DNA of 64,000 nucleotides, from the NCBI GenBank assembly GCA_022072165.1, contig JAJVIF010000001.1:523353-587352 (forward strand). The letters are read 5' to 3'. Numbering within the stretch: the first letter of the stretch is position 1; each line of letters opens with the position of its first letter. Below, in pieces: positions 1 through 64,000 of this stretch. This DNA is from a bacterium. GTDB taxonomy: Bacteria; JAJVIF01. Made by a program: the position numbers and the translations under genes. Below the pieces are notes generated by a model. It was not told the DNA's origin, searched no databases, and saw only the letters and a list, made by a program, of their open reading frames with translations.

Positions 1-236
1 CCATCGCCGCGCCGGCCGGGTCTGGCACCATCGCGCTGAATGGTGGGGCCGCTCGCCTGGGGCAGCCAGGCGATCTGGTCATCATCATCGCCTACGGCTA
101 CTATCAGGATCAGGACGAGCATCAGGCCCGGGTCGTGTTCGTGGATGAGCTAAACGCCATCGTGAGCGTCGATACCCAGAGTCGCGGGGAGACGGACCAG
201 CTTCGGCTGGCTGGCATCCCGGCGCAGCTGTACTAG
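1..236 (+). CDS. panD: Aspartate 1-decarboxylase, C-terminal part (cut by window edge)
   Basis: The frame is open from the window edge and ends at TAG 234-236. The roughly 77 visible residues match the C-terminal half of PanD: an 'IAAPAGSGTIALNGGAARL' stretch, then 'GDLVIIIAYG' and 'ARVVFVDELNAIV'. PanD is a pyruvoyl enzyme that converts L-aspartate to beta-alanine for pantothenate and CoA. The self-cleavage site and catalytic Ser lie upstream, outside the window. The neighbours nadA and nadX also serve a cofactor pathway that draws on aspartate, and coaX lies about 7 kb away. Identification is firm despite truncation. Confidence 0.88.
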   Translation, partial: IAAPAGSGTIALNGGAARLGQPGDLVIIIAYGYYQDQDEHQARVVFVDELNAIVSVDTQSRGETDQLRLAGIPAQLY

Positions 237-379
237 TCCGCCGTCCGCTGGCAGATCCCCTGCCGGTCGCCCATTGCCCGGAGGCCCCGACGGCCGCCTC
301 CATGCGCAGCGAAAACTCCCCGGAGTTTGCTGACGCCCCCCGGTCTCTCTGCCTAGAGCGACCGTAAGTGAGTCCCACC

Positions 380-1360
380 ATGACCGGACGCATCCAGGAC
401 GAGATCCGCCAGCTAGCACGGGAACAGGACGCCCTGATCCTGGCGCATAACTACCAGCATCCCGAGGTCCAGGAGATTGCCGACTTCATCGGTGACTCCT
501 TCGAACTGGCCAAAGCGGGTCGTGAAGCCCCCCATTCCCGGATCATCTTCTGCGGGGTCCACTTCATGGCGGAAACGGCCAAGATTCTCTCCCCCGAGAA
601 GTCGGTGCACATGCCGGACACCCACGCCGGTTGCCCGATGGCGAATATGATCTCCGACCGGGTCCTCCAGAAGCTGAAGGACAAATACCCCGGCGCGGGA
701 GTCATGGCCTATGTCAATACCTCCGCTAAGGTCAAGGCGATGAGCGATGTCTGCTGCACCTCCGCCAATGCGGTGCAGGTGGCAGAGATGTACTTCCCTG
801 AAGAACAGCCGATCATTTTCGTCCCGGATGTCTCTTTGGGAACCACTGTCAAAGAGCGGGCGAACCGGAACATCATTCTCTACGAAGGCTTCTGTCCCAC
901 GCACCACCGGATTCTTGCGGAGGATGTCCGTCGCGCCAGAGCCCGTTACCCGCTGGCAAAAGTCATCGCGCACCCCGAGTGCACTGAGGAAGTGAAGGCG
1001 GAGGCGGACTATGTGGAGTCCACGAGCGGCATGCTCCGCAAAGCCGCGACCGATCCAGCCCTCGAGTTCATCGTCTGTACCGAGCAAGGGCTGATCCACC
1101 GCCTCCAGCGGGAGATGCCGGACAAGACGTTCTACTCCCCGAGCGAACTGAATGTCTGCCCCAACATGAAGAAAACGACGCTCGACAAGATCCGCGTCAC
1201 CCTGGAGACGCACAACAACGAGATCTTCGTGGATGAAGAGGTCCGGGAACTGGCCTATCAGGCGCTGGATCGCATGATGGCCTGTTCCGCCCTCGCTGCG
1301 CCGTTGTTGGAGGGCCGGGAGCGGCAGCGGGAACAACGCTATGTAGCCGTCCCGGCATAA
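380..1360 (+). CDS. nadA: Quinolinate synthase NadA
   Basis: NadA condenses iminoaspartate with dihydroxyacetone phosphate to give quinolinate, using a [4Fe-4S] cluster. The protein has about 326 residues, normal for the family. Visible signatures are 'LAHNYQ' near the N-terminus, 'FCGVHFMAETAKIL' with the first likely cluster Cys (about residue 58), 'GFCPTHH' with the second (about 172) and 'NVCPNMKKT' with the third (about 260). The ATG at 380 was chosen because a GTGAG stretch lies 7 bases before it. An in-frame GTG at 368 is the alternative start. A strong terminator follows the gene, separating it from nadX and nadC, which continue the same pathway. Confidence 0.95.
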   Translation: MTGRIQDEIRQLAREQDALILAHNYQHPEVQEIADFIGDSFELAKAGREAPHSRIIFCGVHFMAETAKILSPEKSVHMPDTHAGCPMANMISDRVLQKLKDKYPGAGVMAYVNTSAKVKAMSDVCCTSANAVQVAEMYFPEEQPIIFVPDVSLGTTVKERANRNIILYEGFCPTHHRILAEDVRRARARYPLAKVIAHPECTEEVKAEADYVESTSGMLRKAATDPALEFIVCTEQGLIHRLQREMPDKTFYSPSELNVCPNMKKTTLDKIRVTLETHNNEIFVDEEVRELAYQALDRMMACSALAAPLLEGRERQREQRYVAVPA

Positions 1361-1412
1361 CCACAGCGCTCCTGATCGCCACTTAAAGAGAGTCAGCGAA
1401 ACTGACTCCCCT

Positions 1413-1440
1413 GCCCCCGGAAATGTTGCCGGGGGCTTTT
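1413..1440 (+). terminator. Rho-independent terminator after nadA
   Basis: Stem GCCCCCGG/CCGGGGGC around an 8-base loop, followed directly by TTTT and a further T-rich stretch. It sits about 50 bases after the nadA stop codon. Confidence 0.85.
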
Positions 1441-1487
1441 GATTGATTTTCAGTCGATTGCATCGCCAGAACTCGCTCAAAGGAGAT

Positions 1488-1493
1488 TACAAT
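1488..1493 (+). promoter_or_regulatory. Possible -10 box TACAAT
   Basis: TACAAT lies between the nadA terminator and the small repeat-bearing frame at 1568. It resembles the -10 boxes found before many genes in this window. No clear -35 is visible. Confidence 0.3.
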
Positions 1494-1567
1494 CAGGAAC
1501 CGCAGGGCTACCAACGGGTGAGCCCTGAAAGGATGCACCGGTCATCGACGACGAACGGACCCCGGTC

Positions 1568-1762
1568 ATGCTGATTCCGGTCCGCCCACACGGCGGGAGT
1601 TCGCCGCGGCCGCCGGGCGAAGTGACCTACATGGGTCCGTGTGTCAGTGTCGGGGGAGATCGTTTCGCCTGGGAGTCGATTCCGCGTACGCCCCGCAGCA
1701 TTGGCGAGATGACCTACATGGGTCCATCCCTTCGTCCTGAAGATTTGCGCGGTCGTTATTAG
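1568..1762 (+). CDS. Possible small protein with a repeated TYMGP motif
   Basis: A 64-codon frame between the nadA terminator and nadX. It contains two copies of G-E-(V/M)-T-Y-M-G-P about 28 residues apart, and the DNA is repeated too (GACCTACATGGGTCC occurs in both copies). I recognise no family. No good Shine-Dalgarno sequence precedes the ATG. A short frame starting at 1533 (after GAAAGG) ends in an ATGCTGA overlap with it, which would allow coupled translation. It could be a small protein or simply repeated non-coding DNA. Confidence 0.3.
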   Translation: MLIPVRPHGGSSPRPPGEVTYMGPCVSVGGDRFAWESIPRTPRSIGEMTYMGPSLRPEDLRGRY

Positions 1763-1830
1763 AGTTTTCCGTCCTTTCTTCCCTGCAGTCGTTCCTGTGC
1801 TGCAGCAAACCCTGACCTTGGTATTTCCCG

Positions 1831-1836
1831 TACCAT
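1831..1836 (+). promoter_or_regulatory. -10 box for leaderless nadX
   Basis: TACCAT ends 6 bases before the nadX ATG and there is no Shine-Dalgarno sequence, so transcription would begin at or next to the start codon. Confidence 0.5.
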
Positions 1837-1842
1837 CGACGC

Positions 1843-2640
1843 ATGTCTTCCGCACTTCAGATCGGGCTGCTGGGTGTCGGCGCTATCGGCGGCTACCTCG
1901 CTGCGACTATCACTGAACACGAGGATTGGGAGCTTACCGCCTGGTGGGACCCGGACCCGTCCGCCAGAGCCCGTTTTCATGAGCGATTCCCCCACTTCGC
2001 TTCGGGCGCGATGTCTCCCGATGACTGGACTCCGGGCACGGTGACTCACCTGCTGGAAGCGGCACATCCGCTGGCGGTGCCGGCGGCGCTGCAGACCGCC
2101 CATCGCCTCTCAGCGACCACCATCCTGGCCAGTGTCGGGGGGCTGCTGGCTCCAGAAGCACAGACTGCCTTGGCAGTTAACTTGCAGGCTGGTTTGCGGG
2201 TGCTGGTCCCGTCCGGAGCGATTGGCGGACTCGATCTGTTGCGGGCTATCCCGCGGCAGGCGCTCGAGCAGGTTACGCTCCGGACTCGTAAACCCCCCTC
2301 AGCGCTGCCACCCGCAGAGGCGGCAGGCATCACGGAACCGACTTGTCTCTTTGTCGGGACTGCCCGCGAAGCCATCGCTCGCTTTCCCAAGAATGTCAAT
2401 GTCGCGGTCACGCTGAGCCTCGCCGGCTTAGGCCCAGATCAGACTCAGGTGGAAGTCTGGGCGGACCCTGAAGTCTCGTGGAATACCCACGAAATCGACA
2501 TCGAATCCGCTGTGGGGCACTACCGGGTGAGTTGCGCCAACATCCCATTAGCCGACAACCCCGGGACCTCCGCTCTGGCAGCGATGAGCATCGTGGCCTT
2601 ACTGGCAGGAGAAGAGCCAGGACTCCGTATTGGGTCCTGA
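1843..2640 (+). CDS. nadX: L-aspartate dehydrogenase NadX
   Basis: This 265-residue protein has an N-terminal Rossmann motif ('IGLLGVGAIGGYL') and the NadX/DUF108 C-terminal signature: 'NTHEIDIES' with the catalytic His, then 'NPGTSALAAMSIVALL'. NadX oxidises aspartate to iminoaspartate with NAD(P), replacing the flavoenzyme NadB, and the product feeds NadA. nadC follows after 21 bases, so the two probably form an operon. The start is the ATG at 1843, preceded by TACCAT rather than a ribosome-binding site. No nadB is present in the window. Family assignment is secure. Direct channelling to NadA is inference. Confidence 0.93.
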   Translation: MSSALQIGLLGVGAIGGYLAATITEHEDWELTAWWDPDPSARARFHERFPHFASGAMSPDDWTPGTVTHLLEAAHPLAVPAALQTAHRLSATTILASVGGLLAPEAQTALAVNLQAGLRVLVPSGAIGGLDLLRAIPRQALEQVTLRTRKPPSALPPAEAAGITEPTCLFVGTAREAIARFPKNVNVAVTLSLAGLGPDQTQVEVWADPEVSWNTHEIDIESAVGHYRVSCANIPLADNPGTSALAAMSIVALLAGEEPGLRIGS

Positions 2641-2661
2641 GCTGGCGTACGGGCGCATAAT

Positions 2662-3525
2662 GTGACTGTGACTCCACCCCTCCTCCTTTCTCCAGACATC
2701 CGCCAGTTGCTTGCTGCGGAGCTCGCCATGGATCTCGGATCCGGGGATCTTTCCACCCTCGCTTTTCCGGAGTGGAACACCCGCCAGGCGACCGCAGATG
2801 TCGTCGCCCGCGCCCCCGGTGTCGTTGCAGGGCTCCCATTGATCGAGGTGGTCTGGGAAGTCCTGGGATGGGAAGTGCAGACGACGGGTGATGTCGCAGA
2901 TGGAGAGCAGGTCAGTGCGGGCGACAAGCTTATGACCTGCGCCGGTCCGGCCACAGCGCTCCTGGCAGGTGAGCGGACGCTTCTGAATGTGCTGTCCCAT
3001 CTCTCGGGAATCGCAACCCTCACTGCAGCTTATGTACAGGCCTGCGAGGGGACATCCGCGCGGATATGCGATACCCGTAAGACACTGCCGGGCCTGCGAA
3101 CGCTCCAGAAGTACGCTGTCCGTTGTGGCGGTGGGGTGAATCATCGCTTCTCCTTGGCGGATGCCGTAATGCTCAAGGACAACCATCAGGCATTGCTCAT
3201 GGAGTCGCTGGAGTCTGCGATTCACCGAATCCGACAACGAATTGGGCCGACCGTCCGCATCGAAGTGGAAGTCGACACCATCGCAGGCTTCCGGACCGCT
3301 GCTACCTGCGGCGTGGATGTCATCATGCTGGACAACATGGATCTCGCCATGATCGCGCAATGTGTAAAGGAGCGCCCCAATGGGACGCTCCTGGAAGTCA
3401 GCGGGGGCGTACGCCTCGAGCAGGTGGCGTTGGTGGCCGCACTGGGAGTCGACTACATCTCAGTCGGTCGACTCACCCACTCCGCGCCGGCCCTCGACCT
3501 GGCTCTCGACTTCGCACCAGCCTAG
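2662..3525 (+). CDS. nadC: Nicotinate-nucleotide pyrophosphorylase (carboxylating) NadC
   Basis: NadC converts quinolinate and PRPP to nicotinate mononucleotide. The 287 residues include the family hallmarks 'RKTLPGLRTLQKYAVRCGGG', 'HRFSLADAVMLKDNH', 'IEVEVDT' and 'IMLDNM'. The start is GTG at 2662, with another GTG at 2668. It directly follows nadX. The stop codon overlaps the stop of the convergent octaheme cytochrome gene within a CTAG palindrome, so there is no room for a terminator between them. Confidence 0.96.
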   Translation: MTVTPPLLLSPDIRQLLAAELAMDLGSGDLSTLAFPEWNTRQATADVVARAPGVVAGLPLIEVVWEVLGWEVQTTGDVADGEQVSAGDKLMTCAGPATALLAGERTLLNVLSHLSGIATLTAAYVQACEGTSARICDTRKTLPGLRTLQKYAVRCGGGVNHRFSLADAVMLKDNHQALLMESLESAIHRIRQRIGPTVRIEVEVDTIAGFRTAATCGVDVIMLDNMDLAMIAQCVKERPNGTLLEVSGGVRLEQVALVAALGVDYISVGRLTHSAPALDLALDFAPA

Positions 3526-5165
3526 TTGCTGCCTGCTGAGGCGGTCCGGATCGGGAACTCTGGGGCTTTCGCCCCAAAACCATCCGGATTCACCTGCCAC
3601 TTATGCTCGGGCCGGTTCATGATCTCTTCCACCACCTGCGAACAGGCATTCGCTTCGGCGACTTTGCCTGCCTTGCGAGCGTCTTCGATCAGGTGCCGGA
3701 CCTCCGGGATGAACTCGGTGTACCAGCGCTCGGCGACCTCGAAGGTCCCATGCCAGTGGGCGTAGTCCGGGGCCATCATGCTGGCGCCATGCCGGGCTCG
3801 ACGCCCTTCGTGATGCCAGAGGTAGTACCAGGTCCACTCGACTGTTTCATCGAAATCTGCTTTGGTGAGCAGGCCGTTGTCCTTGAGCGCTTTCATGATG
3901 GACGTGCCCGGCTTGCCGTACTTTTCGTTGTAGGTCTGGATGAAATTGTCGTACTGGACGTAGAAGTTGTTGACGTAGGCGGTGGTGTGGCAGGTCGAGC
4001 AGACCTGCTTCATCCGGTTGCGCTTCTGCTCCCAGGTATCCGTAATCTGCTCCCGCCGCTTGTCCGGATCAGTTTCCGTCACGATCTTGTGATCAGCATC
4101 GGTATCCATGGCGAGCGAGACCGGAGGCCGGTTGGTCCAGGAGATGCGCTGGCCGGGGTCGTGGGTAATCTTCCCGCCCCGGATGTTGGCCGACATGTGG
4201 CAGGTCGCGCAGGTCGGCGCCTGGGAGTAATCCTTCCCCAGGATCCAGGAGTCGGCATCCAGATTCATGTGGTCTTTGAGGTCGTAGTACGCGATGCCGT
4301 GCTTGGACTCGTCGAAGATCTCCTTCTGCGGATGATCCGGTCCGAGGTGACACTTGCCGCAGTTTTCGGGCTGACGGGCACGGCGGGGCGAGAAGTCGTG
4401 GCGACTGTGACAGGCCGAGCAGGACCCCAGCGAGCCATCGAGGTTGATCCGGCCAATCCCGGTGTTGGGCCAGGTGGAGGGGTCCAGAATCGGACGCCCA
4501 TCTTTGTCCTTGGCGATGCTTGCCAGGATCGCCAGGTTCGTGGGTTTGCCTGACGCATCGGGCTTCAGCTCTTCAACCGTCACGATGCCGCCATCTTTGG
4601 TCTGTAGCCCTACTTTCGAACCGTGGCACTGTTTACAGCCGACCGCGGCGAAGGTCATGCCATCAACCATCTTGCTGTCGAAGTCCGGACGGCCTGGGGT
4701 CGCCGCGTGCGGATTAAACGGCACCCGGGCCCCTTCTACGGTCTCGGCAAGCAGGTTATCCAGCGAAGCGAGAATGTTCCCGCCCTTCGCGTGATGGCTG
4801 GCAGAGAACTCTTCATAGACGTCCTGATGACACTTCGCGCAGTCCATAGGAGTCACGATGGCCGCGATGGTCGCGCCGTAGTGCTCGAAGGCATCAACGT
4901 CATCACTGGCCGCCTGATGGCACTCCACACAGCTCACCCCTGAGATGGCGTGTTTGGAGCCGGTCCAGTGATCGATGATGCCCGGACTGACATTCTTGTG
5001 GCAGTCGACGCAGTTTTTGGAGGAACTCGGGACCGCAATGTGATGCGCCCGTAAGCCGGCCTCCTCCTGCTTCCTGGCGACTTCCAGGTACTGGACCATC
5101 AGAAGCGAGGCGAGGAAGACCATCGCCAGCAGCGTGATGATGTTGCGCTTCACTGTCAGTGTCAT
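3522..5165 (-). CDS. Octaheme hydroxylamine-oxidoreductase-like cytochrome c
   Basis: This 547-residue protein has one N-terminal membrane segment (about residues 8-28, probably an uncleaved anchor) and exactly eight CXXCH sites, at about residues 52, 79, 109, 177, 249, 269, 319 and 389. After the last heme site comes 'WHHEGRRARHGASMMAPDY' (ending near residue 468) and 'WHG', the stretch typical of octaheme HAO-family proteins. The Tyr in 'APDY' is a candidate for the cross-linking Tyr of true HAO, which needs an alignment to confirm. It is the last gene of a Rieske-cytochrome b-octaheme cluster, 30 bases after cytochrome b, with a good AAGGAG site. Likely role: periplasmic multiheme electron transfer or nitrogen-compound redox chemistry. 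The direction and substrate cannot be read from sequence. Confidence 0.88.
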   Translation of the reverse strand: MTLTVKRNIITLLAMVFLASLLMVQYLEVARKQEEAGLRAHHIAVPSSSKNCVDCHKNVSPGIIDHWTGSKHAISGVSCVECHQAASDDVDAFEHYGATIAAIVTPMDCAKCHQDVYEEFSASHHAKGGNILASLDNLLAETVEGARVPFNPHAATPGRPDFDSKMVDGMTFAAVGCKQCHGSKVGLQTKDGGIVTVEELKPDASGKPTNLAILASIAKDKDGRPILDPSTWPNTGIGRINLDGSLGSCSACHSRHDFSPRRARQPENCGKCHLGPDHPQKEIFDESKHGIAYYDLKDHMNLDADSWILGKDYSQAPTCATCHMSANIRGGKITHDPGQRISWTNRPPVSLAMDTDADHKIVTETDPDKRREQITDTWEQKRNRMKQVCSTCHTTAYVNNFYVQYDNFIQTYNEKYGKPGTSIMKALKDNGLLTKADFDETVEWTWYYLWHHEGRRARHGASMMAPDYAHWHGTFEVAERWYTEFIPEVRHLIEDARKAGKVAEANACSQVVEEIMNRPEHKWQVNPDGFGAKAPEFPIRTASAGSN

Positions 5166-5195
5166 CTCTCTGCTCCTTGCCCTGCCGCAGCAGAC

Positions 5196-6245
5196 TTAAT
5201 GGGCGACTACGGCTTCCCAGACCGTGAGTCCGATGATGGCCAGCACCGCGATGATGCCGAACCAGACGCTGAGTTCTGAACTCGGTTGACGTCGACGAAT
5301 CGCACCATCGATCCATGGCCAGGCGAACATGACCACCACCACCAGCCCCATGCTCAGCACCGCGGCCGTGCCGGGAAAGAGCTTGAGCCAGCGGAAGGCG
5401 ACATAGAAGAACCACTCCGGCTTGATGATTTCAGGTGTTGACAGGGGATCAGCTGGGGGGCCCAGATGGGCCGGAACCGCCACTGCCAACGTCGTCAGAA
5501 TGACCAGCAGCGACAGTCCGATGATGAGTTCGGTGTAGAGGTGATCCGGAAAAAAGTTGAAGGAGCGCGGCTTGTCTTCCGGTTCATCCTCGAACCGGAA
5601 CTCGGTGACACCCTGCAGCCGGATCATCGTGATGTGCAGCGCGACCAGCAGAATGATGAGCACTGGCAGGACCGCCGCATGAATGATGTAGAACCGCGAC
5701 AGCGTATGCTCGTTGTAGACCTCGCCCGCCAGCAGGAGCTGCTTGAGGAGGCTGCCGACGACCGGCACGTTGTCTGCGATGTTCGCGCCAACCGTAGCGC
5801 CCCAGTAGCTGAGCTGCTCATACACCAGGCTGTAGCCGGTAAAGCCGGTCAGGAGTGTGCAGATCAGCAGGCCCATCCCGATGACCCAGTTCAGTTCCCG
5901 GGGAGCGCGATACGCGCCGGTAAAGAAGACCCGCATCTGATGGAGGATGACCGCCGCGATCATCAGGGTCGCGCCCCATTTGTGCAGACCCCGGATGTAC
6001 CAGCCGAAGCTGACATCCTCGGTAATCTGCCGGACCGATTCATAGGCCGTCAGCATGGAAGGCTGGTAGTACATCGCCAGTAGGATGCCGGTGATGATCT
6101 GGCCCATAAACAACAGCGCCGGAGTGCCTCCCAGGGCAAACCACCAGCGCTTCAGGTGATTCGGAACGGGTTCATTGGTGAACTCCCGCAGTTGTTCAGG
6201 GGAGATAGGGATCCGTTGCTGCAGCCAGCCTGGATTGGTTGCCAT
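5196..6245 (-). CDS. Cytochrome b of a bc-type complex (b6-like heme spacing)
   Basis: This 349-residue integral membrane protein carries the four heme-b His ligands: H88 and H102 in one helix, and H189 and H204 in another. The second pair has 14 residues between the histidines, as in cytochrome b6; bc1-type cytochrome b has 13. A 'KPEWFFYVAFRWLK' stretch gives the PEWF quinol-site motif, so the protein combines b6-like and subunit-IV-like parts in one chain, with a short C-terminus. An AAAGGAGG site precedes the ATG. It lies 14 bases after the Rieske gene and before the octaheme cytochrome, and presumably moves electrons from quinol to those partners. Confidence 0.93.
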   Translation of the reverse strand: MATNPGWLQQRIPISPEQLREFTNEPVPNHLKRWWFALGGTPALLFMGQIITGILLAMYYQPSMLTAYESVRQITEDVSFGWYIRGLHKWGATLMIAAVILHQMRVFFTGAYRAPRELNWVIGMGLLICTLLTGFTGYSLVYEQLSYWGATVGANIADNVPVVGSLLKQLLLAGEVYNEHTLSRFYIIHAAVLPVLIILLVALHITMIRLQGVTEFRFEDEPEDKPRSFNFFPDHLYTELIIGLSLLVILTTLAVAVPAHLGPPADPLSTPEIIKPEWFFYVAFRWLKLFPGTAAVLSMGLVVVVMFAWPWIDGAIRRRQPSSELSVWFGIIAVLAIIGLTVWEAVVAH

Positions 6246-6259
6246 CGCTCCGGCCTCCT

Positions 6260-6781
6260 TTAGGTCGCCGCCCCGGTACCTGTAGGGATGGGGACCTCAA
6301 TGAACAGCAGGCCGTCCTGAATTTTCAGGGGATACCGCGACAGCGACTGCTTCGCCTGTGCGGGCGGTCCTTCCGTAGCAATACCCGAGGGATCAAAGGC
6401 CCCGTTATGGCAGGGGCAGAAGAAGCGCTGCCTGACACTTTCCCAGTGGACCTGACACCCCAAATGTGGACAGGTGGAGGACAACGCGACAAAATCCTCG
6501 ACCGCCCCGGTCTCTCCCTGACGGGCAATCGCGATTTTCTCGCCGGTGGGACCGGTATAGGAAAGCGATCCACCCTTTGGGATATCCCGCGCAATCGCAA
6601 CATACAGCCACGCGGTGGGCCGTCCTCCAGCGGGGTACAGGAATTGCGAGGCGATCCACCCCAGACCACCAGCGGTCCCGGCCAGTCCGAGGGCGACTCC
6701 CATGCCAGCCATCCCGCCGAGGACGGTCCGTCGCTCGATCGGCTCATCTGGTCCTGGCGCTGCAACATCGTGTGGAGTCAT
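6260..6781 (-). CDS. Rieske iron-sulfur protein of a bc-type complex
   Basis: The 173-residue protein holds both Rieske cluster motifs, 'CPHLGC' and 'CPCHNG', each giving one Cys and one His ligand to the [2Fe-2S] centre, with the extra Cys residues for the disulfide. The N-terminus has a twin-arginine-like 'ERRTVLGGMAG' followed by a hydrophobic segment, as usual for Tat-exported Rieske proteins. I chose the ATG at 6781 because GAGGTGA lies 8 bases before it. An in-frame GTG at 6886 would add 35 uncharacteristic residues. First gene of the Rieske-cytochrome b-octaheme operon, downstream of a CRP/FNR-like palindrome. Confidence 0.94.
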   Translation of the reverse strand: MTPHDVAAPGPDEPIERRTVLGGMAGMGVALGLAGTAGGLGWIASQFLYPAGGRPTAWLYVAIARDIPKGGSLSYTGPTGEKIAIARQGETGAVEDFVALSSTCPHLGCQVHWESVRQRFFCPCHNGAFDPSGIATEGPPAQAKQSLSRYPLKIQDGLLFIEVPIPTGTGAAT

Positions 6782-6829
6782 GGTGTACTCACCTCGGTCA
6801 GGTGGGGCTTTGTGGCCTGTACCTGGGCA

Positions 6830-6871
6830 ATAGTGGATGGGAATGTCTGAAACTTTGGTGACGTGGGTCAC
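6830..6871 (-). promoter_or_regulatory. CRP/FNR-like operator and -10 box before the Rieske operon
   Basis: A perfect GTGA-N6-TCAC dyad occupies 6858-6871. On the minus strand, CACTAT at 6835-6830 lies where a -10 box would be if the dyad were centred at about -41.5, the usual position for a class II CRP/FNR-family activator. No regulator gene of that family is in the window. Confidence 0.45.
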
Positions 6872-6980
6872 GTATTTTTTGGGCACCGAATCATTAGTGT
6901 GACCAAAATCTAAACGGCCAGGAGTTCCCCGTGCGTTTGTCCCGGTGTGCCATCGAGTCCCGCCTTGTCAGGACTCTGGG

Positions 6981-6986
6981 TAGAAT
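6981..6986 (+). promoter_or_regulatory. -10 box TAGAAT
   Basis: TAGAAT preceded by GGG, 50 bases before the coiled-coil gene at 7037, which has its own ribosome-binding site. Same form as other -10 boxes in the window. Confidence 0.45.
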
Positions 6987-7036
6987 GCCGTGGTACCCGA
7001 CACCTCCCGTGTCGGCGACATTAGCGTGAGGATCCC

Positions 7037-7357
7037 ATGTCCACCCAGCCACTCCCACCCCCTGAAGAACGGCTCACGCAGCAGGAACGGGCCAATTTCC
7101 TGGAGGAGTTCATCCGCCGGGTGACCGAGGAAATGGACGCCCTCATGGAGGGGCGCAATTTTGATGCGGAGATCAAATCGCTGAAGTTCCGGATCGGACT
7201 CCTGGAACGAGGGGAGTCAGCCGATTTTAGGGAACGGGTCCGATCTCTGCGCGAGGAATTGGCTCATGTCGAGGAGGAATACGCCCTTCTTCGCCCCAAG
7301 CTGGAGCGTCTCGAGCAGGAGCGTCGCTTTTACCGGAGTCAAACGTCCGGGTTCTAG
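7037..7357 (+). CDS. Small coiled-coil protein of unknown function
   Basis: A 106-residue, highly charged protein, almost entirely predicted helix. Long runs with heptad-like leucines ('SLKFRIGLLERGE', 'RVRSLREELAHVEEEYALL', 'LERLEQERRF') suggest a coiled coil. No signal peptide or membrane segment is present. The ATG is preceded by GAGG. It lies 21 bases before coaX and is probably co-transcribed with it. I do not recognise a family. A structural or scaffold role is only a guess. Confidence 0.75.
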   Translation: MSTQPLPPPEERLTQQERANFLEEFIRRVTEEMDALMEGRNFDAEIKSLKFRIGLLERGESADFRERVRSLREELAHVEEEYALLRPKLERLEQERRFYRSQTSGF

Positions 7358-7378
7358 CCCGTCGAAAGAGGTCTGGTT

Positions 7379-8149
7379 GTGCTGCTGACGGTGGATATCG
7401 GGAACACCAACATCGTCCTGGGCCTTTTTGCAGGCGATGATCTGGTGACGACCGCCCGGGTGGCGACCGACCCCCAGCGTACGGTTGATGAATATGGGCA
7501 CCTCATTCAGAGCATCCTCGAAACCAAACTCCGTCAGCATGTCCGGGTCACTGGTGTTTCCATTTCGTCCGTAGTCCCCTCCCTGGGCGACACTTTCCGG
7601 GAGTTCAGCATGAGCTGGCTGCGCCAGGAGCCGCTGGTAGTGGGCCCGGGGATCAAAACAGGTCTCGCGATTCGATATGACGATCCCCGCAAGGTGGGAG
7701 CTGACAGGATCGTGAACGCGGTGGCGGGCTACACCTTCTATGGGACGCCGCTCATCCTGGTCGACTTCGGGACAGCGGTCACCTTCTGCGCTCTTTCCCG
7801 GGATCGCACTTACCTGGGCGGAGCGATTTTCCCAGGGCTCCGCATCGCGTTCGATGCCCTCTTCTCCCGGACCGCCCAACTCCCCCGGATGGCCTATCAG
7901 CGGCCGCCGAAAGTCATTGGGGGCTCGACCGCTGAATCGTTGCAGTCCGGGGCGATTTTCGGCTATGCCTCCCTGGTGGATGGGATGGTGCAGAAGTACC
8001 GCCAGGAAATGAAAGAGCCTGAAGCCCGCGTGATTGGAACTGGCGGACTGGCCGCCCTGGTAGCCGGCGCCAGCGAAGAAATGCGCCATGTCGATGAACA
8101 TCTGACCCTCAAGGGCCTCAAAGTCCTCTGGGAAATGAACCGGAATTAG
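7379..8149 (+). CDS. coaX: Type III pantothenate kinase CoaX
   Basis: CoaX phosphorylates pantothenate, the first step from pantothenate to CoA. The 256 residues show the ASKHA-fold P-loop 'VDIGNTNIVLGLF' at the N-terminus, 'GADRIVNAVAGY' in the middle, 'VDFGTAVTFCA', 'GAIFPGL', and 'GTGGLAALV' near the end, all typical of type III enzymes. GTG start with an AGAGG site. Together with panD at the left edge it contributes to CoA synthesis. Length and motifs are normal. Confidence 0.94.
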   Translation: MLLTVDIGNTNIVLGLFAGDDLVTTARVATDPQRTVDEYGHLIQSILETKLRQHVRVTGVSISSVVPSLGDTFREFSMSWLRQEPLVVGPGIKTGLAIRYDDPRKVGADRIVNAVAGYTFYGTPLILVDFGTAVTFCALSRDRTYLGGAIFPGLRIAFDALFSRTAQLPRMAYQRPPKVIGGSTAESLQSGAIFGYASLVDGMVQKYRQEMKEPEARVIGTGGLAALVAGASEEMRHVDEHLTLKGLKVLWEMNRN

Positions 8150-8267
8150 CCCCGCTCAGGGGAGCTTCGAGTTCGCACTCGTAACAAGAGCCCGGATATT
8201 AAGGTGCGCGGAAGCTCCGTGTCTCCTGCCGGTTCCACCGGCCAGTCTGCTAAGGAGAGCGACTGCC
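8150..8267 (+). other. Intergenic region with nested inverted repeats
   Basis: After coaX come CCCC-GCTCA-GGGG, then GGAGCTTC at 8161-8168 and its exact inverse GAAGCTCC at 8211-8218 enclosing a small GAGT-TCGC-ACTC hairpin, then GCCGG-TTCCA-CCGGC. No T-run follows, so it is not a standard terminator. It could be an mRNA leader structure for the next gene or a small RNA. I recognise no known RNA family. Confidence 0.35.
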
Positions 8268-8912
8268 ATGCTCAGTCCAGGCGCTGCCACGACTTCAGCC
8301 GAGCGCTTCGCGTTCTACCCTCTGGGTGACCTGGTCCAAGCGGATCGGGAACCCTGGATGGAATGCCTGAAGGCGTTTTTGGCGGCCACCCAGCTCCTGG
8401 ACCAGGATCCCGCCGAAGCGCTTCAGATTCTCGAAGCGCTGGCGGAAGCTCCCCTGCTCCGGTACCTCTGCTGGACCTGCTCGGCTGATCCGGAGCCCCT
8501 GATGCAGTTTTCAAATGAGCAGGCCTTTGTACTGGAGACCCGGGAAGCCATTCAGTATCAGGCTCAGGAGTTCCTCCAGGCAGCCGCGAACGATCTGGGA
8601 GCTGGGCCCATCGCGCAGCACCAGATCCAGGTCTACTGGAAGCAGCATCAGCACATGATTTTGTCAACCTTCCAGCGCCTCTGTGTACTGTCAGGGCGTG
8701 CGGCGCAGGCCCTGCGGGATGACGAGCAGCGGGAGCACTGGGCACATCGAGCGCTGATGGCCAGCGTCATATTCGGCATTCCGCTCACCGATGAACTGCA
8801 GCAGTTGGCCGAAGGAGATGAGTGGCGAGTCGGGGAACGACCGGTCGCGCTTCGTTTCGCCCGCCGGTGGGAAGCCCTCACCGGCACTTCTATGCGTCTG
8901 AGCCAGGCGTAG
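8268..8912 (+). CDS. Hypothetical protein, mostly helical
   Basis: A 214-residue soluble protein with no signal peptide or membrane segment. It is rich in Ala, Leu, Gln and Glu and looks mainly alpha-helical. 'ATQLLDQDPAEALQILEAL' hints at a TPR-like helical pair near residues 40-60. A good AAGGAG site precedes the ATG. It is followed at 11 bases by the convergent propeller lipoprotein gene. I do not recognise the family and assign no function. Confidence 0.7.
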   Translation: MLSPGAATTSAERFAFYPLGDLVQADREPWMECLKAFLAATQLLDQDPAEALQILEALAEAPLLRYLCWTCSADPEPLMQFSNEQAFVLETREAIQYQAQEFLQAAANDLGAGPIAQHQIQVYWKQHQHMILSTFQRLCVLSGRAAQALRDDEQREHWAHRALMASVIFGIPLTDELQQLAEGDEWRVGERPVALRFARRWEALTGTSMRLSQA

Positions 8913-8923
8913 ATCAGCCACAG

Positions 8924-11659
8924 TTATGGCGGCGCGAGTTTGAGCAGGAAGGCATCGTAGCCTCCCCGGCTCGCCTGAGTCTCAACCCCGGCATCCGGGT
9001 CGAAGTCTACTGTTCCGGAGAACGGACCAGTGACATAGGTATTGCCGGTCCCATCCACGGCGGTGCTGCTCCCCCAATTCGCAGCCGTGCCGCCAAAAGT
9101 GGCTACCCAAGCAAAGTTTCCGCTTGCGCTAAGCTCAAGGAGAAAGGCGTCGTAACCGCCCTGACTGCTTCTTTCAGTAACTGCCGCGCCGGGATCGAAG
9201 TCCACAGTCCCTTCGAACCATCCTGTTACTCGTGGATTATCTGCAGGATCCAGGGCTACACCTCGACCCTCATCCCAACCCTCCCCCCCCCAGGAGGCAA
9301 CCCATCGGAAACTCCCGTCGGGAGCAAGCGCCAGTAGATAGGCATCAGGAGAGCCATCCTGGCTAGTCTGTTGGACGACCCCCGCTGAGGGATCGAAGTC
9401 AACGGTGCCTGCGAATGAACCAGTGGCAAAGGGCTGCCCCAGGGAATCCAACGCTACGCTCACACAGTTATCAAACTCTGTGCTTCCCCAGGTAGCCACC
9501 CAGCGAAACGCACTCGTTGAGTCGAGACTGAGCAGGAAGGCATCTACGTTTCCATTCGATGCTCGACTCTCCACTCCGGCGCCCGGATCGAAGTCTGTCA
9601 GGCCATCGAATTCTCCGGCGATGTACAGGTTACTTTCCCCATCGACTGCCAGGTCCCAGGTCCCTTCCAGGTCGGTTCCCCCCCAGGTGGCGACCCAGCG
9701 GAAACCCCCAGCGGCATCGAGCGACAGCAGGTAGCAATCATTATTGCCAGTACTGGAACGCTCCTCCACCCCCGGACCAGGGTCAAAATCAGCCGTCCCG
9801 GGAAAATTGCCAGTCACGTATACGTTGTGATCCGGTCCAACAACCACGCTATTGCCTACAATCCGGGCAGGCCCGCCCCAGGCGGCAACCCAGCGAAAGT
9901 TTCCTGTCGAATCAAGCGCCAGCAGATACGGATCATCGCTGCCAATGCTGGTTCTGAGTGCTTCGCCCGGACCAGGATCAAAGTCCACTGTCCCGCGAAA
10001 GAATCCAGTGACATAGGGATTGCCTGAAGCGTCTAGCGCCACGTCGAGGCCTTCGTCCCGACTGGTGGTCCCCCAGGTCGCTATCCATCGGAATGCCCCA
10101 GCTGGATCAAGTGCCAGCAGAAAGGCATCGACTAACCCCTGACTGGTACGGTTCTCCACTCCTGGACCAGGATCGAAGTTGACTTCACCCTCAAAAATGC
10201 CTGTGGTGTAGGAGTTTCCAAACTCGTCAACCGCGACGCTTTTTCCTTCCTCCCAGCTGGAACCACCCCAGGCGGTAACCCATTGAAACTGTCCGGTAGA
10301 CACAGCAGATCGGACCGGTATGGTCACTGCCTGATAGCGCGAGGAAGCTTCATATGAAGCTGGCGCAGCCATCACTTCCAGCGCTTCGTCCAGCAAAATC
10401 AAGGCTGCTGGTGCACTGTCCTGCTCATCCCGTATGCGAATGAGTCCCTGGACTTCGAGAATTTCTCCCGGCGGTACAGTGACTGTGCCGCTGAGATTTT
10501 GCACAGCGATCGGAAAGGTGACGAACTGATCGATCGCTCCGGAAACTTCGAAGGCCCCCGAGACTGGAAAGCTTGTTGCAGCGAGGTCCGGAAAGCTGGC
10601 ACTGACACCTTGCGGCCGCGAACTTTGCCGGATTGCCGTGGGCTGCGCGGGATCGGGAAACGTTGTGGCGACAGGAGCAGAACTGTCCCAATCCAGCACC
10701 TGGACTGACAGCATGGCTGTTTGAGCAGGATCGCTTTCGCTCACCTCCCCGGCGACCGAAACGGTGATGCGTTGCAGATCGCCGGCAGCTTCAGGCAGGT
10801 AATACCGGAGCGCTCCAGGCTCGCCCGGTTGCGGCAATCGGTTTGCACGCTTCTCACTGGGAGTGGTTCCGCCCCGAGGATCCATGTACTTCGCGAGCAG
10901 CACCACGACCAGTGGGGATGGCGGCGCACTCACACCCCTGACGGTAATCTGCTGCGTGGCACCTTGCGGGAAGACGTCATACCCTGTCGGTGCGAGGAAG
11001 TCAGTTTCTTCCCAGCTGGAGGTTCCATAGTTCCCGGCGGGATGTGGTGGGGGATCGGGAGTGATGAGGCGGTAGGGGAAAATGTTGCTGCTGGTAATCC
11101 CCAGTCTCGGCAGATCCACCAGCGGGCCGATCTGGCGGTATCCATCGGGATCACGTATCAGGTTTAAGTCCCCTGTCACCGATCCGCCAAAGAAGCTACT
11201 GGTACCATTCGTCAGAAACACACACTGGAGATCGAACAGAAACAGGTCCAGTCGCTTTTGAGAAGTCGCTGGTGGAAGAATGTCTTCCGGCATTGCAAAG
11301 GGATGCGTAAACTCCAGCGTATAGTCAACGTCACCGTTCGGAGCAGGCGCAGTGCTGACCAGCGTCAGGCTGTTACGGTCGAGAAAAGGACGGATTGACA
11401 GCAGATAGACGTCCCCCTGAGTTGCCGCGTTTTCTCGGAGAGGTACCAATTCTGGTTGCTCCCTGGAAGAGCTCGCTGGGAGCAATTGATAAGCGCCCAG
11501 CACTCCTTCGTGCATCCCATTTGGATGGACCCGTAGTGGCCAGATAGCAGGATTAGCCTGAGTCAGAGAGAAAGGTGGTGAGGCCTGCTGGGGACCGTTT
11601 GCTCCATTACATGCGCTGAGAACCACCAGAGCGATCAGCAATGCGCAGGGATACAGCAT
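8924..11659 (-). CDS. Large lipoprotein with seven SBBP beta-propeller repeats
   Basis: A 911-residue secreted lipoprotein with signal peptide and lipobox 'LSAC' (Cys near residue 17). Residues 25-450 form a module shared with the two giant lipoproteins at 46-52 kb, with landmarks 'HPFAMPEDI', 'KRLDLFLFD', 'FPYRLITPD' and 'GYDVFPQGATQQ'. From about residue 456 to the end there are exactly seven repeats of about 65 residues of the form 'F(R)WVATWGG...DEG..VALD..GN.YVTG.F.GTVDFDPG', the SBBP type, which should close a seven-bladed propeller. GGAGG precedes the ATG. Probably anchored at the cell surface. Ligand unknown. Confidence 0.88.
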   Translation of the reverse strand: MLYPCALLIALVVLSACNGANGPQQASPPFSLTQANPAIWPLRVHPNGMHEGVLGAYQLLPASSSREQPELVPLRENAATQGDVYLLSIRPFLDRNSLTLVSTAPAPNGDVDYTLEFTHPFAMPEDILPPATSQKRLDLFLFDLQCVFLTNGTSSFFGGSVTGDLNLIRDPDGYRQIGPLVDLPRLGITSSNIFPYRLITPDPPPHPAGNYGTSSWEETDFLAPTGYDVFPQGATQQITVRGVSAPPSPLVVVLLAKYMDPRGGTTPSEKRANRLPQPGEPGALRYYLPEAAGDLQRITVSVAGEVSESDPAQTAMLSVQVLDWDSSAPVATTFPDPAQPTAIRQSSRPQGVSASFPDLAATSFPVSGAFEVSGAIDQFVTFPIAVQNLSGTVTVPPGEILEVQGLIRIRDEQDSAPAALILLDEALEVMAAPASYEASSRYQAVTIPVRSAVSTGQFQWVTAWGGSSWEEGKSVAVDEFGNSYTTGIFEGEVNFDPGPGVENRTSQGLVDAFLLALDPAGAFRWIATWGTTSRDEGLDVALDASGNPYVTGFFRGTVDFDPGPGEALRTSIGSDDPYLLALDSTGNFRWVAAWGGPARIVGNSVVVGPDHNVYVTGNFPGTADFDPGPGVEERSSTGNNDCYLLSLDAAGGFRWVATWGGTDLEGTWDLAVDGESNLYIAGEFDGLTDFDPGAGVESRASNGNVDAFLLSLDSTSAFRWVATWGSTEFDNCVSVALDSLGQPFATGSFAGTVDFDPSAGVVQQTSQDGSPDAYLLALAPDGSFRWVASWGGEGWDEGRGVALDPADNPRVTGWFEGTVDFDPGAAVTERSSQGGYDAFLLELSASGNFAWVATFGGTAANWGSSTAVDGTGNTYVTGPFSGTVDFDPDAGVETQASRGGYDAFLLKLAPP
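8927..10291 (-). repeat. Seven tandem protein-level repeats of about 195 bp
   Basis: Each unit encodes about 65 residues beginning 'F-x-W-V/I-A/T' and containing 'DFDPG' or a close variant. The seven units diverge at DNA level but align along their full length and run to the stop codon. Confidence 0.85.
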
Positions 11660-11799
11660 GCAGCGCGGCCTCCAGACCAGCCAAGTCAGCCCAGTATTGG
11701 GGAGATGCCAGGCATTTTAAGCGAAGCGCTGGGCTGGGGACAGAAGCTCTCGTGATTTTCCATTCGACCCGTCTCGATACGCGGCCTCTGCAAGATCAG

Positions 11800-11805
11800 T
11801 ACACT
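11800..11805 (+). promoter_or_regulatory. -10 box TACACT before dus
   Basis: TACACT ends 11 bases before the dus ATG and no Shine-Dalgarno sequence is visible, so the leader would be only a few bases long. Confidence 0.4.
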
Positions 11806-11816
11806 TAACCGGAATC

Positions 11817-12854
11817 ATGCCCCGTAGCAGCGCGCTCATCACAGACCTGACGTCCCCACATCCAACGCTGGTCCCCGCGCCACTGGCGGGTTACACCGAC
11901 CATCCCTTCCGGAAAATCCTGCGTCGCAACGGCTCCCGGCATGTCTTCATGGCGTGGGTCTCCAGTCACGGCATGGACCGCAATCCGGAGTACCTTGCTA
12001 AGATTCAGCGCGACTTCGCTGATGATGCCGAAACTAATGTCCAGATTTTCGGGAATGACCCCGGCCTGATGGCACAGGCGGCCCAGGTCCTCACCGAACT
12101 GGGCGCGGCACAAATCGACATCAACATGGGCTGCTCGGTGAAAAAAGTCTGGCAGGCCCGCACGGGTTCCCTGCTCCTGACCCAGCTCGAGAACGCACGA
12201 GCCATCCTCAAGGCTGTCGCAGGGGCGGTCCCGGTGCCGGTGAGCCTGAAGACCCGCATCGGCTGGTGTGCCGGCGGCGACGAAGGCCTGCGGCTGTGTC
12301 TGGAAGCGCCGGACCTGGGCATCAGCGCAGTCACCCTCCACGCCCGATATGCAAAGCAGGGATTTCGGGGTGTCGCCGACTGGTCGCAGATTGCTTTTCT
12401 CAAGGATCGACTGCCCATCCCCGTCATGGCCAATGGGGATGTCACGGATGGCCCCTCAGCGCGCGCCTGCTTTGAAGCGACCGGGGCCGACGGCATCATG
12501 ATTGGGCGTGCCCAAATGGGGAATCCATGGGTCTTTGGACAAATCGCACACTATCTGGCGACTGGTCAGCCAGCCCCCCCTCCCTCCTGGGAGGAACGGA
12601 TCGACACGGCCCGGGACCATCTGAGCTATATGGTGGCGTTTTATGGCGATGACCGCGGGACCCGGGAGTTCCGGAAGCACCTGGTGAAGTACCTGCACGG
12701 GATTCCCCATGCCGCAGCGGTCAAGCAGCAGATTCTGGAAATGCCCGACAGTGAGTCGGTGACCTGGGTGCTGCAGAACTTCCGGGCGCGACTTCAGGCC
12801 CTTCCCGCGACCACCACAATTACCCCAACTCCAGCGGGCTCCCTGCAGCACTGA
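11817..12854 (+). CDS. dus: tRNA-dihydrouridine synthase
   Basis: A flavoprotein that reduces uridines in tRNA D-loops. The 345 residues show 'LVPAPLAGYTDHPFRKIL' near the N-terminus (FMN site), 'IDINMGCSVKKVWQ' with the catalytic Cys (the usual Pro after Cys is Ser here), 'VSLKTRIGW', 'VTLHAR', 'IPVMANGDV' and 'DGIMIGRAQMGNPWVF'. The subtype (DusA, B or C) cannot be set with confidence; the pattern is closest to DusB-like proteins. Followed by thiolase on the same strand, which has its own promoter. Confidence 0.93.
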   Translation: MPRSSALITDLTSPHPTLVPAPLAGYTDHPFRKILRRNGSRHVFMAWVSSHGMDRNPEYLAKIQRDFADDAETNVQIFGNDPGLMAQAAQVLTELGAAQIDINMGCSVKKVWQARTGSLLLTQLENARAILKAVAGAVPVPVSLKTRIGWCAGGDEGLRLCLEAPDLGISAVTLHARYAKQGFRGVADWSQIAFLKDRLPIPVMANGDVTDGPSARACFEATGADGIMIGRAQMGNPWVFGQIAHYLATGQPAPPPSWEERIDTARDHLSYMVAFYGDDRGTREFRKHLVKYLHGIPHAAAVKQQILEMPDSESVTWVLQNFRARLQALPATTTITPTPAGSLQH

Positions 12855-12860
12855 GACTGC

Positions 12861-12866
12861 TAGAAT
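12861..12866 (+). promoter_or_regulatory. -10 box TAGAAT before thiolase
   Basis: GCTAGAATCC, 61 bases before the thiolase ATG. No convincing -35 box is seen. Confidence 0.45.
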
Positions 12867-12927
12867 CCCGTCGGAACTGCTTTGCCCGTGCCGTTCCCAC
12901 CGCGCCATCGAAGGAGCCAGCACCGCC

Positions 12928-14169
12928 ATGCCTGAGGTCGTCATTGTCGCCGCCAAGCGGACTCCCATCGGACGTTTCCTGGGGGGGCTCGCGCCACTCT
13001 CCGCGACTGATCTGGGGGCCATCGCGATCCGGGGAGCCCTGGAGTCCATCGGCCTCGACCCGACTGAAGTGAACGAAGTGGTCATGGGGAATGTGATCTC
13101 GTCCGGGGTCGGACAAGCTCCGGCTCGCCAGGCGGCAATCAAGGCGGGGATTCCACCGCATCGATCGGCGTACACGATCAACATGGTCTGCGGTTCAGGA
13201 CTCCAGGCGGTTAACCTGGCGTATCAAAGCATCAAAGCGGGCATGAACCAGGTGGTAGTGGCGGGGGGGATGGAATCGATGTCCAATACCCCCTATTTGC
13301 TGCAAGGCGACAAGGCCCGAACCGGGTACCGCCTCGGCAATGGGCAGCTCCTTGACAGCATGGTGGCCGATGGTCTCACCGATGCCTACCTCGGCATCCA
13401 CATGGGCGAAACCGCTGAGCGGGTTGCCGACAAATACCACGTCTCCCGGGAAGACATGGACCGCTTTGCGGCGGATTCCCAGGCCAAGGCAGTCGCTGCC
13501 ATCGCGGCGGGACACTTCAGGCAAGAGATTGTTCCGGTCACTGTTAGCTCCCGCAAAGGCGATGTCACCATCGACACCGATGAGGGACCGCGCGCTGATT
13601 CCACGTTCGAGTCACTGAGCGCGCTGCGACCTGTGTTTCGCCGTGAAGGGGGACGTGTCACTGCCGGAAATGCCCCGTCGACCAATGATGGAGCCGCCGC
13701 CGTGGTGGTCATGAGCGATACCCGGGCTCAGGAACTGGGATTGACTCCCCTCGCCCGCATCAAAGATGCGACTGTCGGCGGGGTCGAGCCGGAATGGGTC
13801 CTGATGTCGCCGGTAGTCACCGTGCAGCGGCTCATCGACGAGCGCGGCTGGGATCTCAAGGACTTCGACCTGGTGGAGCTCAACGAAGCTTTCGCGGTCC
13901 AGGCGGTGGCGGTCATCCGGGAACTGGGGCTGGACCCGGCAAAAGTCAATGTGAATGGCGGGGCGGTCGCCCTGGGACACCCCATAGGATGCTCCGGTGC
14001 CCGCATCCTCACGACGCTTCTCCATGCGCTCCAGCAGCGTCGGCTGAAGACCGGACTGGCGACGCTCTGTCTCGGCGGTGGCAACGGGGTCGCCCTCGTG
14101 ATTGAAAATCTCCAGGCGGGTCAGGTCCCGGCCACGAGTGCCGCCAGTAGTGCGAGCGCTTCGGGATAG
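12928..14169 (+). CDS. Acetyl-CoA acetyltransferase (thiolase)
   Basis: This 413-residue protein is a degradative/biosynthetic thiolase that joins two acetyl-CoA into acetoacetyl-CoA or cleaves the product. Key residues are visible: nucleophilic Cys in 'NMVCGSGLQAV' (about residue 89), 'NEAFAVQAV', His in 'GGAVALGHPIGCSGARI' and the second Cys in 'LCLGGGNGVA'. The start is supported by GAAGGAG. No other beta-oxidation or PHA genes adjoin it, so the pathway (fatty acid, butyrate or mevalonate) is open. The short Ser/Ala-rich C-terminal tail is unusual. Confidence 0.93.
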   Translation: MPEVVIVAAKRTPIGRFLGGLAPLSATDLGAIAIRGALESIGLDPTEVNEVVMGNVISSGVGQAPARQAAIKAGIPPHRSAYTINMVCGSGLQAVNLAYQSIKAGMNQVVVAGGMESMSNTPYLLQGDKARTGYRLGNGQLLDSMVADGLTDAYLGIHMGETAERVADKYHVSREDMDRFAADSQAKAVAAIAAGHFRQEIVPVTVSSRKGDVTIDTDEGPRADSTFESLSALRPVFRREGGRVTAGNAPSTNDGAAAVVVMSDTRAQELGLTPLARIKDATVGGVEPEWVLMSPVVTVQRLIDERGWDLKDFDLVELNEAFAVQAVAVIRELGLDPAKVNVNGGAVALGHPIGCSGARILTTLLHALQQRRLKTGLATLCLGGGNGVALVIENLQAGQVPATSAASSASASG

Positions 14170-14294
14170 CCCACCCCGACAAGGGGACAGATCATCGTTG
14201 GCAACGCCATCCACGCAGTCAAAGCGAGGTAAGTTCATGTAGCGTTTGACTACACCCCATTTCTGGGACCTCCAGGAGACAGGAGAAAGGCTGG

Positions 14295-14300
14295 TACGCT
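14295..14300 (+). promoter_or_regulatory. -10 box TACGCT before rel
   Basis: GGTACGCTTA, 19 bases upstream of the rel ATG, implying a very short leader. AGGA lies 9 bases before the start codon. Confidence 0.4.
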
Positions 14301-14319
14301 TAGTGCAGGACTGACGACT

Positions 14320-16680
14320 ATGACTGACTCGGCATCACATCAGGCAGCTGCTCCCGACCCGGGTACCTCTGACCCGGATCAAACCTCCGGGCCCTCCAAT
14401 GGGGTCCACAAGCACAAAAAGAAAATTGATGCAGCGCAATTTGAGGTCTCAACAGAGATCGACCTCTGGGATCCCCAGCATCCCCTCCCTCCGATGCTCA
14501 CGCAGCTCATCGACAACCTGGTCCGCTTCGGTGTATCCACCGCTGATCAGGAGCTCGTGGTTGCGGCCTTTCGCTACGCCGCCGAAAAACATCGCAAGCA
14601 CATCCGCAAGGATGGGACCCCGTATATCTTTCATCCCCTGGAAGTGGCGAAGATCATCTCCGACTACATCGGAGATCCCGAAATGCTGGCGGCCGCGATC
14701 CTGCATGACACCCTGGAGGACTGCAAAGACGAAGGAGTGACCTTCGATGAGTTGTCCAGCCGGTTTACGCCTGATGTCGCCCGGATGGTCGATGGGGTGA
14801 CAAAACTCTCCAAAATGCAGGCAACCGATGCCACCGAACGGATGGCAGAGAGCACCAAGAAGATGCTCTATGCCATGGCGCAGGACATCCGGGTGCTGCT
14901 GATCAAGCTCGCCGATCGCCTGCACAACATGCGGACACTGGAGCATCTCCGGCAGGAACGACAGCAGGCGATCTCGCAGGAAACCCTGGACTTCTATGCT
15001 CCCCTCGCCCACCGGCTTGGTATGCATCGCCTGAAATCAGAACTCGAAGATCAGGCGTTCAAGTACCTCTTCCCGACCGATTACAGGCAATTGTCGGAGC
15101 AGGTCGCCATGAAGCGGGGGGACCGGGACCGGATCATTACGGAAGCGGTTTCAGCGGTCAAAACCCTTCTCAATGAAAGGGGTATCGCCTGCTCGGTGAA
15201 AGGAAGGGCGAAGCATCTCTACTCCATCTGGAAAAAGATGGAGCGGGATGCCCTCACCTTCGACCAGCTGTATGACCTCTACGCCCTTCGGGTGGTGATC
15301 GCTGGTGATGACGAAGGCGACTGCTATCGGGTGCTCGGACTGATTCATGCGGTCTGGCAGCCGATTTATGAAAAGCTCAAGGACTACATCGGGCGTCCGA
15401 AGTCCAATGGCTATCAGTCGCTGCATACCGTGGTCATCGGACCGGAAGGACGTCCGCTGGAAGTCCAGATCCGGACGGAGAAGATGGATAAGCTGGCGGA
15501 GTACGGCATCGCGGCGCACTTTCTCTACAAGGAAAACCGGGGTGGATTCTCGGAAATCGATCAGAAGCTGAACTGGCTCCGCAATCTCCTCGACTGGGAG
15601 CAGGAAGAACAGCCAGGGGCCGAGAAGTACATGGAAGGGCTCAAAACCAACCTCATCACCGAGGAGGTCCTGGTCTTTACTCCCAAAGGGGACGTCATGT
15701 CGTTACCGGTGGGGTCGACCCCCATCGACTTCGCGTTCCATGTGCATACCGATGTCGGGTACTCCACACGCCAGGCGATGGTGAACGGTAAGGTCGTTCC
15801 GCTGAACACCCGGCTCAACAATGGCGACATCGTCGAGGTTTTCACCAAGAAGGGGGCGAAAGCGCCCTCCCGCGACTGGCTCAGCTTTGTGAAGTCGGGT
15901 CGCGCGGCCAGCAAAATCAGGGCGTATTACAAGAAGCTCGATTTCGATGTCAATGTGGCGAGTGGCAAGGAGGATCTCGCTAAAGAAGAAAAGCGCGCCG
16001 GGCTGGTGAATCTCCGGCTCCTGTCCGAAGCGAGCCTGCGCAAGCTCCTGCCAGATCTCGAACTCAAGAATCTGGAGAGTCTGTATGCCGCCGTGGGGCG
16101 CGGGGACATCTCCCCCAAGCAGGTGGTCGACCTCCTGCGCCAGCGGTACATCAAGGAACTGAAGTCCAGGCAGAGTGTTGCGAAGTCTGAGGGGATTACG
16201 AGCCGTATTTCGCTGGCCGGCACCGCTGGTTCCTTCGGTGTCATCATCGATGGACTCGCCGACCTCACCATCCATCTGTCGCGTTGCTGTATGCCGGTCC
16301 ATGGCGACCCCATCGTGGGGTATGTGACGAAAGATAAAGGGGTCGCGATCCACCGGGCGGAGTGCCACACGATTCAGAGCCGTCAGATTGAAGAAGGTCG
16401 TCTCCTGCCTGCCCAGTGGAGTGAAAAGCCGATGGCTGTGTTCCTCGGCTCGCTGGACCTCTGGGTCCTCGACAGGGTCGGACTCCTGAGCGATGTGACA
16501 GCCACAGTCGCCGATGCCCAGGTGAGTGTCGCGGGTCTGAAGATTACGCTGGCCAAAGATAAAACTGCGCGGATGCGACTCCGGGTCCAGGTCCGAAGTG
16601 TCGAGGAACTGCAGCGAGTCCAGCGGCGTCTCTTACGGATCCCGGATGTCCTGGAAGTCAAACGGGCGACCGGCATGTAG
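14320..16680 (+). CDS. rel: (p)ppGpp synthetase/hydrolase (RelA/SpoT family)
   Basis: Makes and degrades the stringent-response alarmone. The 786 residues follow the long RSH layout: a hydrolase HD domain with 'GTPYIFHPLEVAKI' and 'AAAILHDTLEDC' (about residues 90-230), a synthetase domain with 'YDLYALRVV' and 'YIGRPKSNGYQSLHTVVIG' (270-390), a TGS domain 'VFTPKGDVMSLPVGSTPIDF' (about 450-515), and a C-terminal ACT domain. The intact HD motif suggests a bifunctional enzyme. The first 35 residues are a Pro/Ser/Asp-rich extension. It stands alone under its own promoter. Confidence 0.96.
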   Translation: MTDSASHQAAAPDPGTSDPDQTSGPSNGVHKHKKKIDAAQFEVSTEIDLWDPQHPLPPMLTQLIDNLVRFGVSTADQELVVAAFRYAAEKHRKHIRKDGTPYIFHPLEVAKIISDYIGDPEMLAAAILHDTLEDCKDEGVTFDELSSRFTPDVARMVDGVTKLSKMQATDATERMAESTKKMLYAMAQDIRVLLIKLADRLHNMRTLEHLRQERQQAISQETLDFYAPLAHRLGMHRLKSELEDQAFKYLFPTDYRQLSEQVAMKRGDRDRIITEAVSAVKTLLNERGIACSVKGRAKHLYSIWKKMERDALTFDQLYDLYALRVVIAGDDEGDCYRVLGLIHAVWQPIYEKLKDYIGRPKSNGYQSLHTVVIGPEGRPLEVQIRTEKMDKLAEYGIAAHFLYKENRGGFSEIDQKLNWLRNLLDWEQEEQPGAEKYMEGLKTNLITEEVLVFTPKGDVMSLPVGSTPIDFAFHVHTDVGYSTRQAMVNGKVVPLNTRLNNGDIVEVFTKKGAKAPSRDWLSFVKSGRAASKIRAYYKKLDFDVNVASGKEDLAKEEKRAGLVNLRLLSEASLRKLLPDLELKNLESLYAAVGRGDISPKQVVDLLRQRYIKELKSRQSVAKSEGITSRISLAGTAGSFGVIIDGLADLTIHLSRCCMPVHGDPIVGYVTKDKGVAIHRAECHTIQSRQIEEGRLLPAQWSEKPMAVFLGSLDLWVLDRVGLLSDVTATVADAQVSVAGLKITLAKDKTARMRLRVQVRSVEELQRVQRRLLRIPDVLEVKRATGM

Positions 16681-16695
16681 CGGAAAGTCCCCGTG

Positions 16696-16701
16696 TACTA
16701 T
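16696..16701 (+). promoter_or_regulatory. -10 box TACTAT before the methyltransferase gene
   Basis: TACTAT ends 11 bases before the ATG at 16713. There is no Shine-Dalgarno sequence between them. Confidence 0.4.
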
Positions 16702-16712
16702 CTCCCCCCGTA

Positions 16713-17627
16713 ATGCGCTTCGAGCACAAGGCCGCCATCCAGCAGGTGCTGAGCCGTCTTCCAGGCGGCGAAAGCCTCAACTACCTCCTCCAGCGACATG
16801 TCACCCGGGTGTACCCCCGCTCAGAAGCGAGTTTCGCCAACAAGGTCCGACGGGCCACGCAGCATCTGCAACGACTCCAGCGCTACGCCCCGGAGCTATC
16901 GCTGCCCAAAACCACTTTCCTGGAAATCGGTGCAGGTTGGGACCTGATCATCCCCCTGACGTACGCCACGTGTGGAGTTGGGGAACAACAACTGATCGAC
17001 CATGTCCGTCATTTTCGTCCCGAACTGGTCAGCAATACGCTTCAGAGACTTGAGGGCTTTCGTCCACAACTAGAGCGGGACCTGCAACTGGATACCCGAG
17101 CTCCGGGGGGGGCAGTGCGTCATGCCGAGGATCTTGCTGCGCGACTCGGTGTCCACCTGAAAGCTCCCTGCGATGCGCGGGAGACCGGTTTGGCGGCTGG
17201 CAGCGTGCATTTCATTAGCAGCACCTCGACCATGGAGCATCTTTACGTCGAGCACATCCCGCGGATCCTTGAGGAATGGCGACGTCTGCTTGCACGTGGC
17301 GGGGTCGTGAGTTGCCATGTGGACCTGAAGGATCACTATTGGTCCGCTGATAAGCGGATCTCTTGCTACCACTTCCTGCAGTACAGCGAGTCCGCCTGGC
17401 GGCAGTACAACCCGCCGATCCATCACCAGAACCGCCTGCGCGCTCCTCAGTATCTGGAGCTTTTTGAGCAGGCAGGATTCCACATCCGGGAGTCCGAGCT
17501 GGATGGCCCGGACGCATCAGACCTGGCGCGGTTGGCGAAAGTCCCGGTGCATCCGGACTTTCAGCGCTTTTCACCTGAAGACTTAGGCGCGAAAATCGTC
17601 TGGATCGTGGCTTCCGCCGACAGCTGA
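16713..17627 (+). CDS. SAM-dependent methyltransferase-like protein
   Basis: A 304-residue soluble protein with a class I methyltransferase motif I 'TTFLEIGAGWDLIIPL' (about residues 68-83) and a later 'VHFISSTSTMEHLYVEHIP' followed by 'LLARGGVVSCHVDLKDHY', matching the motif IV-VI region of methyltransferases acting on small molecules or sugars. The N-terminal 60 residues are a helical extension. The substrate is unknown. It precedes the PBP1A gene by 84 bases, so a role in envelope or glycan modification is possible but not shown. Confidence 0.75.
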   Translation: MRFEHKAAIQQVLSRLPGGESLNYLLQRHVTRVYPRSEASFANKVRRATQHLQRLQRYAPELSLPKTTFLEIGAGWDLIIPLTYATCGVGEQQLIDHVRHFRPELVSNTLQRLEGFRPQLERDLQLDTRAPGGAVRHAEDLAARLGVHLKAPCDARETGLAAGSVHFISSTSTMEHLYVEHIPRILEEWRRLLARGGVVSCHVDLKDHYWSADKRISCYHFLQYSESAWRQYNPPIHHQNRLRAPQYLELFEQAGFHIRESELDGPDASDLARLAKVPVHPDFQRFSPEDLGAKIVWIVASADS

Positions 17628-17711
17628 GCCGGTGGCTTTGGCCCCGATTATGCTCCCTGACAGGGCTGCGATCCGGGTATCCGGGCCCGTCGCAGCGAAG
17701 GAGTCGCCCGC

Positions 17712-19772
17712 ATGCTGGCCCTCGTGCGCTGGATCTTTCGCGCACTCTATGTCCTCCTACGGAACGGCTTCCTGCTCCTGCTCTGGATCGGGATTCTGGG
17801 CTGTGCCTTCGCGACTGGCTTTCTGTACAGCGTTGTGAAGGAAATGCCGGTGCTGGAAACGCTGTCAGTTCCGCGCCCTGCGCTCTCCAGTGAGTTGTTC
17901 GCCGCTGATGGTCAGACCAGCCTTGGCCATGTCTACCTGGATGAAAACCGCGTACTGGTGACTTCTGACCAGATTCCCGCATCGCTGAAACAGGCGTTTG
18001 TCTCGATCGAAGACCGGTCCTTCTACACGCACATTGGCGTGGACCCCCGGGGGATGGCCCGGGCGGTCGTGACGAATCTGACCGAGGGGGACCTGACTGG
18101 CCAGGGCGCTTCGACCATCACGCAGCAGTTGGTGCGCAATCTCTACCTGACTCGCCAGAAGAAGTTTGCGCGGAAGCTGCAGGAAATCATCATCGCGCTC
18201 CGGATCGAGAAGAAGTACTCCAAAGAAGAGATCATGACCTTCTACCTGAACGAGGTCTACCTCGGTTCAGGCGCCTACGGTGTTCAGACTGCTGCCTACA
18301 CCTACTTCGGTAAGCCGGTGAGTGAGCTCACCATCCCTGAGTCCGCCATGCTTGCTGGCATGGCTCAGCGTCCCAGCTACACCTCCCCGTTCGTGAATAT
18401 GGATTCTGCGGTAGCGCGTCGCAATCAGGTCCTCCTTGCTATGCGGCAGGAGGGGTACATCACAGCCGAGCAGTATGACGAGGCCCGTGCAACCGAGATC
18501 GTCCTGACAACAAAAAAATCGGAAGATGCTACGGGCTACAAGGGACTTGAGCATCCGTGGTTTTCCAAGCAAGCGCTCGATGAGGCAATCCGGGTGCTGG
18601 GTCCCAATGGGGCCCGGCTGGTCTACTTTGGCGGTGTCCGGATCTACACCACGGTGAATCCGGAATGGCAGCGGATCGCTGAAGAAGTCGTACCGAACAG
18701 GCTCGGCGAATGGAAGAAGCAGAAAATTGAACAGGGCGCGCTCTGCGCGATCGATCCGCGCACCGGAGCGGTTAAAGCACTGGTGGGGGGAGTCGATTTT
18801 AGCGACAACGAGTTCAATCGCGCAACCCAGGCCAAGCGTCAGCCCGGCTCCAGCTTCAAGCCCTTCGTCTATCTCGCCGCGCTGCAGGCGGGCTATTCAC
18901 CGAATTCCCTCTGCCTCGACGAGCCGAAAGTCTTTATCGATGACATCGGTAAGGAGTATCGGCCCCGCAACTACGACAACTCCTATATGGGCGTTATGAC
19001 CATGAAAAAGGCGCTGGAACTGTCGCGGAATGTCATCGCGGTCGTCGCCTGTGACATCGTTGGGCCGAAGGCAGTCGCAGAAGTGGCGCAGAAATCGGGT
19101 ATTCGTCGGCCGCTTCCCACCTATTTGTCGCTTGCTCTGGGCGCGGGAGAAGTCACGCTGCTGGATCTCACCAGCGCTTACAGCACCTTCGCCTCCCGAG
19201 GGACCTACCACGAACCATACATGGTGGAAACCATCACCGATGCCCGGGGCCAGGTGCTCTATCGTCGGCGTCCCAAGGGCGAGCGGGTCTTCCAGGAAAA
19301 CCATGTTGACATGCTGAATCTGATGCTGCAGGGAGTCGTGACCCAGGGGACCGGCACCAGAACACGGCTGGATCGGCCCTCGGCGGGCAAGACCGGGACC
19401 ACCAGTGACTACATCGATGCCTGGTTTGTCGGATTCACTCCCGATCTGGCCTGTGGGACCTGGGTCGGTCGCGATGACAATAAATCCATGGCCAGGGGAG
19501 TCACAGGTGGGCACTACCCGGCCTACATGTGGAAAGACTTCATGTCGCAGGCCCTGGCTGGCCGACCGGTGAAATACTTCGCGACCCCCAAGTTGCCTGC
19601 CTATACCCAGGCCCTCGATTCAGGGCTCAGCCAGGACAGTCTGGAAGCTATGGTGGATGAGGAAGCGGGCGAGACAGCGGAGGGGGGGATCATTCAGCCC
19701 CGACCTGAACCGAGCCAGCCCTCCGGCGATGCCGACACCGCTGAAGGTGGCGACCCGGGCATCTTCTTCTGA
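17712..19772 (+). CDS. Bifunctional penicillin-binding protein 1A
   Basis: Polymerises and cross-links peptidoglycan at the outer face of the inner membrane. The 686 residues comprise an N-terminal membrane anchor (about 12-38), a GT51 glycosyltransferase domain with 'SIEDRSFYTHIGVDPRGMAR', 'GASTITQQLVRNLYLT' and 'LNEVYLGSGAYG', and a transpeptidase domain with the active Ser in 'GSSFKPF', 'SRNV' (SxN) and 'KTGTT'. The acidic C-terminal tail is Pro/Glu-rich. A GAAGGAG site supports the start. Complete and typical. Confidence 0.95.
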   Translation: MLALVRWIFRALYVLLRNGFLLLLWIGILGCAFATGFLYSVVKEMPVLETLSVPRPALSSELFAADGQTSLGHVYLDENRVLVTSDQIPASLKQAFVSIEDRSFYTHIGVDPRGMARAVVTNLTEGDLTGQGASTITQQLVRNLYLTRQKKFARKLQEIIIALRIEKKYSKEEIMTFYLNEVYLGSGAYGVQTAAYTYFGKPVSELTIPESAMLAGMAQRPSYTSPFVNMDSAVARRNQVLLAMRQEGYITAEQYDEARATEIVLTTKKSEDATGYKGLEHPWFSKQALDEAIRVLGPNGARLVYFGGVRIYTTVNPEWQRIAEEVVPNRLGEWKKQKIEQGALCAIDPRTGAVKALVGGVDFSDNEFNRATQAKRQPGSSFKPFVYLAALQAGYSPNSLCLDEPKVFIDDIGKEYRPRNYDNSYMGVMTMKKALELSRNVIAVVACDIVGPKAVAEVAQKSGIRRPLPTYLSLALGAGEVTLLDLTSAYSTFASRGTYHEPYMVETITDARGQVLYRRRPKGERVFQENHVDMLNLMLQGVVTQGTGTRTRLDRPSAGKTGTTSDYIDAWFVGFTPDLACGTWVGRDDNKSMARGVTGGHYPAYMWKDFMSQALAGRPVKYFATPKLPAYTQALDSGLSQDSLEAMVDEEAGETAEGGIIQPRPEPSQPSGDADTAEGGDPGIFF

Positions 19773-19785
19773 AGCTCGCCTCTGC

Positions 19786-19791
19786 TAGACT
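19786..19791 (+). promoter_or_regulatory. -10 box TAGACT
   Basis: GCTAGACTCG lies 36 bases before the oxidoreductase gene at 19828, which has a good AAAGGAGA site. Confidence 0.45.
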
Positions 19792-19827
19792 CGCTTCACA
19801 GCGCAGGCACGCGCTAAAGGAGACAGC

Positions 19828-20391
19828 ATGGCCCAGATTTTCGTGCTCCAGGGACACGCGAGTAGCAGCAGCTTTACCCAGGCTCTGGGACGGGAGTTCG
19901 TCCGTGCTTTGCGGGATGACCCGCGCCACACGGTCCTCGAGATCAACGCCTATGAGACCGATCTGCCCCTGGCGGATCCGACGCGCCTGCAGCACCGGGG
20001 AGAGGTCACCTACCCTGAGCTGCGGGAGTTCGTCCTGAGGGCCGATGCGCTGGTTTTTGTCTATCCGGTCTGGTTTGGCGGGATGCCGGCCGCCATGAAG
20101 AATGTCATTGACCACTTCGACTTCGCCTTCTCCAACACTGAGGGCCGTCTTGTGAGCCACCTGAAGGCGACTGCCGGGTATGTGATCCGGACGTCGGATG
20201 CACCAGGCGGCTGGCCGAAGAGCACCGCCCTTGCTGCTCAGACCAGTCTGGTCGAAAGCTTTAAGGCACTGGGAGTCCGACGCTGGGGGCAGTTTCCAGT
20301 CGAGAAAGTAGGCCAGTCCAGCCTGGAGCAGCGGAAGCAATGGCTGGGGCGGATTTTCACTGAAGGCCAGAAGTTCGCCCGGTCGTTGTGA
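19828..20391 (+). CDS. NAD(P)H oxidoreductase, flavodoxin-2 fold
   Basis: A 187-residue protein of the flavodoxin-like quinone reductase family (MdaB/KefF type). It has the FMN/FAD phosphate-binding N-terminus 'FVLQGHASSSSFTQAL', the 'DALVFVYPVWFGGMPAAMKNVIDHF' region (residues about 72-96) and 'GYVIRTSDAPGGW'. Likely reduces quinones or related electrophiles with NAD(P)H. The O-antigen ligase-like gene begins 15 bases later, so they may share a transcript by chance of packing; no functional link is evident. Confidence 0.88.
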   Translation: MAQIFVLQGHASSSSFTQALGREFVRALRDDPRHTVLEINAYETDLPLADPTRLQHRGEVTYPELREFVLRADALVFVYPVWFGGMPAAMKNVIDHFDFAFSNTEGRLVSHLKATAGYVIRTSDAPGGWPKSTALAAQTSLVESFKALGVRRWGQFPVEKVGQSSLEQRKQWLGRIFTEGQKFARSL

Positions 20392-20406
20392 CGTCAACCC
20401 TGATCG

Positions 20407-21834
20407 ATGACTCTCCAACCCACGCCTGCCGCAAGTCAGCATCCTCCCTGGTCCCTCCCGACCTTTGCCCTGGGCCTGGCTGCGCTCATGCTGGGAGGAA
20501 CAGTCGCGTGGCTGGGATACGCGGCGGATGGCACTTACGGTGCCGGCAGCGCGTTGCTTTGCGCGATGGTGCCGTTGCTGTGGGCGACGCTGCTGCGGGC
20601 ACCTGTCGTGTGCGTCATGCTCGGATTATCGATTCTGGCGCTGAACTGCTTCGGCTTTCTGACAACCAATGCGGTTTTCTTCCGGGCGGTTTCCGGAGCA
20701 TTGATCATTCTGCTGGTCATACGCGCAGGAGTGTTCAGCGCTCCGGGCCTGCGCACCCCATTGCTACTCGCTGGCGTATGCCTGGCTGGGACTCTCATCA
20801 CGCTGTTGCTTCATCCAGGGATGGAAGCCGCTGTGCTGGGGGCCATGTGGGTCCTGCCCTTCCTGGGGCTGCAACTGGGTGCCGGGATCCTGGAGCGCTG
20901 GCCAGATCAGGTCAAGCGTCTTTGGTATGGCTTTGCTCTCACCGGCGGAATTGGCATCGCGCTGGTCAATCTGTACCAGTGGATGGCCAGTGGCTTTCTG
21001 GTGAAGAGCTACGTCATTTCCGGCCCCTTCCTGAATGCCAACCTGACAGCATCCATGCTTCTCTTCTTTGTTCCGCTCTATCTGTCGATGCTCCAGGAGC
21101 GCGATGGATACTGGAAGCTCCCTGGCTTAGCTGGCCTGCTGATGGCTGTCATGGCCGAGCTGATTCTGGTTTCGCGACTGGCCCTCGGGATGACACTGAT
21201 GGCTCCCCTCCTGTTTCTCTTTCGACGCAGTCCTGCTGTGATACTGACCATCTTGCTGGGTGTCGGCTGGATGGCGTACATCCAGACTGGCATCGATGCA
21301 CAGGGCTTTTCTCCAGAGGCTGGCGGTGCAGTCGGCAAGGTTATGGAAACCTACCGTCTGACGCGGGATGAGGGCACCGAAACAGCCCGCGCGTTTGGAT
21401 ACACCATCGCGATGGTCGCGATCAGCAACAACAGGATTGATGGATATGGCTTTGGAGCTGGTCGGGAGGTGAGTCTGGCGGTGGGATTTGACAGCTATGG
21501 TCCGGAAAATCTCTGGCTCCGGAACTGGCTGGAGGGGGGCATCTGGCTGGGAGTCCCAACGATTCTGTTTTCGTTGTGGGTGATTTTTGCGGTGCTGGTG
21601 CCGGGTGTGCGCTCCGGCGGTGTCGGCCTGGAACCACACGAGTACGCCCTCATCGTGGCGGTAATCCTGACCCAGTACTACTACGCCGTGAATGGGAGCC
21701 AGACCCACATGCCCTTACGGTTGGTTGAAGCCATGGCACTCGGGATGCTGGTGCGTCTGCTGCCAGCGGCCAAAGCCCGCGCTTCCGCTCCCGAAGCCGT
21801 CAAAGCAGCGTCAGAACGGCTACAATCCCTATAG
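20407..21834 (+). CDS. O-antigen ligase/polymerase-like membrane protein
   Basis: A 475-residue protein with about a dozen hydrophobic segments, a large loop near residues 300-375 and the Wzy_C/O-antigen-ligase type layout, including 'NANLTASMLLFFVPLYLS' and a late 'GYGFGAGREVSLAVGFDSYGPENLWLRNWLEGG' type loop. Members polymerise or transfer surface glycans at the periplasmic face. It directly precedes the Wzz/tyrosine kinase gene, whose promoter lies within its last codons, which fits a polysaccharide locus. Sequence divergence in this family makes the exact function (ligase versus polymerase) open. Confidence 0.75.
   Translation: MTLQPTPAASQHPPWSLPTFALGLAALMLGGTVAWLGYAADGTYGAGSALLCAMVPLLWATLLRAPVVCVMLGLSILALNCFGFLTTNAVFFRAVSGALIILLVIRAGVFSAPGLRTPLLLAGVCLAGTLITLLLHPGMEAAVLGAMWVLPFLGLQLGAGILERWPDQVKRLWYGFALTGGIGIALVNLYQWMASGFLVKSYVISGPFLNANLTASMLLFFVPLYLSMLQERDGYWKLPGLAGLLMAVMAELILVSRLALGMTLMAPLLFLFRRSPAVILTILLGVGWMAYIQTGIDAQGFSPEAGGAVGKVMETYRLTRDEGTETARAFGYTIAMVAISNNRIDGYGFGAGREVSLAVGFDSYGPENLWLRNWLEGGIWLGVPTILFSLWVIFAVLVPGVRSGGVGLEPHEYALIVAVILTQYYYAVNGSQTHMPLRLVEAMALGMLVRLLPAAKARASAPEAVKAASERLQSL
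21821..21826 (+). promoter_or_regulatory. -10 box TACAAT before the Wzz/kinase gene
   Basis: GCTACAATCC lies inside the end of the preceding gene, 43 bases before the GTG at 21870. Confidence 0.45.
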
Positions 21835-21869
21835 CACATGTTCGTACGTCCCCCTCAAGGAGGAGCGGC

Positions 21870-24404
21870 GTGGCGACTGCCCCACTCGCACCTGTGACGC
21901 CTTCTGCGTCGGCCGACCTCGATGGCCAGAAACTACTCCGCGGCATCCGCCGGGATGCCCGCCTGATCGTCATACTGACCTGCCTGGGCCTGTTCCTGGC
22001 TGGCGTTGTGACGGCGACCCAGCCATATCAGTATGAGGCCCAGTCAACGCTCGTCAGCCAGCCCCAAACCAGCGAATCAGAGCTGAAGACTCTGGCCGCG
22101 CAGTTTTCGGCTCTTCCAGGCGGCCAGGCGCTGACCGGCAATCAGCTCGTATTCACTGAGATGGAAATCATCCGGTCCCGGACCGTCCTGGCACAGGCCG
22201 TGGATCGAGAGCATCTGCAGATAGATGTCCGGGACTTGAGCCGGGAGCGGACGCTCGGAGCACGTGTCATTCAGCTGGTCTCTACAGCTATGGGGCTGGC
22301 ACCCGCACCCCCCATTGAAGACTGGCAGGGACTGCAGCGTCCGGTGACATTCGCGGCCTCGGCTGTGCCCCAAACTGTCCACAAGACCAAATGGCTAATC
22401 ACGCGAACTGGCGAGACGACTTTCGAAATCCGGGATGCCGGCACCAAGTCAGTGCTGGGGAGCGGTGCCCTGGAGCAGCCGTTTGAAGCCGCAGGCATTC
22501 GGTTCACGATCAGTGGACTGGAGTTTCCGATCGGCCAGTCCTGCGAGCTGAAATTTCGAACCCGCGAAGGAGCGATCAAAGATCTGGCGGACACGGTGGA
22601 AGTGCGACGTGTTCGGGATCGCGCCGAGTTAATGGCAGTCGCCTGGCGCGACACCAGCCCAGTCAGGTCAAAGTATGTCGTCAATGCCATCACCCAGGCA
22701 TATCTGGACCAGTCCCTCGCCTGGAAAAGCGAACTGGGCAAAGCGACGGACACCCTGCTCGCCGCACAGGTCGAGCAGCGGGAGCAGGAGCTGGTCACCG
22801 CTCAGGAAGCCCTCAATGCGTTCAAGGCGTCATCAAACACGGTGAATTTTTCCCGGGAGGGTGAAGGGCTCCTGATGCAGCTCAGCGACGGTCGCCTGTC
22901 GCTTGGCACACAGGAAATCGAAACACAGCAGCTGGGGTTTGCCCTCGAGCGGCTCCGACGAGCCAATGACCGGGAGTTCCTGGTGTTTCTGGATGGCAGC
23001 GGGAGCGCTGCGGTTCCGGCACAGGCAACCCTGGTCACAGAACTGGCAGAACTGATCGCGCGACGTGATGGAATGCTGACGTCGCGGACTGCCGAGCATC
23101 CCAATGTGCAGTCAGTGACCGCCCAAATAGAAGCAAAAAAGTCGCAGATCCTGACGCTGGTGGAGGAGGCGTACCGGACAGCAAGTCGGCGCCAGTCGCT
23201 GCTGGCATCGCAGGTCAACGAGCTGGAGTCGCTGCGCAAGCAGATGCCGGAGACTGAGGCGACATATACCCGGCTGCAGGCGGATGTCCAGCTGGCCGCA
23301 GGCCTGCTGCAGGCGCTAAAACAGCGAAAGCAGACCAACGAGATCTCTCAGCTGGCGGCTGCTGCCCCGATGCGGATTCTTGATCCTGCCATCGCGCCTC
23401 TGCGTCACTCCTCGCCCCGCTGGGCCGTTCAAATTGCGCTGGGCTTACTGGTGGGGCTCATGCTGGGTCTGTCCGTGGCTACAGGACGCGCCGTACTTGA
23501 TACCACGATGCGGAACCGCGCGCAGGCGGAGTCGCTGGGACTCCCCGTGATCGCCCAAGTGCCCCGCATCAGTGAGCACTGGTCCGCACCGAAGGGACAG
23601 CCCGCCCCCCGGTTGTGGCTGGCAGTCCGGCAGGATCCCCTCGGTCCAGTCGCCGAAGCGTTCCGCATTCTTCGATCCGCCATCACCCTCGCCACTCCCG
23701 GGACTTCCGGTCGGATCCTCGGCATTACTTCAGCAGGCATCGGCGAAGGGAAATCGCTGGTGACCACCAACCTCGCGGCGGTCTGTGCCCAGGCCGGATT
23801 GCGAACCCTGGTCATCGATGCCGACCTGCGACGCCCCTCGGTCGCGCGGGGCTTCGGCATTCCGCAGAGCCCGGGACTGGTGGAAGTCCTGGAAGGTCGC
23901 ACGACCCCACCGGAAGCGATCCGCGAGAGCGGCATCGCCAATTTGTGGTTACTGCCTGCCGGTGATCGCACGGGGCAGCCATCGGAACTCCTCCAAAGCG
24001 AGTCGTTCACTCGTCTGCTCCAGACTCTGCGTCGAGAAGGCGAAACTCCGCTGCAGCAGGGGCCGCGTAGCGCGCCCTTTGATGTCATCCTGCTCGACCT
24101 GCCGCCGGTTTCTGCGGTGAGTGAGACTCTGGCTCTGGGACGGCAGACTTCTGCACTTTATCTACTGGTCCGGGCCGGACAGACTCCACGGGAAGTGGCG
24201 CAGGATGCTCTGGTGCGTCTGGAACTCGCCAAAATCGCCGTACGGGGATTGATCCTCAACGATGTCAGCAAAGGGGATCTGGGACGTCTCGCCGGGTACT
24301 ACTACCACAACTACACAGAGGAAGGCGAGCAAGTGGATCGCGGTCTCTGGGAACGTCTTACAGGGCAGCGTCGTCGACGCCCAACGTCTCCCGTAGAGCG
24401 CTAG
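21870..24404 (+). CDS. Polysaccharide co-polymerase with BY-type tyrosine kinase domain
   Basis: This 844-residue protein fuses a Wzz-like chain-length domain (two membrane segments near residues 30-50 and 515-540 flanking a long coiled-coil periplasmic part) to a cytoplasmic BY-kinase. Kinase motifs: Walker A 'SAGIGEGKSLVTTNLA', Walker A' 'LVIDADLRRP' and Walker B 'VILLDLPPV'. Near the C-terminus 'GYYYHNY' is a short tyrosine cluster that could be autophosphorylated; it is smaller than in Wzc. GTG start with a strong AAGGAGGAG site. Works with the ligase upstream and the export protein that converges from the other strand. Confidence 0.92.
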   Translation: MATAPLAPVTPSASADLDGQKLLRGIRRDARLIVILTCLGLFLAGVVTATQPYQYEAQSTLVSQPQTSESELKTLAAQFSALPGGQALTGNQLVFTEMEIIRSRTVLAQAVDREHLQIDVRDLSRERTLGARVIQLVSTAMGLAPAPPIEDWQGLQRPVTFAASAVPQTVHKTKWLITRTGETTFEIRDAGTKSVLGSGALEQPFEAAGIRFTISGLEFPIGQSCELKFRTREGAIKDLADTVEVRRVRDRAELMAVAWRDTSPVRSKYVVNAITQAYLDQSLAWKSELGKATDTLLAAQVEQREQELVTAQEALNAFKASSNTVNFSREGEGLLMQLSDGRLSLGTQEIETQQLGFALERLRRANDREFLVFLDGSGSAAVPAQATLVTELAELIARRDGMLTSRTAEHPNVQSVTAQIEAKKSQILTLVEEAYRTASRRQSLLASQVNELESLRKQMPETEATYTRLQADVQLAAGLLQALKQRKQTNEISQLAAAAPMRILDPAIAPLRHSSPRWAVQIALGLLVGLMLGLSVATGRAVLDTTMRNRAQAESLGLPVIAQVPRISEHWSAPKGQPAPRLWLAVRQDPLGPVAEAFRILRSAITLATPGTSGRILGITSAGIGEGKSLVTTNLAAVCAQAGLRTLVIDADLRRPSVARGFGIPQSPGLVEVLEGRTTPPEAIRESGIANLWLLPAGDRTGQPSELLQSESFTRLLQTLRREGETPLQQGPRSAPFDVILLDLPPVSAVSETLALGRQTSALYLLVRAGQTPREVAQDALVRLELAKIAVRGLILNDVSKGDLGRLAGYYYHNYTEEGEQVDRGLWERLTGQRRRRPTSPVER

Positions 24405-24423
24405 TGGCGCTTGAGGGTAAGTC

Positions 24424-25770
24424 TTAGTTCGTGATGATGCGGGTGAATGCCGTGCTGACAGCGGTCAGGATATTGCTGGCGGTCAGTCGGTCTCCCTTGG
24501 AAGGGACATAGAGGATGTCACCGGCCTGCAGGCTGGCGGGCTGCTCACGTTGCTTACCGGGCTTGATCAGGGTCCGGATGTCGATCGTCACAATGTCATG
24601 CTCGGCGGTTCGGTCAGCGAAGAGCCGGGGCGGACGCACCAACGACATCGACCGGGCATGGGCCTGATTCGAGATTCCTCCGGCCTTGCTCAGCAGTTCC
24701 AGAACCCCATCGCCCGGATCGAGGGGATAGGCTCCAGGCACCTGGACTTCCCCAAGGACATAGACCTGTTGCCGGTAAGGCACGATGCGAATGCGATCAC
24801 GATCCTGCAATGGGAACGGATGGGGCGAAGCCAGGATGCTGGCTAAGTCGAGGTACTGCACTTGCGGTGTCCCATCGGCATCCAGCCGGGTCAGGATAGT
24901 GTTTTGTAAATCGGCGGCACGATCCGCCTGACCGGCCAGCTCCAGGATGTCCTGGAGTCCCTCTCCCGCCTGGACCGCGTACTTGCCTGGCCGCGGGACT
25001 CCCCGCTCGATCTGGACGACCACAGGGGGCTCTTCGATCACCAGTCGATCAAAGGGCGCGAGAAAGAGGTCCTGCTCGATGCGACCTCGTACGGAAAAAT
25101 CCAGTGCATCAAACTGGCCCACTTCACGCAACTCTGGTGCGAGATGCAACAGATTCCCCGCGCCTGTTGCGTCGGGACGCAGAAGTCTGACGCGACGTCG
25201 CTCTCCATCCGTATCGATATTCAGCGCCAGCAGTAAGCCGTAAAGCGAGGTGCCGTTGTAGACCCGATAGAGGCCGGGGTACGGGTGGTAGCCCTGCACC
25301 TGCACCATATAGGAACCCAATTTGACCAGCGTGACCTGGGAAAAAGCCCGCCTATAAATCCGACTGTACGCTTGCTGCACCAGCGTGCTCGTCTGCGCCA
25401 GGGTCAGTCCTTCGACGACCAGTGGATCGACCCACGGCAGCGCGATGGAGCCATCCTGGGCGAGTTGCACCTCCAGCGTGATGTTGTCTGCCTCGCCAGT
25501 CAGGACAGTCACGTTTACCAAATCACCAGGCCGCAGTAAGTAGCCTGCGATATCTGAGGGGGTCTGGGCCATTTTGCGGGTCAGGTCGTACTCCCGCTGG
25601 ATCAGTCCACTCCCTCCCCCATCTGTCACGACAGCCGACGAGACCGCTCCTGCCTCTGACGCTAAGCCCTGGGCAATCGCCGGCTGTAGTGCCGCCTCCG
25701 GAGTTGTGGTGAGGAAAGAAGCCAACGCGCAGAGCGTTACGGTACGGAAGGTGTAAGAGGTGAAGCGCAT
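24424..25770 (-). CDS. Polysaccharide export protein (Wza-like, SLBB domains)
   Basis: A 448-residue exported protein with an N-terminal signal peptide but no evident lipobox. It has the Poly_export domain 'YLLRPGDLVNVTVLTGEA' followed by three SLBB-like segments ('VQVQGYHPYPGLYRV', 'RGVPRPGKYAVQAGEG', 'VYVLGEVQVPGAYPLDPGDG') and a final 'LQAGDILYVPSKG'. This is the outer-membrane channel family for exopolysaccharide. I chose the ATG at 25770 because GGAGG lies just before it. A longer frame back to 25914 would destroy the signal peptide. Convergent with the Wzz/kinase gene, 19 bases apart. Confidence 0.9.
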   Translation of the reverse strand: MRFTSYTFRTVTLCALASFLTTTPEAALQPAIAQGLASEAGAVSSAVVTDGGGSGLIQREYDLTRKMAQTPSDIAGYLLRPGDLVNVTVLTGEADNITLEVQLAQDGSIALPWVDPLVVEGLTLAQTSTLVQQAYSRIYRRAFSQVTLVKLGSYMVQVQGYHPYPGLYRVYNGTSLYGLLLALNIDTDGERRRVRLLRPDATGAGNLLHLAPELREVGQFDALDFSVRGRIEQDLFLAPFDRLVIEEPPVVVQIERGVPRPGKYAVQAGEGLQDILELAGQADRAADLQNTILTRLDADGTPQVQYLDLASILASPHPFPLQDRDRIRIVPYRQQVYVLGEVQVPGAYPLDPGDGVLELLSKAGGISNQAHARSMSLVRPPRLFADRTAEHDIVTIDIRTLIKPGKQREQPASLQAGDILYVPSKGDRLTASNILTAVSTAFTRIITN

Positions 25771-25893
25771 CGGTCCTCCGTGACTGCTTCTGAAGGGTGC
25801 CTGGAACGGCCCGTGAGCAAGTGATGCAAGGCTGGCCAGCGGGCCAAGTATAGAGGGGAGCTGCGGGAGAGTGAAATCAGCCTTGAAAGACAC

Positions 25894-25964
25894 TTCTACT
25901 ACTTGTAGAATCAACGACAGGCTGGTATATCTACCGCAGCAGGCTACTTCTACACAGTGTAGAG
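25894..25964. promoter_or_regulatory. Paired 17-bp operator-like dyads upstream of the export gene
   Basis: Two copies of TTCTAC-N5-GTAGA(A/G): TTCTACTACTTGTAGAA at 25894-25910 and TTCTACACAGTGTAGAG at 25948-25964. Their centres are 54 bases apart, close to five helical turns. They lie in the 255-base divergent region between the export gene and the membrane protein at 26026. They look like binding sites for a dimeric repressor or activator, whose gene is not in the window. Confidence 0.6.
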
Positions 25965-26025
25965 AGCAGTCCCCCTACAGGCAGCTCACAGCAGCTTTTC
26001 ATGGCGGGGCCAAAGGACATCCAGC

Positions 26026-26763
26026 ATGAGCGCAGAGCAGCTTCGCATAAGGCACCTGCATCCATCAACCGCTTTGCTGAGGCTGCCCCGGATTGTGCAA
26101 CTCGCGGCAGCGTTCCTCATCGCAACTCTGGCGATCATCATCCCCAGTGGCTGGACCTTTGGAAGCGTCTGGAAGCAGACACAGATCCAGGGGCAGAGCG
26201 CCTTTTTGCAGGGGGCCATTCTTCGACCAGTGCGAGTGAACGGACAGGAAGGGATTCTCCTCTGGTTGCACACCGACCCAGCTTTTCGGCACAAGCTCCG
26301 CCCCAGCGTCACGATCCCCGACTTACGGGAGGGGGCAGTCCGGAGCGGATTTGTGGCCATCCAGGGACATGGGGAAGTGCTGCGGGGCGAGCATTATCTG
26401 CTGGTCGAAGGTGTCCGGCAATGGGTTCGGACGGAGGACTTTGTCCGGGAAGTCCGCGGCTGGCTCGGCTACGACGCGCAAATCGTGCTCTTCGCCTGCA
26501 ATCCGGATCATGTGCGAATCGATATTCCCAACACCATCTACTGGCAGGACAACCTGGTGGATGTCACCTATGGGATCGGTCCCTGGGTGCTGGGCAAGTA
26601 CATGGAGGCGGAAGCCCTGAACGGTCCGCGACGTCCCATCCTGACCGATGAGCAACCGCCGCTGCCAGCAGCATCACCGATGACCGATGCCATCGAACGG
26701 CTTTATGCCGCCATGGGGACCCAGTCCTCGGGGACGAGCGCTGATCCAAACCTTGAGCATTGA
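26026..26763 (+). CDS. Membrane-anchored protein with caspase-like His/Cys pair
   Basis: A 245-residue protein with one N-terminal membrane segment (about 22-42) and an extracytoplasmic domain. Residues 108-117 read 'GFVAIQGHGE' and 152-160 'QIVLFACNP', so His115 and Cys158 are 43 residues apart, each after a hydrophobic strand. That matches the dyad layout of caspase-fold peptidases (clan CD), but no subfamily is recognised and it may be coincidence. The C-terminal 40 residues are Pro-rich and polar. It is divergent from the polysaccharide export gene and shares the region with paired dyads, so it may belong to the polysaccharide locus. Confidence 0.65.
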   Translation: MSAEQLRIRHLHPSTALLRLPRIVQLAAAFLIATLAIIIPSGWTFGSVWKQTQIQGQSAFLQGAILRPVRVNGQEGILLWLHTDPAFRHKLRPSVTIPDLREGAVRSGFVAIQGHGEVLRGEHYLLVEGVRQWVRTEDFVREVRGWLGYDAQIVLFACNPDHVRIDIPNTIYWQDNLVDVTYGIGPWVLGKYMEAEALNGPRRPILTDEQPPLPAASPMTDAIERLYAAMGTQSSGTSADPNLEH

Positions 26764-26766
26764 GGG

Positions 26767-26813
26767 CTCTGCGCCATCGGCAGAGAGGGGGCGATCTGGC
26801 AGCAGGTCGCCCC
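26767..26813. terminator. Two hairpins between convergent genes
   Basis: CTCTGC/GCAGAG at 26767-26785 and GGGGCGA/TCGCCCC at 26788-26813 fill the 57-base gap between convergent genes. There is no T-run, so termination is only likely. Confidence 0.45.
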
Positions 26814-26820
26814 TGGGGTG

Positions 26821-27279
26821 TTACAGCACCTCTGGATTGGGGGGAGTCCAGACCGGATCGCGAAACCAACGAAGGGCCAGCTCCAGGGCAGTCGCGTCAG
26901 CTGTCGGCGCAAACACTCCGATGTAGCCACTGACTGCGGAATCCAGGAAGGCTTCCGCCACCACCGGCGAGGGATCAATGATCGCAAGTCCGCCTCCATA
27001 GAAGTTGATCCACTTGAACTCATGGACCAGCAGGTTGAATCGTCGCTCCACCGCGCGAGGCCGCGCTGCAGCAACCACCAACCACGGCCGTGTAGCCCCC
27101 CGTGATTGGTAACCGCCAAGGAAAACCTGAAAGAGCACAGCGAAGCGATCATTCGCTGCAGCGTCCAGCGGCTCGTCGGACCAGGTGATCTGGCCCACGG
27201 CCCCCAGCACGGGATCCGCGATCCAGGTCAGTGCGGTGCCATCCGGGAGGCGAGCGCTGCCATCGGTTGCCAGCTGCAT
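26821..27279 (-). CDS. Hypothetical protein
   Basis: A 152-residue soluble protein with no signal peptide or membrane segment. The middle contains 'RPWLVVAAARPRAVERRFN' and 'FKWINFYGGGLAIIDPSP', suggesting an alpha/beta domain, but I do not recognise a family. AAGGAG lies 7 bases before the ATG. It is divergent from fdhD with a 33-base gap, so the two promoters must overlap or abut. Confidence 0.65.
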   Translation of the reverse strand: MQLATDGSARLPDGTALTWIADPVLGAVGQITWSDEPLDAAANDRFAVLFQVFLGGYQSRGATRPWLVVAAARPRAVERRFNLLVHEFKWINFYGGGLAIIDPSPVVAEAFLDSAVSGYIGVFAPTADATALELALRWFRDPVWTPPNPEVL

Positions 27280-27300
27280 ACAGGGCTCCTTCGCGGGCGA

Positions 27301-27306
27301 TACACT
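27301..27306 (+). promoter_or_regulatory. -10 box for leaderless fdhD
   Basis: TACACT ends 6 bases before the fdhD ATG. No Shine-Dalgarno sequence is present. Confidence 0.5.
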
Positions 27307-27312
27307 GCCAGT

Positions 27313-28119
27313 ATGGCGGATCCTCTCACGACACTACCCATCTGGCGGATCGATGGCGAAGATACGCGGTGTGTAACGGACCAGGTGGTGACCGAAGAAC
27401 CGCTCTCGATCCTCATTAACGGGACTCCCTGGCAGGTGATGCTCCGGACACCCGGGGCGGATATCGCCCTGATCACCGGACTCCTCTTTGGAGAGGGGCT
27501 GATCTCTTCGGCCGCCGACCTGATACGCATCGAGAGTGCCGAGACCGCTCAGGAGGATCTGGGGAACACGCTCAATGTGGTCCTGGCACATCACCACTCC
27601 CCTGCACCCGCCCGGACTGGGGTGATGAACTCCGCCTGCGGGCTCTGCGGCAGCACCCTCCTGCGGGAGATCTGCTGGCCGAAGGTGAGCGATGCGATGC
27701 TGGTAGACCAGGAATTGCTGCGGACCCTGCCAGATCAACTCCGCGGCCATCAGGAGCTGTTTCAGGCGACCGGTGGGATTCATGCCGCGGGGTTGTTCAC
27801 CGCTCAGGGAGAGCTGCTGGCGGTCGCAGAAGATGTGGGACGTCACAATACGGTCGACAAAGTCATCGGGCTGTTACTCCAGAGTGGGCTCACCAGTCTC
27901 CCCGACACGATTCTGCAAATTTCGGGGCGCGGCGGGTACGAAATCCTGCTGAAGGCCTGGCGCGCGGGGATTCCGATAGTGGCGGCAGTCGGCGCGCCCT
28001 CGTCGCTTGCTGTGCAAGTCGCGGAGCAAGGCGGGATCACGCTGGTGGGCTTCATGCGGGGGAGTAAGGCGAATGTGTACACGCATCCTGAACGTACAGG
28101 GCTCGGAGTATCATCCTGA
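27313..28119 (+). CDS. fdhD: Formate dehydrogenase accessory sulfurtransferase FdhD
   Basis: FdhD passes sulfur from a cysteine desulfurase to the molybdenum cofactor of formate dehydrogenase. The 268 residues contain the persulfide loop 'NSACGLCGS', 'ATGGIHAAGLF', 'EDVGRHNTVDKVIG' and 'ISGRGGYEILLKAWRAGIP', all diagnostic. The start at 27313 is the first in-frame ATG after the TACACT box. No formate dehydrogenase gene is in the window, so its client enzyme must lie elsewhere. lipB begins 2 bases after its stop. Confidence 0.94.
   Translation: MADPLTTLPIWRIDGEDTRCVTDQVVTEEPLSILINGTPWQVMLRTPGADIALITGLLFGEGLISSAADLIRIESAETAQEDLGNTLNVVLAHHHSPAPARTGVMNSACGLCGSTLLREICWPKVSDAMLVDQELLRTLPDQLRGHQELFQATGGIHAAGLFTAQGELLAVAEDVGRHNTVDKVIGLLLQSGLTSLPDTILQISGRGGYEILLKAWRAGIPIVAAVGAPSSLAVQVAEQGGITLVGFMRGSKANVYTHPERTGLGVSS
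28109..28114 (+). promoter_or_regulatory. Possible -10 box for leaderless lipB
   Basis: TATCAT ends 7 bases before the lipB ATG and overlaps the end of fdhD. lipB could also be read from the fdhD transcript. Confidence 0.35.
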
Positions 28120-28121
28120 CA

Positions 28122-28829
28122 ATGCCTGTCGCGCTCGATCTGGGGCTGCTCCCCTACTCCCGGTACCAGCAATTGCTCCCGCTGCTCACCGAAGCGCGTC
28201 GGCAGGACCTGATGCCCGATCTGCTGCTGTTTGCAGTCCATCCGCCAGTGATCACGCTGGGGCGTCAGTCACAACCCGACGAGATTCGGTGGAATGCTGA
28301 ACAGCTTGCAGCGGCGGAGTTACCGCTGGTGGAGATTGGGCGTGGCGGGCACACGACTTATCATGGACCTGATCAACAGATGCTCTATCCCATCATCCGC
28401 CTGGAGCTCGGGCGACTGCATCCCTTTCTCGCAGCTATCCATGAAGCCCTCGAGCTGACAGCCAGCGCCATGGGAGTCACTGCCTGGCGTCGGGAAGGGT
28501 TTCCCGGCCTCTGGACCGCCCGTGGCAAGCTGGCGAGCATCGGTCTCGCGGTGCAGGGAGGCGTCACGACTCACGGCATCGCGCTGAATTGCGAGCCCGC
28601 GACCTCGGGAGGATTCGAGGCGATCGTGCCTTGTGGTATCCCGGAGATCGTGATGACTGATCTGCAAACCGAGACGGGGCAGAGACTATCGCGCTTTGCG
28701 GTTCGGAGTGCGCTGGCCACGACGTGGGAACTGGCACATGGCAGCCGCGTGGAAGCCGGAGCGCTTGATCTGCTGCCACTTGACGCTCAGGAGTTACTGG
28801 CAGAGGAGGCTGCGGGGCGACATGCCTGA
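28122..28829 (+). CDS. lipB: Octanoyltransferase LipB
   Basis: Moves octanoate from acyl carrier protein to lipoyl domains. The 235 residues have 'RGGHTTYHGPDQQMLYPI' (the family usually has GPGQ; Asp here is a small oddity), the catalytic Lys in 'GKLASIGLAVQ', 'VTTHGIALN' and the catalytic Cys in 'IVPCGIPE'. The last 8 bases overlap the start of lipA, which then inserts sulfur into the octanoyl group. A stand-alone lipoyl-domain gene follows, forming a lipoylation cluster. Confidence 0.94.
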   Translation: MPVALDLGLLPYSRYQQLLPLLTEARRQDLMPDLLLFAVHPPVITLGRQSQPDEIRWNAEQLAAAELPLVEIGRGGHTTYHGPDQQMLYPIIRLELGRLHPFLAAIHEALELTASAMGVTAWRREGFPGLWTARGKLASIGLAVQGGVTTHGIALNCEPATSGGFEAIVPCGIPEIVMTDLQTETGQRLSRFAVRSALATTWELAHGSRVEAGALDLLPLDAQELLAEEAAGRHA

Positions 28830-29724
28830 AAACTGGACCAAAGTGCGGCACCCGCTCCCGCCGTGGATCAAGAAAACAGCCGGTGACTATGCGGCAACAC
28901 AGGCGATCCGGGAAGAGGTCCGGGACCAGGGCATCTGGACTGTCTGTACCGAAGCAAACTGCCCGAACGTGTCAGAGTGTTGGGCATCGAAGCACTGCAC
29001 CTTCCTGATTCTGGGGAACGAGTGCACACGCTGGTGCGGTTACTGTTCGGTGCCCAAGGCGCTGCGCCCACAGATGCAGGACTTTGCCCGTGAGCAGGCG
29101 GAGGTAGTCCGCTCGATCCGTCAGCTGGATGCCCGCTATGTCGTGCTGACCTCCCCCAATCGGGATGACCTGCCGCAGGGGGGGGCGCTGGCGTGGGCGG
29201 ACCAGATTCAGGCGATCCATGTCGCGGTCCCGGATGTGCTGGTGGAAGTCCTCATCCCGGATTTCGATTTTGAAACAGCCGCCTGGGACTCGGTGATCCG
29301 CAGCGGAATTGCGGTGCTGGGGCACAATGTGGAAGCGGTCCCGGAACTCTTTCCCACGGTCCGCCCGCATGGAGATTTCTATCGCGCCCTGGGAGCACTT
29401 GCAGATGCGCGGAGTCGCTGGCCGGCACAAATCACGAAAACCGCCCTGATTTGCGGGCTCGGCGAGACCGAAGCACAGCTTGAACACGCCATTGAGGAGA
29501 TCGCGGCAGCGGGCATCGATATTCTGGTACTGGGGCAATACCTTCGTCCGACAGCGAAGCAGGTGCCAGTAAGTCGGTTTGTGACCCCTGGGGAGTTCAC
29601 AGCCCTGGAACATTTTGCGCGGTCAGCAGGGATTTCTACTGTAGTGGCCGGTCCGTTCGTGCGCTCGAGTTACAAGGCGCGGGAAGCCTGGGACGCAGCC
29701 TGCCGTCACCGTGGGCTTTCGTAG
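28822..29724 (+). CDS. lipA: Lipoyl synthase LipA
   Basis: A radical-SAM enzyme that inserts two sulfurs into octanoyl groups. The 300 residues carry both clusters: the auxiliary 'CTEANCPNVSEC' (CX4CX5C) and the radical-SAM 'CTRWCGYC' (CX3CX2C), and the C-terminal 'VRSSYKA' with the Ser that ligates the auxiliary cluster. GAGGAGG inside the end of lipB lies 12-13 bases before the ATG, and the 8-base overlap suggests coupled translation. Confidence 0.96.
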   Translation: MPENWTKVRHPLPPWIKKTAGDYAATQAIREEVRDQGIWTVCTEANCPNVSECWASKHCTFLILGNECTRWCGYCSVPKALRPQMQDFAREQAEVVRSIRQLDARYVVLTSPNRDDLPQGGALAWADQIQAIHVAVPDVLVEVLIPDFDFETAAWDSVIRSGIAVLGHNVEAVPELFPTVRPHGDFYRALGALADARSRWPAQITKTALICGLGETEAQLEHAIEEIAAAGIDILVLGQYLRPTAKQVPVSRFVTPGEFTALEHFARSAGISTVVAGPFVRSSYKAREAWDAACRHRGLS

Positions 29725-29817
29725 AGTGCGAAAGGTGCCTGGTGTGCATCGCAAGGCAATGGGGTGCGAAAAGGGGTCAATAGCGAACGCTGGTTTGCGG
29801 GGCGTCAGGGGCTGTGG

Positions 29818-29823
29818 TATACC
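29818..29823 (+). promoter_or_regulatory. -10 box TATACC
   Basis: GGTATACCCT lies 54 bases before the GTG of the lipoyl-domain gene. Confidence 0.4.
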
Positions 29824-29877
29824 CTTGCCGCGTCGCAACCCGCCTCAGGCGCCGTTTCCGGCGGAAAGGGGTCAGCA

Positions 29878-30315
29878 GTGACGCGGCAAGTGAATTACGA
29901 CATCATCATCCCTCCCCTGGGCGATAGAGCCCTCGACTGCCAGCTGAGTGAATGGCTGGTGGCCGTCGGTGACTACGTGAAAGAAGGAGCGCCCCTCTTG
30001 ATCCTGGAAAGCGAAAAGTCTGCCATCGAGATCCCCGCCCCAGCAGATGGCACCCTCGCGGAGGTTTATGTCTTCGAGGGCGAGGAGGTCATCGAGTCTG
30101 AACGGATCGGCGTGATTCGCGCCGATGTCTACGAGGACGAGGACGGGATCGACGGCTTCGACGACGAAGATGATGAGTACGCGGATGACCTCGACGAGGA
30201 CGACGAGGACTATGACCTCGACGACGACGATGAGGACGATGACGATGACGACGACGACTTCGGAGATGACGACGACGATGACGACGACCTCGATGACGAG
30301 GATGACGAGATCTAG
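29878..30315 (+). CDS. Stand-alone lipoyl/biotinyl domain with hyper-acidic tail
   Basis: A 145-residue protein. Residues 7-82 are a lipoyl-type hammerhead domain: 'PPLGD' at the start, Lys47 in 'ESEKSAIEIPAPADG' as the modification site, and 'VYVFEGEEV'. From about residue 84 to the end nearly every residue is Asp or Glu (runs of eight Asp), about 60 residues in all. Lipoyl domains normally belong to E2 subunits or GcvH; a free one with such a tail is unusual. lipB and lipA lie directly upstream, so lipoylation is more likely than biotinylation. GTG start with AAAGGGG 6 bases before it. A strong terminator follows. Confidence 0.8.
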   Translation: MTRQVNYDIIIPPLGDRALDCQLSEWLVAVGDYVKEGAPLLILESEKSAIEIPAPADGTLAEVYVFEGEEVIESERIGVIRADVYEDEDGIDGFDDEDDEYADDLDEDDEDYDLDDDDEDDDDDDDDFGDDDDDDDDLDDEDDEI

Positions 30316-30352
30316 GCTGGTCGTCTGACCGGCGACATCCCCGTGTTGGTCT

Positions 30353-30386
30353 CACCGCCCGGTTTCGACCGGGCGGTGCCTTTTCT
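30353..30386 (+). terminator. Strong terminator after the lipoyl-domain gene
   Basis: A perfect 11-bp stem CACCGCCCGGT/ACCGGGCGGTG with a TTCG tetraloop, followed by CCTTTTCT. Confidence 0.9.
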
Positions 30387-30402
30387 CAGGTATCAGGCGG
30401 TC

Positions 30403-30445
30403 AAAAGCAAAGCAAAGCGCCCTGGCCCGCCACGAACCAGGGCGC
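30403..30445 (-). terminator. Terminator of the hemerythrin gene
   Basis: On the minus strand GCGCCCTGG/CCAGGGCGC (30445-30417) is followed by a T-rich tract TTTGCTTTGCTTTTG. Confidence 0.75.
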
Positions 30446-30516
30446 CGGACGTGAACGTCCCAACTGTTCCCCTCAGCCCTCAGGGAACAGTATACACGAA
30501 ATCAGCGAAATGGACG

Positions 30517-31059
30517 TTATGCGGACAGGCCTCCGAGCACCACCCGCTCCAGGATCTCGCGTTGCGCTGATTCGGGCAGATGCCCCGCCAGGAGGGGGTA
30601 GAGGAAGGTCCGCTCCCGGGCATCGTGATGCTGCAGGAGGTCCTTAAACGACGCCTCCCGGTCGAGGAGGGCGATGATCTCCCGCGCACTTACCTGCGAC
30701 GGCGCTGGCGGTGCGAGGACGTGGCCGAATTGCAGGGGGGTCCCGGCCGGTTCGATGGCCATCAGCCGTGCATGGAGCTCATCCAGCGATTTGAGGAGCT
30801 TCTCATGTTCGCTTTGGAAAAAGATCAGTTTCGCTCCTTCCGGGGGATCGATCTGCTCTGCATAGACCGGGAGAATCCAGGCTTCCTCATCCGCGATGTG
30901 TTGCCGCAACTGGGAGTCGAATTGCTGCAACCAGTGCGCCGCCGCGGGAAGATTGCGGTCCAGCAGGGCGGTTTGATGGGCCAGCAGGAGCTCCTCGAGC
31001 AGGGTGTGGACATCGAGCAGCTGCAGCAGGGAGGGGTTGGTTCCGTTCATAGAATCCAT
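30517..31059 (-). CDS. Hemerythrin-like protein
   Basis: A 180-residue cytoplasmic four-helix protein with the non-heme di-iron ligand pattern of hemerythrin domains: a His in 'VHTLLEELLLAHQ', 'RQHIADEE' (HxxxE), a His in 'FQSEHEKLLKSLDE' and 'LLQHHDARERTFLYPLL' (HxxxE). Such proteins bind oxygen or nitric oxide, or sense redox and iron state. The ATG at 31059 has AAGAGG just before it. Divergent from the DUF4438 gene. Confidence 0.87.
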   Translation of the reverse strand: MDSMNGTNPSLLQLLDVHTLLEELLLAHQTALLDRNLPAAAHWLQQFDSQLRQHIADEEAWILPVYAEQIDPPEGAKLIFFQSEHEKLLKSLDELHARLMAIEPAGTPLQFGHVLAPPAPSQVSAREIIALLDREASFKDLLQHHDARERTFLYPLLAGHLPESAQREILERVVLGGLSA

Positions 31060-31108
31060 GATGCCTCTTCTCACCGGAGGAGGGTGTGCGGTGTCGCACA
31101 GCCCAGCG

Positions 31109-31114
31109 TACAAT
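31109..31114 (+). promoter_or_regulatory. -10 box for leaderless DUF4438 gene
   Basis: CGTACAATCG: TACAAT ends 7 bases before the ATG. No Shine-Dalgarno sequence. Confidence 0.5.
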
Positions 31115-31121
31115 CGCCGCC

Positions 31122-32024
31122 ATGGCCTCTACCCTGCGCACAAACGCCTCCAGCCTGGTCTCGATTTCGGTCGAAGGGCACGTTTCCTACCCCACGTTCA
31201 GTTCGCCCTTTGGGGTCGGAGCTGATGGCATTGCCCGGGCATTGCCGGGTTGTTCAGGCATCTGCTTTAACGTGAAAGTCGGGGACACCTGCTTTGGCTG
31301 GGAAGGCGACCACGTCGAACCGTGTGTCTCGGCGGTGGCCGACCAGGACAACCGCATGAGCGGCAAAAACCGGGGATTCCATGCATATCCCTGCGTGGGG
31401 AATGAAGTCCGGGTCATGACCGGCGATGCCAAAGGGGCATTGGGATTGGTGACTGGTCAGCATGGGGGAATCGAGCATGTGATCATGGACTTTCCGGATG
31501 ACGTTCTGGAAGTGCTCAGTCATGGAGACAAGCTGCGGATCAAATGTCTGGGCATGGGGCTCAAACTGCTGGACTACCCCCAGATCATGTGTCACAACAC
31601 GTCGCCGGCCCTGCTGGAGCGGATGGCGATTACGGAGGATGAGGACGAGGGGATTACGGTCGGAGTAGTCGCCAACATTCCGGGCTTCCTGATGGGAAGC
31701 GGCATTGGCTCCGTGTCACCTATGACCGGTGACTACGACATCATGACCACGGACCCCACCCTCACTTCGCAGTATCGCCTGGACCAGTTGAGGCTCGGGG
31801 ACATCGTGGCGATCAGCAACCATGACAATTCCTATGGGCGTCACTACTACGAAGGGGCGACCACCATCGGGATCATCACCCACTCCAACTCCTATATGGC
31901 GGGTCATGGTCCGGGGGTCGTAGCGCTCCTGACAAGCAAGCTGCCGATCATCCGGACTGCCTATGATCCCAATGCGAATGTGGCAGACTTTTTCGGAGTG
32001 GGACGACGTCGGAAGGTCGTCTAA
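31122..32024 (+). CDS. DUF4438 family protein
   Basis: A 300-residue protein that I recognise as the DUF4438 family, known from Thermotoga-type genomes, whose function is not established. Landmarks are 'GDTCFGWEGDHVEPCVS', 'CVGNEVRVMTGDAKG', 'GHGPGVVALLTSK' near the C-terminus and 'DFFGVGRRR' at the end. No signal peptide. The start at 31122 is the first ATG after TACAAT. It is divergent from hemerythrin, 62 bases apart, so they share control DNA. Confidence 0.8.
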   Translation: MASTLRTNASSLVSISVEGHVSYPTFSSPFGVGADGIARALPGCSGICFNVKVGDTCFGWEGDHVEPCVSAVADQDNRMSGKNRGFHAYPCVGNEVRVMTGDAKGALGLVTGQHGGIEHVIMDFPDDVLEVLSHGDKLRIKCLGMGLKLLDYPQIMCHNTSPALLERMAITEDEDEGITVGVVANIPGFLMGSGIGSVSPMTGDYDIMTTDPTLTSQYRLDQLRLGDIVAISNHDNSYGRHYYEGATTIGIITHSNSYMAGHGPGVVALLTSKLPIIRTAYDPNANVADFFGVGRRRKVV

Positions 32025-32116
32025 CTCCGTGATCCCAAGTACGAAGTGGTGCAGATTGCGCGGATGCCGCTTTTTGCAACAGTCGTTTGGCAGGACTCCC
32101 TGACGCAAAAATGGCC

Positions 32117-32144
32117 GCGGGCGGCACCAGGTGGTGCCGCCCGC
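32117..32144. terminator. Bidirectional hairpin between convergent genes
   Basis: A perfect 12-bp stem GCGGGCGGCACC/GGTGCCGCCCGC with AGGT loop. On the minus strand a TTTTT run follows after five bases, so it best serves the small gene at 32230-32463. Confidence 0.7.
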
Positions 32145-32229
32145 TGTTGCCCGGGACCGGCTGAAAGGAGCATACCCTGCGAGGACAGAGCAAGGATGCC
32201 CGCGGCCAGTCTCCCCCCTTGCCGTGGAC

Positions 32230-32463
32230 TTACTGCTCGTCCTTGGCCAGTCGCCGGGTCGTAAAGATTGGTGCGAAGGACTTAAAGACGAAAGAGTAGT
32301 TGTAGTGCTTCTCCACGAAGTCCGAGTACTCGAGGAACTCTTCCAGGAGTTGCTCGCCGATCCGGGGCGGACCACCGGCCTCACCCGGCTTGAACTTGGA
32401 GCGGAAGTAGTTGAGGTCTTCCTGGACGAGGTAGACGCTCTTCTTGGGTCGCTTGGCTGCCAT
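32230..32463 (-). CDS. Small basic hypothetical protein
   Basis: A 77-residue, Lys/Arg- and aromatic-rich protein ('MAAKRPKKSVYLVQEDLNYF', 'FVEKHYNYSFVFKSFAP'). No signal peptide or membrane segment. A strong GGAGG site precedes the ATG, and the gene ends before a good minus-strand hairpin, so it is probably expressed as a single-gene unit. I recognise no family. The basic N-terminus could bind nucleic acid, but this is a guess. Confidence 0.7.
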   Translation of the reverse strand: MAAKRPKKSVYLVQEDLNYFRSKFKPGEAGGPPRIGEQLLEEFLEYSDFVEKHYNYSFVFKSFAPIFTTRRLAKDEQ

Positions 32464-32708
32464 GTGTCTGTCCTCCTACCCGACCTAATTACACGGTTGC
32501 TGCCAAAACTGAGTTTGGCGAGATGAACGCCCAGCGAAGGGCATCCACGAGTCGATTACGCTGTGCACTGAGGGGGGGCAGCCATCGGCCTCGGTGGAGA
32601 CAGGGGGGATATCTCCGGCTGCACCCCTACTATACCCTGTCACAGCGAGACCCGCAAGACACCCAGACCTTCTGCGCAGGAAGTCGCCTCCTGGCTGGTA
32701 GTCCCTGC

Positions 32709-32714
32709 CATAAT
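32709..32714 (+). promoter_or_regulatory. -10 box for leaderless lipoprotein gene
   Basis: CATAAT ends 7 bases before the ATG at 32722. This spacing favours that ATG over the in-frame ATG at 32713. Confidence 0.45.
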
Positions 32715-32721
32715 GGATGCC

Positions 32722-33741
32722 ATGACTGTCCGTTTCCTGCGAACCATGCCGACTTTCGCGCCACTCTGCGCGGTGCTGCTCCTCTTGGGACACCTCTTCG
32801 CCCTGTCAGGTTGCGGGACGCCCCCTCCGCCTCCCCCACCGGCCAAGAGTCAGGCATCCAATCTGGCCAATCTGGGAGACGTAAAGGGGGCTGAAACAGC
32901 TCGCACTGATCTCACCAGTAACTTCCAGGCCGCCTCGCTCCGACGCCTTCAGGTACTGGTTGACGTCGGACGGATCCAGCTCACCACGGATCCGGAGGCG
33001 ACGGACATCCGGATCACCAGTGCAGTAGAACTCCGGGCTCCCAAGAAGGAGCTTGCCGACGCCTACCTCAAAGAAATCGTGCCAGACAGCCAGCAAGATG
33101 GGGATAACCTGGTCTTCCGGATCAAGACGCCTCAACAGTGGCGCAACGCCAATTTTGCCAATCGACCCGGGAGCATGTCGGTCTTTATGACCATCACGGT
33201 CCCCGCCAGGATGGCGCTTGATCTGCAGATTCTCAATGGCCCGCTGCTGATCACCGGAGACCTGCAGGAAGCACAACTGAAGACTGTCAATGGTCCAATC
33301 ACCATCGATGGTGTGATCCGGGGACGCGCTGGAATCGATGTCACCAACGGCACCGTCACCGCCACCATCGGCGATGTCGAGTCCCTGTCGGTCAGCGTGT
33401 CGAACGGTGACGCCCAGCTTCGGTCAGCCGCGACGCATCCTCTGGAGGGGCATTACTCGATGTCTGTGAGCAATGGGTCTGCGGACATTGAGTTCCCGGC
33501 CGTCAGCACCGGCAAAATCACTGCGAGTGTCGGCAATGGTGGCCTGAAAGGGACTGTCCCCTGGAACAGCAGTTCCACGCTGCTCCTGGACTGCACCAAC
33601 GGCAGCATGAACCTGGTCGGCGAGCCCTCCGCGATGATCTCCCGCAGCGAGTCCGCCATCCGGGCGCAACTGGGCGATCCCCTCGGCGAGATCCGGATCA
33701 GCGTGCTCAACGGACCCCTGACCTTGGAACTGGTCGACTAA
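32722..33741 (+). CDS. Lipoprotein with DUF4097-like beta-helix
   Basis: A 339-residue lipoprotein: signal peptide with lipobox 'LSGC' (Cys near residue 30), then a short Pro run and a domain made of repeated 'NG' turns ('LQILNGPLLITGDL', 'KTVNGPITIDGV', 'DVTNGTVTATIGDV', 'SVSNGDAQL', 'SVSNGSADIEF', 'SVGNGGLKG', 'NGSMNLVG', 'VLNGPLTLEL'), the ladder pattern of DUF4097/putative-adhesin proteins. Probably a stacked beta structure at the cell surface. Function unknown. Confidence 0.8.
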   Translation: MTVRFLRTMPTFAPLCAVLLLLGHLFALSGCGTPPPPPPPAKSQASNLANLGDVKGAETARTDLTSNFQAASLRRLQVLVDVGRIQLTTDPEATDIRITSAVELRAPKKELADAYLKEIVPDSQQDGDNLVFRIKTPQQWRNANFANRPGSMSVFMTITVPARMALDLQILNGPLLITGDLQEAQLKTVNGPITIDGVIRGRAGIDVTNGTVTATIGDVESLSVSVSNGDAQLRSAATHPLEGHYSMSVSNGSADIEFPAVSTGKITASVGNGGLKGTVPWNSSSTLLLDCTNGSMNLVGEPSAMISRSESAIRAQLGDPLGEIRISVLNGPLTLELVD

Positions 33742-33764
33742 CTGAAAGCTTCCTGCGAAGTCGC

Positions 33765-35633
33765 CTAGTCCTGCCCTGGCCAGAAAAGACGGCGGTAAAC
33801 CAGGTCGCCATCCTCGGTGGCCATCAGATGGACTTTGCGCTGCGTATCAAGACGGATATCCATAGAGGTTGGCACCGGGGCATCCAGACTGAAACGAATC
33901 GCGCCCAGCGCTTCGATTTCCGCGAAGTTGCTCAGGTCCCAGGCCCGCAGTTCACGCTGCCCTCCGGGGAGTCTGACCAGGGCGGCCAGATAGGTCCGGC
34001 CATTTGGCAAGGGGGCCATCGCCCACTGTCCCTTGGTGCTGAGGAAAGTCGCACCTTCGTCGCTCAGATCGATGGATATCTCGCCAGTCGGAGCTCCACC
34101 CGGCTGATAGCGGTGCACCGTAAGTTGTGAGGTAACAGGCGCTGTGGTGAACGCGACCAGAAACTGGTCATCGGCGGTAACACCCAACTGCACCTGCATC
34201 CCAGTACCGGATGCGAGGTGGCGATCGGGAGTCACGGTCTTGCCAGTCAGGAACGCGATGCGGTAGTAGGCGCTGTCGTTGTGGTCGGCGTTCCAGATGG
34301 TCGCGAAGTCACCCGCCTGGTTCATCATGGTCTGCAGATGCGGGGTGAGCGTAGTTTTGACCTCGCCCAGGGTCGCCTGAAACTCTTTGGGGGCCCCCCC
34401 AAAGTCCCAGAGATTGGCAATAACCTGCTGGTCCCGGTTGATGTAGATCCCGGCGAGTTCCTGCGGGGCGATTTTTTCGGGGTCCGGGCGGAAGAAGAGG
34501 TCCCCCGCCAGCTCATTAGTGATCTTGCGGTAAGACTCCCCCAGATGGATGTCCGGGCTCAGGCCATAGCTGTCGTAGTAGTTGAAGAGGAAAGTCTCAA
34601 ACAGGAACTCGATGCCGTTGCGCCGATAGAGAAAGTACGGGGTGTCATAGCGGTCGACGTACACCTGGGCATCGTCGTACACACCCTCAGTACGGAAGAC
34701 TTCCGTGCTGTGGCCGAGTCCATCCAGTCGCCGGGTGATGAAGCGATGCCAGGGTTTGTAGGAGAGATCGCGGTACATGGCTACCAGCGAGCCATCCGCA
34801 CCGGGAATCGCGTTGAGCAGGACCTCATCCTTGCCGCCCTTGAGGGACGTTGCGGGGCCGAAGCCAGCAGCCCGGATTACGACATCGCCCTGGGGCGGGC
34901 CAAAGTCGCCGGCCCGGGAGCGGAGCCGCACCGAGTACCGATACTCCTGGCCGCCTGTGATCTCGGTGTCGCGGTAGCGCAGTTCCTGCCCAATCACCAC
35001 AGTGTTTGCATGACCCGACTCACTTAGCTCCACCTGTGAGAGGGGGACCGGGTTTACTGGATGGCTCCAGTCATAGTCTGTTCCGGGAGTCCGGCGATAG
35101 ATGAAGGCTTCGACTGGCAGGTTGTAGCCCGGTAACTCTATGGAAAGCTGGGCTGAGCCCAGACCTGGCGAGACGTAGAGGGCAACCGGACCCAGATCCT
35201 CGATCGGAGCGGGCTCGAGGGTCACCTCGACATCAGCCAGGTCGCCCCCCGCCGGCAAAGTTCTGGTCAGGGATTGATAACCCGGGGCTCCGAGTGCCAA
35301 TACGATCTCGGTCGCCGGGAGCTGGGTCAGCTGGAAACGCCCTTCGGGATCTGTCGTTGCCGATGCCGCTCCATCGATCGCAATTTCTGCCCCCGGGATT
35401 GGCAGCCGGTCGGTAGTCAGGACCAGCCCGCTGACATCGCGGGTGGGAGCCGGGATATCGACTGGAGCGGGGTCCGGAGCCGGATTCGGTGCCGGAGTCG
35501 GGACGACAGGCTCGGCCGGGACCGGGTCATTGACAGGAGGGACGACGGAAGTTTTGCCTCCGCCACCGCAACTGGTGAGGAGTCCCAGGCAGAGCAGGGC
35601 GGCGATACGGGCAGCGCGGGCGTTCGGCGACAT
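33765..35633 (-). CDS. Lipoprotein with carboxypeptidase-regulatory-like domain
   Basis: A 622-residue lipoprotein with lipobox 'LTSC' (Cys at about residue 22), a Pro-rich linker (about residues 30-64) and a CarboxypepD_reg-like domain ('DVSGLVLTTDRLPIPGAEIAI' start, then 'TTDPEGRFQLTQLPATE'). The remaining 450 residues look like beta-rich, possibly propeller-forming sequence ('GADGSLVAMYRDLSYKPWH', 'YVDRYDTPYFLYRR'), but I recognise no family. Convergent with the preceding lipoprotein gene, 23 bases apart. Confidence 0.8.
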   Translation of the reverse strand: MSPNARAARIAALLCLGLLTSCGGGGKTSVVPPVNDPVPAEPVVPTPAPNPAPDPAPVDIPAPTRDVSGLVLTTDRLPIPGAEIAIDGAASATTDPEGRFQLTQLPATEIVLALGAPGYQSLTRTLPAGGDLADVEVTLEPAPIEDLGPVALYVSPGLGSAQLSIELPGYNLPVEAFIYRRTPGTDYDWSHPVNPVPLSQVELSESGHANTVVIGQELRYRDTEITGGQEYRYSVRLRSRAGDFGPPQGDVVIRAAGFGPATSLKGGKDEVLLNAIPGADGSLVAMYRDLSYKPWHRFITRRLDGLGHSTEVFRTEGVYDDAQVYVDRYDTPYFLYRRNGIEFLFETFLFNYYDSYGLSPDIHLGESYRKITNELAGDLFFRPDPEKIAPQELAGIYINRDQQVIANLWDFGGAPKEFQATLGEVKTTLTPHLQTMMNQAGDFATIWNADHNDSAYYRIAFLTGKTVTPDRHLASGTGMQVQLGVTADDQFLVAFTTAPVTSQLTVHRYQPGGAPTGEISIDLSDEGATFLSTKGQWAMAPLPNGRTYLAALVRLPGGQRELRAWDLSNFAEIEALGAIRFSLDAPVPTSMDIRLDTQRKVHLMATEDGDLVYRRLFWPGQD

Positions 35634-35779
35634 CGGGAGTTAGTCCCCCCTGTAGGGATTCAAGCGACATCCATAGAATCTGAGGAGTCTGAATCTTCGT
35701 GCTACAACCCAATGCAATCAGCCTTTAGCCAAACCCGATTAAGTCTCAGTAGCCCAACAGTTACGGCCGAACCCCAGTT

Positions 35780-36010
35780 TTAGCTGACGAAAGCCGGGTC
35801 CATCCCTCGCAACTCGGTCCAGTAGTGATCCACCACGACCTGGCCCTGCATTTCCAGCACCTTGGCGAGGATCAGGAGGCAGTCAGTACAGCCGCCGAGG
35901 TGCTGCAGGGTGGCGACCTCTTCCTCCGCGGACAACCCATTGTCGATCAGGCGGACCAGCAAGCCGTCATCGGCCATATGCGCGCAGGTCAGGGCGGAGT
36001 GGCTGGTCAT
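35780..36010 (-). CDS. Small zinc-finger anti-sigma-like protein
   Basis: A 76-residue protein with an N-terminal Cys/His pair ('ALTCAHMAD') and 'HLGGCTDCLLIL' (HX3CX2C), the zf-HC2 pattern of zinc-dependent anti-sigma factors. It lacks the membrane segment and sensor part usually present, and no sigma-factor gene is adjacent. AAGGA lies 7 bases before the ATG at 36010; a longer frame from 36088 has no good site. Assignment to the anti-sigma family is tentative. Confidence 0.6.
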   Translation of the reverse strand: MTSHSALTCAHMADDGLLVRLIDNGLSAEEEVATLQHLGGCTDCLLILAKVLEMQGQVVVDHYWTELRGMDPAFVS

Positions 36011-36123
36011 CGTCGGGTCCTTGGTGTGGTCAGAGTTAGCAGCGCCACAAGTCGCTGTCCTCTGTTCAGATGCTTCCCGGCGACTCATACATAGGAATGA
36101 CCGGGATTTCTGTCCGACTGTGC

Positions 36124-36129
36124 TACGAT
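36124..36129 (+). promoter_or_regulatory. -10 box TACGAT before the Omp85 pair
   Basis: GCTACGATCC lies 57 bases before the ATG at 36187. Confidence 0.4.
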
Positions 36130-36186
36130 CCGTCCACTTTGCGGGGAGGTCAACCGTCGGACACTGGCCGCGACCCTGTTAACACC

Positions 36187-37656
36187 ATGCACCTCCCTCG
36201 CCGCGCAGCATCTACCACCCTGATTTCTGGCTTCTGTGTCGTCTGCTGGCTCCTGACCGGCACCCTCCCGGTATGGGCACAGGATCCTGGCGATGTCGAT
36301 GTCATCACTGCGCAGATTGACCAGCTGAAGGAGCAGCGCGCCAGCGAAGAACGCCCCACCGAAGCGGTCCTGAAAGAGCCCCTGGGTGTGGTGGAAGAAC
36401 TGGTCATCACGGGGCTGCCGAGCGTAAGGGAAGCGGTGATTCGTCGCCAGCTAACCTTCAAGATGGGGGAAGAGTTTTCCCAATGGCACCGCTGGCGGAG
36501 TGTCCGCCGGCTGTATGAGCTGGGGCTCTTCTGGAATGTCAAAATCGACTACGAGTACCTGGATGGCCTGCCTGAAGACGCACCAATGGCCGAGGGTGAC
36601 AAAGGCGACGCCGAGGGCGAGACAGCCGCCACGGAGCAGGCGAGTCGGCCGTTGCGCGTGACTGTCGCGGTGTTTCAGGGGAAGTCCTACTACTTCTATC
36701 CGTACGGGATTTCCGAAAGTCCCTACTTTATCGGTGCAGTGGCTGGCGACCGGGATGCCTTCGGGACCGGCAAGAACATCTCGGCAGCGGTTTTTGCGAT
36801 CGATGATCTGGAGTATTACTCCCTGACCTACGACGACCCGCAGTTTGGGGGGGGACACCAGCGGGGTGTCTTCACCCTGAAATTTTCTGACTCCGCGCTA
36901 AATGTCCGGGATGAGCGGAATCCATCGACCGGCGAGAGCTACTTTCTGGGGCGGGATGGTCTGACCTTCGAGTACCGCACCTCGATGGAAGATCGCTATC
37001 AGGTGACCTGGGGGCTGGAAGCCTACGATGTCACCACCGACTTGCGGTCCGGCACTCTGCTGGGAGGTACGAAGCAGTTCCTGCTCTCCGGCGCGGAGAT
37101 TCCGGAGGGGACCCTGACGTATCTGACCGGCGGGATCAGCGAATCACGGACTCGTGGCTATCCGCTGACGAACAGCGGCTACTACTGGTCTCTCAACACG
37201 CAACAGTCGCTGGAGGCCCTGGGGAGTCTGGAGACGTTCGGCAAGTACAGCGGGACCATCGCCGGGTTTTATCCGATTGGTGATGGTCACGCCATCGGTG
37301 GCCGGATCAAGCTCGACACCACCAGTGGCAAGATCCCACACTACGAAGCCCCACTCGCGGGGCCGCTGATTCGGGGCTACACCGGTACGGACTTTTACTC
37401 CCGCTCGGCGCTGACAATCAACACGGAGTTTCGGTATTTGGTGGATCCGAAGTGGGGGCAGGTCGTGGCCTTTTTCGACGCAGGAAAGGGCTTTGATGAC
37501 CGGACCCCGAAGCTCTCCGACCTTGAGTACGGCTATGGTGCTGGCCTGAGAGTTCGCACGGGTGAGTTTCTTCCGATCGATGTCGTGATCTATCTGGACT
37601 ATGCGGTCGGGGTTGATGACTACGAGATCAATGTCGGGATCGGTCAGTGGTTCTAA
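36187..37656 (+). CDS. Omp85/BamA-type outer-membrane protein, first of a pair
   Basis: A 489-residue exported protein with a signal peptide ending near 'PVWAQ', a low-complexity acidic linker, one POTRA-like domain ('VEELVITGLPSVREAVIRRQ' to 'LYELGLFWNVKIDYEYL') and a C-terminal surface-antigen barrel with the 'LIRGYTGTDF' (VRGF-type) motif and a terminal 'GIGQWF'. True BamA has five POTRAs, so this is a short relative. Start at 36187 keeps the signal peptide; the upstream frame has none. Overlaps the next gene by 10 bases. Confidence 0.85.
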   Translation: MHLPRRAASTTLISGFCVVCWLLTGTLPVWAQDPGDVDVITAQIDQLKEQRASEERPTEAVLKEPLGVVEELVITGLPSVREAVIRRQLTFKMGEEFSQWHRWRSVRRLYELGLFWNVKIDYEYLDGLPEDAPMAEGDKGDAEGETAATEQASRPLRVTVAVFQGKSYYFYPYGISESPYFIGAVAGDRDAFGTGKNISAAVFAIDDLEYYSLTYDDPQFGGGHQRGVFTLKFSDSALNVRDERNPSTGESYFLGRDGLTFEYRTSMEDRYQVTWGLEAYDVTTDLRSGTLLGGTKQFLLSGAEIPEGTLTYLTGGISESRTRGYPLTNSGYYWSLNTQQSLEALGSLETFGKYSGTIAGFYPIGDGHAIGGRIKLDTTSGKIPHYEAPLAGPLIRGYTGTDFYSRSALTINTEFRYLVDPKWGQVVAFFDAGKGFDDRTPKLSDLEYGYGAGLRVRTGEFLPIDVVIYLDYAVGVDDYEINVGIGQWF

Positions 37657-39062
37657 AGAAGCCGTTCGCGCTGCTGGTGGCAGGCCTCATCCTTGGCTGG
37701 TCCGTGCCTGCTTTGGCGCAGGCAGGCAACACGATCGAAGATCTCGAAGAGCTTGAAGAGGAGCTGGCGGAAGCGACAGAGTCGCAGGAGCCGGTTCTGG
37801 AGTCAGTCGCAGCTGAAGCACCGACAGCATTGGGAAGAGTAGAGCGGATTGAGATCGAGGGGGCAAATCGCCTGCGTCGAAGTGTCATTCGCAGACAGCT
37901 GGCATTTCGCACGGGCGAATCGCTGACGCAGTCGGCAGTCGACCGGAGCGTCCAGTTGTTGCGACGGCTCCAGTTGTTTGACCGAAGTCGGGATGGGATC
38001 AGGATTGATGTGACGCCATTGGAGACGGAAGCCGCTGCTGCCCCACCTGGAACGCAGCCACTATTGGTGACAGTCCGAGTGCGGCCGGCCCGGGAGTTCA
38101 CCGGTCTGCCGATTTTGCGCTCCCAGGAGCCATATCTGCTGGGCGCAACCTTCACACACTGGAATGTCTTGGGAGATGCCACTGAGGTCAGCATCACAGG
38201 CTACGCCGCGAAGAAGACGACTCACGTTCGATTAAGCATCACCGAGCCACAGCTCTTTGGTGGCCATCAGAGCGGTAGTCTGATAGGGACGTATGACGAG
38301 CTCCCCTACTCCATCCGGACCACCTCTGTTCCGCGGGTGCCTGAACGGTATGAGGTGCAGAAACAGAGTCTGGAACTACGGTATCGGACTTCCCTGGGAG
38401 ATTTGTCCTCCTGGTGGGGACTGGAATGGGCGGAGTCCGATGTCACGGTTCGGCGAGGCACACTGGACGAGAGCAGCGATTATTTAGCATCCGGCACGAA
38501 TGTCGCCGATGGCACCTGGATTCGGCTCTCGGCTGGTTTGCGGGACTATCAGTACCGCGGGTACCCCTGGCAGCGGGAGGGTTTCGCCTGGAGCCTGCAA
38601 ACCACCCAGTCGCTGCAGGCCTTGGGGAGTGAGCAGGACTACGGACTCTATCGGCTGGATGCCAGTACAGTCCTTCCCCTGAACGATGATCTGACCGTAC
38701 TTGCACTCGGACTTCGGGCTGGCAGCAGCAGCGGCCGCCCACCGCATTACGAAGCGCCGAAGGCGGGTGGCCGGGTCCGGGGGTACACGGGAGTCGACTA
38801 CGCCGCCCGGAGCGCGCTCACGCTACACACCGAGGTCCGGTTCCCTCTCTTCGAGGACCGGGTGCAGGGGGTCGTGTTCTGTGATGCCGGTCGCGGGTTC
38901 GATACGGCATTCCCGGGGCTGCATGATCTGGAGGTCGGCTACGGTGCCGGGATTCGGGTCCGGACTGGAGATTGGTTACCGGTGGAGTACATCGTTTCTG
39001 CTGATATCGGCTTCAGTGGAGAGGATCACGAGTTTCGTCTGGGATTGGGACAGTGGTTTTAA
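37647..39062 (+). CDS. Omp85/BamA-type outer-membrane protein, second of a pair
   Basis: A 471-residue paralogue of the preceding protein, with a signal peptide ending near 'ALAQA', one POTRA ('GRVERIEIEGANRLRRSVI' to 'RLQLFDRS') and a barrel with 'RVRGYTGVDY' and the terminal aromatic 'GLGQWF'. GTG start inside the end of the first gene, so translation is likely coupled. The two resemble each other along their full length ('GHQ.G', 'GYPW/LT', 'SLEALGS', 'PHYEAP'), implying tandem duplication. Either may translocate or insert other proteins. Confidence 0.85.
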   Translation: MVLKKPFALLVAGLILGWSVPALAQAGNTIEDLEELEEELAEATESQEPVLESVAAEAPTALGRVERIEIEGANRLRRSVIRRQLAFRTGESLTQSAVDRSVQLLRRLQLFDRSRDGIRIDVTPLETEAAAAPPGTQPLLVTVRVRPAREFTGLPILRSQEPYLLGATFTHWNVLGDATEVSITGYAAKKTTHVRLSITEPQLFGGHQSGSLIGTYDELPYSIRTTSVPRVPERYEVQKQSLELRYRTSLGDLSSWWGLEWAESDVTVRRGTLDESSDYLASGTNVADGTWIRLSAGLRDYQYRGYPWQREGFAWSLQTTQSLQALGSEQDYGLYRLDASTVLPLNDDLTVLALGLRAGSSSGRPPHYEAPKAGGRVRGYTGVDYAARSALTLHTEVRFPLFEDRVQGVVFCDAGRGFDTAFPGLHDLEVGYGAGIRVRTGDWLPVEYIVSADIGFSGEDHEFRLGLGQWF

Positions 39063-39116
39063 TCGTAGCCTGCTGAATTCATAGCCAGCACCTCATCGGA
39101 TTCCAGAAAAGCACAA

Positions 39117-39142
39117 CGCCCCGGCACGACTGTGCTGGGGCG
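39117..39142 (+). terminator. Hairpin after the Omp85 pair
   Basis: An 11-bp stem CGCCCCGGCAC/GTGCTGGGGCG with one G-T pair and GACT loop; only a weak T-rich stretch follows. Confidence 0.6.
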
Positions 39143-39397
39143 CTGTATCTTGCTCTCGGTTCTCAGACCTGTACTGAAGTCAGCACAAGATGCGGATAAC
39201 GGAGAGTCCCCCGATGTGCCGAAAACGAATGGGCGGGGACACGAGCACTGACGAGAGTGGCCGTGAATCTATAAGAGTCGTACGACATCCGTACGGAAAC
39301 AATCTGGCATGCCCGGGGTTCGGCTGAGACCTCTGTGTAGGGGCTATGGGCGGGGGATCACCGCGGGTCCATCGAGAATCGAGGGGCGCTTGAGGAA
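39143..39397. other. Intergenic stretch between Omp85 pair and cold-shock gene
   Basis: Apart from the small frame at 39214-39327 I see only CGTACG-ACATC-CGTACG at 39280-39296 region. No known RNA family is recognised. Confidence 0.4.
39214..39327 (+). CDS. Possible 37-residue small protein
   Basis: ATG at 39214 is preceded by GGAGAG at an 8-base distance, and the frame runs to TGA at 39325-39327. The product is polar with an early 'MCRKRMGG' and a late Cys. No family is recognised. It is kept only because of the well-placed ribosome-binding site. Confidence 0.25.
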   Translation: MCRKRMGGDTSTDESGRESIRVVRHPYGNNLACPGFG

Positions 39398-39415
39398 GGG
39401 CTGACGCAGCAGCCC
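39398..39415 (-). terminator. Weak terminator of the cold-shock gene
   Basis: On the minus strand GGGCTG-CTGCGT-CAGCCC is followed by TTCCTC, 20 bases after the csp stop. Confidence 0.5.
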
Positions 39416-39434
39416 ACGATGTCAGTTGTCAGGA

Positions 39435-39656
39435 TCAGGCAGCAGCCTGGACAACTGCGGGGGCAACAGCGGCAGCCTGGTAGCCCTTCGGGGTTTCCCG
39501 AAGTTCATACTCCACCGTCTGGCCTTCCTTCAGGGTGCGGAAACCTTCGCCCTCAATTTGTGAGTAGTGGACGAAGACATCCGGCTGCCCCTCGAGTTCG
39601 ATGAAGCCATAGCCTTTGGCCTCATTGAACCACTTGACCTTCCCTAGCTGTTTCAT
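39435..39656 (-). CDS. csp: Cold-shock domain protein
   Basis: A 73-residue single-stranded RNA/DNA-binding OB-fold protein with RNP1 '[10 protein letters not shown]' and RNP2 'DVFVHYSQI' and the usual start '[11 protein letters not shown]'. An Ala-rich C-terminal tail ('[13 protein letters not shown]') extends it slightly. The ATG at 39656 has GGAGG 8 bases before it. Two hairpins lie 48-82 bases upstream (39704-39738), which may belong to a structured leader. Confidence 0.95.
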
Positions 39657-40089
39657 GGAGCAAACCTCCGTACGGGGTACGACTCTGGAAGACTCTATGT
39701 CAGGGAACATGTCCGTTCCTGGCAAGGGGAGTCCCCTTAAGTGGGGACAGTTGGAGGTACTCCAGACGCCAAAGCGCGTCCGGGGTAGTCGTGTTCAGCC
39801 CGGTGGGGGCCGGCGATCACATCGATTGTCAAAGAACACGGCGCGCAGGTCCAACTGCCTGTTCCCGCATGGGAGAGATCACAGTCTCCGGCAACGGTTG
39901 GCCTGCTACAGGGATGCTCCGGAGAGCATCAACAATCGCGAACGCGACTGCTCCTGCTCGTACCCCAATCACGGCTTACACCGCGAGGGGCACCAGCGGG
40001 AGCGTGCTGGCAAGAATCCAGGCTACGGACGGGAACGAGAGCGGCCTGGTCGATGCGCCAGCGACAGGAGACCATGACGGTCTGGCTAA
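39657..40089. other. Intergenic region between csp and fur
   Basis: About 430 bases without a convincing gene. Near csp it contains GGAAC-ATGTCC-GTTCC (39704-39719) and AAGGGG-AGT-CCCCTT (39724-39738), both likely in the csp leader or promoter. Near fur an AGACC-ATGAC-GGTCT hairpin may end the fur transcript. Open frames here show no recognisable protein. Confidence 0.45.
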
Positions 40090-40686
40090 TTATACGCCTT
40101 CAGCGCGGCTGGCTTCGAAACGAAAATCGAATGGACAGGAGCCTTTGGCTGGGGACTTCGTCGCTTTGCCCTTTGCCAGCTGCTCCCGACAATGATTGGG
40201 AATTCCTTCAATCTTCAGAGTGTGGTCATCTGCTGTGAGACCCAGAGCTTCGCAGACGCGATCCTGCACCGCTTCCAGGGTGGGACTAAAAAACTCGTAT
40301 ATTTGCCCGCATTGCGTGCAGATGAAGTGGTCGTGATGCTCGTCGGCCATGGCGATTTCGTAGTGCGTGGTCGAGCCGATCCAGTCAATTTTGTTAACCA
40401 GGCCACTTTCCGTGAGGAGCTCCAGCGTGCGGTAGATCGTGGCCCGGGAGACCCGTCGATCCCCATGCCGCCGCAATTCATCGTAGAGATCGTCCACGGT
40501 GAAATGCTCCTGGGAGGAGATCACCTGATCGACAATGGCCTGGCGTTCGGGCGTCGATTTATAGCCCCGACTCCGGAGAAAGTCCGTGAAGCGCTGCTGA
40601 TCGCTCGTCTTATGGGCTCCCGGCTTGCTCCGTGAAGCCTCGGTCGCGCCATCGGCGCTGGCAGCCTTCGGGGGACTTTTGGCCAT
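40090..40686 (-). CDS. fur: Fur-family transcriptional regulator
   Basis: A metal-sensing repressor of 198 residues. It has a Fur winged-helix domain ('TPERQAIVDQVISSQEHFTVDDLY', split by the family 'RRVSRATIYRTLELL' recognition helix) and a dimerisation domain with 'HHDHFICTQCGQIYEF', where CXXC and the His run are metal ligands. The N-terminal 30 residues and the Cys-containing C-terminal tail exceed the usual size. Iron, zinc and peroxide sensors cannot be told apart here. AAGGAG supports the ATG. Confidence 0.92.
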   Translation of the reverse strand: MAKSPPKAASADGATEASRSKPGAHKTSDQQRFTDFLRSRGYKSTPERQAIVDQVISSQEHFTVDDLYDELRRHGDRRVSRATIYRTLELLTESGLVNKIDWIGSTTHYEIAMADEHHDHFICTQCGQIYEFFSPTLEAVQDRVCEALGLTADDHTLKIEGIPNHCREQLAKGKATKSPAKGSCPFDFRFEASRAEGV

Positions 40687-40776
40687 CCATCACGCTCCTT
40701 CTCCGACGTCCCCGTGATCAGCGGGGCTTCAGGCTGATTGTAGGGCATGGGACCCCACAGGACCCACGGATTCCGG

Positions 40777-40782
40777 TACGCT
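40777..40782 (+). promoter_or_regulatory. -10 box for leaderless gene at 40790
   Basis: GGTACGCTCC: TACGCT ends 7 bases before the GTG. No Shine-Dalgarno sequence. Confidence 0.45.
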
Positions 40783-40789
40783 CCGGGGC

Positions 40790-42178
40790 GTGGTGCATCG
40801 AGCCCTTCCGCGTCCTGTGTCTTTGCTCGCCGCCGACAGCGCGACTGTCGCGCTGCAGGGTGCTGCCGGTGCCCTGAGTGGAGTGATGGTGGATCCCTTC
40901 GCGATGCCGTCATGGCAACGCTCGCTTAGTACAGGACTTAACCGCCTTCTGCCTCCAGCAGTAAAGACGCGGCTTATGCACGGAATTGCGGCCTCGACTG
41001 CAGTTCCGCCGGAGATCGCAAAGCAGGCGGATCCGCATCTGACCGCCCGCTGGATGGTGAGTCTCTATCCTGAGCGGCAGTATGACGGAGTCGTTTTGGG
41101 AGCGCCTTCGGGAGCCGCGGCACATCTGTCGAGCCTCCTGGGATTTCCCTTTTTCAGTCAACATGTCCTGACTGGTATCCGGGGGCGGTTCCCCGTGGAT
41201 GACACCGCCGGCTATGTGCGGGAATGTGCACCCGTGGTGCAGCAGATCCTGCGTCGCCATGCCGACTGGTCTGCCATCATTCACCACGACCCGCTCCATG
41301 ACCGATTTTTGGTGGGTGACATCGGATTCGTGCGGCTCAAGTATCAGCGACTGCCACTGGCGATCCGGGAGTGGATTCAGCGATGGGTCGTGCCCGGCGG
41401 AAACATTCTGATGCTCGACTGCGGGTACCCGTGGCTGCAGACGCCCCTGCCGGTGGTCCACGAGTCCTGCCAGCTCCAGGTGGGAGGCCTGGGGGATGTC
41501 AGTCCGGAGCGTTATCTCAGTGACGATGCTGCGTTACGGGAGTATCGGTTGCGTGAGGGGGGGCCGGTCTCACCATGGGGGCTGCAGGATCGTGAGGCGG
41601 ACTGGCGGCCGGAGTCTGAGTGGGGCACCTTACCTGCCTATCGCGATTATGCGGTCGATTGGGCGGAGCAGCATGGCTATGCGCCGGTAGTGCTGCCCTT
41701 TGATCATCCCGATGAACTAACCGCATGGGTCCTGCAAGGCTTCCGGCAATTGTGGCCAGAATCATCCCGTGTCTATTTGGATTGCTTCACGCATTCCTGT
41801 CCGGCGTTTAATCGTCGGGCTCAGGCGCTGCCTCTCTGGTTGCCGTTTTTGGGAAAGGACTCCCTACGACTGGCAACCCAGCTCCTGCAGGCGGCCCCAG
41901 CTTTCAAGGACGTGCTGATCAGTCTCCACCCGAGCTTCGCCAATCCCCTGGACCTCGCCACGATTGCGGACTGGGAAACGCTGCTGGGCGATCGGCAGGT
42001 GACCTGGCTGGGAGTTGATCGCGGGACGTATCCGACTGATCTGGGAGCGTACGGGCGGTACCTGCCTGCCCTTACTGAGTATCTGAAATCGCGATCTTCA
42101 GAGCGCACCTGGGATGGCTCGACTCTGTCTGTTGAGGAGTTCCTGCGTGTGACCCAGCAAACCGACGTTAGCCGGTGA
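40790..42178 (+). CDS. Large hypothetical protein
   Basis: A 462-residue soluble protein, divergent from fur. It has alternating hydrophobic strands and short turn motifs, for example 'YDGVVLGAPSGAAAHLSSLLGFPFF', 'GGNILMLDCGYPWLQ', 'PVVLPFDHPDEL' and 'VYLDCFTHSCPAFNRRAQAL', suggesting alpha/beta domains of a transferase or hydrolase. I do not recognise the family. GTG start set by the TACGCT box. The last 11 bases overlap the convergent PEP-synthase regulator gene. Confidence 0.75.
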   Translation: MVHRALPRPVSLLAADSATVALQGAAGALSGVMVDPFAMPSWQRSLSTGLNRLLPPAVKTRLMHGIAASTAVPPEIAKQADPHLTARWMVSLYPERQYDGVVLGAPSGAAAHLSSLLGFPFFSQHVLTGIRGRFPVDDTAGYVRECAPVVQQILRRHADWSAIIHHDPLHDRFLVGDIGFVRLKYQRLPLAIREWIQRWVVPGGNILMLDCGYPWLQTPLPVVHESCQLQVGGLGDVSPERYLSDDAALREYRLREGGPVSPWGLQDREADWRPESEWGTLPAYRDYAVDWAEQHGYAPVVLPFDHPDELTAWVLQGFRQLWPESSRVYLDCFTHSCPAFNRRAQALPLWLPFLGKDSLRLATQLLQAAPAFKDVLISLHPSFANPLDLATIADWETLLGDRQVTWLGVDRGTYPTDLGAYGRYLPALTEYLKSRSSERTWDGSTLSVEEFLRVTQQTDVSR

Positions 42179-43055
42179 CCTCGGTGGTTTCGGTGTCGCG
42201 CGGGAGAAAGATTTTCCCCGGCTCGCTGGCGAAGTTTTCCCGGAGGGCGACATCGACGTCGTATGCCAGCTCTTCCACACTCTTGGCGGTCGTGTCGATG
42301 AGCTTCCAGCCGTAGCCATGCGCCAGTTCGTGGGTGAAGTTCAGTTCTTTGTAGATGAACTCCAGGTGCGCGTAAGCTTCGTTGTACTTCTCCGCCATCA
42401 GCCGCTTCATCCGTTGGGAGCGAATCTCCAGCAGTCGGTCAGGCTCGATGGTCAGGCAAAAAACCCGGCGGGAGTCCAGCATGAGGAGTTCCCTGGGAGG
42501 CTGGAGTCCGTGGACCAGCGGCACATTGGCGGCGTAGTAGCCATCGAGGGCAAGCTGGTAGGTCAGCGGGGACTTCCCGGTCCGTGACGCCCCGACGAGG
42601 ACCACATCCGCCAGATGGAGCGTCTTCAGATTTTTGCCGTCGTCGTGCTGTCGGGTGAACTCATAAGCCGAGATTTTGGCGTCGTAGCCCTCATCGACGG
42701 CATGGAGAATCCCGGGCTTGTTGGCAGGCTCGGCGTGGAGGTAATCGGCGAGGGAGTTGAGCAGCGGACCGAGCAGGTCCACAGTCCGGACCCCCTGTCG
42801 ACGGGCCTCCTCTTCGGTGATCCGCCGGAGGTCTTCGGAGACCAGCGTATAGACCACCAGCCAGTTGTTGAGCTTGGCCTCGCTAATGATGACCCGAATG
42901 TCGCTGGGGTCCCGGACATGGGGCCGGTTCTTCACCATGATGTTGTACTGGCCGAACTGCTTGCCAGCCGCATCAAGATTATCCCGGGCGGTGGTGCCGG
43001 TGCCATCGGAGATGACGATGATGGGGACCTGGACGGTGTTGTCGGGTGTAGTCAC
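42168..43055 (-). CDS. PEP synthase regulatory protein (kinase/pyrophosphorylase)
   Basis: A 295-residue member of the DUF299/PPSR family, which switches phosphoenolpyruvate synthase (or PPDK) on and off by ADP-dependent phosphorylation and phosphate-dependent dephosphorylation. Motifs: 'VISDGTGTTARDNLDAAGKQF' type N-terminus, 'DVVLVGASRTGKSPLTYQLA' P-loop, and 'FCLTIEPDRLLEIR'. GTG start with TACCCT 8 bases upstream. The target enzyme is not in the window. Confidence 0.92.
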   Translation of the reverse strand: MTTPDNTVQVPIIVISDGTGTTARDNLDAAGKQFGQYNIMVKNRPHVRDPSDIRVIISEAKLNNWLVVYTLVSEDLRRITEEEARRQGVRTVDLLGPLLNSLADYLHAEPANKPGILHAVDEGYDAKISAYEFTRQHDDGKNLKTLHLADVVLVGASRTGKSPLTYQLALDGYYAANVPLVHGLQPPRELLMLDSRRVFCLTIEPDRLLEIRSQRMKRLMAEKYNEAYAHLEFIYKELNFTHELAHGYGWKLIDTTAKSVEELAYDVDVALRENFASEPGKIFLPRDTETTEVTG

Positions 43056-43063
43056 GGTTACTA

Positions 43064-43069
43064 AGGGTA
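43064..43069 (-). promoter_or_regulatory. -10 box for leaderless PEP-synthase regulator gene
   Basis: TACCCT on the minus strand ends 8 bases before the GTG start. No Shine-Dalgarno sequence. Confidence 0.45.
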
Positions 43070-43101
43070 GACGCTCTGGTGTGAATCCGCTACGGCCGGT
43101 T

Positions 43102-44268
43102 TCAGGGGTCCGTCTGTGCTCGGTTGAGAGCCCAGCCCAGCGTTGGTAATCCGGTAACGGATCGCTGCCAGGCCTGTCTCCAGAGACTCAGCACCTGCGG
43201 CACAAGAGCAAGCGCCAGCAACCACGTCACACCCATGACAGGATTCAGCGGTCCGGCTGATGGCACCGTGAACTGGCTACCCCATCGGGCCAATCCATCG
43301 AGGGTTTCGAGGAGCAGGAGTAAGCAGCTGTTGAGCAGATCAGCGGGCCATCCCAGCCAGAGAAGCAGGCTCTTGGCGACCCCGGTCCAGATCACCATTT
43401 CTGACAGGGGGACCGCTACGATGTTCGTCACCAATCCGATGACCTCGACTCGTCCAAAGCGACACCACAGCACAGGCATCACTGCACATTGAGCGGCACA
43501 AGTTGCGAGTGCCAAGAGTGCGACATACCGCAACGGAGCTGGCCACTGCGCTGGGAGATGCGGTTCCCAGAGAGGAGTGAGGGTGAGGAGTCCGAGAGTA
43601 GCGGCATAGGACAACTGAAAGCTGGCGTTGGTGAGCAAATCAGGATCCAGCAGTAACCAGAACGCCGCGACCCGAGCCAGCCCATGCAGGGCCAGTGTCG
43701 GGTGCCCCAGAGCCAGCCCGAGGAGGAGCCAGGCGGCGAGGGTGGCCGCTCGCAAAATCGACGGGTCCAGCCCGGTCAGCACCAGTACCAGGCCAAGCTG
43801 CATCAGGATGCCGAGACCCAGGAGTCGTCGAAAACGAGGGGCCAGGTCGAGATGATGAAGGGTCCAGACCAGTGGAAAGACCAGCAAGGTGACCTGCGCG
43901 CCGGATGCCACCAGGAGGTGCACCATACCGGCATCAGTCCAGTGCGGGTACGAATGGAGACCGAAACCGGCGGTGGATCGCCCGAGGAGCATCCCCCCCA
44001 GCAGGCGTCCCAGGTCCCAGGGAAGTCCGTGACTCAGGAGCGCCAGGGCCTGATCCTGGATGTCGCTTGCCCAAAGCGGCAGAGTCCAGCTTTTGGTCGA
44101 ACTGGTCCAGCCGTATCCCAACCCCTGGATCCAGGCAATGATCAGGAGCAGTGCGATGCCTCGCCTCCTGAAGAGCAACGCTATCACCGCCAGCGGAAGT
44201 GGTGACCAGCCATCGCGGGCCGCGAGGAGTCCGAGTATGACCGCTGCTACAGGGAGAAATGGCTGCAT
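43102..44268 (-). CDS. ComEC/Rec2 core membrane protein without flanking domains
   Basis: A 388-residue integral membrane protein. It carries the Competence core signature 'VHLLVASGAQVTLLVFPL', 'DPSILRAATLAAWLLLG' and 'NASFQLSYAATLGLLTL'. Full ComEC proteins also have an N-terminal DUF4131 domain and a C-terminal metallo-beta-lactamase domain; neither is present, so only the channel part is encoded. The ATG at 44268 was chosen because a terminator for rpsT lies just upstream. Possible role: DNA import channel. Confidence 0.82.
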   Translation of the reverse strand: MQPFLPVAAVILGLLAARDGWSPLPLAVIALLFRRRGIALLLIIAWIQGLGYGWTSSTKSWTLPLWASDIQDQALALLSHGLPWDLGRLLGGMLLGRSTAGFGLHSYPHWTDAGMVHLLVASGAQVTLLVFPLVWTLHHLDLAPRFRRLLGLGILMQLGLVLVLTGLDPSILRAATLAAWLLLGLALGHPTLALHGLARVAAFWLLLDPDLLTNASFQLSYAATLGLLTLTPLWEPHLPAQWPAPLRYVALLALATCAAQCAVMPVLWCRFGRVEVIGLVTNIVAVPLSEMVIWTGVAKSLLLWLGWPADLLNSCLLLLLETLDGLARWGSQFTVPSAGPLNPVMGVTWLLALALVPQVLSLWRQAWQRSVTGLPTLGWALNRAQTDP

Positions 44269-44315
44269 CGTCGGAAGTGATGCCGCAGAGCTGCTGGATT
44301 CCTCGCACACCCGCA

Positions 44316-44342
44316 AGAAAAAGCCCCCATGCAGGGGGCTTT
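44316..44342 (-). terminator. Terminator after rpsT
   Basis: A perfect 9-bp stem AAAGCCCCC/GGGGGCTTT followed on the minus strand by TTCTT. It separates rpsT from the ComEC-like gene. Confidence 0.85.
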
Positions 44343-44368
44343 CGGTCAGACGCGGATGATTGGCAGAC

Positions 44369-44653
44369 TCAGCTGCCGGAAGCCGCGAGTTCGGCCTTCT
44401 TCTTCGCTGCTACGAGGCGACTCTTCTTCCGGGAAGCCTGGTTCTTGTGGATGATGCCCTTGGTGACCATGCGATCCAGCTGGGAAATCGCGGCCTTCAG
44501 GGAGTCGGCAGTCGCCGGGATCGCCGGGTCACTGCAAATCGCGGTCCGCGCCTTCTTGACGAACGTGCGGAGGCGCGAGCGCAATGCCCGGTTCCGCTCG
44601 TTGCGGACCTGGATGCGGAGGAGATCCTTCTTCGATGACTTGGTGTGCGGCAT
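44369..44653 (-). CDS. rpsT: 30S ribosomal protein bS20
   Basis: A 94-residue basic protein with the S20 pattern: 'MPHTKSSKKDLLRI' start, 'RNRALRSRLRTFVKKA' and 'KGIIHKNQASRKKSRLV'. It binds 16S rRNA early in 30S assembly. ATG at 44653, with GGAGG somewhat far upstream (13 bases). Divergent from murJ, a common rpsT-murJ neighbourhood. Confidence 0.94.
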   Translation of the reverse strand: MPHTKSSKKDLLRIQVRNERNRALRSRLRTFVKKARTAICSDPAIPATADSLKAAISQLDRMVTKGIIHKNQASRKKSRLVAAKKKAELAASGS

Positions 44654-44754
44654 AGAACTCGGCCACACCTCCTCGTGACGTCGCGCAAAGGCGCGCATGA
44701 AAGCAAGACGGGTATTCTACCCACCCCGAGCCCAAAATGGCAAGGGGAATGTTC

Positions 44755-44760
44755 TATGCT
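44755..44760 (+). promoter_or_regulatory. -10 box for leaderless murJ
   Basis: TATGCT ends 7 bases before the ATG at 44768. No Shine-Dalgarno sequence. Confidence 0.45.
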
Positions 44761-44767
44761 CCCCGCC

Positions 44768-46441
44768 ATGGAGCGCCCAGCGCCAGATCCCACCAGTTCA
44801 CCAGAGCAGCTTGCCACTCCGGAACGGGGGATGCTGCTCCGCTCGGCGGCGTTGATCGCGATAGCGACAGTCGCCAGCCGGGTAGGCGGCCTGGTACGGG
44901 AGTCGACCATCACGTCGCTCTTTCGGGCTGGGGTCGTGACTGATGCATTCTACATGGCGTATTTGATCCCGGATATGATTCGGGTATTAGTTCTATCTGG
45001 CATATTGTCGGTCATCTTTATCCCGCTCTTTAGCGACCTCGCCGCCAGCGAGGGGCTGGAGCGGGCGAAGCGGATGTCCGGGCAGTTCCTCACGCTGACA
45101 GTGCTCGTGGGGCTGACGTGTACGCTCCTCGGGATTCTGGGAGCGCCGGCGTTTCTCTGGGTCACGACTCTGATCAGTCCGCCCGCCCCGAGTCAGGATC
45201 CCGCGCTGATCCCCCTGGCAACACACCTGACTCGTCTGCTCTTCCCGATGCTCGTGTTTTCCGGATTGTCGGGACTGCTGCAGAGCGTACTGAACAGTCT
45301 CCACGACTACAGGACACCTGCCTGGGCTCCGGTCTGGTTCAACATCGTCTTCATTGTGCTGCTCTGGACAGTAGCCTGGTTGCAGCCGGGATGGCTGACT
45401 CCTGAGTTACTGGCGCTCGGGAGCGTGCTTGGAATGGTGATGCAGGTGGTGGTCCAGCTTCCGGCCCTCCGACGCGCCGGGGTCTGGTTCGAACTCCCGG
45501 TACTGGCGGATCCCCATTGGCGACGTTTTGTTCGGGACCTTCCGGCGGCCTTTATAGGGTATGCAGCGCTGGTGACCAATGCGTTTGTAGACCGGGCGTT
45601 TGCTTTCGGGATGGGGGATGTGGTCACGACCGCGCAGTACCTGGCGCTCCGTCTGCAACAGCTTCCTAACGGCATCATCGCAGTGACGCTCGTGACCGCC
45701 CTGTTCCCGACGGTGTCGCAGAAGCTGAGTCTGGGAAAAACGGAAGCGGCGGCGGAAGATTTCTACCTGGCCCTGCGATTGGCCGCCATGGCGCTGATTC
45801 CGGCGACCGCGTTTTTGGCGGTGCTGGCGACGCCGATAGTCCGGCTTCTGTTCAATCATGGCGAGTTCACGCAGGTGCCGGAGGCATTGCCCCTGACCGC
45901 CGAGGGGACGCTCAGCTACGCCCTCGCGACCTTCCCTCTTGGGGCGGGACTTTTCACAACCAGACTTTTCTTTGCGGTCCATGACCGGAGCACTCCGGTC
46001 CGACTGGGACTCGCCGCAATTCTGCTGAACTATGTCGCAGACTGGTATCTCGCCAAGGTCCTCAACCTCGGCCTGATGGGACTGGCCTTTTCAAGCACCA
46101 TCGTCTCGACATTCATCTTTGTCGGAGGCTTGATGGCTTTGCGACATCGACTGCCAGGGATGGAGCGGTGGCTCCATCGGCCGGAAACCTGGCGCGTCCT
46201 GACCCTGTCAGGGGGGTACGCGGTCGTGGTTTGGGGGATTGCCCAAGTTGTGGACTTCTCTATTCCTCTGGTTGCGAGGTCCTCCCGGACGACTCCAGAG
46301 TGGGCCGACCTGCTCTACTTGCTGATGATGCTGGGAGGCTCGATAGGGTTTCTGGTCGCGCTGGGAGCGCTCCTGAAAGTTGAAGAGGTGCAGACTCTCA
46401 TACGGGTGTTGCGACGTCGGAAAGCCGCTGTAACTGATTAA
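44768..46441 (+). CDS. murJ: Lipid II flippase MurJ
   Basis: MurJ moves lipid II across the inner membrane for peptidoglycan synthesis. The 557-residue protein has about 14 membrane segments and the MviN/MurJ start region 'GVVTDAFYMAYLIPDMIRVLVLSG', plus 'IFIPLFSDLAASEG' and 'VTALFPTVSQKLSLG'. The start was set by the TATGCT spacing; an in-frame ATG four codons upstream is possible. The stop overlaps that of the convergent giant lipoprotein gene in a TTAA palindrome. Confidence 0.93.
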   Translation: MERPAPDPTSSPEQLATPERGMLLRSAALIAIATVASRVGGLVRESTITSLFRAGVVTDAFYMAYLIPDMIRVLVLSGILSVIFIPLFSDLAASEGLERAKRMSGQFLTLTVLVGLTCTLLGILGAPAFLWVTTLISPPAPSQDPALIPLATHLTRLLFPMLVFSGLSGLLQSVLNSLHDYRTPAWAPVWFNIVFIVLLWTVAWLQPGWLTPELLALGSVLGMVMQVVVQLPALRRAGVWFELPVLADPHWRRFVRDLPAAFIGYAALVTNAFVDRAFAFGMGDVVTTAQYLALRLQQLPNGIIAVTLVTALFPTVSQKLSLGKTEAAAEDFYLALRLAAMALIPATAFLAVLATPIVRLLFNHGEFTQVPEALPLTAEGTLSYALATFPLGAGLFTTRLFFAVHDRSTPVRLGLAAILLNYVADWYLAKVLNLGLMGLAFSSTIVSTFIFVGGLMALRHRLPGMERWLHRPETWRVLTLSGGYAVVVWGIAQVVDFSIPLVARSSRTTPEWADLLYLLMMLGGSIGFLVALGALLKVEEVQTLIRVLRRRKAAVTD

Positions 46442-49400
46442 GTGCCAGCATCGAGGAAGATCGACCAGAGATTGTTCTGGTCGGTGGAAGAAGAGGGGCC
46501 AGCCCAGCCGATGAACGTAATGCAGCCGATTGTGGCGAGCATGGGATTCAGGGCCTGCTCGGTGCGTAGCTGCCCCTGTACAACTGGTTCGGTGTCGATG
46601 TCGTTCTGGTCAGCTCCCCAGGTGGCTCCATTGTTGGGGGAACGATCCATAAAAATGTCGTAGTTGCTGGTGTTCCCGGTCGGTGCGCCCTGCCAGGCGA
46701 GATAGAGGTTTCCACCTGCATCGGCTCCTAACGAGGGTGCGAAGGCGATCCGCGGCAGCCCTGTGGCATCAGAAACCTGGACTGGCGCGGTGAATCCGCC
46801 CGTGAGCAGCGCGCTATTGGCGGAAGAGACAAACAGATCGACCGCCAGCTGGCTCTCTTCAAGTCGGCTTCTCCGCCAGGCGATGCTGATACCTCGATCC
46901 TGGGGACGCAGGACGGGGGAAGGTTCGAAGTGGTACTCGCCAGCGGCTGGCGCAGGGCTGACAGCGACATCCGGCCCGAAACTCAGCGATGCAAGGGGGC
47001 TGCGGTCTGCCATGATGCGGGCCCGGTCGTTTCCGACCGCTGCAGCATCCGACCAGGTGACCAGCAGTCGATCCTGAATGGGGTCCACCAAGATCGCTGG
47101 GGCGGTCTGGCTCACCAGGTAATCAGTCCGCCAGCGGACAGTCGCGCCAGCATCGGAGCGGATGTCATTGACGCGCTCAATCTGGAGGTCGGATGTCCCA
47201 AGTTGGCTGCGGGCGACCAGAATCTCATCGCCGCCTGGGGCATCCCAGTCGGTAAAGCAGACATACACCCGATTGTCTGGTCCCATCGCGATGCCCGGCT
47301 GTCCCTGATTTCCATTGCGTGTCAGCGTGACTTCATTGCTGAAGCTGACTCCCTGATCTGTCGAGGCGCGAAAGACGATGTTCTGCTCCAAAAAGAGCCC
47401 CCGGGCGTAGACAAGCACCGGGTGGAGCTTGCCGTCCGCTTCGTAGAGCGCGATGGATGGATGATTTGCCACGGGTCCGGCGGGGGGCGGGTCGCCCGGA
47501 CGGGGTGGCTGTTCCGGCGTGATCTGCGTGACATTGAGGGGCGTGGTGAAGGTGGAGCCGCTGTCAGTCGAGCGAGCCAGAAAGACATTGCCCGTCTCAA
47601 ATCCAGAGCGCACGATGTGATAGACGATCCAGAGTTCGCGGCCGTTCGGACTGACCACCAGGCCATGCTGTCCGCTGGACCGGCTATCTGCGAACGGTGT
47701 CTGCTGGGAAGCGGGGCCCGAGACATTGACCTCCGCAGCGAAAAGCAACGGGCCGGAGCGGGGCCTGATCTCAAAGGAGCGGCAGGTGCGGAAGGGGCCA
47801 CCAGAGATGACGCAGTCGGCAAAACTGGCGCTCGATCCGCCCGGAGGGTCATCGCAGGAAACGATGGAGCGGAGACCATCATTGTCTACTGCCCGGACGG
47901 CAACGGTTACCAGACCGTTTGTGGGTACACAGGAAGCAGGAGGACGGATTTCAAGGGTAGTACCCCCGCCGGTAGCCGGAAAGTTCGTGGTCAGGTCGGT
48001 GGTGAAAGCACCGGTGAAGTCGAAATCCCATTCCAGCTGCTGTACCGCGCCATCGGGATCACAGGCCCGGACCGTGAACTCCAGCACCTGGCCGACTGCG
48101 ATGTTCTCTATGGGTTCGAGCTGGACCACCGGGGGAAGCACACCAGCAGGGACCACGACAGGAAGAATCTGCAGGGTGCTGTTTGACGGGGGTACATAGA
48201 CAGCACCGGACTGCGATCGGGCCCGCACGGATTTGAGGCGATCGGTATCCGTCTCATCCCCTGCAGCGGCTTCGTCCTCAACGATCGCGACTGCGTAATA
48301 GGTGCCACCAATCGGACCTTTGGCATTGGGGATCATGGTGGTGAAGCGCAAGGGGGCATCAATCAGGCCGGTCGCGGTAGCGGAGTTGTCGGCTGTGGTC
48401 AGGTCGATGGGAGTGTCGCTGAAGGCGGGGGCGAATACCCGGACCTGCTTCACACCACTGGCCTGAGGCAACCCGCCGGGGTTCGCCGGATTCGGATACG
48501 CCGCATCGGCTGGACGGCCATACTGCCAGTCGAGGATGTCCAGTTGCACTGCGATTTCGCCGCTGCTTTGACGCGGCACCAGCCCGACAGTGGTGACCTT
48601 CGGGAGTACGGCAGCTGGAGGGGTCCCGGCGGCCGCGGGGGCAAAGTAGACCGCACTACCGGCCAGAGGTGCCGGATCGCCGGACGTGGTGGGCATCGAC
48701 TCCATGAAGTGGCCAGCGATGAGGAGTGTGATGGTCCGGCTCCCGATAGTCGGCAGTGGCAGGACCAGTTCGGTCTGGGCGGTCGCGCCCTGGGGTAGCA
48801 CGTTAAATCCCACCGGTGCCGCGACATCGGCGAAGCCAGTGGAATCACTGAAGTTCCCGGTCCCAAGATTAGCGGGTTGTGTCAGAGGATCTTCCCGGAA
48901 GAAGACGCGGTACGGATGCTGACTCGTCTGCGTGCCTGTGACCGACGCTGGCAGGGCACTGGTGAACCCGTGCGGGTTGACCAGCAATGTCGGATCCAGG
49001 CGTATGCCTTCAACGGCCCCGTTTGTCGGGTCGATGCCAGCACGGTCTGACAGGGCGACAGCCATTACGCCGAAGAGATGGAGATCAAGGCGATTCGTTG
49101 CACTAAACGGCAAGGCTGGATCACCAGCAGGAATGGGATGCCGGACCTGCAACTGGAGGGCGAGGTTATTGCCGCGTCGGACAACACCCAGAGGGGTCAG
49201 AAACAAGGCGGGATTGTTGTGGATGCCCCGGGTGAGGTCGAGGAAGTACCGCTGGCCGAACGCGGCAGTCGCGCGGTCTGGAATGAGCTGGAGGATCGGA
49301 TCCTGGCCATCGGCAAACAGTGTCAGTTCGTATCGGGCCAAAGGGAGGACGGTCTCGGCTGCTGTTGTGACGGGTCTCAGTGTCACGGGAAGTTGTGCGG

Positions 49401-49512
49401 ACCCCGCTCCGGAAACGGGAGCCAACGGATGCCCCCCCTGTCGGCAGCCTGTCAGGAGGAGCAGGAGGAGACCTGGAATGAGCCAGCGGCAGGATGCAGC
49501 GGCACGGGTCAT
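46438..49512 (-). CDS. Giant lipoprotein: shared module, PKD domain, BNR-type repeats
   Basis: About 1024 residues. Signal peptide with lipobox 'LTGC'. Residues about 40-440 form the module shared with the proteins at 8.9 and 49.6 kb ('HPIPAGDPALPF', 'NRLDLHLFG', 'HPYRVFFREDP', 'GFNVLPQGATAQ'). A PKD-like domain follows ('FTVRACDPDGAVQQLEWDFD'), then a sialidase-like part with Asp boxes 'STDSGSTF', 'STDQGVSF' and 'SPNNGATW'. Asp boxes suggest a beta-propeller. ATG at 49512 is favoured because GGAG lies 10 bases before it; 49521 is the other option. Surface function unknown. Confidence 0.85.
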   Translation of the reverse strand: MTRAAASCRWLIPGLLLLLLTGCRQGGHPLAPVSGAGSAQLPVTLRPVTTAAETVLPLARYELTLFADGQDPILQLIPDRATAAFGQRYFLDLTRGIHNNPALFLTPLGVVRRGNNLALQLQVRHPIPAGDPALPFSATNRLDLHLFGVMAVALSDRAGIDPTNGAVEGIRLDPTLLVNPHGFTSALPASVTGTQTSQHPYRVFFREDPLTQPANLGTGNFSDSTGFADVAAPVGFNVLPQGATAQTELVLPLPTIGSRTITLLIAGHFMESMPTTSGDPAPLAGSAVYFAPAAAGTPPAAVLPKVTTVGLVPRQSSGEIAVQLDILDWQYGRPADAAYPNPANPGGLPQASGVKQVRVFAPAFSDTPIDLTTADNSATATGLIDAPLRFTTMIPNAKGPIGGTYYAVAIVEDEAAAGDETDTDRLKSVRARSQSGAVYVPPSNSTLQILPVVVPAGVLPPVVQLEPIENIAVGQVLEFTVRACDPDGAVQQLEWDFDFTGAFTTDLTTNFPATGGGTTLEIRPPASCVPTNGLVTVAVRAVDNDGLRSIVSCDDPPGGSSASFADCVISGGPFRTCRSFEIRPRSGPLLFAAEVNVSGPASQQTPFADSRSSGQHGLVVSPNGRELWIVYHIVRSGFETGNVFLARSTDSGSTFTTPLNVTQITPEQPPRPGDPPPAGPVANHPSIALYEADGKLHPVLVYARGLFLEQNIVFRASTDQGVSFSNEVTLTRNGNQGQPGIAMGPDNRVYVCFTDWDAPGGDEILVARSQLGTSDLQIERVNDIRSDAGATVRWRTDYLVSQTAPAILVDPIQDRLLVTWSDAAAVGNDRARIMADRSPLASLSFGPDVAVSPAPAAGEYHFEPSPVLRPQDRGISIAWRRSRLEESQLAVDLFVSSANSALLTGGFTAPVQVSDATGLPRIAFAPSLGADAGGNLYLAWQGAPTGNTSNYDIFMDRSPNNGATWGADQNDIDTEPVVQGQLRTEQALNPMLATIGCITFIGWAGPSSSTDQNNLWSIFLDAGT

Positions 49513-49562
49513 GGGGGGCATTCTCCCCCATAGGAGCCTTCCGGGGCTACTGCAGGTTCGGA

Positions 49563-52406
49563 CTAGTACGCGATGATGCAGATGTCGTCGATGTTCCAGC
49601 CAAAGGTGGCGTAGGGCTGAATCCAGTCATCACTGGTATGGGCGAACATGATGATGGGGCTGGACATACTGGCAGCGGGACCAAGATCGAAACGGCTCAC
49701 GCCCCAGTTGGGGAGGCCGTAGGTGGGCGTGGCGGCATCGCCGGCGAAGAAGGGCATGTTCGGAATCTGCTGCTGTGCATTCGGAGTCCCGGTCCAGTAC
49801 CACTGGTCCAGAAACGGCGGCGGCAGCGAAGGCCCACCACTGTCGTAGGTTTTCAATCCCGCACCGGTGACCGTCGGCAGGTAAACGTAGTCATTGAACT
49901 GGCTGGTGCCGGTGAGCCATTGGGCGTTCGGCAGCACGGCGACATACCCCACTTCCGCGGCGACCTGAGACGTACCGTTGAAGTAGGTCTCCAGCTGGTA
50001 CTTGTGGTAGACCTGCATTTGTCTGAAGGAAGTTCCAGTCAGGGGATTCGTGCCCACCCCGATCCAGAGGTTCGGGCCAAATGAGTTCCAGTACCCGTCA
50101 TCCAGGGCCGCGAACGCATTTTGGGCGGCGCGATATGGGCGGTGATTGGTCGGGCCATAGGTCGTGCCGCCGACCGTGGTCACTGTGGCGGACTCTGCCA
50201 TAAAGCGCGTGCCGGAGTTGGCATTGCCCTGTGCGGAATTGGTGGCGATGTTCCAGCCATAGCCGCTGGCCGAGCCGCCGGGATAGGACGAGTCGTTGAC
50301 CATCCCTGTAACAAAGCCTGACAGGGTCCCGCTGTACCCATTGTTGCCATAGATCGTGGTGCGATCCTCGAAGTCATCGAAGAAGACAAAAATCCGGGGA
50401 GCAGTGGCGAGGGGACTGGTGACCACTTCCCCACTGCCGTTGTCCTTCATCGTGACGACTTTGTAGTGATACTGCTTGTTGCTGGTGAGGTTGCCAGCGC
50501 CGGAGAGCGTGGTGTCGGCCCAGGTGGTGGCGGTGATGGCATCGCTGGGCTCCAGGGTCCCATTGCTGTTCAGGTCGCTCACCAGGACATCGCCGCTGGA
50601 GAGTCGCAGGTCGTTCCGATAGATGGCGTAGCCCAAAACACAGGGGTCCCCGGTCACGGCGTTCCAGCTAAAGGTGATGCGATTGGCCGCAGCGGTGCCG
50701 TTGTAGGGTGGTGTGGGGAAAGTCGGGACCGCGAATCCGGTGGGGGCTGACGGTGCCGTGCTGTTGCAGGAGCTCCCGGTGGGGTTCACTGTGATGTTGA
50801 CAGTCGCGATGTGGGTCAGGAAGCCGGTATCCCGAACCCGGAGGGCGGCGGTCTTCGTGATCGGGGTCGCACCGGCATTGGTGTAGCTGGTGGAGGCCGC
50901 GTTGGGAGTCGGGCTGGAGGTGTCAGCGATGAAAGTCCCGCTGTAGTCGTAGTCCCATTCGTACAGGGTGATGCTGTCCCCGCTGTCGGGATCGTAAGAG
51001 GCGGCATCGAGGAGATTGACGGAGGCTCCGGTGGTCACGGGGTTTGGCGATGCGGAGGGGACCGCGACCGGCGGGTTGTTGCTGCCGGTATTCGGCGCGA
51101 CTGTCACGGTGAAAGGCTTATAGGTCACGAAACTATAGATCGTGCCACCAAGCGTTGCCCGGGACTGCTGGCCATCGGCGGTGTCCACCACACTGATCAG
51201 TCCGGTGTAGAGGCCATCCGGCGCTCCCAGCTGATTCTGGAAATTCAGGGTGTAGAGATAGGGGTTGCCGTAGGTGCCCGAACCGCTATCCGGGGTCGTC
51301 TTGCTCACCGTGCCGGACATCACGCCCGGGACTTCACAGACCACCTGGGCGACATCCGAGGTGAAGGGAATCTGCGCTGGCTGCGAGAGTTCGCCGTAGG
51401 AAGCGCTGCCGGTGAGTCCAGCCTGCCAGTCCTCCACCTGCACATGCACCTGGGCGAAGCTGGCAGTCGCGCCTGCCAGGAGGAAGCTGTCCACCGACGT
51501 GCTGACCCGGTAGGCTTCCAGCTGATTGAAAGCGGGCAGGAAGTAGACCGGATTCGACCGGCTCCCGGGCTGCCCTGCCGGAATCGCCCGAAGCGCTGAA
51601 GCGCCATACTGGGCCTCCAGCACCACAATCAGGCGGAGCTGGGTGGTGCCATCGTTGGGCAGCGCAAACGTGAAGCGCTGGACATCCTCGACAGGCGATT
51701 GCGAGAAGCGGTGATTGGCAATGGGATTGCCGATGCCCGTGGGGCCGGGATTGTCTTCCGTGAAGAAGTACCGGTAAGGATTCACCGAGCCTGGGATTAA
51801 CAACGGTGGATTGAAGTACGCCGTATCGGCAGGCTTGGAGTCGTAGTGACTGGTGTAGCCATCGGCGTTGAGGAGGAGGTCGAAGTTACCCAGGATGGTC
51901 AGATCCGGTGTGCCGTTGCTGTCAGTGTGGATTTTGGGGGAGCCGGGAAAAACAGTCGTACCGGGCATGATGACAATCGCCCGGGTGTCAAAGACGCTTA
52001 GATCTGCCCGGAGGGCAGTGGTCGGGAACGGGTGCTTCATGGCAAAATCGACACTCAGCGCGCCTGAGGCTTCCTTGCGCATTCCGCGGACAGTGAAGCA
52101 GTCGCGACAGGGCGACTGCTCCAGGAACGGTGTGATGTCTGGAGCAAACTGATCGCCGATGGCGGCCGCTTCACGCCGCTGCACCGGAGCGAGTTCGATC
52201 ACCCCCGTTGAGTAGTCCAGCTCCAGCGTAAACATCCCCAGCGACCCGGCGGCCGCGACGCTGGCCGCTGCAGCATCTGGCGACTCTGTCGGCACCATCG
52301 TGCCCTGGGGCGACTGCCTGCTCCCCTGACATCCCAGTGTCGCCAAGCTGATGAGCCCGCCAAGGAGCATGAGTTGGGGCAGTGCCAGCCGCGAGAAGGG
52401 GTACAT
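49563..52406 (-). CDS. Giant lipoprotein: shared module, PKD and fibronectin-like domains
   Basis: About 947 residues. Signal peptide with lipobox 'ATLGC'. The shared N-terminal module (about 35-440) shows 'KHPFPTTALRADLSVFD', 'NPYRYFFTEDNPG' and 'NPVYFLPAFNQL'. Then a PKD-like domain ('YDPDSGDSITLYEWDYDYSG'), a fibronectin type III-like domain ('APSAPTGFAVPTFP' to 'GYAIYRNDLRL') and a C-terminal jelly-roll-like part of about 280 residues beginning 'FFDDFEDRTTIYGNN'. ATG at 52406 has AAAGGA 9 bases before it. Second of three consecutive minus-strand lipoprotein genes. Confidence 0.85.
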   Translation of the reverse strand: MYPFSRLALPQLMLLGGLISLATLGCQGSRQSPQGTMVPTESPDAAAASVAAAGSLGMFTLELDYSTGVIELAPVQRREAAAIGDQFAPDITPFLEQSPCRDCFTVRGMRKEASGALSVDFAMKHPFPTTALRADLSVFDTRAIVIMPGTTVFPGSPKIHTDSNGTPDLTILGNFDLLLNADGYTSHYDSKPADTAYFNPPLLIPGSVNPYRYFFTEDNPGPTGIGNPIANHRFSQSPVEDVQRFTFALPNDGTTQLRLIVVLEAQYGASALRAIPAGQPGSRSNPVYFLPAFNQLEAYRVSTSVDSFLLAGATASFAQVHVQVEDWQAGLTGSASYGELSQPAQIPFTSDVAQVVCEVPGVMSGTVSKTTPDSGSGTYGNPYLYTLNFQNQLGAPDGLYTGLISVVDTADGQQSRATLGGTIYSFVTYKPFTVTVAPNTGSNNPPVAVPSASPNPVTTGASVNLLDAASYDPDSGDSITLYEWDYDYSGTFIADTSSPTPNAASTSYTNAGATPITKTAALRVRDTGFLTHIATVNITVNPTGSSCNSTAPSAPTGFAVPTFPTPPYNGTAAANRITFSWNAVTGDPCVLGYAIYRNDLRLSSGDVLVSDLNSNGTLEPSDAITATTWADTTLSGAGNLTSNKQYHYKVVTMKDNGSGEVVTSPLATAPRIFVFFDDFEDRTTIYGNNGYSGTLSGFVTGMVNDSSYPGGSASGYGWNIATNSAQGNANSGTRFMAESATVTTVGGTTYGPTNHRPYRAAQNAFAALDDGYWNSFGPNLWIGVGTNPLTGTSFRQMQVYHKYQLETYFNGTSQVAAEVGYVAVLPNAQWLTGTSQFNDYVYLPTVTGAGLKTYDSGGPSLPPPFLDQWYWTGTPNAQQQIPNMPFFAGDAATPTYGLPNWGVSRFDLGPAASMSSPIIMFAHTSDDWIQPYATFGWNIDDICIIAY

Positions 52407-52581
52407 GTGGGGCGGTCCTTTGTGTCCGACGTGTGGTCGCATCAGGGGAAGTACTGATGGGGATCAGCGGACAAGGATACCTGTCCTTGTCATCGCTCTC
52501 AACCAGTAATCTGATCTTTACCAAGATCGCTAAGCCAGTTGAGCGCTGCCGGCCTGGGCGTGATTCGGTGTGCACTCAGGG

Positions 52582-54798
52582 TCACTGGGGCGGGAGCGGC
52601 AAACTCCATTCCAGGAAGCCAGCGGAAGCGCCCACAGGTACCCGAAAGACGGATTCATCAATCGACTCGTCTTTCGGCAGGAGGTAGGGACGAATAGATG
52701 CATTAATGATATCGCCGATCTGCTGGGGACTCAGGGGGGCATCTACGTCACTTGTCACGACAGGCGCAGGCCCCCCAAAGAGTGAGACGTTGTTTACAAG
52801 ATAATCGAGAGTGATGGGGTTGGTGAGGGACACTCCGGCCGCGAACAGGAGCCGGAAATTCCATCCCACGATTTGCTGCACCACTGGCGTCCCGATCCAG
52901 ACGATCGTTTCCAGGAGGAAACGCAACTGCACTCCCCCGGTGACCTCGAGATGTCGTACTGGTTCTTCTCGCAGGTCCACACGTCCTGTCGCATCCAGTT
53001 GTTCAATAAGCAACTGCACCCGCGCCCGCAACTCGTCGTTGGCATCGACCAATTCGAGTTCGTGGACGCCAGGGACTAAGGGGCCGACAGGCAGGCGATC
53101 CAGACTGACACGGAGCCGGTCACCGATGGCCGGGGTAGTACCGATTGTTCCGGGAGTGCCATCCCTGCCGGGGATCGCAGTGGCTAATCCCTGCACACCA
53201 TTGGGCTGACCAGGATTGCCTGCCACCGCTGAAAGCGCACCGGCGCTGGCCCCTACTCCTGGTGTGCCCGTTTCAGTGCTGCCGCCATTTCCGCCATTAC
53301 CCGCGATGGTGGTCGCATCACCGCCACTTCCCGCCCTCCGCTGTTCCGTCAATCCGCCAAGCGCCTGCCCGCCAGCGCCTCCGAAGGCTATGGCGTCGCC
53401 ACCCAACCCCCCGCCGCCGGCGGCCCCGCTGCTGCTAAAAGACCCGTTGCCGCCCCAGCCACCAGCGGCCTGAGCGTCGCCGCCATGACCTCCGTAAATC
53501 TTTCCGGTCAGGTTATATTCGTCAAGAAAGAGGGCGATTTCAGCTTTGGCACCTTGGCCTCCACGGGCGGTGGCAGACCCGCCGTGCCCACCGGAGCATA
53601 CCGGCCCTCCATCGCTTCCATTGGGAGCATCACAATTGGCATCTCCGCCATGTCCCGCCCGGATGTCCGTGATTGTAATCTTCTCCGTCATCTTGGCGTT
53701 GGGCGACACCACGGTGATCACATTTAAGTTGGACCCACCATTGCCCCCAATCGCTTCCAGTTGATTTCCATCGATGCCAGGACAGGCTGGTGCCACTGTT
53801 TCCAGGGGTCGCTGGATGATGGCGTCGCCGCCTCTCCCCCCCCGGGAAGGAAACAACTGGAGGGTGCCCTGAGAGAGATCAATCGCCCCCCCCTGCAGGA
53901 AAAGATAGCCAGCCTGACCTCCGTCGCCCCCGGTGGCATTGGCGGCAACGGCCATCGCTTTTCCGCCATCACCACCCCGCCCCAAGGTGATTTGATTAGC
54001 TCCCAGAAAGGCCAGAGACCCGCTTGCAGCATCAAACCTGACAAACAGACCATTGCCGCCGGAATCGGCAACTGCTGGAGTTCCCGGAGTGCTTCGTGAG
54101 TCCTGAGCCTTGCCATCAATTGGCTTGGGGGCTCGTAAGGTAACGCCCTCCACCGTCAGGTTCACCGCCTGAACAAAGCGGAAAAGTACAAACGGAGATC
54201 TGTCTTTGATGACCTGCGCGGAGTTGTCGTGCGTACCCCGGATCACGATTGTGTCAACCACTGGATCCTGATGAGCGGCCCGCTCCGGAAGTGCGGTAGC
54301 AATGCGCCCCTGCTCCCAAATGCCTGTTCCGGTCTGCTCAAGAAGGGAGCCATCATCACTCACGAGAATCGATCCATTTGTGCTCAGTACTGCATCCTCA
54401 CTCATCGTCAGGTTCCCGCCAACGATGAGGAAAATCCCGGTTGATCCATCGACGATAGCCGTTGTTCCATCATTCAGTCGCGCATCTGTGTCCGTGGAGC
54501 GAATCACCCCGTCGAGGGTGAGATTTCCGAGCACTTCCAGCACTGCCGGTCCGCCGGAGGCGACCAGTGTGCCCGCAAGAGTGGCATCACCAGCGACCTG
54601 AATCCGCGCTCCCGATTTCACCTGAGTTACGGTTCCTTCAGAGATCGTGAGAGAAGCCAGGGTGACGTCTCGCTCTATCAGCAGGGGATCGATCTCCGAG
54701 ATCTTCGACTCGCGCGTTCCTCCACCGCATCCGGTGAGAAGAAAGACCAAAGTGCTGACAAGTACGAACCACGAGGAAGCACGGCGAGCAGGCAGCAT
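52582..54798 (-). CDS. Gly-rich lipoprotein with PGRS-like repeat region
   Basis: A 738-residue lipoprotein with lipobox 'LLTGC' near residue 24. The N-terminal part has stacked 'NLT/TLAG' beta-helix turns ('GNLTLDGVIRSTD', 'GGNLTMSEDAVL'). From about residue 260 to 550 there are many Gly-Gly-X repeats ('GGHGGDAQAAGGWGGNGSF', 'GGGGLGGDAIAFGGAGGQ') resembling PE_PGRS sequence and probably a long beta-helix. The C-terminal 180 residues form a separate non-repetitive domain. No link to mycobacteria is implied. First of the three lipoprotein genes in transcription order. Confidence 0.8.
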   Translation of the reverse strand: MLPARRASSWFVLVSTLVFLLTGCGGGTRESKISEIDPLLIERDVTLASLTISEGTVTQVKSGARIQVAGDATLAGTLVASGGPAVLEVLGNLTLDGVIRSTDTDARLNDGTTAIVDGSTGIFLIVGGNLTMSEDAVLSTNGSILVSDDGSLLEQTGTGIWEQGRIATALPERAAHQDPVVDTIVIRGTHDNSAQVIKDRSPFVLFRFVQAVNLTVEGVTLRAPKPIDGKAQDSRSTPGTPAVADSGGNGLFVRFDAASGSLAFLGANQITLGRGGDGGKAMAVAANATGGDGGQAGYLFLQGGAIDLSQGTLQLFPSRGGRGGDAIIQRPLETVAPACPGIDGNQLEAIGGNGGSNLNVITVVSPNAKMTEKITITDIRAGHGGDANCDAPNGSDGGPVCSGGHGGSATARGGQGAKAEIALFLDEYNLTGKIYGGHGGDAQAAGGWGGNGSFSSSGAAGGGGLGGDAIAFGGAGGQALGGLTEQRRAGSGGDATTIAGNGGNGGSTETGTPGVGASAGALSAVAGNPGQPNGVQGLATAIPGRDGTPGTIGTTPAIGDRLRVSLDRLPVGPLVPGVHELELVDANDELRARVQLLIEQLDATGRVDLREEPVRHLEVTGGVQLRFLLETIVWIGTPVVQQIVGWNFRLLFAAGVSLTNPITLDYLVNNVSLFGGPAPVVTSDVDAPLSPQQIGDIINASIRPYLLPKDESIDESVFRVPVGASAGFLEWSLPLPPQ

Positions 54799-54900
54799 GG
54801 CTGTGGACCTTCACGCACAAGAGAGTGGGGCGAGCGGTCAGGAAAGCACGGACTTTCCTGGCTTCCAGTTTAGTGAGTCCATGTAACAACCAGTCACTTG

Positions 54901-55587
54901 TCAATCTTCAAAGTCTTCACCCCGGTCATAAATGACCCGGGGCGCTATGCTGCGCTCCTCTTCCTCACGGAAGCGCCGCACCGGACGTCGATGCCCCCGG
55001 TACTCCTCTCGCCGCAGGAAGAGGGCGTACTGCACGAGGATCCCGAGCGGCGCGCCAATGTAGAGGACCAGTCGGTTATCAAGCACGGTGGAGACCATGG
55101 TCGCGCCGAGAATCGCGGCTGTGATGGCGATCATCCAGTTAGCGGCCGCCAGGTAGATCAGGCCGAATCCGGCAATGAGGAGCCATTGGAGGGGATTCAG
55201 GGAGGGAATCTGGTCCCAGTTCGTGCCGGTAGTAGCGGTGAGGCTGATGTGTCCCAAATGCGCATGTAGAGCCAGCCAGCCCGTGAGACATCCGATGATG
55301 AAGAAGAGGACGAAATGCGCGACCGCCGCCAGCCAGGAGCCAATCCAGCCGCCGATGACCGCGAACAGAATGGGAAAGAGGATGCCTCCCAGCCCTGCCA
55401 GCTCCGGCAAAGCGGCCCGATTGGCAATAAACAACAGGAGCCCTGCTACCCCGCCCATCAGACTGCCGAAAATCCGCAGCGCGCCGTGGTAGATCCCGAG
55501 CCCGAAGAGGGCCAGAATGGTGCCGATGACCAGCAGCAGCAGGCGGGAGAACTCCAGGAAGGCTGACGCATCCGGCAGAAGAGGCAT
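54901..55587 (-). CDS. Multi-pass membrane protein
   Basis: A 228-residue protein with about six or seven hydrophobic segments, Gly- and Leu-rich, in the style of DUF4203-type membrane proteins ('LFGLGIYHGALRIFGSLMGG'). The cytoplasmic C-terminus is strongly charged ('RREEYRGHRRPVRRFREEEE'). Family name is a suggestion only. Leaderless start after TACACT. It follows the lipoprotein block but has its own promoter. Confidence 0.7.
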   Translation of the reverse strand: MPLLPDASAFLEFSRLLLLVIGTILALFGLGIYHGALRIFGSLMGGVAGLLLFIANRAALPELAGLGGILFPILFAVIGGWIGSWLAAVAHFVLFFIIGCLTGWLALHAHLGHISLTATTGTNWDQIPSLNPLQWLLIAGFGLIYLAAANWMIAITAAILGATMVSTVLDNRLVLYIGAPLGILVQYALFLRREEYRGHRRPVRRFREEEERSIAPRVIYDRGEDFED

Positions 55588-55593
55588 ACCAGC

Positions 55594-55599
55594 AGTGTA
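55594..55599 (-). promoter_or_regulatory. -10 box for leaderless membrane protein gene
   Basis: TACACT on the minus strand ends 6 bases before the ATG at 55587. No Shine-Dalgarno sequence. Confidence 0.5.
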
Positions 55600-55614
55600 C
55601 CGGGCTGTTACACG

Positions 55615-56211
55615 CTAGGACTTCGGAATGTCAGTCAGCGAGAAGATGTACGGTACGTTGCGGTACTTCTGGTCGTAGTCCATGCCGTAGCCGACCACGA
55701 AGGTGTCCGGGATGTTGAAGCCGATGTAGTCGATGTGAACTTCGACTTCGCGACGATCCGGGCGGTCGAGGAGGCTGACCACTCGCAAGGACGCGACCTT
55801 CCGGGAGCGGAAGAGATCCATGATGTAAGAGAGCGTGCGGCCGGAGTCGACAATGTCTTCCACCAGAATGACATGCTGGGATTCGACGCTCTCATCGAGG
55901 TCCTTGAGCAGGCGCACGACTCCGGAGGACTTGGTCGCAGAGCCATAGGAACTGATGGCCATCCAGTCGGTGCGCAAAGGGAGATCCACATGGCGGATGA
56001 GATCGGTCATGAACGGGGCTGCCCCTTTGAGGATGCCGACGAAGTACGGCATCCGGTCCAGATAGTCCTGCTCGATCTCTGTTGCCAGCTCCCGAATGCG
56101 AGCCTGAATGGTCTGCTCACTGAGCAGGACCCGGTACCCGAGTCCCTCCAGCTCCCTGCGGAGGTGAACCTGGCCAGCACGGCTTTCCTGGAACGGAGCA
56201 TGAGCTTCCAT
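55615..56211 (-). CDS. hpt: Hypoxanthine phosphoribosyltransferase
   Basis: Salvages hypoxanthine or guanine to IMP or GMP with PRPP. Type I PRTase motifs are clear in 198 residues: 'VILVEDIVDSGRTLSYIMDLF' region (PRPP loop, about 114-134) and 'IDYIGFNIPDTFVVGYGMDY' at the C-terminal side, as well as 'FVGILKGAAPFMTDLI'. An N-terminal extension of about 30 residues is present. GAGGA lies just before the ATG. It follows guaA by 13 bases, so the two purine genes form an operon. Confidence 0.95.
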   Translation of the reverse strand: MEAHAPFQESRAGQVHLRRELEGLGYRVLLSEQTIQARIRELATEIEQDYLDRMPYFVGILKGAAPFMTDLIRHVDLPLRTDWMAISSYGSATKSSGVVRLLKDLDESVESQHVILVEDIVDSGRTLSYIMDLFRSRKVASLRVVSLLDRPDRREVEVHIDYIGFNIPDTFVVGYGMDYDQKYRNVPYIFSLTDIPKS

Positions 56212-56224
56212 GAAGTCCTCGCAG

Positions 56225-57781
56225 CTACTCCCACTCGATGGTGGCGGGGGGTTTGGATGAGATGTCGTAGGCGACCCGATTGACGCCCGGGACTTCGTTG
56301 ATGATCCGGCTGGAGATGCGGCCGAGCAGGTCGTAGGGAAGATGGGCGAAGTCGCAGGTCATGCCATCTTCACTGGTGACCGCCCGCAGGATGATCGGAT
56401 GCTCATAGGTCCGCTCATCGCCCTTGACACCGACGCTTCTGACCAGGGGCAGGACCGCAAAGTACTGCCAGATCTCCCGGCTGAGCCCGGCTTTGAACAT
56501 TTCTTCCAACAGGATGGCGTCGGCCTCCCGCAGGATGTTCAGCCGCTCTTCGGTGACATCACCAATGATCCGGATGGCGAGTCCGGGCCCGGGGAAGGGC
56601 TGGCGATAGACCATCGCGGGCGGCATGTCGAGTTCCAGCGCCACTCGACGGACTTCATCTTTGAAGAGGAGTCGCAGGGGCTCCAGCAGCTGGAAGTCCA
56701 TCCGCTCAGGAAGGCCCCCGACATTGTGATGACTCTTGATGACTTTGGCTTTGTTGCCGGTGCTGGCGGACTCAATCACATCAGGATAGACCGTTCCCTG
56801 CGCCAGCCATTTAAACTTGCCGAGCTTGCCCTCGAGATCGCGGGCGGTTTCCTCAAAAACGCGGATGAACTCTTCCCCGATGATCTTCCGCTTCTCTTCC
56901 GGCTCGGTGATGTTTGAGAGGCGCATCAGGAACCGCAGCTTGGCATCGACGACGATCAGCTGGACGCCGAAGTGGTCCTCGAAAGCCGTCAGAACTTGCT
57001 CCCGCTCGCCTTTACGCAGGAGGCCATGGTCGACGAAGACACAGGTGAGCTGATCGCCGATCGCCTTGTAGGTCAGCGCAGCGACGGTCGCGCTGTCGAC
57101 CCCGCCAGAAAGCGCGCAGATGACCCGGTCGGTGCCGACGGTCTCATTGATGCTCTCCAGTGCGGAATCCACGAAGCTGGCCGCGGTCCAGCTGGCGGTG
57201 CAGCCGGCTACCAGGTAGAGAAAGTTTTCGATGAGATCGCGACCCCAGGGGGTATGGACGACCTCCGGGTGAAACTGCACGCCATAGAGCTTGCGCCCGG
57301 CATCGACCATCCCGGCGATGGGCGTGGTGAAGGAGCGGGCAGCGACTTCGAACCCGGGAGGGAGGTCAACGACCTCATCCCAGTGCGACATCCAGCCGAC
57401 TAACTGCGGGTTCAGGTTATGAAAGAGTGGTTCCTGGAGGGTAACTTGCAGTGTAGTCTTGCCGTACTCCGCTTTATCCCCCCGCTTCACGCGTCCACCG
57501 AGCATGTGTCCCATGACCTGCATCCCATAGCAGATCCCCAGCACCGGGATACCCAGCTCAAAAATCTCCGGATGCGGGAGGGGTGCGCCATCGCCGTGGA
57601 CCGAAGAGGGACCACCAGTGAGGATCAGCGCCCGGGGCTGACGGCGACGCACTTCGTCGGGCGAGATGTCACAGGGGACCACCTCGCAGTAGACCCGGGC
57701 TTCCCGGACCCGCCGTGCGATCAGCTGGTTGTACTGGGCGCCGAAGTCCAGTATGAGCACCGACTCCGGAGGCTGTTGCAT
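56225..57781 (-). CDS. guaA: GMP synthase (glutamine-hydrolysing)
   Basis: Aminates XMP to GMP with glutamine and ATP. The 518 residues comprise an N-terminal glutamine amidotransferase with Cys in '[16 protein letters not shown]' and His/Glu in '[11 protein letters not shown]', an ATP pyrophosphatase with '[17 protein letters not shown]' (PP-loop) and the C-terminal dimer domain ending '[10 protein letters not shown]'. Start at ATG 57781 with TAATAT 8 bases before it and no ribosome-binding site. Expressed with hpt. Confidence 0.97.
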
Positions 57782-57789
57782 GCGTCGGG

Positions 57790-57795
57790 ATATTA
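57790..57795 (-). promoter_or_regulatory. -10 box for leaderless guaA
   Basis: TAATAT on the minus strand ends 8 bases before the ATG. No Shine-Dalgarno sequence. Confidence 0.45.
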
Positions 57796-57844
57796 GCAGG
57801 TCGGAAAAAGTGGGCCCAAAGAGGGTGTCACACCGGAAAAGCGC

Positions 57845-58036
57845 TTACATACGGTTCTTCATGGCACGGTCAAGAATGATGCCAATGGCGACCCCCAACA
57901 GGACTCCCAGGACCAGACTGACCTGCACCAGATTGGAGCCCTCCGGCTCAACAAAGCGGAAAATGGCGGCCGCTGCGAAAACCAGCCCACCTCCCAGGAG
58001 TGCCAGCAGCACGAGATTGAACCGCTCGTCCTTCAC
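57845..58036 (-). CDS. Small two-helix membrane protein
   Basis: A 63-residue protein with two hydrophobic segments (about residues 8-26 and 36-54) and a charged C-terminus ('DRAMKNRM'). It overlaps the upstream gene by four bases (58033-58036, ATGA), so translation is coupled. No family recognised. Confidence 0.6.
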   Translation of the reverse strand: MKDERFNLVLLALLGGGLVFAAAAIFRFVEPEGSNLVQVSLVLGVLLGVAIGIILDRAMKNRM

Positions 58037-58410
58037 AGGGTCCCTGAACCTCCTGACAGTGTGCCGGCATTGTCGCTTATCAGGCGGTCCACTGCATCCA
58101 CGACCTGTGGCAGGAGCGGCGGACGATTCGTAATTGCCCGGTAGACCTCAATGTGCACGTAGGCGACGCTGCCATAGACCAGGATGGCAAGCAAGGTCGC
58201 CAGTCGTCCTGCCTCAGGCCGGAGTCGCCAGAGGGCCAGAATCCCCAACGCCAGACCTACCGAGATCGCGATTTTGCCGTAGATGAAGCTGTTCGAATCG
58301 TATTCCAGCGCCTGAATCCAGAGGGGATTGAGCTCGCCGACTTCCTCGTGGACCACGAGGGTCATAACCGCGTCAAACAGCATCAGGCAGTAGGCCAGGA
58401 GCAGGAGCAT
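58033..58410 (-). CDS. DUF5658-like membrane protein
   Basis: A 125-residue protein with about four hydrophobic segments. The N-terminal 'LFDAVMTLVVHEEVGELNPL' matches the DUF5658-type signature (Asp in the first helix, then E-x-N-P). Function is unknown. It starts 5 bases after the TPR lipoprotein gene and ends overlapping the small membrane protein gene, so the three form an operon. Confidence 0.65.
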   Translation of the reverse strand: MLLLLAYCLMLFDAVMTLVVHEEVGELNPLWIQALEYDSNSFIYGKIAISVGLALGILALWRLRPEAGRLATLLAILVYGSVAYVHIEVYRAITNRPPLLPQVVDAVDRLISDNAGTLSGGSGTL

Positions 58411-58415
58411 GGTTG

Positions 58416-59168
58416 CTACCGCGCGGTTGCAGTGGGAGCAGCCACCAGCTTCGCTTCCAGTTCGGCGATCCTGCGGTCCGCCTCCGCCTGGTAATAGGCC
58501 CGCACGGCACCTTCCTGTGCGCCACCGGGATCCAGACGGGCGGAGATGACCCGGACCATCCGCCAGTACGACAGCGCAGAGTCGTACTGCTCCAGGACGG
58601 CCGAAACTTCTGCCAGATTCTGGTACGCCTCCAGATTGCTGGGGTCGATGGAGATGGCCTTCTTCAGGGGGGGAAGCGCGTACTTGTCGAGCCCCCCCTG
58701 GTGATAGAAGAAGCCGGCTGCGATCAGATAAAGAACAGCATTGTCGCGGCTGTCGGCCTGATCCTCGCTGGCAAAGTACTCAAAATTGTTCGCCAGCAGG
58801 CGGTACTTCTGCTGGAGTTCCAGACTCAGGGCGATCCGGCTGATTGTGCTGTGCTGGAGTCCAGGGGCGGTGAACTGCTGTGAGGGAAGCGGGCGCATGG
58901 CCTGCATCAGGCGGATGATGTCGGCGTTAGAACCTGGGGTGAAGTCCTGGTTCCAGCGCCGGAAGGCGACCCAGTAGTTTTCATAGGCGAGGTCGTAGTA
59001 CCCTGCTTGCAGATGGAGATCTCCCAATCGAATCCGTTGCATCGCCCAGTCTTTGGCTTCCTGCTCCGACTGCGCGAATCCCGGCAACTGCCGGATCACC
59101 GGCGGCGTAATCTCCTGACATCCGTTCAGGACCAGGAGCCCCAACAATGGCAGCAGGAGACGGCGCAT
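58416..59168 (-). CDS. TPR-type lipoprotein
   Basis: A 250-residue lipoprotein with lipobox 'LNGC' near residue 17. The mature part has TPR-like helix pairs, for example 'RLGDLHLQAGYYDLAYENYWVAF', 'NLEAYQNLAEVSAVLEQYDSALSYW' (split for length) and 'YYQAEADRRIAELEAKL' at the end. Likely a periplasmic or outer-membrane scaffold. ATG at 59168, with TACACT 9 bases upstream; a longer TTG start at 59189 is less likely. Confidence 0.78.
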   Translation of the reverse strand: MRRLLLPLLGLLVLNGCQEITPPVIRQLPGFAQSEQEAKDWAMQRIRLGDLHLQAGYYDLAYENYWVAFRRWNQDFTPGSNADIIRLMQAMRPLPSQQFTAPGLQHSTISRIALSLELQQKYRLLANNFEYFASEDQADSRDNAVLYLIAAGFFYHQGGLDKYALPPLKKAISIDPSNLEAYQNLAEVSAVLEQYDSALSYWRMVRVISARLDPGGAQEGAVRAYYQAEADRRIAELEAKLVAAPTATAR

Positions 59169-59177
59169 CTGGAGGGG

Positions 59178-59183
59178 AGTGTA
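59178..59183 (-). promoter_or_regulatory. -10 box for leaderless TPR lipoprotein operon
   Basis: TACACT on the minus strand ends 9 bases before the ATG at 59168. Confidence 0.4.
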
Positions 59184-59217
59184 CGCCAAAGCCTGACTAC
59201 AGATGTTGCGGGACTGC

Positions 59218-59223
59218 TATCCT
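59218..59223 (+). promoter_or_regulatory. -10 box TATCCT
   Basis: GCTATCCTTA lies 64 bases before the GTG of the cystathionine beta-synthase-like gene, in the divergent region shared with the TPR lipoprotein operon. Confidence 0.4.
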
Positions 59224-59287
59224 TAGTCCTGACACAGCAGGTGATCATTACCTGTCGTGTCAGTCAGACAAAGGAAGGCCTCCGCCC

Positions 59288-60352
59288 GTGACCGCTCCGG
59301 TCTATGACTCGCTCCTCGGTGCCATCGGCAACACGCCCCTCGTGCCCTTACGTCGACTGACGGCGGAATCGCAGGCAACAGTCTGGGTGAAGTGCGAATT
59401 TCTCAATCCGACCGGTTCTCACAAGGACCGCATCGGTCTTGCCATGATCGAATCCGCTGAGAAAGCAGGACAGATCAAGCCCGGTGATCTGTTGGTGGAA
59501 CCTACCAGCGGCAACACGGGACTCGGCTTGTGCCTTGCAGCAGCGCTCAAAGGGTACCGGCTGGTCCTGACGATGCCCGACAAGGTGTCGGCAGAGAAGC
59601 AGGGGCTAATGCGGGCATATGGTGCCCGGGTCGTAACCGCGCCCACTGCCCTGCCGCACGATCACCCGGAGAACTACATGGCGGTGGCTGAGCGGATCGC
59701 AGCCGCCGAGGGAGGCACCATCCTCAACCAGTATGAGCATCCCGGTAACCCGCAGGCCCACTTTGAGACGGCCCGGGAAATCTGGGAACAGACCGGCGGC
59801 AGCATCACCCATCTGGTGCTGGGGGCCGGGACTGGCGGGCTTGTAACGGGGGCCGGACACTGGCTCCGGGAGCGGCAGCCTGACCTCCAGATCGTGGTGG
59901 GAGACCCCGAAGGTTCCATCTACTCGAAGGACGAACCAGGCACCTATACGGTCGAAGGCATCGGTTACGACTTCTGGCCTGGTGTGTTCGATGTCGAGCT
60001 GGTGAACCGGATGTACCGCATCGGCGATGCTGAGAGCTGGTACTGGGCGAAACGCCTGAGCCGGGAAGAGGGCCTGCTGGTCGGCGGATCGACCGGCACC
60101 GTCTTCGGGGCGGTGATTCGCCTGCTGGATGACGTTGCTGCCGGCGCACAGGTCGTGATGCTGGCCCATGACACGGGACGGAACTACCTCTCCAAGATGA
60201 CCGACTCCTTCCTGCAGGAACGTGGCATCTATCTGCCGGTGCCAGGCGAGCCCGATGGGGTCGATCTCCTGCCAGCAGCCGCCCGATCGAGTCTCGGCCT
60301 GCGGGTTGATCCACCTTTCCGGGATGCCCCGGTCCTCGCCCACTCGCATTAA
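59288..60352 (+). CDS. Cystathionine beta-synthase-like / cysteine synthase
   Basis: A 354-residue fold type II PLP enzyme. Key motifs: 'NPTGSHKDRIG' with the PLP Lys, 'PTSGNTGLGLC', and 'GAGTGGLVTGAGHWL' (phosphate loop). After about residue 320 the sequence ends without CBS regulatory domains. The next gene is a cystathionine gamma-lyase/synthase, so together they likely run reverse transsulfuration (homocysteine to cysteine), favouring CBS over CysK. GTG start with AAGGAAGG; a frame extending back to 59147 has no N-terminal homology. Confidence 0.9.
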   Translation: MTAPVYDSLLGAIGNTPLVPLRRLTAESQATVWVKCEFLNPTGSHKDRIGLAMIESAEKAGQIKPGDLLVEPTSGNTGLGLCLAAALKGYRLVLTMPDKVSAEKQGLMRAYGARVVTAPTALPHDHPENYMAVAERIAAAEGGTILNQYEHPGNPQAHFETAREIWEQTGGSITHLVLGAGTGGLVTGAGHWLRERQPDLQIVVGDPEGSIYSKDEPGTYTVEGIGYDFWPGVFDVELVNRMYRIGDAESWYWAKRLSREEGLLVGGSTGTVFGAVIRLLDDVAAGAQVVMLAHDTGRNYLSKMTDSFLQERGIYLPVPGEPDGVDLLPAAARSSLGLRVDPPFRDAPVLAHSH

Positions 60353-60366
60353 CAGGAGCTCCATCG

Positions 60367-61533
60367 ATGCGCTTTGAAACCCGCGCCATTCATGCCGCAC
60401 AGGATCCCGAGCCGATAACCGGGGCCGTGAATGTCCCGGTCTTCCTGACCTCGACCTATGTCCAGGCGTCGCCAGGTGAGCACACCGGATTCGAGTACTC
60501 CCGGACCCAGAACCCCACCCGGTTCGCGCTGGAAGGCTGCCTGGCATCGCTCGAAGAGGGAGCCAGGGGGCTGGCGTTTGCCTCGGGGCTGGCCGCGCTG
60601 AACACGTTGCTGGCGCACTTTGATGCGGGGACCCACATCATTGCCGGGGATGACATCTATGGAGGCTCAGCGCGGCTGTTCAATCGGATCGGGACCCGCC
60701 AGGGATATCAGTTTTCCTATGTCGACATGACCGACCCCGATCAACTCGCTGCCGCACTGCGTCCTGAGACGCGGCTGATCTTCTGCGAGACCCCAACGAA
60801 TCCGATGCTCAAGGTTTTTGATCTGCAGGCGATTTGCGACTTCGCCCAGGCGCATCAGCTGCTGGTCTGCTGCGATAACACGTTCGCGACTCCCTATCTC
60901 CAGCGCCCCCTGCTACACGGCTGCGATGTGGTCCTCCACTCGACCTCCAAGTACATCGGTGGGCACAGCGATGTCATCGGCGGAGCCCTGGTGACCCGTT
61001 CAGCGGAGTTGGGGGAGCGTCTGGCGTTTCTCCAGAACGCGATGGGTGCGGTGCCGGACCCCATGAACAGTTATCTGACACTGCGGGGGCTCAAGACGCT
61101 GGGAGTCAGGATGGACCGTCACTGCGCCAACGCGCAGGCAGTCGCGGAGTTCCTGCAGGCGCATCCAGCAGTCGACCGGGTCATTTATCCGGGGCTCACC
61201 AGCCATCCGCAGCATGATCTGGCGGGCCGGCAGATGGACCAGTACGGCGGCATGATCTCCATGTACCTCAAGGGCGGGCTGGCCGAGAGTCGGGCCTTCC
61301 TGGAGCATGTCGGGGTCTTCTTCCTCGCCGAGTCCCTGGGAGGTGTGGAGAGTCTGATCGAGCATCCCGCCATCATGACCCACGCGTCCATTGCGCCTGA
61401 GATCCGGGCGCAACTGGGGATCGCGGACAACTTCATTCGGCTCTCGGTCGGGATCGAGCACATCGAGGACCTCATCGATGGTCTGGAGCGTGGGTTTGCG
61501 GCAGTCCCCTCCCGGGTTGCTTCGACCGCGTAA
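60367..61533 (+). CDS. Cystathionine gamma-lyase/synthase
   Basis: A 388-residue Cys/Met-metabolism PLP enzyme (fold type I). Motifs: 'RTQNPTRFALEGCLASLE', 'AFASGLAALNTLLA', the PLP Lys in 'HSTSKYIGGHSDVIGG' and 'SLGGVESLIEHPAIMTH' with 'RLSVGIEHIEDLIDGL'. It begins 14 bases after the CBS-like gene and is likely co-transcribed. The lyase and synthase forms cannot be separated by these motifs; context favours lyase. Confidence 0.92.
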   Translation: MRFETRAIHAAQDPEPITGAVNVPVFLTSTYVQASPGEHTGFEYSRTQNPTRFALEGCLASLEEGARGLAFASGLAALNTLLAHFDAGTHIIAGDDIYGGSARLFNRIGTRQGYQFSYVDMTDPDQLAAALRPETRLIFCETPTNPMLKVFDLQAICDFAQAHQLLVCCDNTFATPYLQRPLLHGCDVVLHSTSKYIGGHSDVIGGALVTRSAELGERLAFLQNAMGAVPDPMNSYLTLRGLKTLGVRMDRHCANAQAVAEFLQAHPAVDRVIYPGLTSHPQHDLAGRQMDQYGGMISMYLKGGLAESRAFLEHVGVFFLAESLGGVESLIEHPAIMTHASIAPEIRAQLGIADNFIRLSVGIEHIEDLIDGLERGFAAVPSRVASTA

Positions 61534-61542
61534 GCCAATCCG

Positions 61543-61571
61543 GACTGCGACCAGTTTGCAGTCGCAATTTT
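61543..61571 (+). terminator. Terminator after the transsulfuration genes
   Basis: GACTGC-N9-GCAGTC stem followed by GCAATTTT. It separates the operon from the cation-efflux gene. Confidence 0.65.
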
Positions 61572-61604
61572 CCGTTGGGTATGGGCAGTCTGGCCCGAAC
61601 GCAT

Positions 61605-61610
61605 GACAAT
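61605..61610 (+). promoter_or_regulatory. Possible -10 box for leaderless cation-efflux gene
   Basis: GACAAT ends 6 bases before GTG 61617 and comes right after the terminator; it lacks the first T of the usual TANNNT. Confidence 0.35.
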
Positions 61611-61616
61611 AGTGAC

Positions 61617-62648
61617 GTGCGAGGGACCACACTCACTCAGCAGGAGCTTGTCGCGCATCAGCGCGAGGCGCAGCTGGCGTCGAAGATCACGCTGGTCGCG
61701 ATCTTTGTGCTGATGATCGCGAAAGGGGTCGCCGGCCTGATGCTGCGATCCATCGCGCTGACCTCCGAAGCCCTCCATACCCTCCTTGATCTCGCCACCG
61801 CCGGCCTCGCCTGGTACACCCTCCGGGTCGCGCATGATCCCCCTGACGAAGAACATCCGTATGGGCATGGCAAGTTCGAGAATCTGATGGCACTGGTGCA
61901 GGCCCTGATGATCCTCGTGCCAGCGGTGGGCATTGGCTGGTACAGCCTGGACCATCTGATTCACGGGAAAGTCAATTTTCGGGATGACAACACTGCCCTG
62001 GGCATCTGGACCATGGCGCTGACGATGGCTGTGAACCTCGCGCTTATGGTCTACCTGGGGCGCGTCGCAAAGCGCACCCAAAGTGCGAGCATCGCGGCGA
62101 ATGCGGCCCATGAGCGGGTGGACTTTGTCACCAGCGCTATTGTGCTGGTCGGTTTGATCCTCATCAGCCTGACCGGAGCACGATGGATCGATGCAGCGCT
62201 GGGGATCATCACGGCGATTTACATTCTGCGGGAAGGCTGGTCGCTGCTGTACGACTCCGCGCAGGTCCTCCTCGACCGGGCAGCACCGCAGCACTACCAG
62301 GATCGGCTCCATGCGGTGCTGCATCGACACGGGAAACTGGTGCATGGCTTTAGCAATGTCCGGACCCGGATGCACGGACAGGAGGTCCATGCGGATCTCG
62401 ACATCCAGCTCCATGCCCGGGCTCCGCTGTCAGAAATCGCGACTGTTATCGATCACCTGGAACTGGAGTTAGAGGCCGCGATTCCAGGGATACAGGTCCA
62501 TCTTAAGCCTCGTCCCTGTCCTGAGGACTGCCCCCGGTGTGTCGCAGACCCGCTAACCCTGCATGAACTGTTAGAAGACCACACACCGGTCCCGGAGCCT
62601 TTGCGTGCGGCGGAACGCGCCATTCTGGAAGGCGCTCCACTAACGTAG
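61617..62648 (+). CDS. Cation diffusion facilitator (CDF) transporter
   Basis: A 343-residue CDF-family exporter, likely for Zn2+, Fe2+ or Mn2+. It has six membrane segments: 'KGVAGLMLRSIALTSEALHTLLDLATAGLAW' region (split here by length; about residues 36-66) with the metal-site Asp, and 'AANAAHERVDFVTSAIVLVGLI' with the second His/Asp site, followed by a cytoplasmic CDF C-terminal domain ('VHADLDIQLHARAPLSEI'). Start set at GTG 61617 by the -10-like GACAAT; ATG 61581 is an alternative. Ends with a Pro/Cys-rich tail 'PRPCPEDCPRC'. Confidence 0.88.
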   Translation: MRGTTLTQQELVAHQREAQLASKITLVAIFVLMIAKGVAGLMLRSIALTSEALHTLLDLATAGLAWYTLRVAHDPPDEEHPYGHGKFENLMALVQALMILVPAVGIGWYSLDHLIHGKVNFRDDNTALGIWTMALTMAVNLALMVYLGRVAKRTQSASIAANAAHERVDFVTSAIVLVGLILISLTGARWIDAALGIITAIYILREGWSLLYDSAQVLLDRAAPQHYQDRLHAVLHRHGKLVHGFSNVRTRMHGQEVHADLDIQLHARAPLSEIATVIDHLELELEAAIPGIQVHLKPRPCPEDCPRCVADPLTLHELLEDHTPVPEPLRAAERAILEGAPLT

Positions 62649-62649
62649 C

Positions 62650-63105
62650 TCATTGATCTTTCGCGCTCAGAGATGGACCGCCGAAGTGAAACGGATATGG
62701 CATCAGATCACGCAGGCAGAGAACATCCGGGACCTGGTGGGGATGGAGGCAATGCACAAGCAGGTCGCCTGTGGGCGAAAACTCCGACATCACAGAAAGG
62801 CAGCCACCGCAGGGACGCAGGATATGCGGCAGGTCCGGATGCGCTTCATCCAGACACACAATGGCGATATCGGTAAATTTGCGATGCCCCTGACTGACCG
62901 CAGCGACAATAGCAGAACGTTCCGCGCAGATTGTCTGCGGATATGCCCCATTCTCAACATTGACACCCGTGATCAGGGTCCCATCGACGGTCCGGAGGGC
63001 AGCGGACACCCGGAACCGGGAGTACGGGGCATAACTGTGTGACAGCATTGATCGGGCAGCGTCGTAGAGCTGTTCCAGATCAGTCGGACTCAGTGTCGTC
63101 GTCAT
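62650..63105 (-). CDS. cdd: Cytidine deaminase
   Basis: A 151-residue deaminase that converts cytidine and deoxycytidine to the uridines. Zinc ligands are visible in 'ENGAYPQTICAERSAIVAAV' and 'LRPCGGCLSVMSEF', giving the three-Cys tetrameric type. A C-terminal extension of about 20 residues is present. The ATG at 63105 has a GAGGAG-type site and lies within the end of prmC, overlapping it by 26 bases. It ends one base before the CDF stop on the other strand. Confidence 0.92.
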   Translation of the reverse strand: MTTTLSPTDLEQLYDAARSMLSHSYAPYSRFRVSAALRTVDGTLITGVNVENGAYPQTICAERSAIVAAVSQGHRKFTDIAIVCLDEAHPDLPHILRPCGGCLSVMSEFSPTGDLLVHCLHPHQVPDVLCLRDLMPYPFHFGGPSLSAKDQ

Positions 63106-64000
63106 CGTCCTGCTCCTCGGCTTCTTCCAGCAATGGTGGGTCATCAGGATGCGGCAGCCGCCCCTCAACGACCCGGGGGAGATTGTGCAGGTCCCAGGCA
63201 ATCTCGACCTGTTGCAGTCCGGCGCGCTGAAAGAGGCTCTGGACCAGCCCGGCCTGTCCATCCCCCACTTCGACGATCAGCCAGCCACCCGGCTTGAGCC
63301 AATCCCGAAGTTCCCCAATGGTCCTGCGATAGAAGGCGAGGCCATCGGGTCCACCATCGAGGGCCTGATGGGGCTCGTGATCCAAAATCTCCCGGGGAAG
63401 ATTAGGGATTTCCGGCCCAGGGATGTAGGGCGGATTGCTGAAGATGATGTCGAACGGAAGTTCGATGCGATGAGCGCTCAGCGCGTCCCACCAGTCGCCC
63501 TCCAGGAAGAGCACCCGATCCTCCACATCATTGCGCACTGCATTTTCGGCGGCCAGCGTGAGTGCAGCCGGATCGATGTCCGTGGCGACAAAAGTGGCAT
63601 GGCGGAAGTCCATGGCGAGGCTGATGATCGGTGCCCCGGATCCGGTGCCTAACTCCAGGACACGTCGATGCTCGGGAAAGTCGGCGGCGATACGGAATGC
63701 GACCCGTTCGACCAGGGTTTCGGTTTCCGGACGGGGGATCAGGACCCCAGGACGGCAGGTGAAGATGCCGCGTCGAAACCCGGTTTCTCCCAGCAGATAC
63801 TGGAACGGCTCATGCGACGCGCGTCGGGCGATGATGGCGGCGCAGGCATCCATCTGCTCCGGGGTGACCTCGACGGAGGTCACCTGCACCAACGAAGGCT
63901 TGACCCCCAGCACCATGGCCAGCAGGTGACGGGATTCGTAGGCAGCTTCTTCAACATGGTGTCGACGCAACTGCGTGATGCTCCACATCAGCAGGGCGCG
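63080..64000 (-). CDS. prmC: Release-factor glutamine methyltransferase PrmC (start beyond window)
   Basis: Methylates the GGQ glutamine of peptide release factors. At least 302 residues are visible, with 'FYRRTIGELRDWLKPGGWLIVEV', 'VLELGTGSGAPIISLAM' (SAM motif I) and 'FDIIFSNPPYIPGPEI' with the catalytic NPPY. The frame is open to the window edge and the family N-terminus usually starts a little further upstream, so the true start probably lies outside. The C-terminus has an unusual acidic run (about 'EEAEEQDDDDDTESD'). It overlaps cdd by 26 bases. Confidence 0.92.
   Translation of the reverse strand, partial: RALLMWSITQLRRHHVEEAAYESRHLLAMVLGVKPSLVQVTSVEVTPEQMDACAAIIARRASHEPFQYLLGETGFRRGIFTCRPGVLIPRPETETLVERVAFRIAADFPEHRRVLELGTGSGAPIISLAMDFRHATFVATDIDPAALTLAAENAVRNDVEDRVLFLEGDWWDALSAHRIELPFDIIFSNPPYIPGPEIPNLPREILDHEPHQALDGGPDGLAFYRRTIGELRDWLKPGGWLIVEVGDGQAGLVQSLFQRAGLQQVEIAWDLHNLPRVVEGRLPHPDDPPLLEEAEEQDDDDDTESD

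Follow-up and report, generated by a model that had tools for sequence, protein, structure and literature searches.

A probable free-standing lipoyl carrier with an acidic tail, encoded after lipB and lipA

We describe a 145-residue protein, composed of a lipoyl domain and an acidic tail and encoded directly after lipB and lipA, that is probably a dedicated free-standing lipoyl carrier, a client of LipB and LipA acting outside the 2-oxoacid dehydrogenases. The three genes occupy positions 28122-30315 of the window, as we call the whole 64-kb stretch of DNA that was analysed; its genome of origin (G000) has 3.26 Mb and is 99% complete. Our moderate confidence applies to a free client of the two enzymes and does not extend to a role as a relay of lipoyl groups.

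The octanoyltransferase gene lipB (28122..28829; this and the other features of the locus are on the forward strand unless marked otherwise) matches TIGR00214 with 92.3 bits against a cut-off of 83.55, and its translation contains the motifs IVPCGI and GKLASIG. It overlaps by 8 bp the lipoyl synthase gene lipA (28822..29724; NF004019, E=7.8e-92, above cut-off), where the motifs CTEANCPNVSEC, CTRWCGYC and RSSY are present. Upstream, fdhD for a formate dehydrogenase accessory sulfurtransferase (27289..28119, start uncertain; Pfam FdhD-NarQ, E=8.2e-64, and NCBIfam fdhD_narQ above cut-off) ends 2 bp from the start of lipB. The carrier gene (29878..30315, GTG start) is separated from lipA by 153 bp (29725..29877), a gap in which a sequence scan revealed no promoter-like or terminator-like match. 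It is the last gene of the series, ahead of a terminator-like hairpin (30353..30378) whose 11-pair stem leads into a T-rich run; this consensus match is weak evidence, as three such matches were found in the region against 2.2 expected, a number near chance. Further downstream (30517-32024) are a hemerythrin-like gene on the reverse strand and a gene for a DUF4438 protein on the forward strand. The profile matches thus confirm both enzyme families in the order that had been read from the sequence alone, with the lipoyl protein coming after LipB and LipA.

The carrier's lipoyl domain (residues 1-83, 29878..30126) is matched by Pfam Biotin_lipoyl at residues 21-79 (E=1.8e-13), and sequence comparison places it with the E2-type lipoyl domains. 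AlphaFold2 gave a poor model from the single sequence; with an alignment the domain was predicted as all beta with block mean pLDDT of 79-98, and Foldseek matched this model to lipoyl and biotinyl domains. The predicted lipoylation site is Lys47 (codon 30016..30018), which sits in LESEKSAIEIP. The hammerhead fold and the position of this lysine in a turn of the DKA/EKA kind (ESEKSA), rather than in a biotin MKM motif, identify the domain as of lipoyl type.

The tail (residues 84-145, 30127..30312) contains 38 Asp and 9 Glu, 47 acidic residues out of 62, with neither Lys nor Arg. It is predicted to be disordered, with no secondary structure in the AlphaFold2 model (pLDDT about 57-65); across all frames of the 64-kb window, no other 40-residue stretch reaches 60% Asp/Glu. 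An origin as a microsatellite artefact or a frame error is not obvious, because the Asp codons are mixed (28 GAC and 10 GAT) and the acidic tail encoded in a genome from another family, G002, has diverged and is 60 residues long. The Pfam match and the composition count bear out the sequence-only reading of a 145-residue lipoyl hammerhead with Lys47 and an Asp/Glu tail. A simple electrostatic dock for LipA and LipB is unsupported, since both enzymes are themselves net acidic (-5 and -9). As a guess, the disordered tail may keep the carrier soluble and free, or may steer its contacts.

Orthologues were found in each of the three other genomes that, together with G000, make up our sample of the class (G001, G002 and G003), with 42-54% identity over the domain. 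Lys47 is invariant in the four members, which also conserve its flanking positions and a segment YxxEGEExIxxERxGxI, and all four have acidic C-termini (62, 60, 22 and 16 residues past the domain). In G002 the lipoyl gene directly follows lipA, and a tRNA-Ser(TGA) gene lies downstream of the carrier in G001, G002 and G003; G002 thus joins the two arrangements, lipA-lipoyl and lipoyl-tRNA-Ser, which supports orthology within the class. In G001 and G003 the carrier gene is not beside lipA and is preceded by a gene without an NCBIfam match, which we take to be DUF1385/YqhQ-like. The four genomes all have lipA, and GcvH is present in G000, G001 and G002. Besides LipB, a second LplA-like protein is encoded in G000, G001 and G003; its best match is lipoate ligase, below the cut-off, and these proteins are closer to LplA than to LipL.

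The carrier is not a member of the GcvH family. It matches Biotin_lipoyl families only, with no GCV_H match at E<=0.001, and its immediate neighbours (fdhD, lipB, lipA, the hemerythrin-like gene and the DUF4438 gene) include neither gcvT nor gcvP. The single GCV_H match in the whole of G000 is at another locus, on contig 4, where gcvH is found with gcvPA/PB-like genes. This agrees with the earlier view of a stand-alone lipoyl domain unlike GcvH. At that locus, a gene for a DUF4172-Fic protein (L132 7424-8548) is located between gcvH and the gcvPA-like gene.

An E2 origin had to be considered, as the domain is of E2 type and the gene could be a functionless fragment of a split or decaying E2 gene, the finding that the sequence-only reading had named as its refutation. 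We regard this as highly improbable. The 145 residues hold a lipoyl domain and no acyltransferase domain (PF00198), no E2 adjoins the carrier gene, and no E2 remnant was seen downstream of it. The sole PF00198 match in G000 (C1:934472) belongs to an intact E2 that includes a lipoyl domain; its operon (E1-alpha/E1-beta/E2/E3) lies about 380 kb from the carrier gene on the same contig, and the three relatives gave no E2 match. Conservation also speaks against decay: the lysine and the acidic tail are kept across the class at 42-54% identity, and the synteny with tRNA-Ser is conserved. On the same contig, at about 940.9-943.7 kb and outside the window, a gene (L128 12860-15685) encodes an 822-aa Cas12g (PADLOC Cas12g, E=7.4e-219); three copies of a 37-nt repeat with 66-nt spacing beside it indicate a small type V-G CRISPR locus.

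Since the only E2 of G000 carries a lipoyl domain, the suggested search for an E2 in need of one yielded no partner for the carrier, and such a partnership is rejected. The protein could still supply an additional, unattached lipoyl domain to the pyruvate dehydrogenase (PDH) complex or to an orphan E1-alpha on contig 2. G000 does have a PDH operon and an unpaired E1-alpha paralogue, and stand-alone lipoyl genes next to E1 genes occur in G034, G039 and G045. We nevertheless consider this unlikely, given that the E2 of G000 already has its own domain, that the carrier gene is unlinked to E1 in every class member, and that the relatives keep the protein with no E2 and no convincing E1. In profile searches of G001-G003 (MAGs 82-92% complete), PF00198 had no match and E1_dh had weak matches only, consistent with other thiamine-diphosphate enzymes; at this completeness each absence is weak on its own, and the three together are suggestive. 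The second E1-alpha paralogue (L215 about 6200-7238, about 468.2-469.2 kb on contig 2) has no E1-beta or E2 seen beside it and sits upstream of an ATP-synthase-epsilon-like gene.

Homologues and their neighbours, which the sequence-only reading had proposed to search for, were found as stand-alone genes in the class, and the lip-linked arrangement recurs in several other families. We searched 192 genomes with a profile made of seven stand-alone domains; its 13 best matches were all short stand-alone frames, scoring above every E2, and a separate scan of genome contigs returned mostly ordinary E2s. Stand-alone lipoyl genes lie within 300 bp of lipA in 11 cases, and another three, in lip clusters, are no more than 2.5 kb away. 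Six of the 17 non-seed stand-alone matches fall within 300 bp of lipA, where chance would give 0.014; two of these six (G165 and G174) come from families that also contain seeds and do not count as independent. Four further matches are located in a lipB/lipA cluster. The gene order is lipB-lipA-carrier in G000, G018, G165, G029 and G078, lipA-carrier in G002, G027, G174, G131, G142 and G091, and lipB-carrier in G176. The cluster in G070 reads in full fhs-lipoyl-lpd-lipB-lipA-fchA-folD, and that in G091 reads lpd-lipA-lipoyl. Lys47 is retained in 13 of the 14 members of the wider set; in the G091 copy (L208 181-420), next to lpd and lipA, the lipoyl lysine is lost (EVTGDDSESYKV). Acidic tails recur in G174 (11/11 residues) and G176 (9/14).

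Stand-alone lipoyl genes located beside E1 genes (G034, G039, G045 and G164) are of a different kind from the lipA-linked ones. On a tree built from 60 domains, three changes account for the lipA-linked label, versus 14.3 when shuffled; members of the class group together, separately from a larger set of linked carriers. The tree, with 81 columns, is weakly resolved, and the data neither establish nor reject that all linked carriers go back to one origin (single clade, p-AU 0.38). Two more stand-alone lipoyl genes (L211 4751-4981 and L151 6562-6867) are directly upstream of serS, and in G085 a threonine-aldolase-like gene follows.

Judging from family knowledge and gene order, LipB would place octanoate on Lys47 and LipA would convert the octanoyl into a lipoyl group; the lipoylated carrier would then act outside any 2-oxoacid dehydrogenase, a view supported by the relatives that show no E1 or E2. 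The gene order thus supports the earlier suggestion that the protein is served by lipB and lipA, at the level of a probable client. In some other genomes lipA has ordinary E2 genes in its vicinity, so adjacency to lip genes is a sign of a client and not of a relay.

What the lipoylated carrier does is a more tentative matter. It may serve as a relay or scaffold, on which an octanoyl or lipoyl group would be built, with an LplA/LipL-like transferase then passing it on to GcvH or E2. GcvH is such a lipoyl relay in B. subtilis and humans (PMC7253636). No partners other than the lip genes recur throughout the carrier neighbourhoods, and this, with the second LplA-like proteins of G000, G001 and G003, is in favour of a relay; against it, these ligases are LplA-like more than LipL-like, the carriers of G001 and G003 are away from lipA, and no amidotransferase is known for the LipB pathway of E. 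coli (PMC7253636). A role as a free dihydrolipoyl redox carrier, with Lpd reducing or oxidizing the lipoyl group and electrons exchanged with a thiol enzyme or with one-carbon metabolism, is again possible rather than likely. It has proposed precedents in LarG with Lpd in Pelobacter (PMC3543383) and in LbpA (PMC6067878), and two clusters contain lpd, that of G091 and that of G070, where one-carbon genes are also present. Most clusters, that of the window included, have neither lpd nor a thiol-enzyme neighbour, and one of the two lpd-linked cases is the G091 copy without its lysine. Threonine/alanine-type genes near the carriers in G027, G029 and G131, with the one-carbon genes in G070, are suggestive of metabolic partners, though they are not common to the whole set. 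We lean slightly to the relay scaffold over the free redox carrier with Lpd.

Comparison with known lipoyl proteins sets the carrier apart from each of them. It shares sequence and fold with the N-terminal lipoyl domain of E2 (AceF, SucB) and has neither of the further E2 domains, for subunit binding and catalysis; in three relatives no E2 is seen. The biotin/lipoyl attachment protein BLAP (PDB 1z6h, presumably from B. subtilis) is likewise a small stand-alone domain, whereas the carrier matches E2 domains better and the 1z6h chain has only 72 residues with no such tail. GcvH/GCSH (H protein) is also a small free lipoyl protein and can be an assembly platform from which the lipoyl group is handed on (PMC7253636); the carrier differs in its E2-type domain, its acidic tail, its lack of a GCV_H match and the presence of a separate GcvH in the genome. 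LbpA of sHdr sulfur oxidation resembles the carrier in having one lipoyl domain and in being encoded alongside genes for its lipoylation, yet it is of the GcvH kind and its gene partners are hdr-like, lplA and LipS-type genes (PMC6067878), whereas the carrier is encoded with LipB and LipA. Membership of the LbpA family is rejected, with no GCV_H match and no hdr gene among the immediate neighbours. LarG of Pelobacter carbinolicus, a proposed free lipoyl carrier beside Lpd, is described as similar to the glycine-cleavage carrier and belongs to a different setting (PMC3543383).

Free lipoyl-type proteins besides GcvH are thus already described (LbpA, LarG and BLAP); in the open-access literature, an incomplete sample, no publication turned up that describes E2-type carriers with an acidic tail or with linkage to lipA across families. 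Lipoyl domains are usually assigned either to dehydrogenases or to GcvH. A still broader reading, to which we give rather little credence, is that a widespread and unrecognized family of E2-type carriers encoded with lipB and lipA could form a GcvH-independent platform for lipoic acid assembly and relay in diverse bacteria. A conserved lipB-lipA-linked carrier, kept where no such dehydrogenases show, would point to another step or use of lipoic acid, and the carrier is a small protein that can be tested directly. With similar gene pairs recurring in unrelated bacteria, some of them showing none of the large enzymes to which such domains usually belong, the protein may be an independent lipoyl carrier that has drawn little notice.
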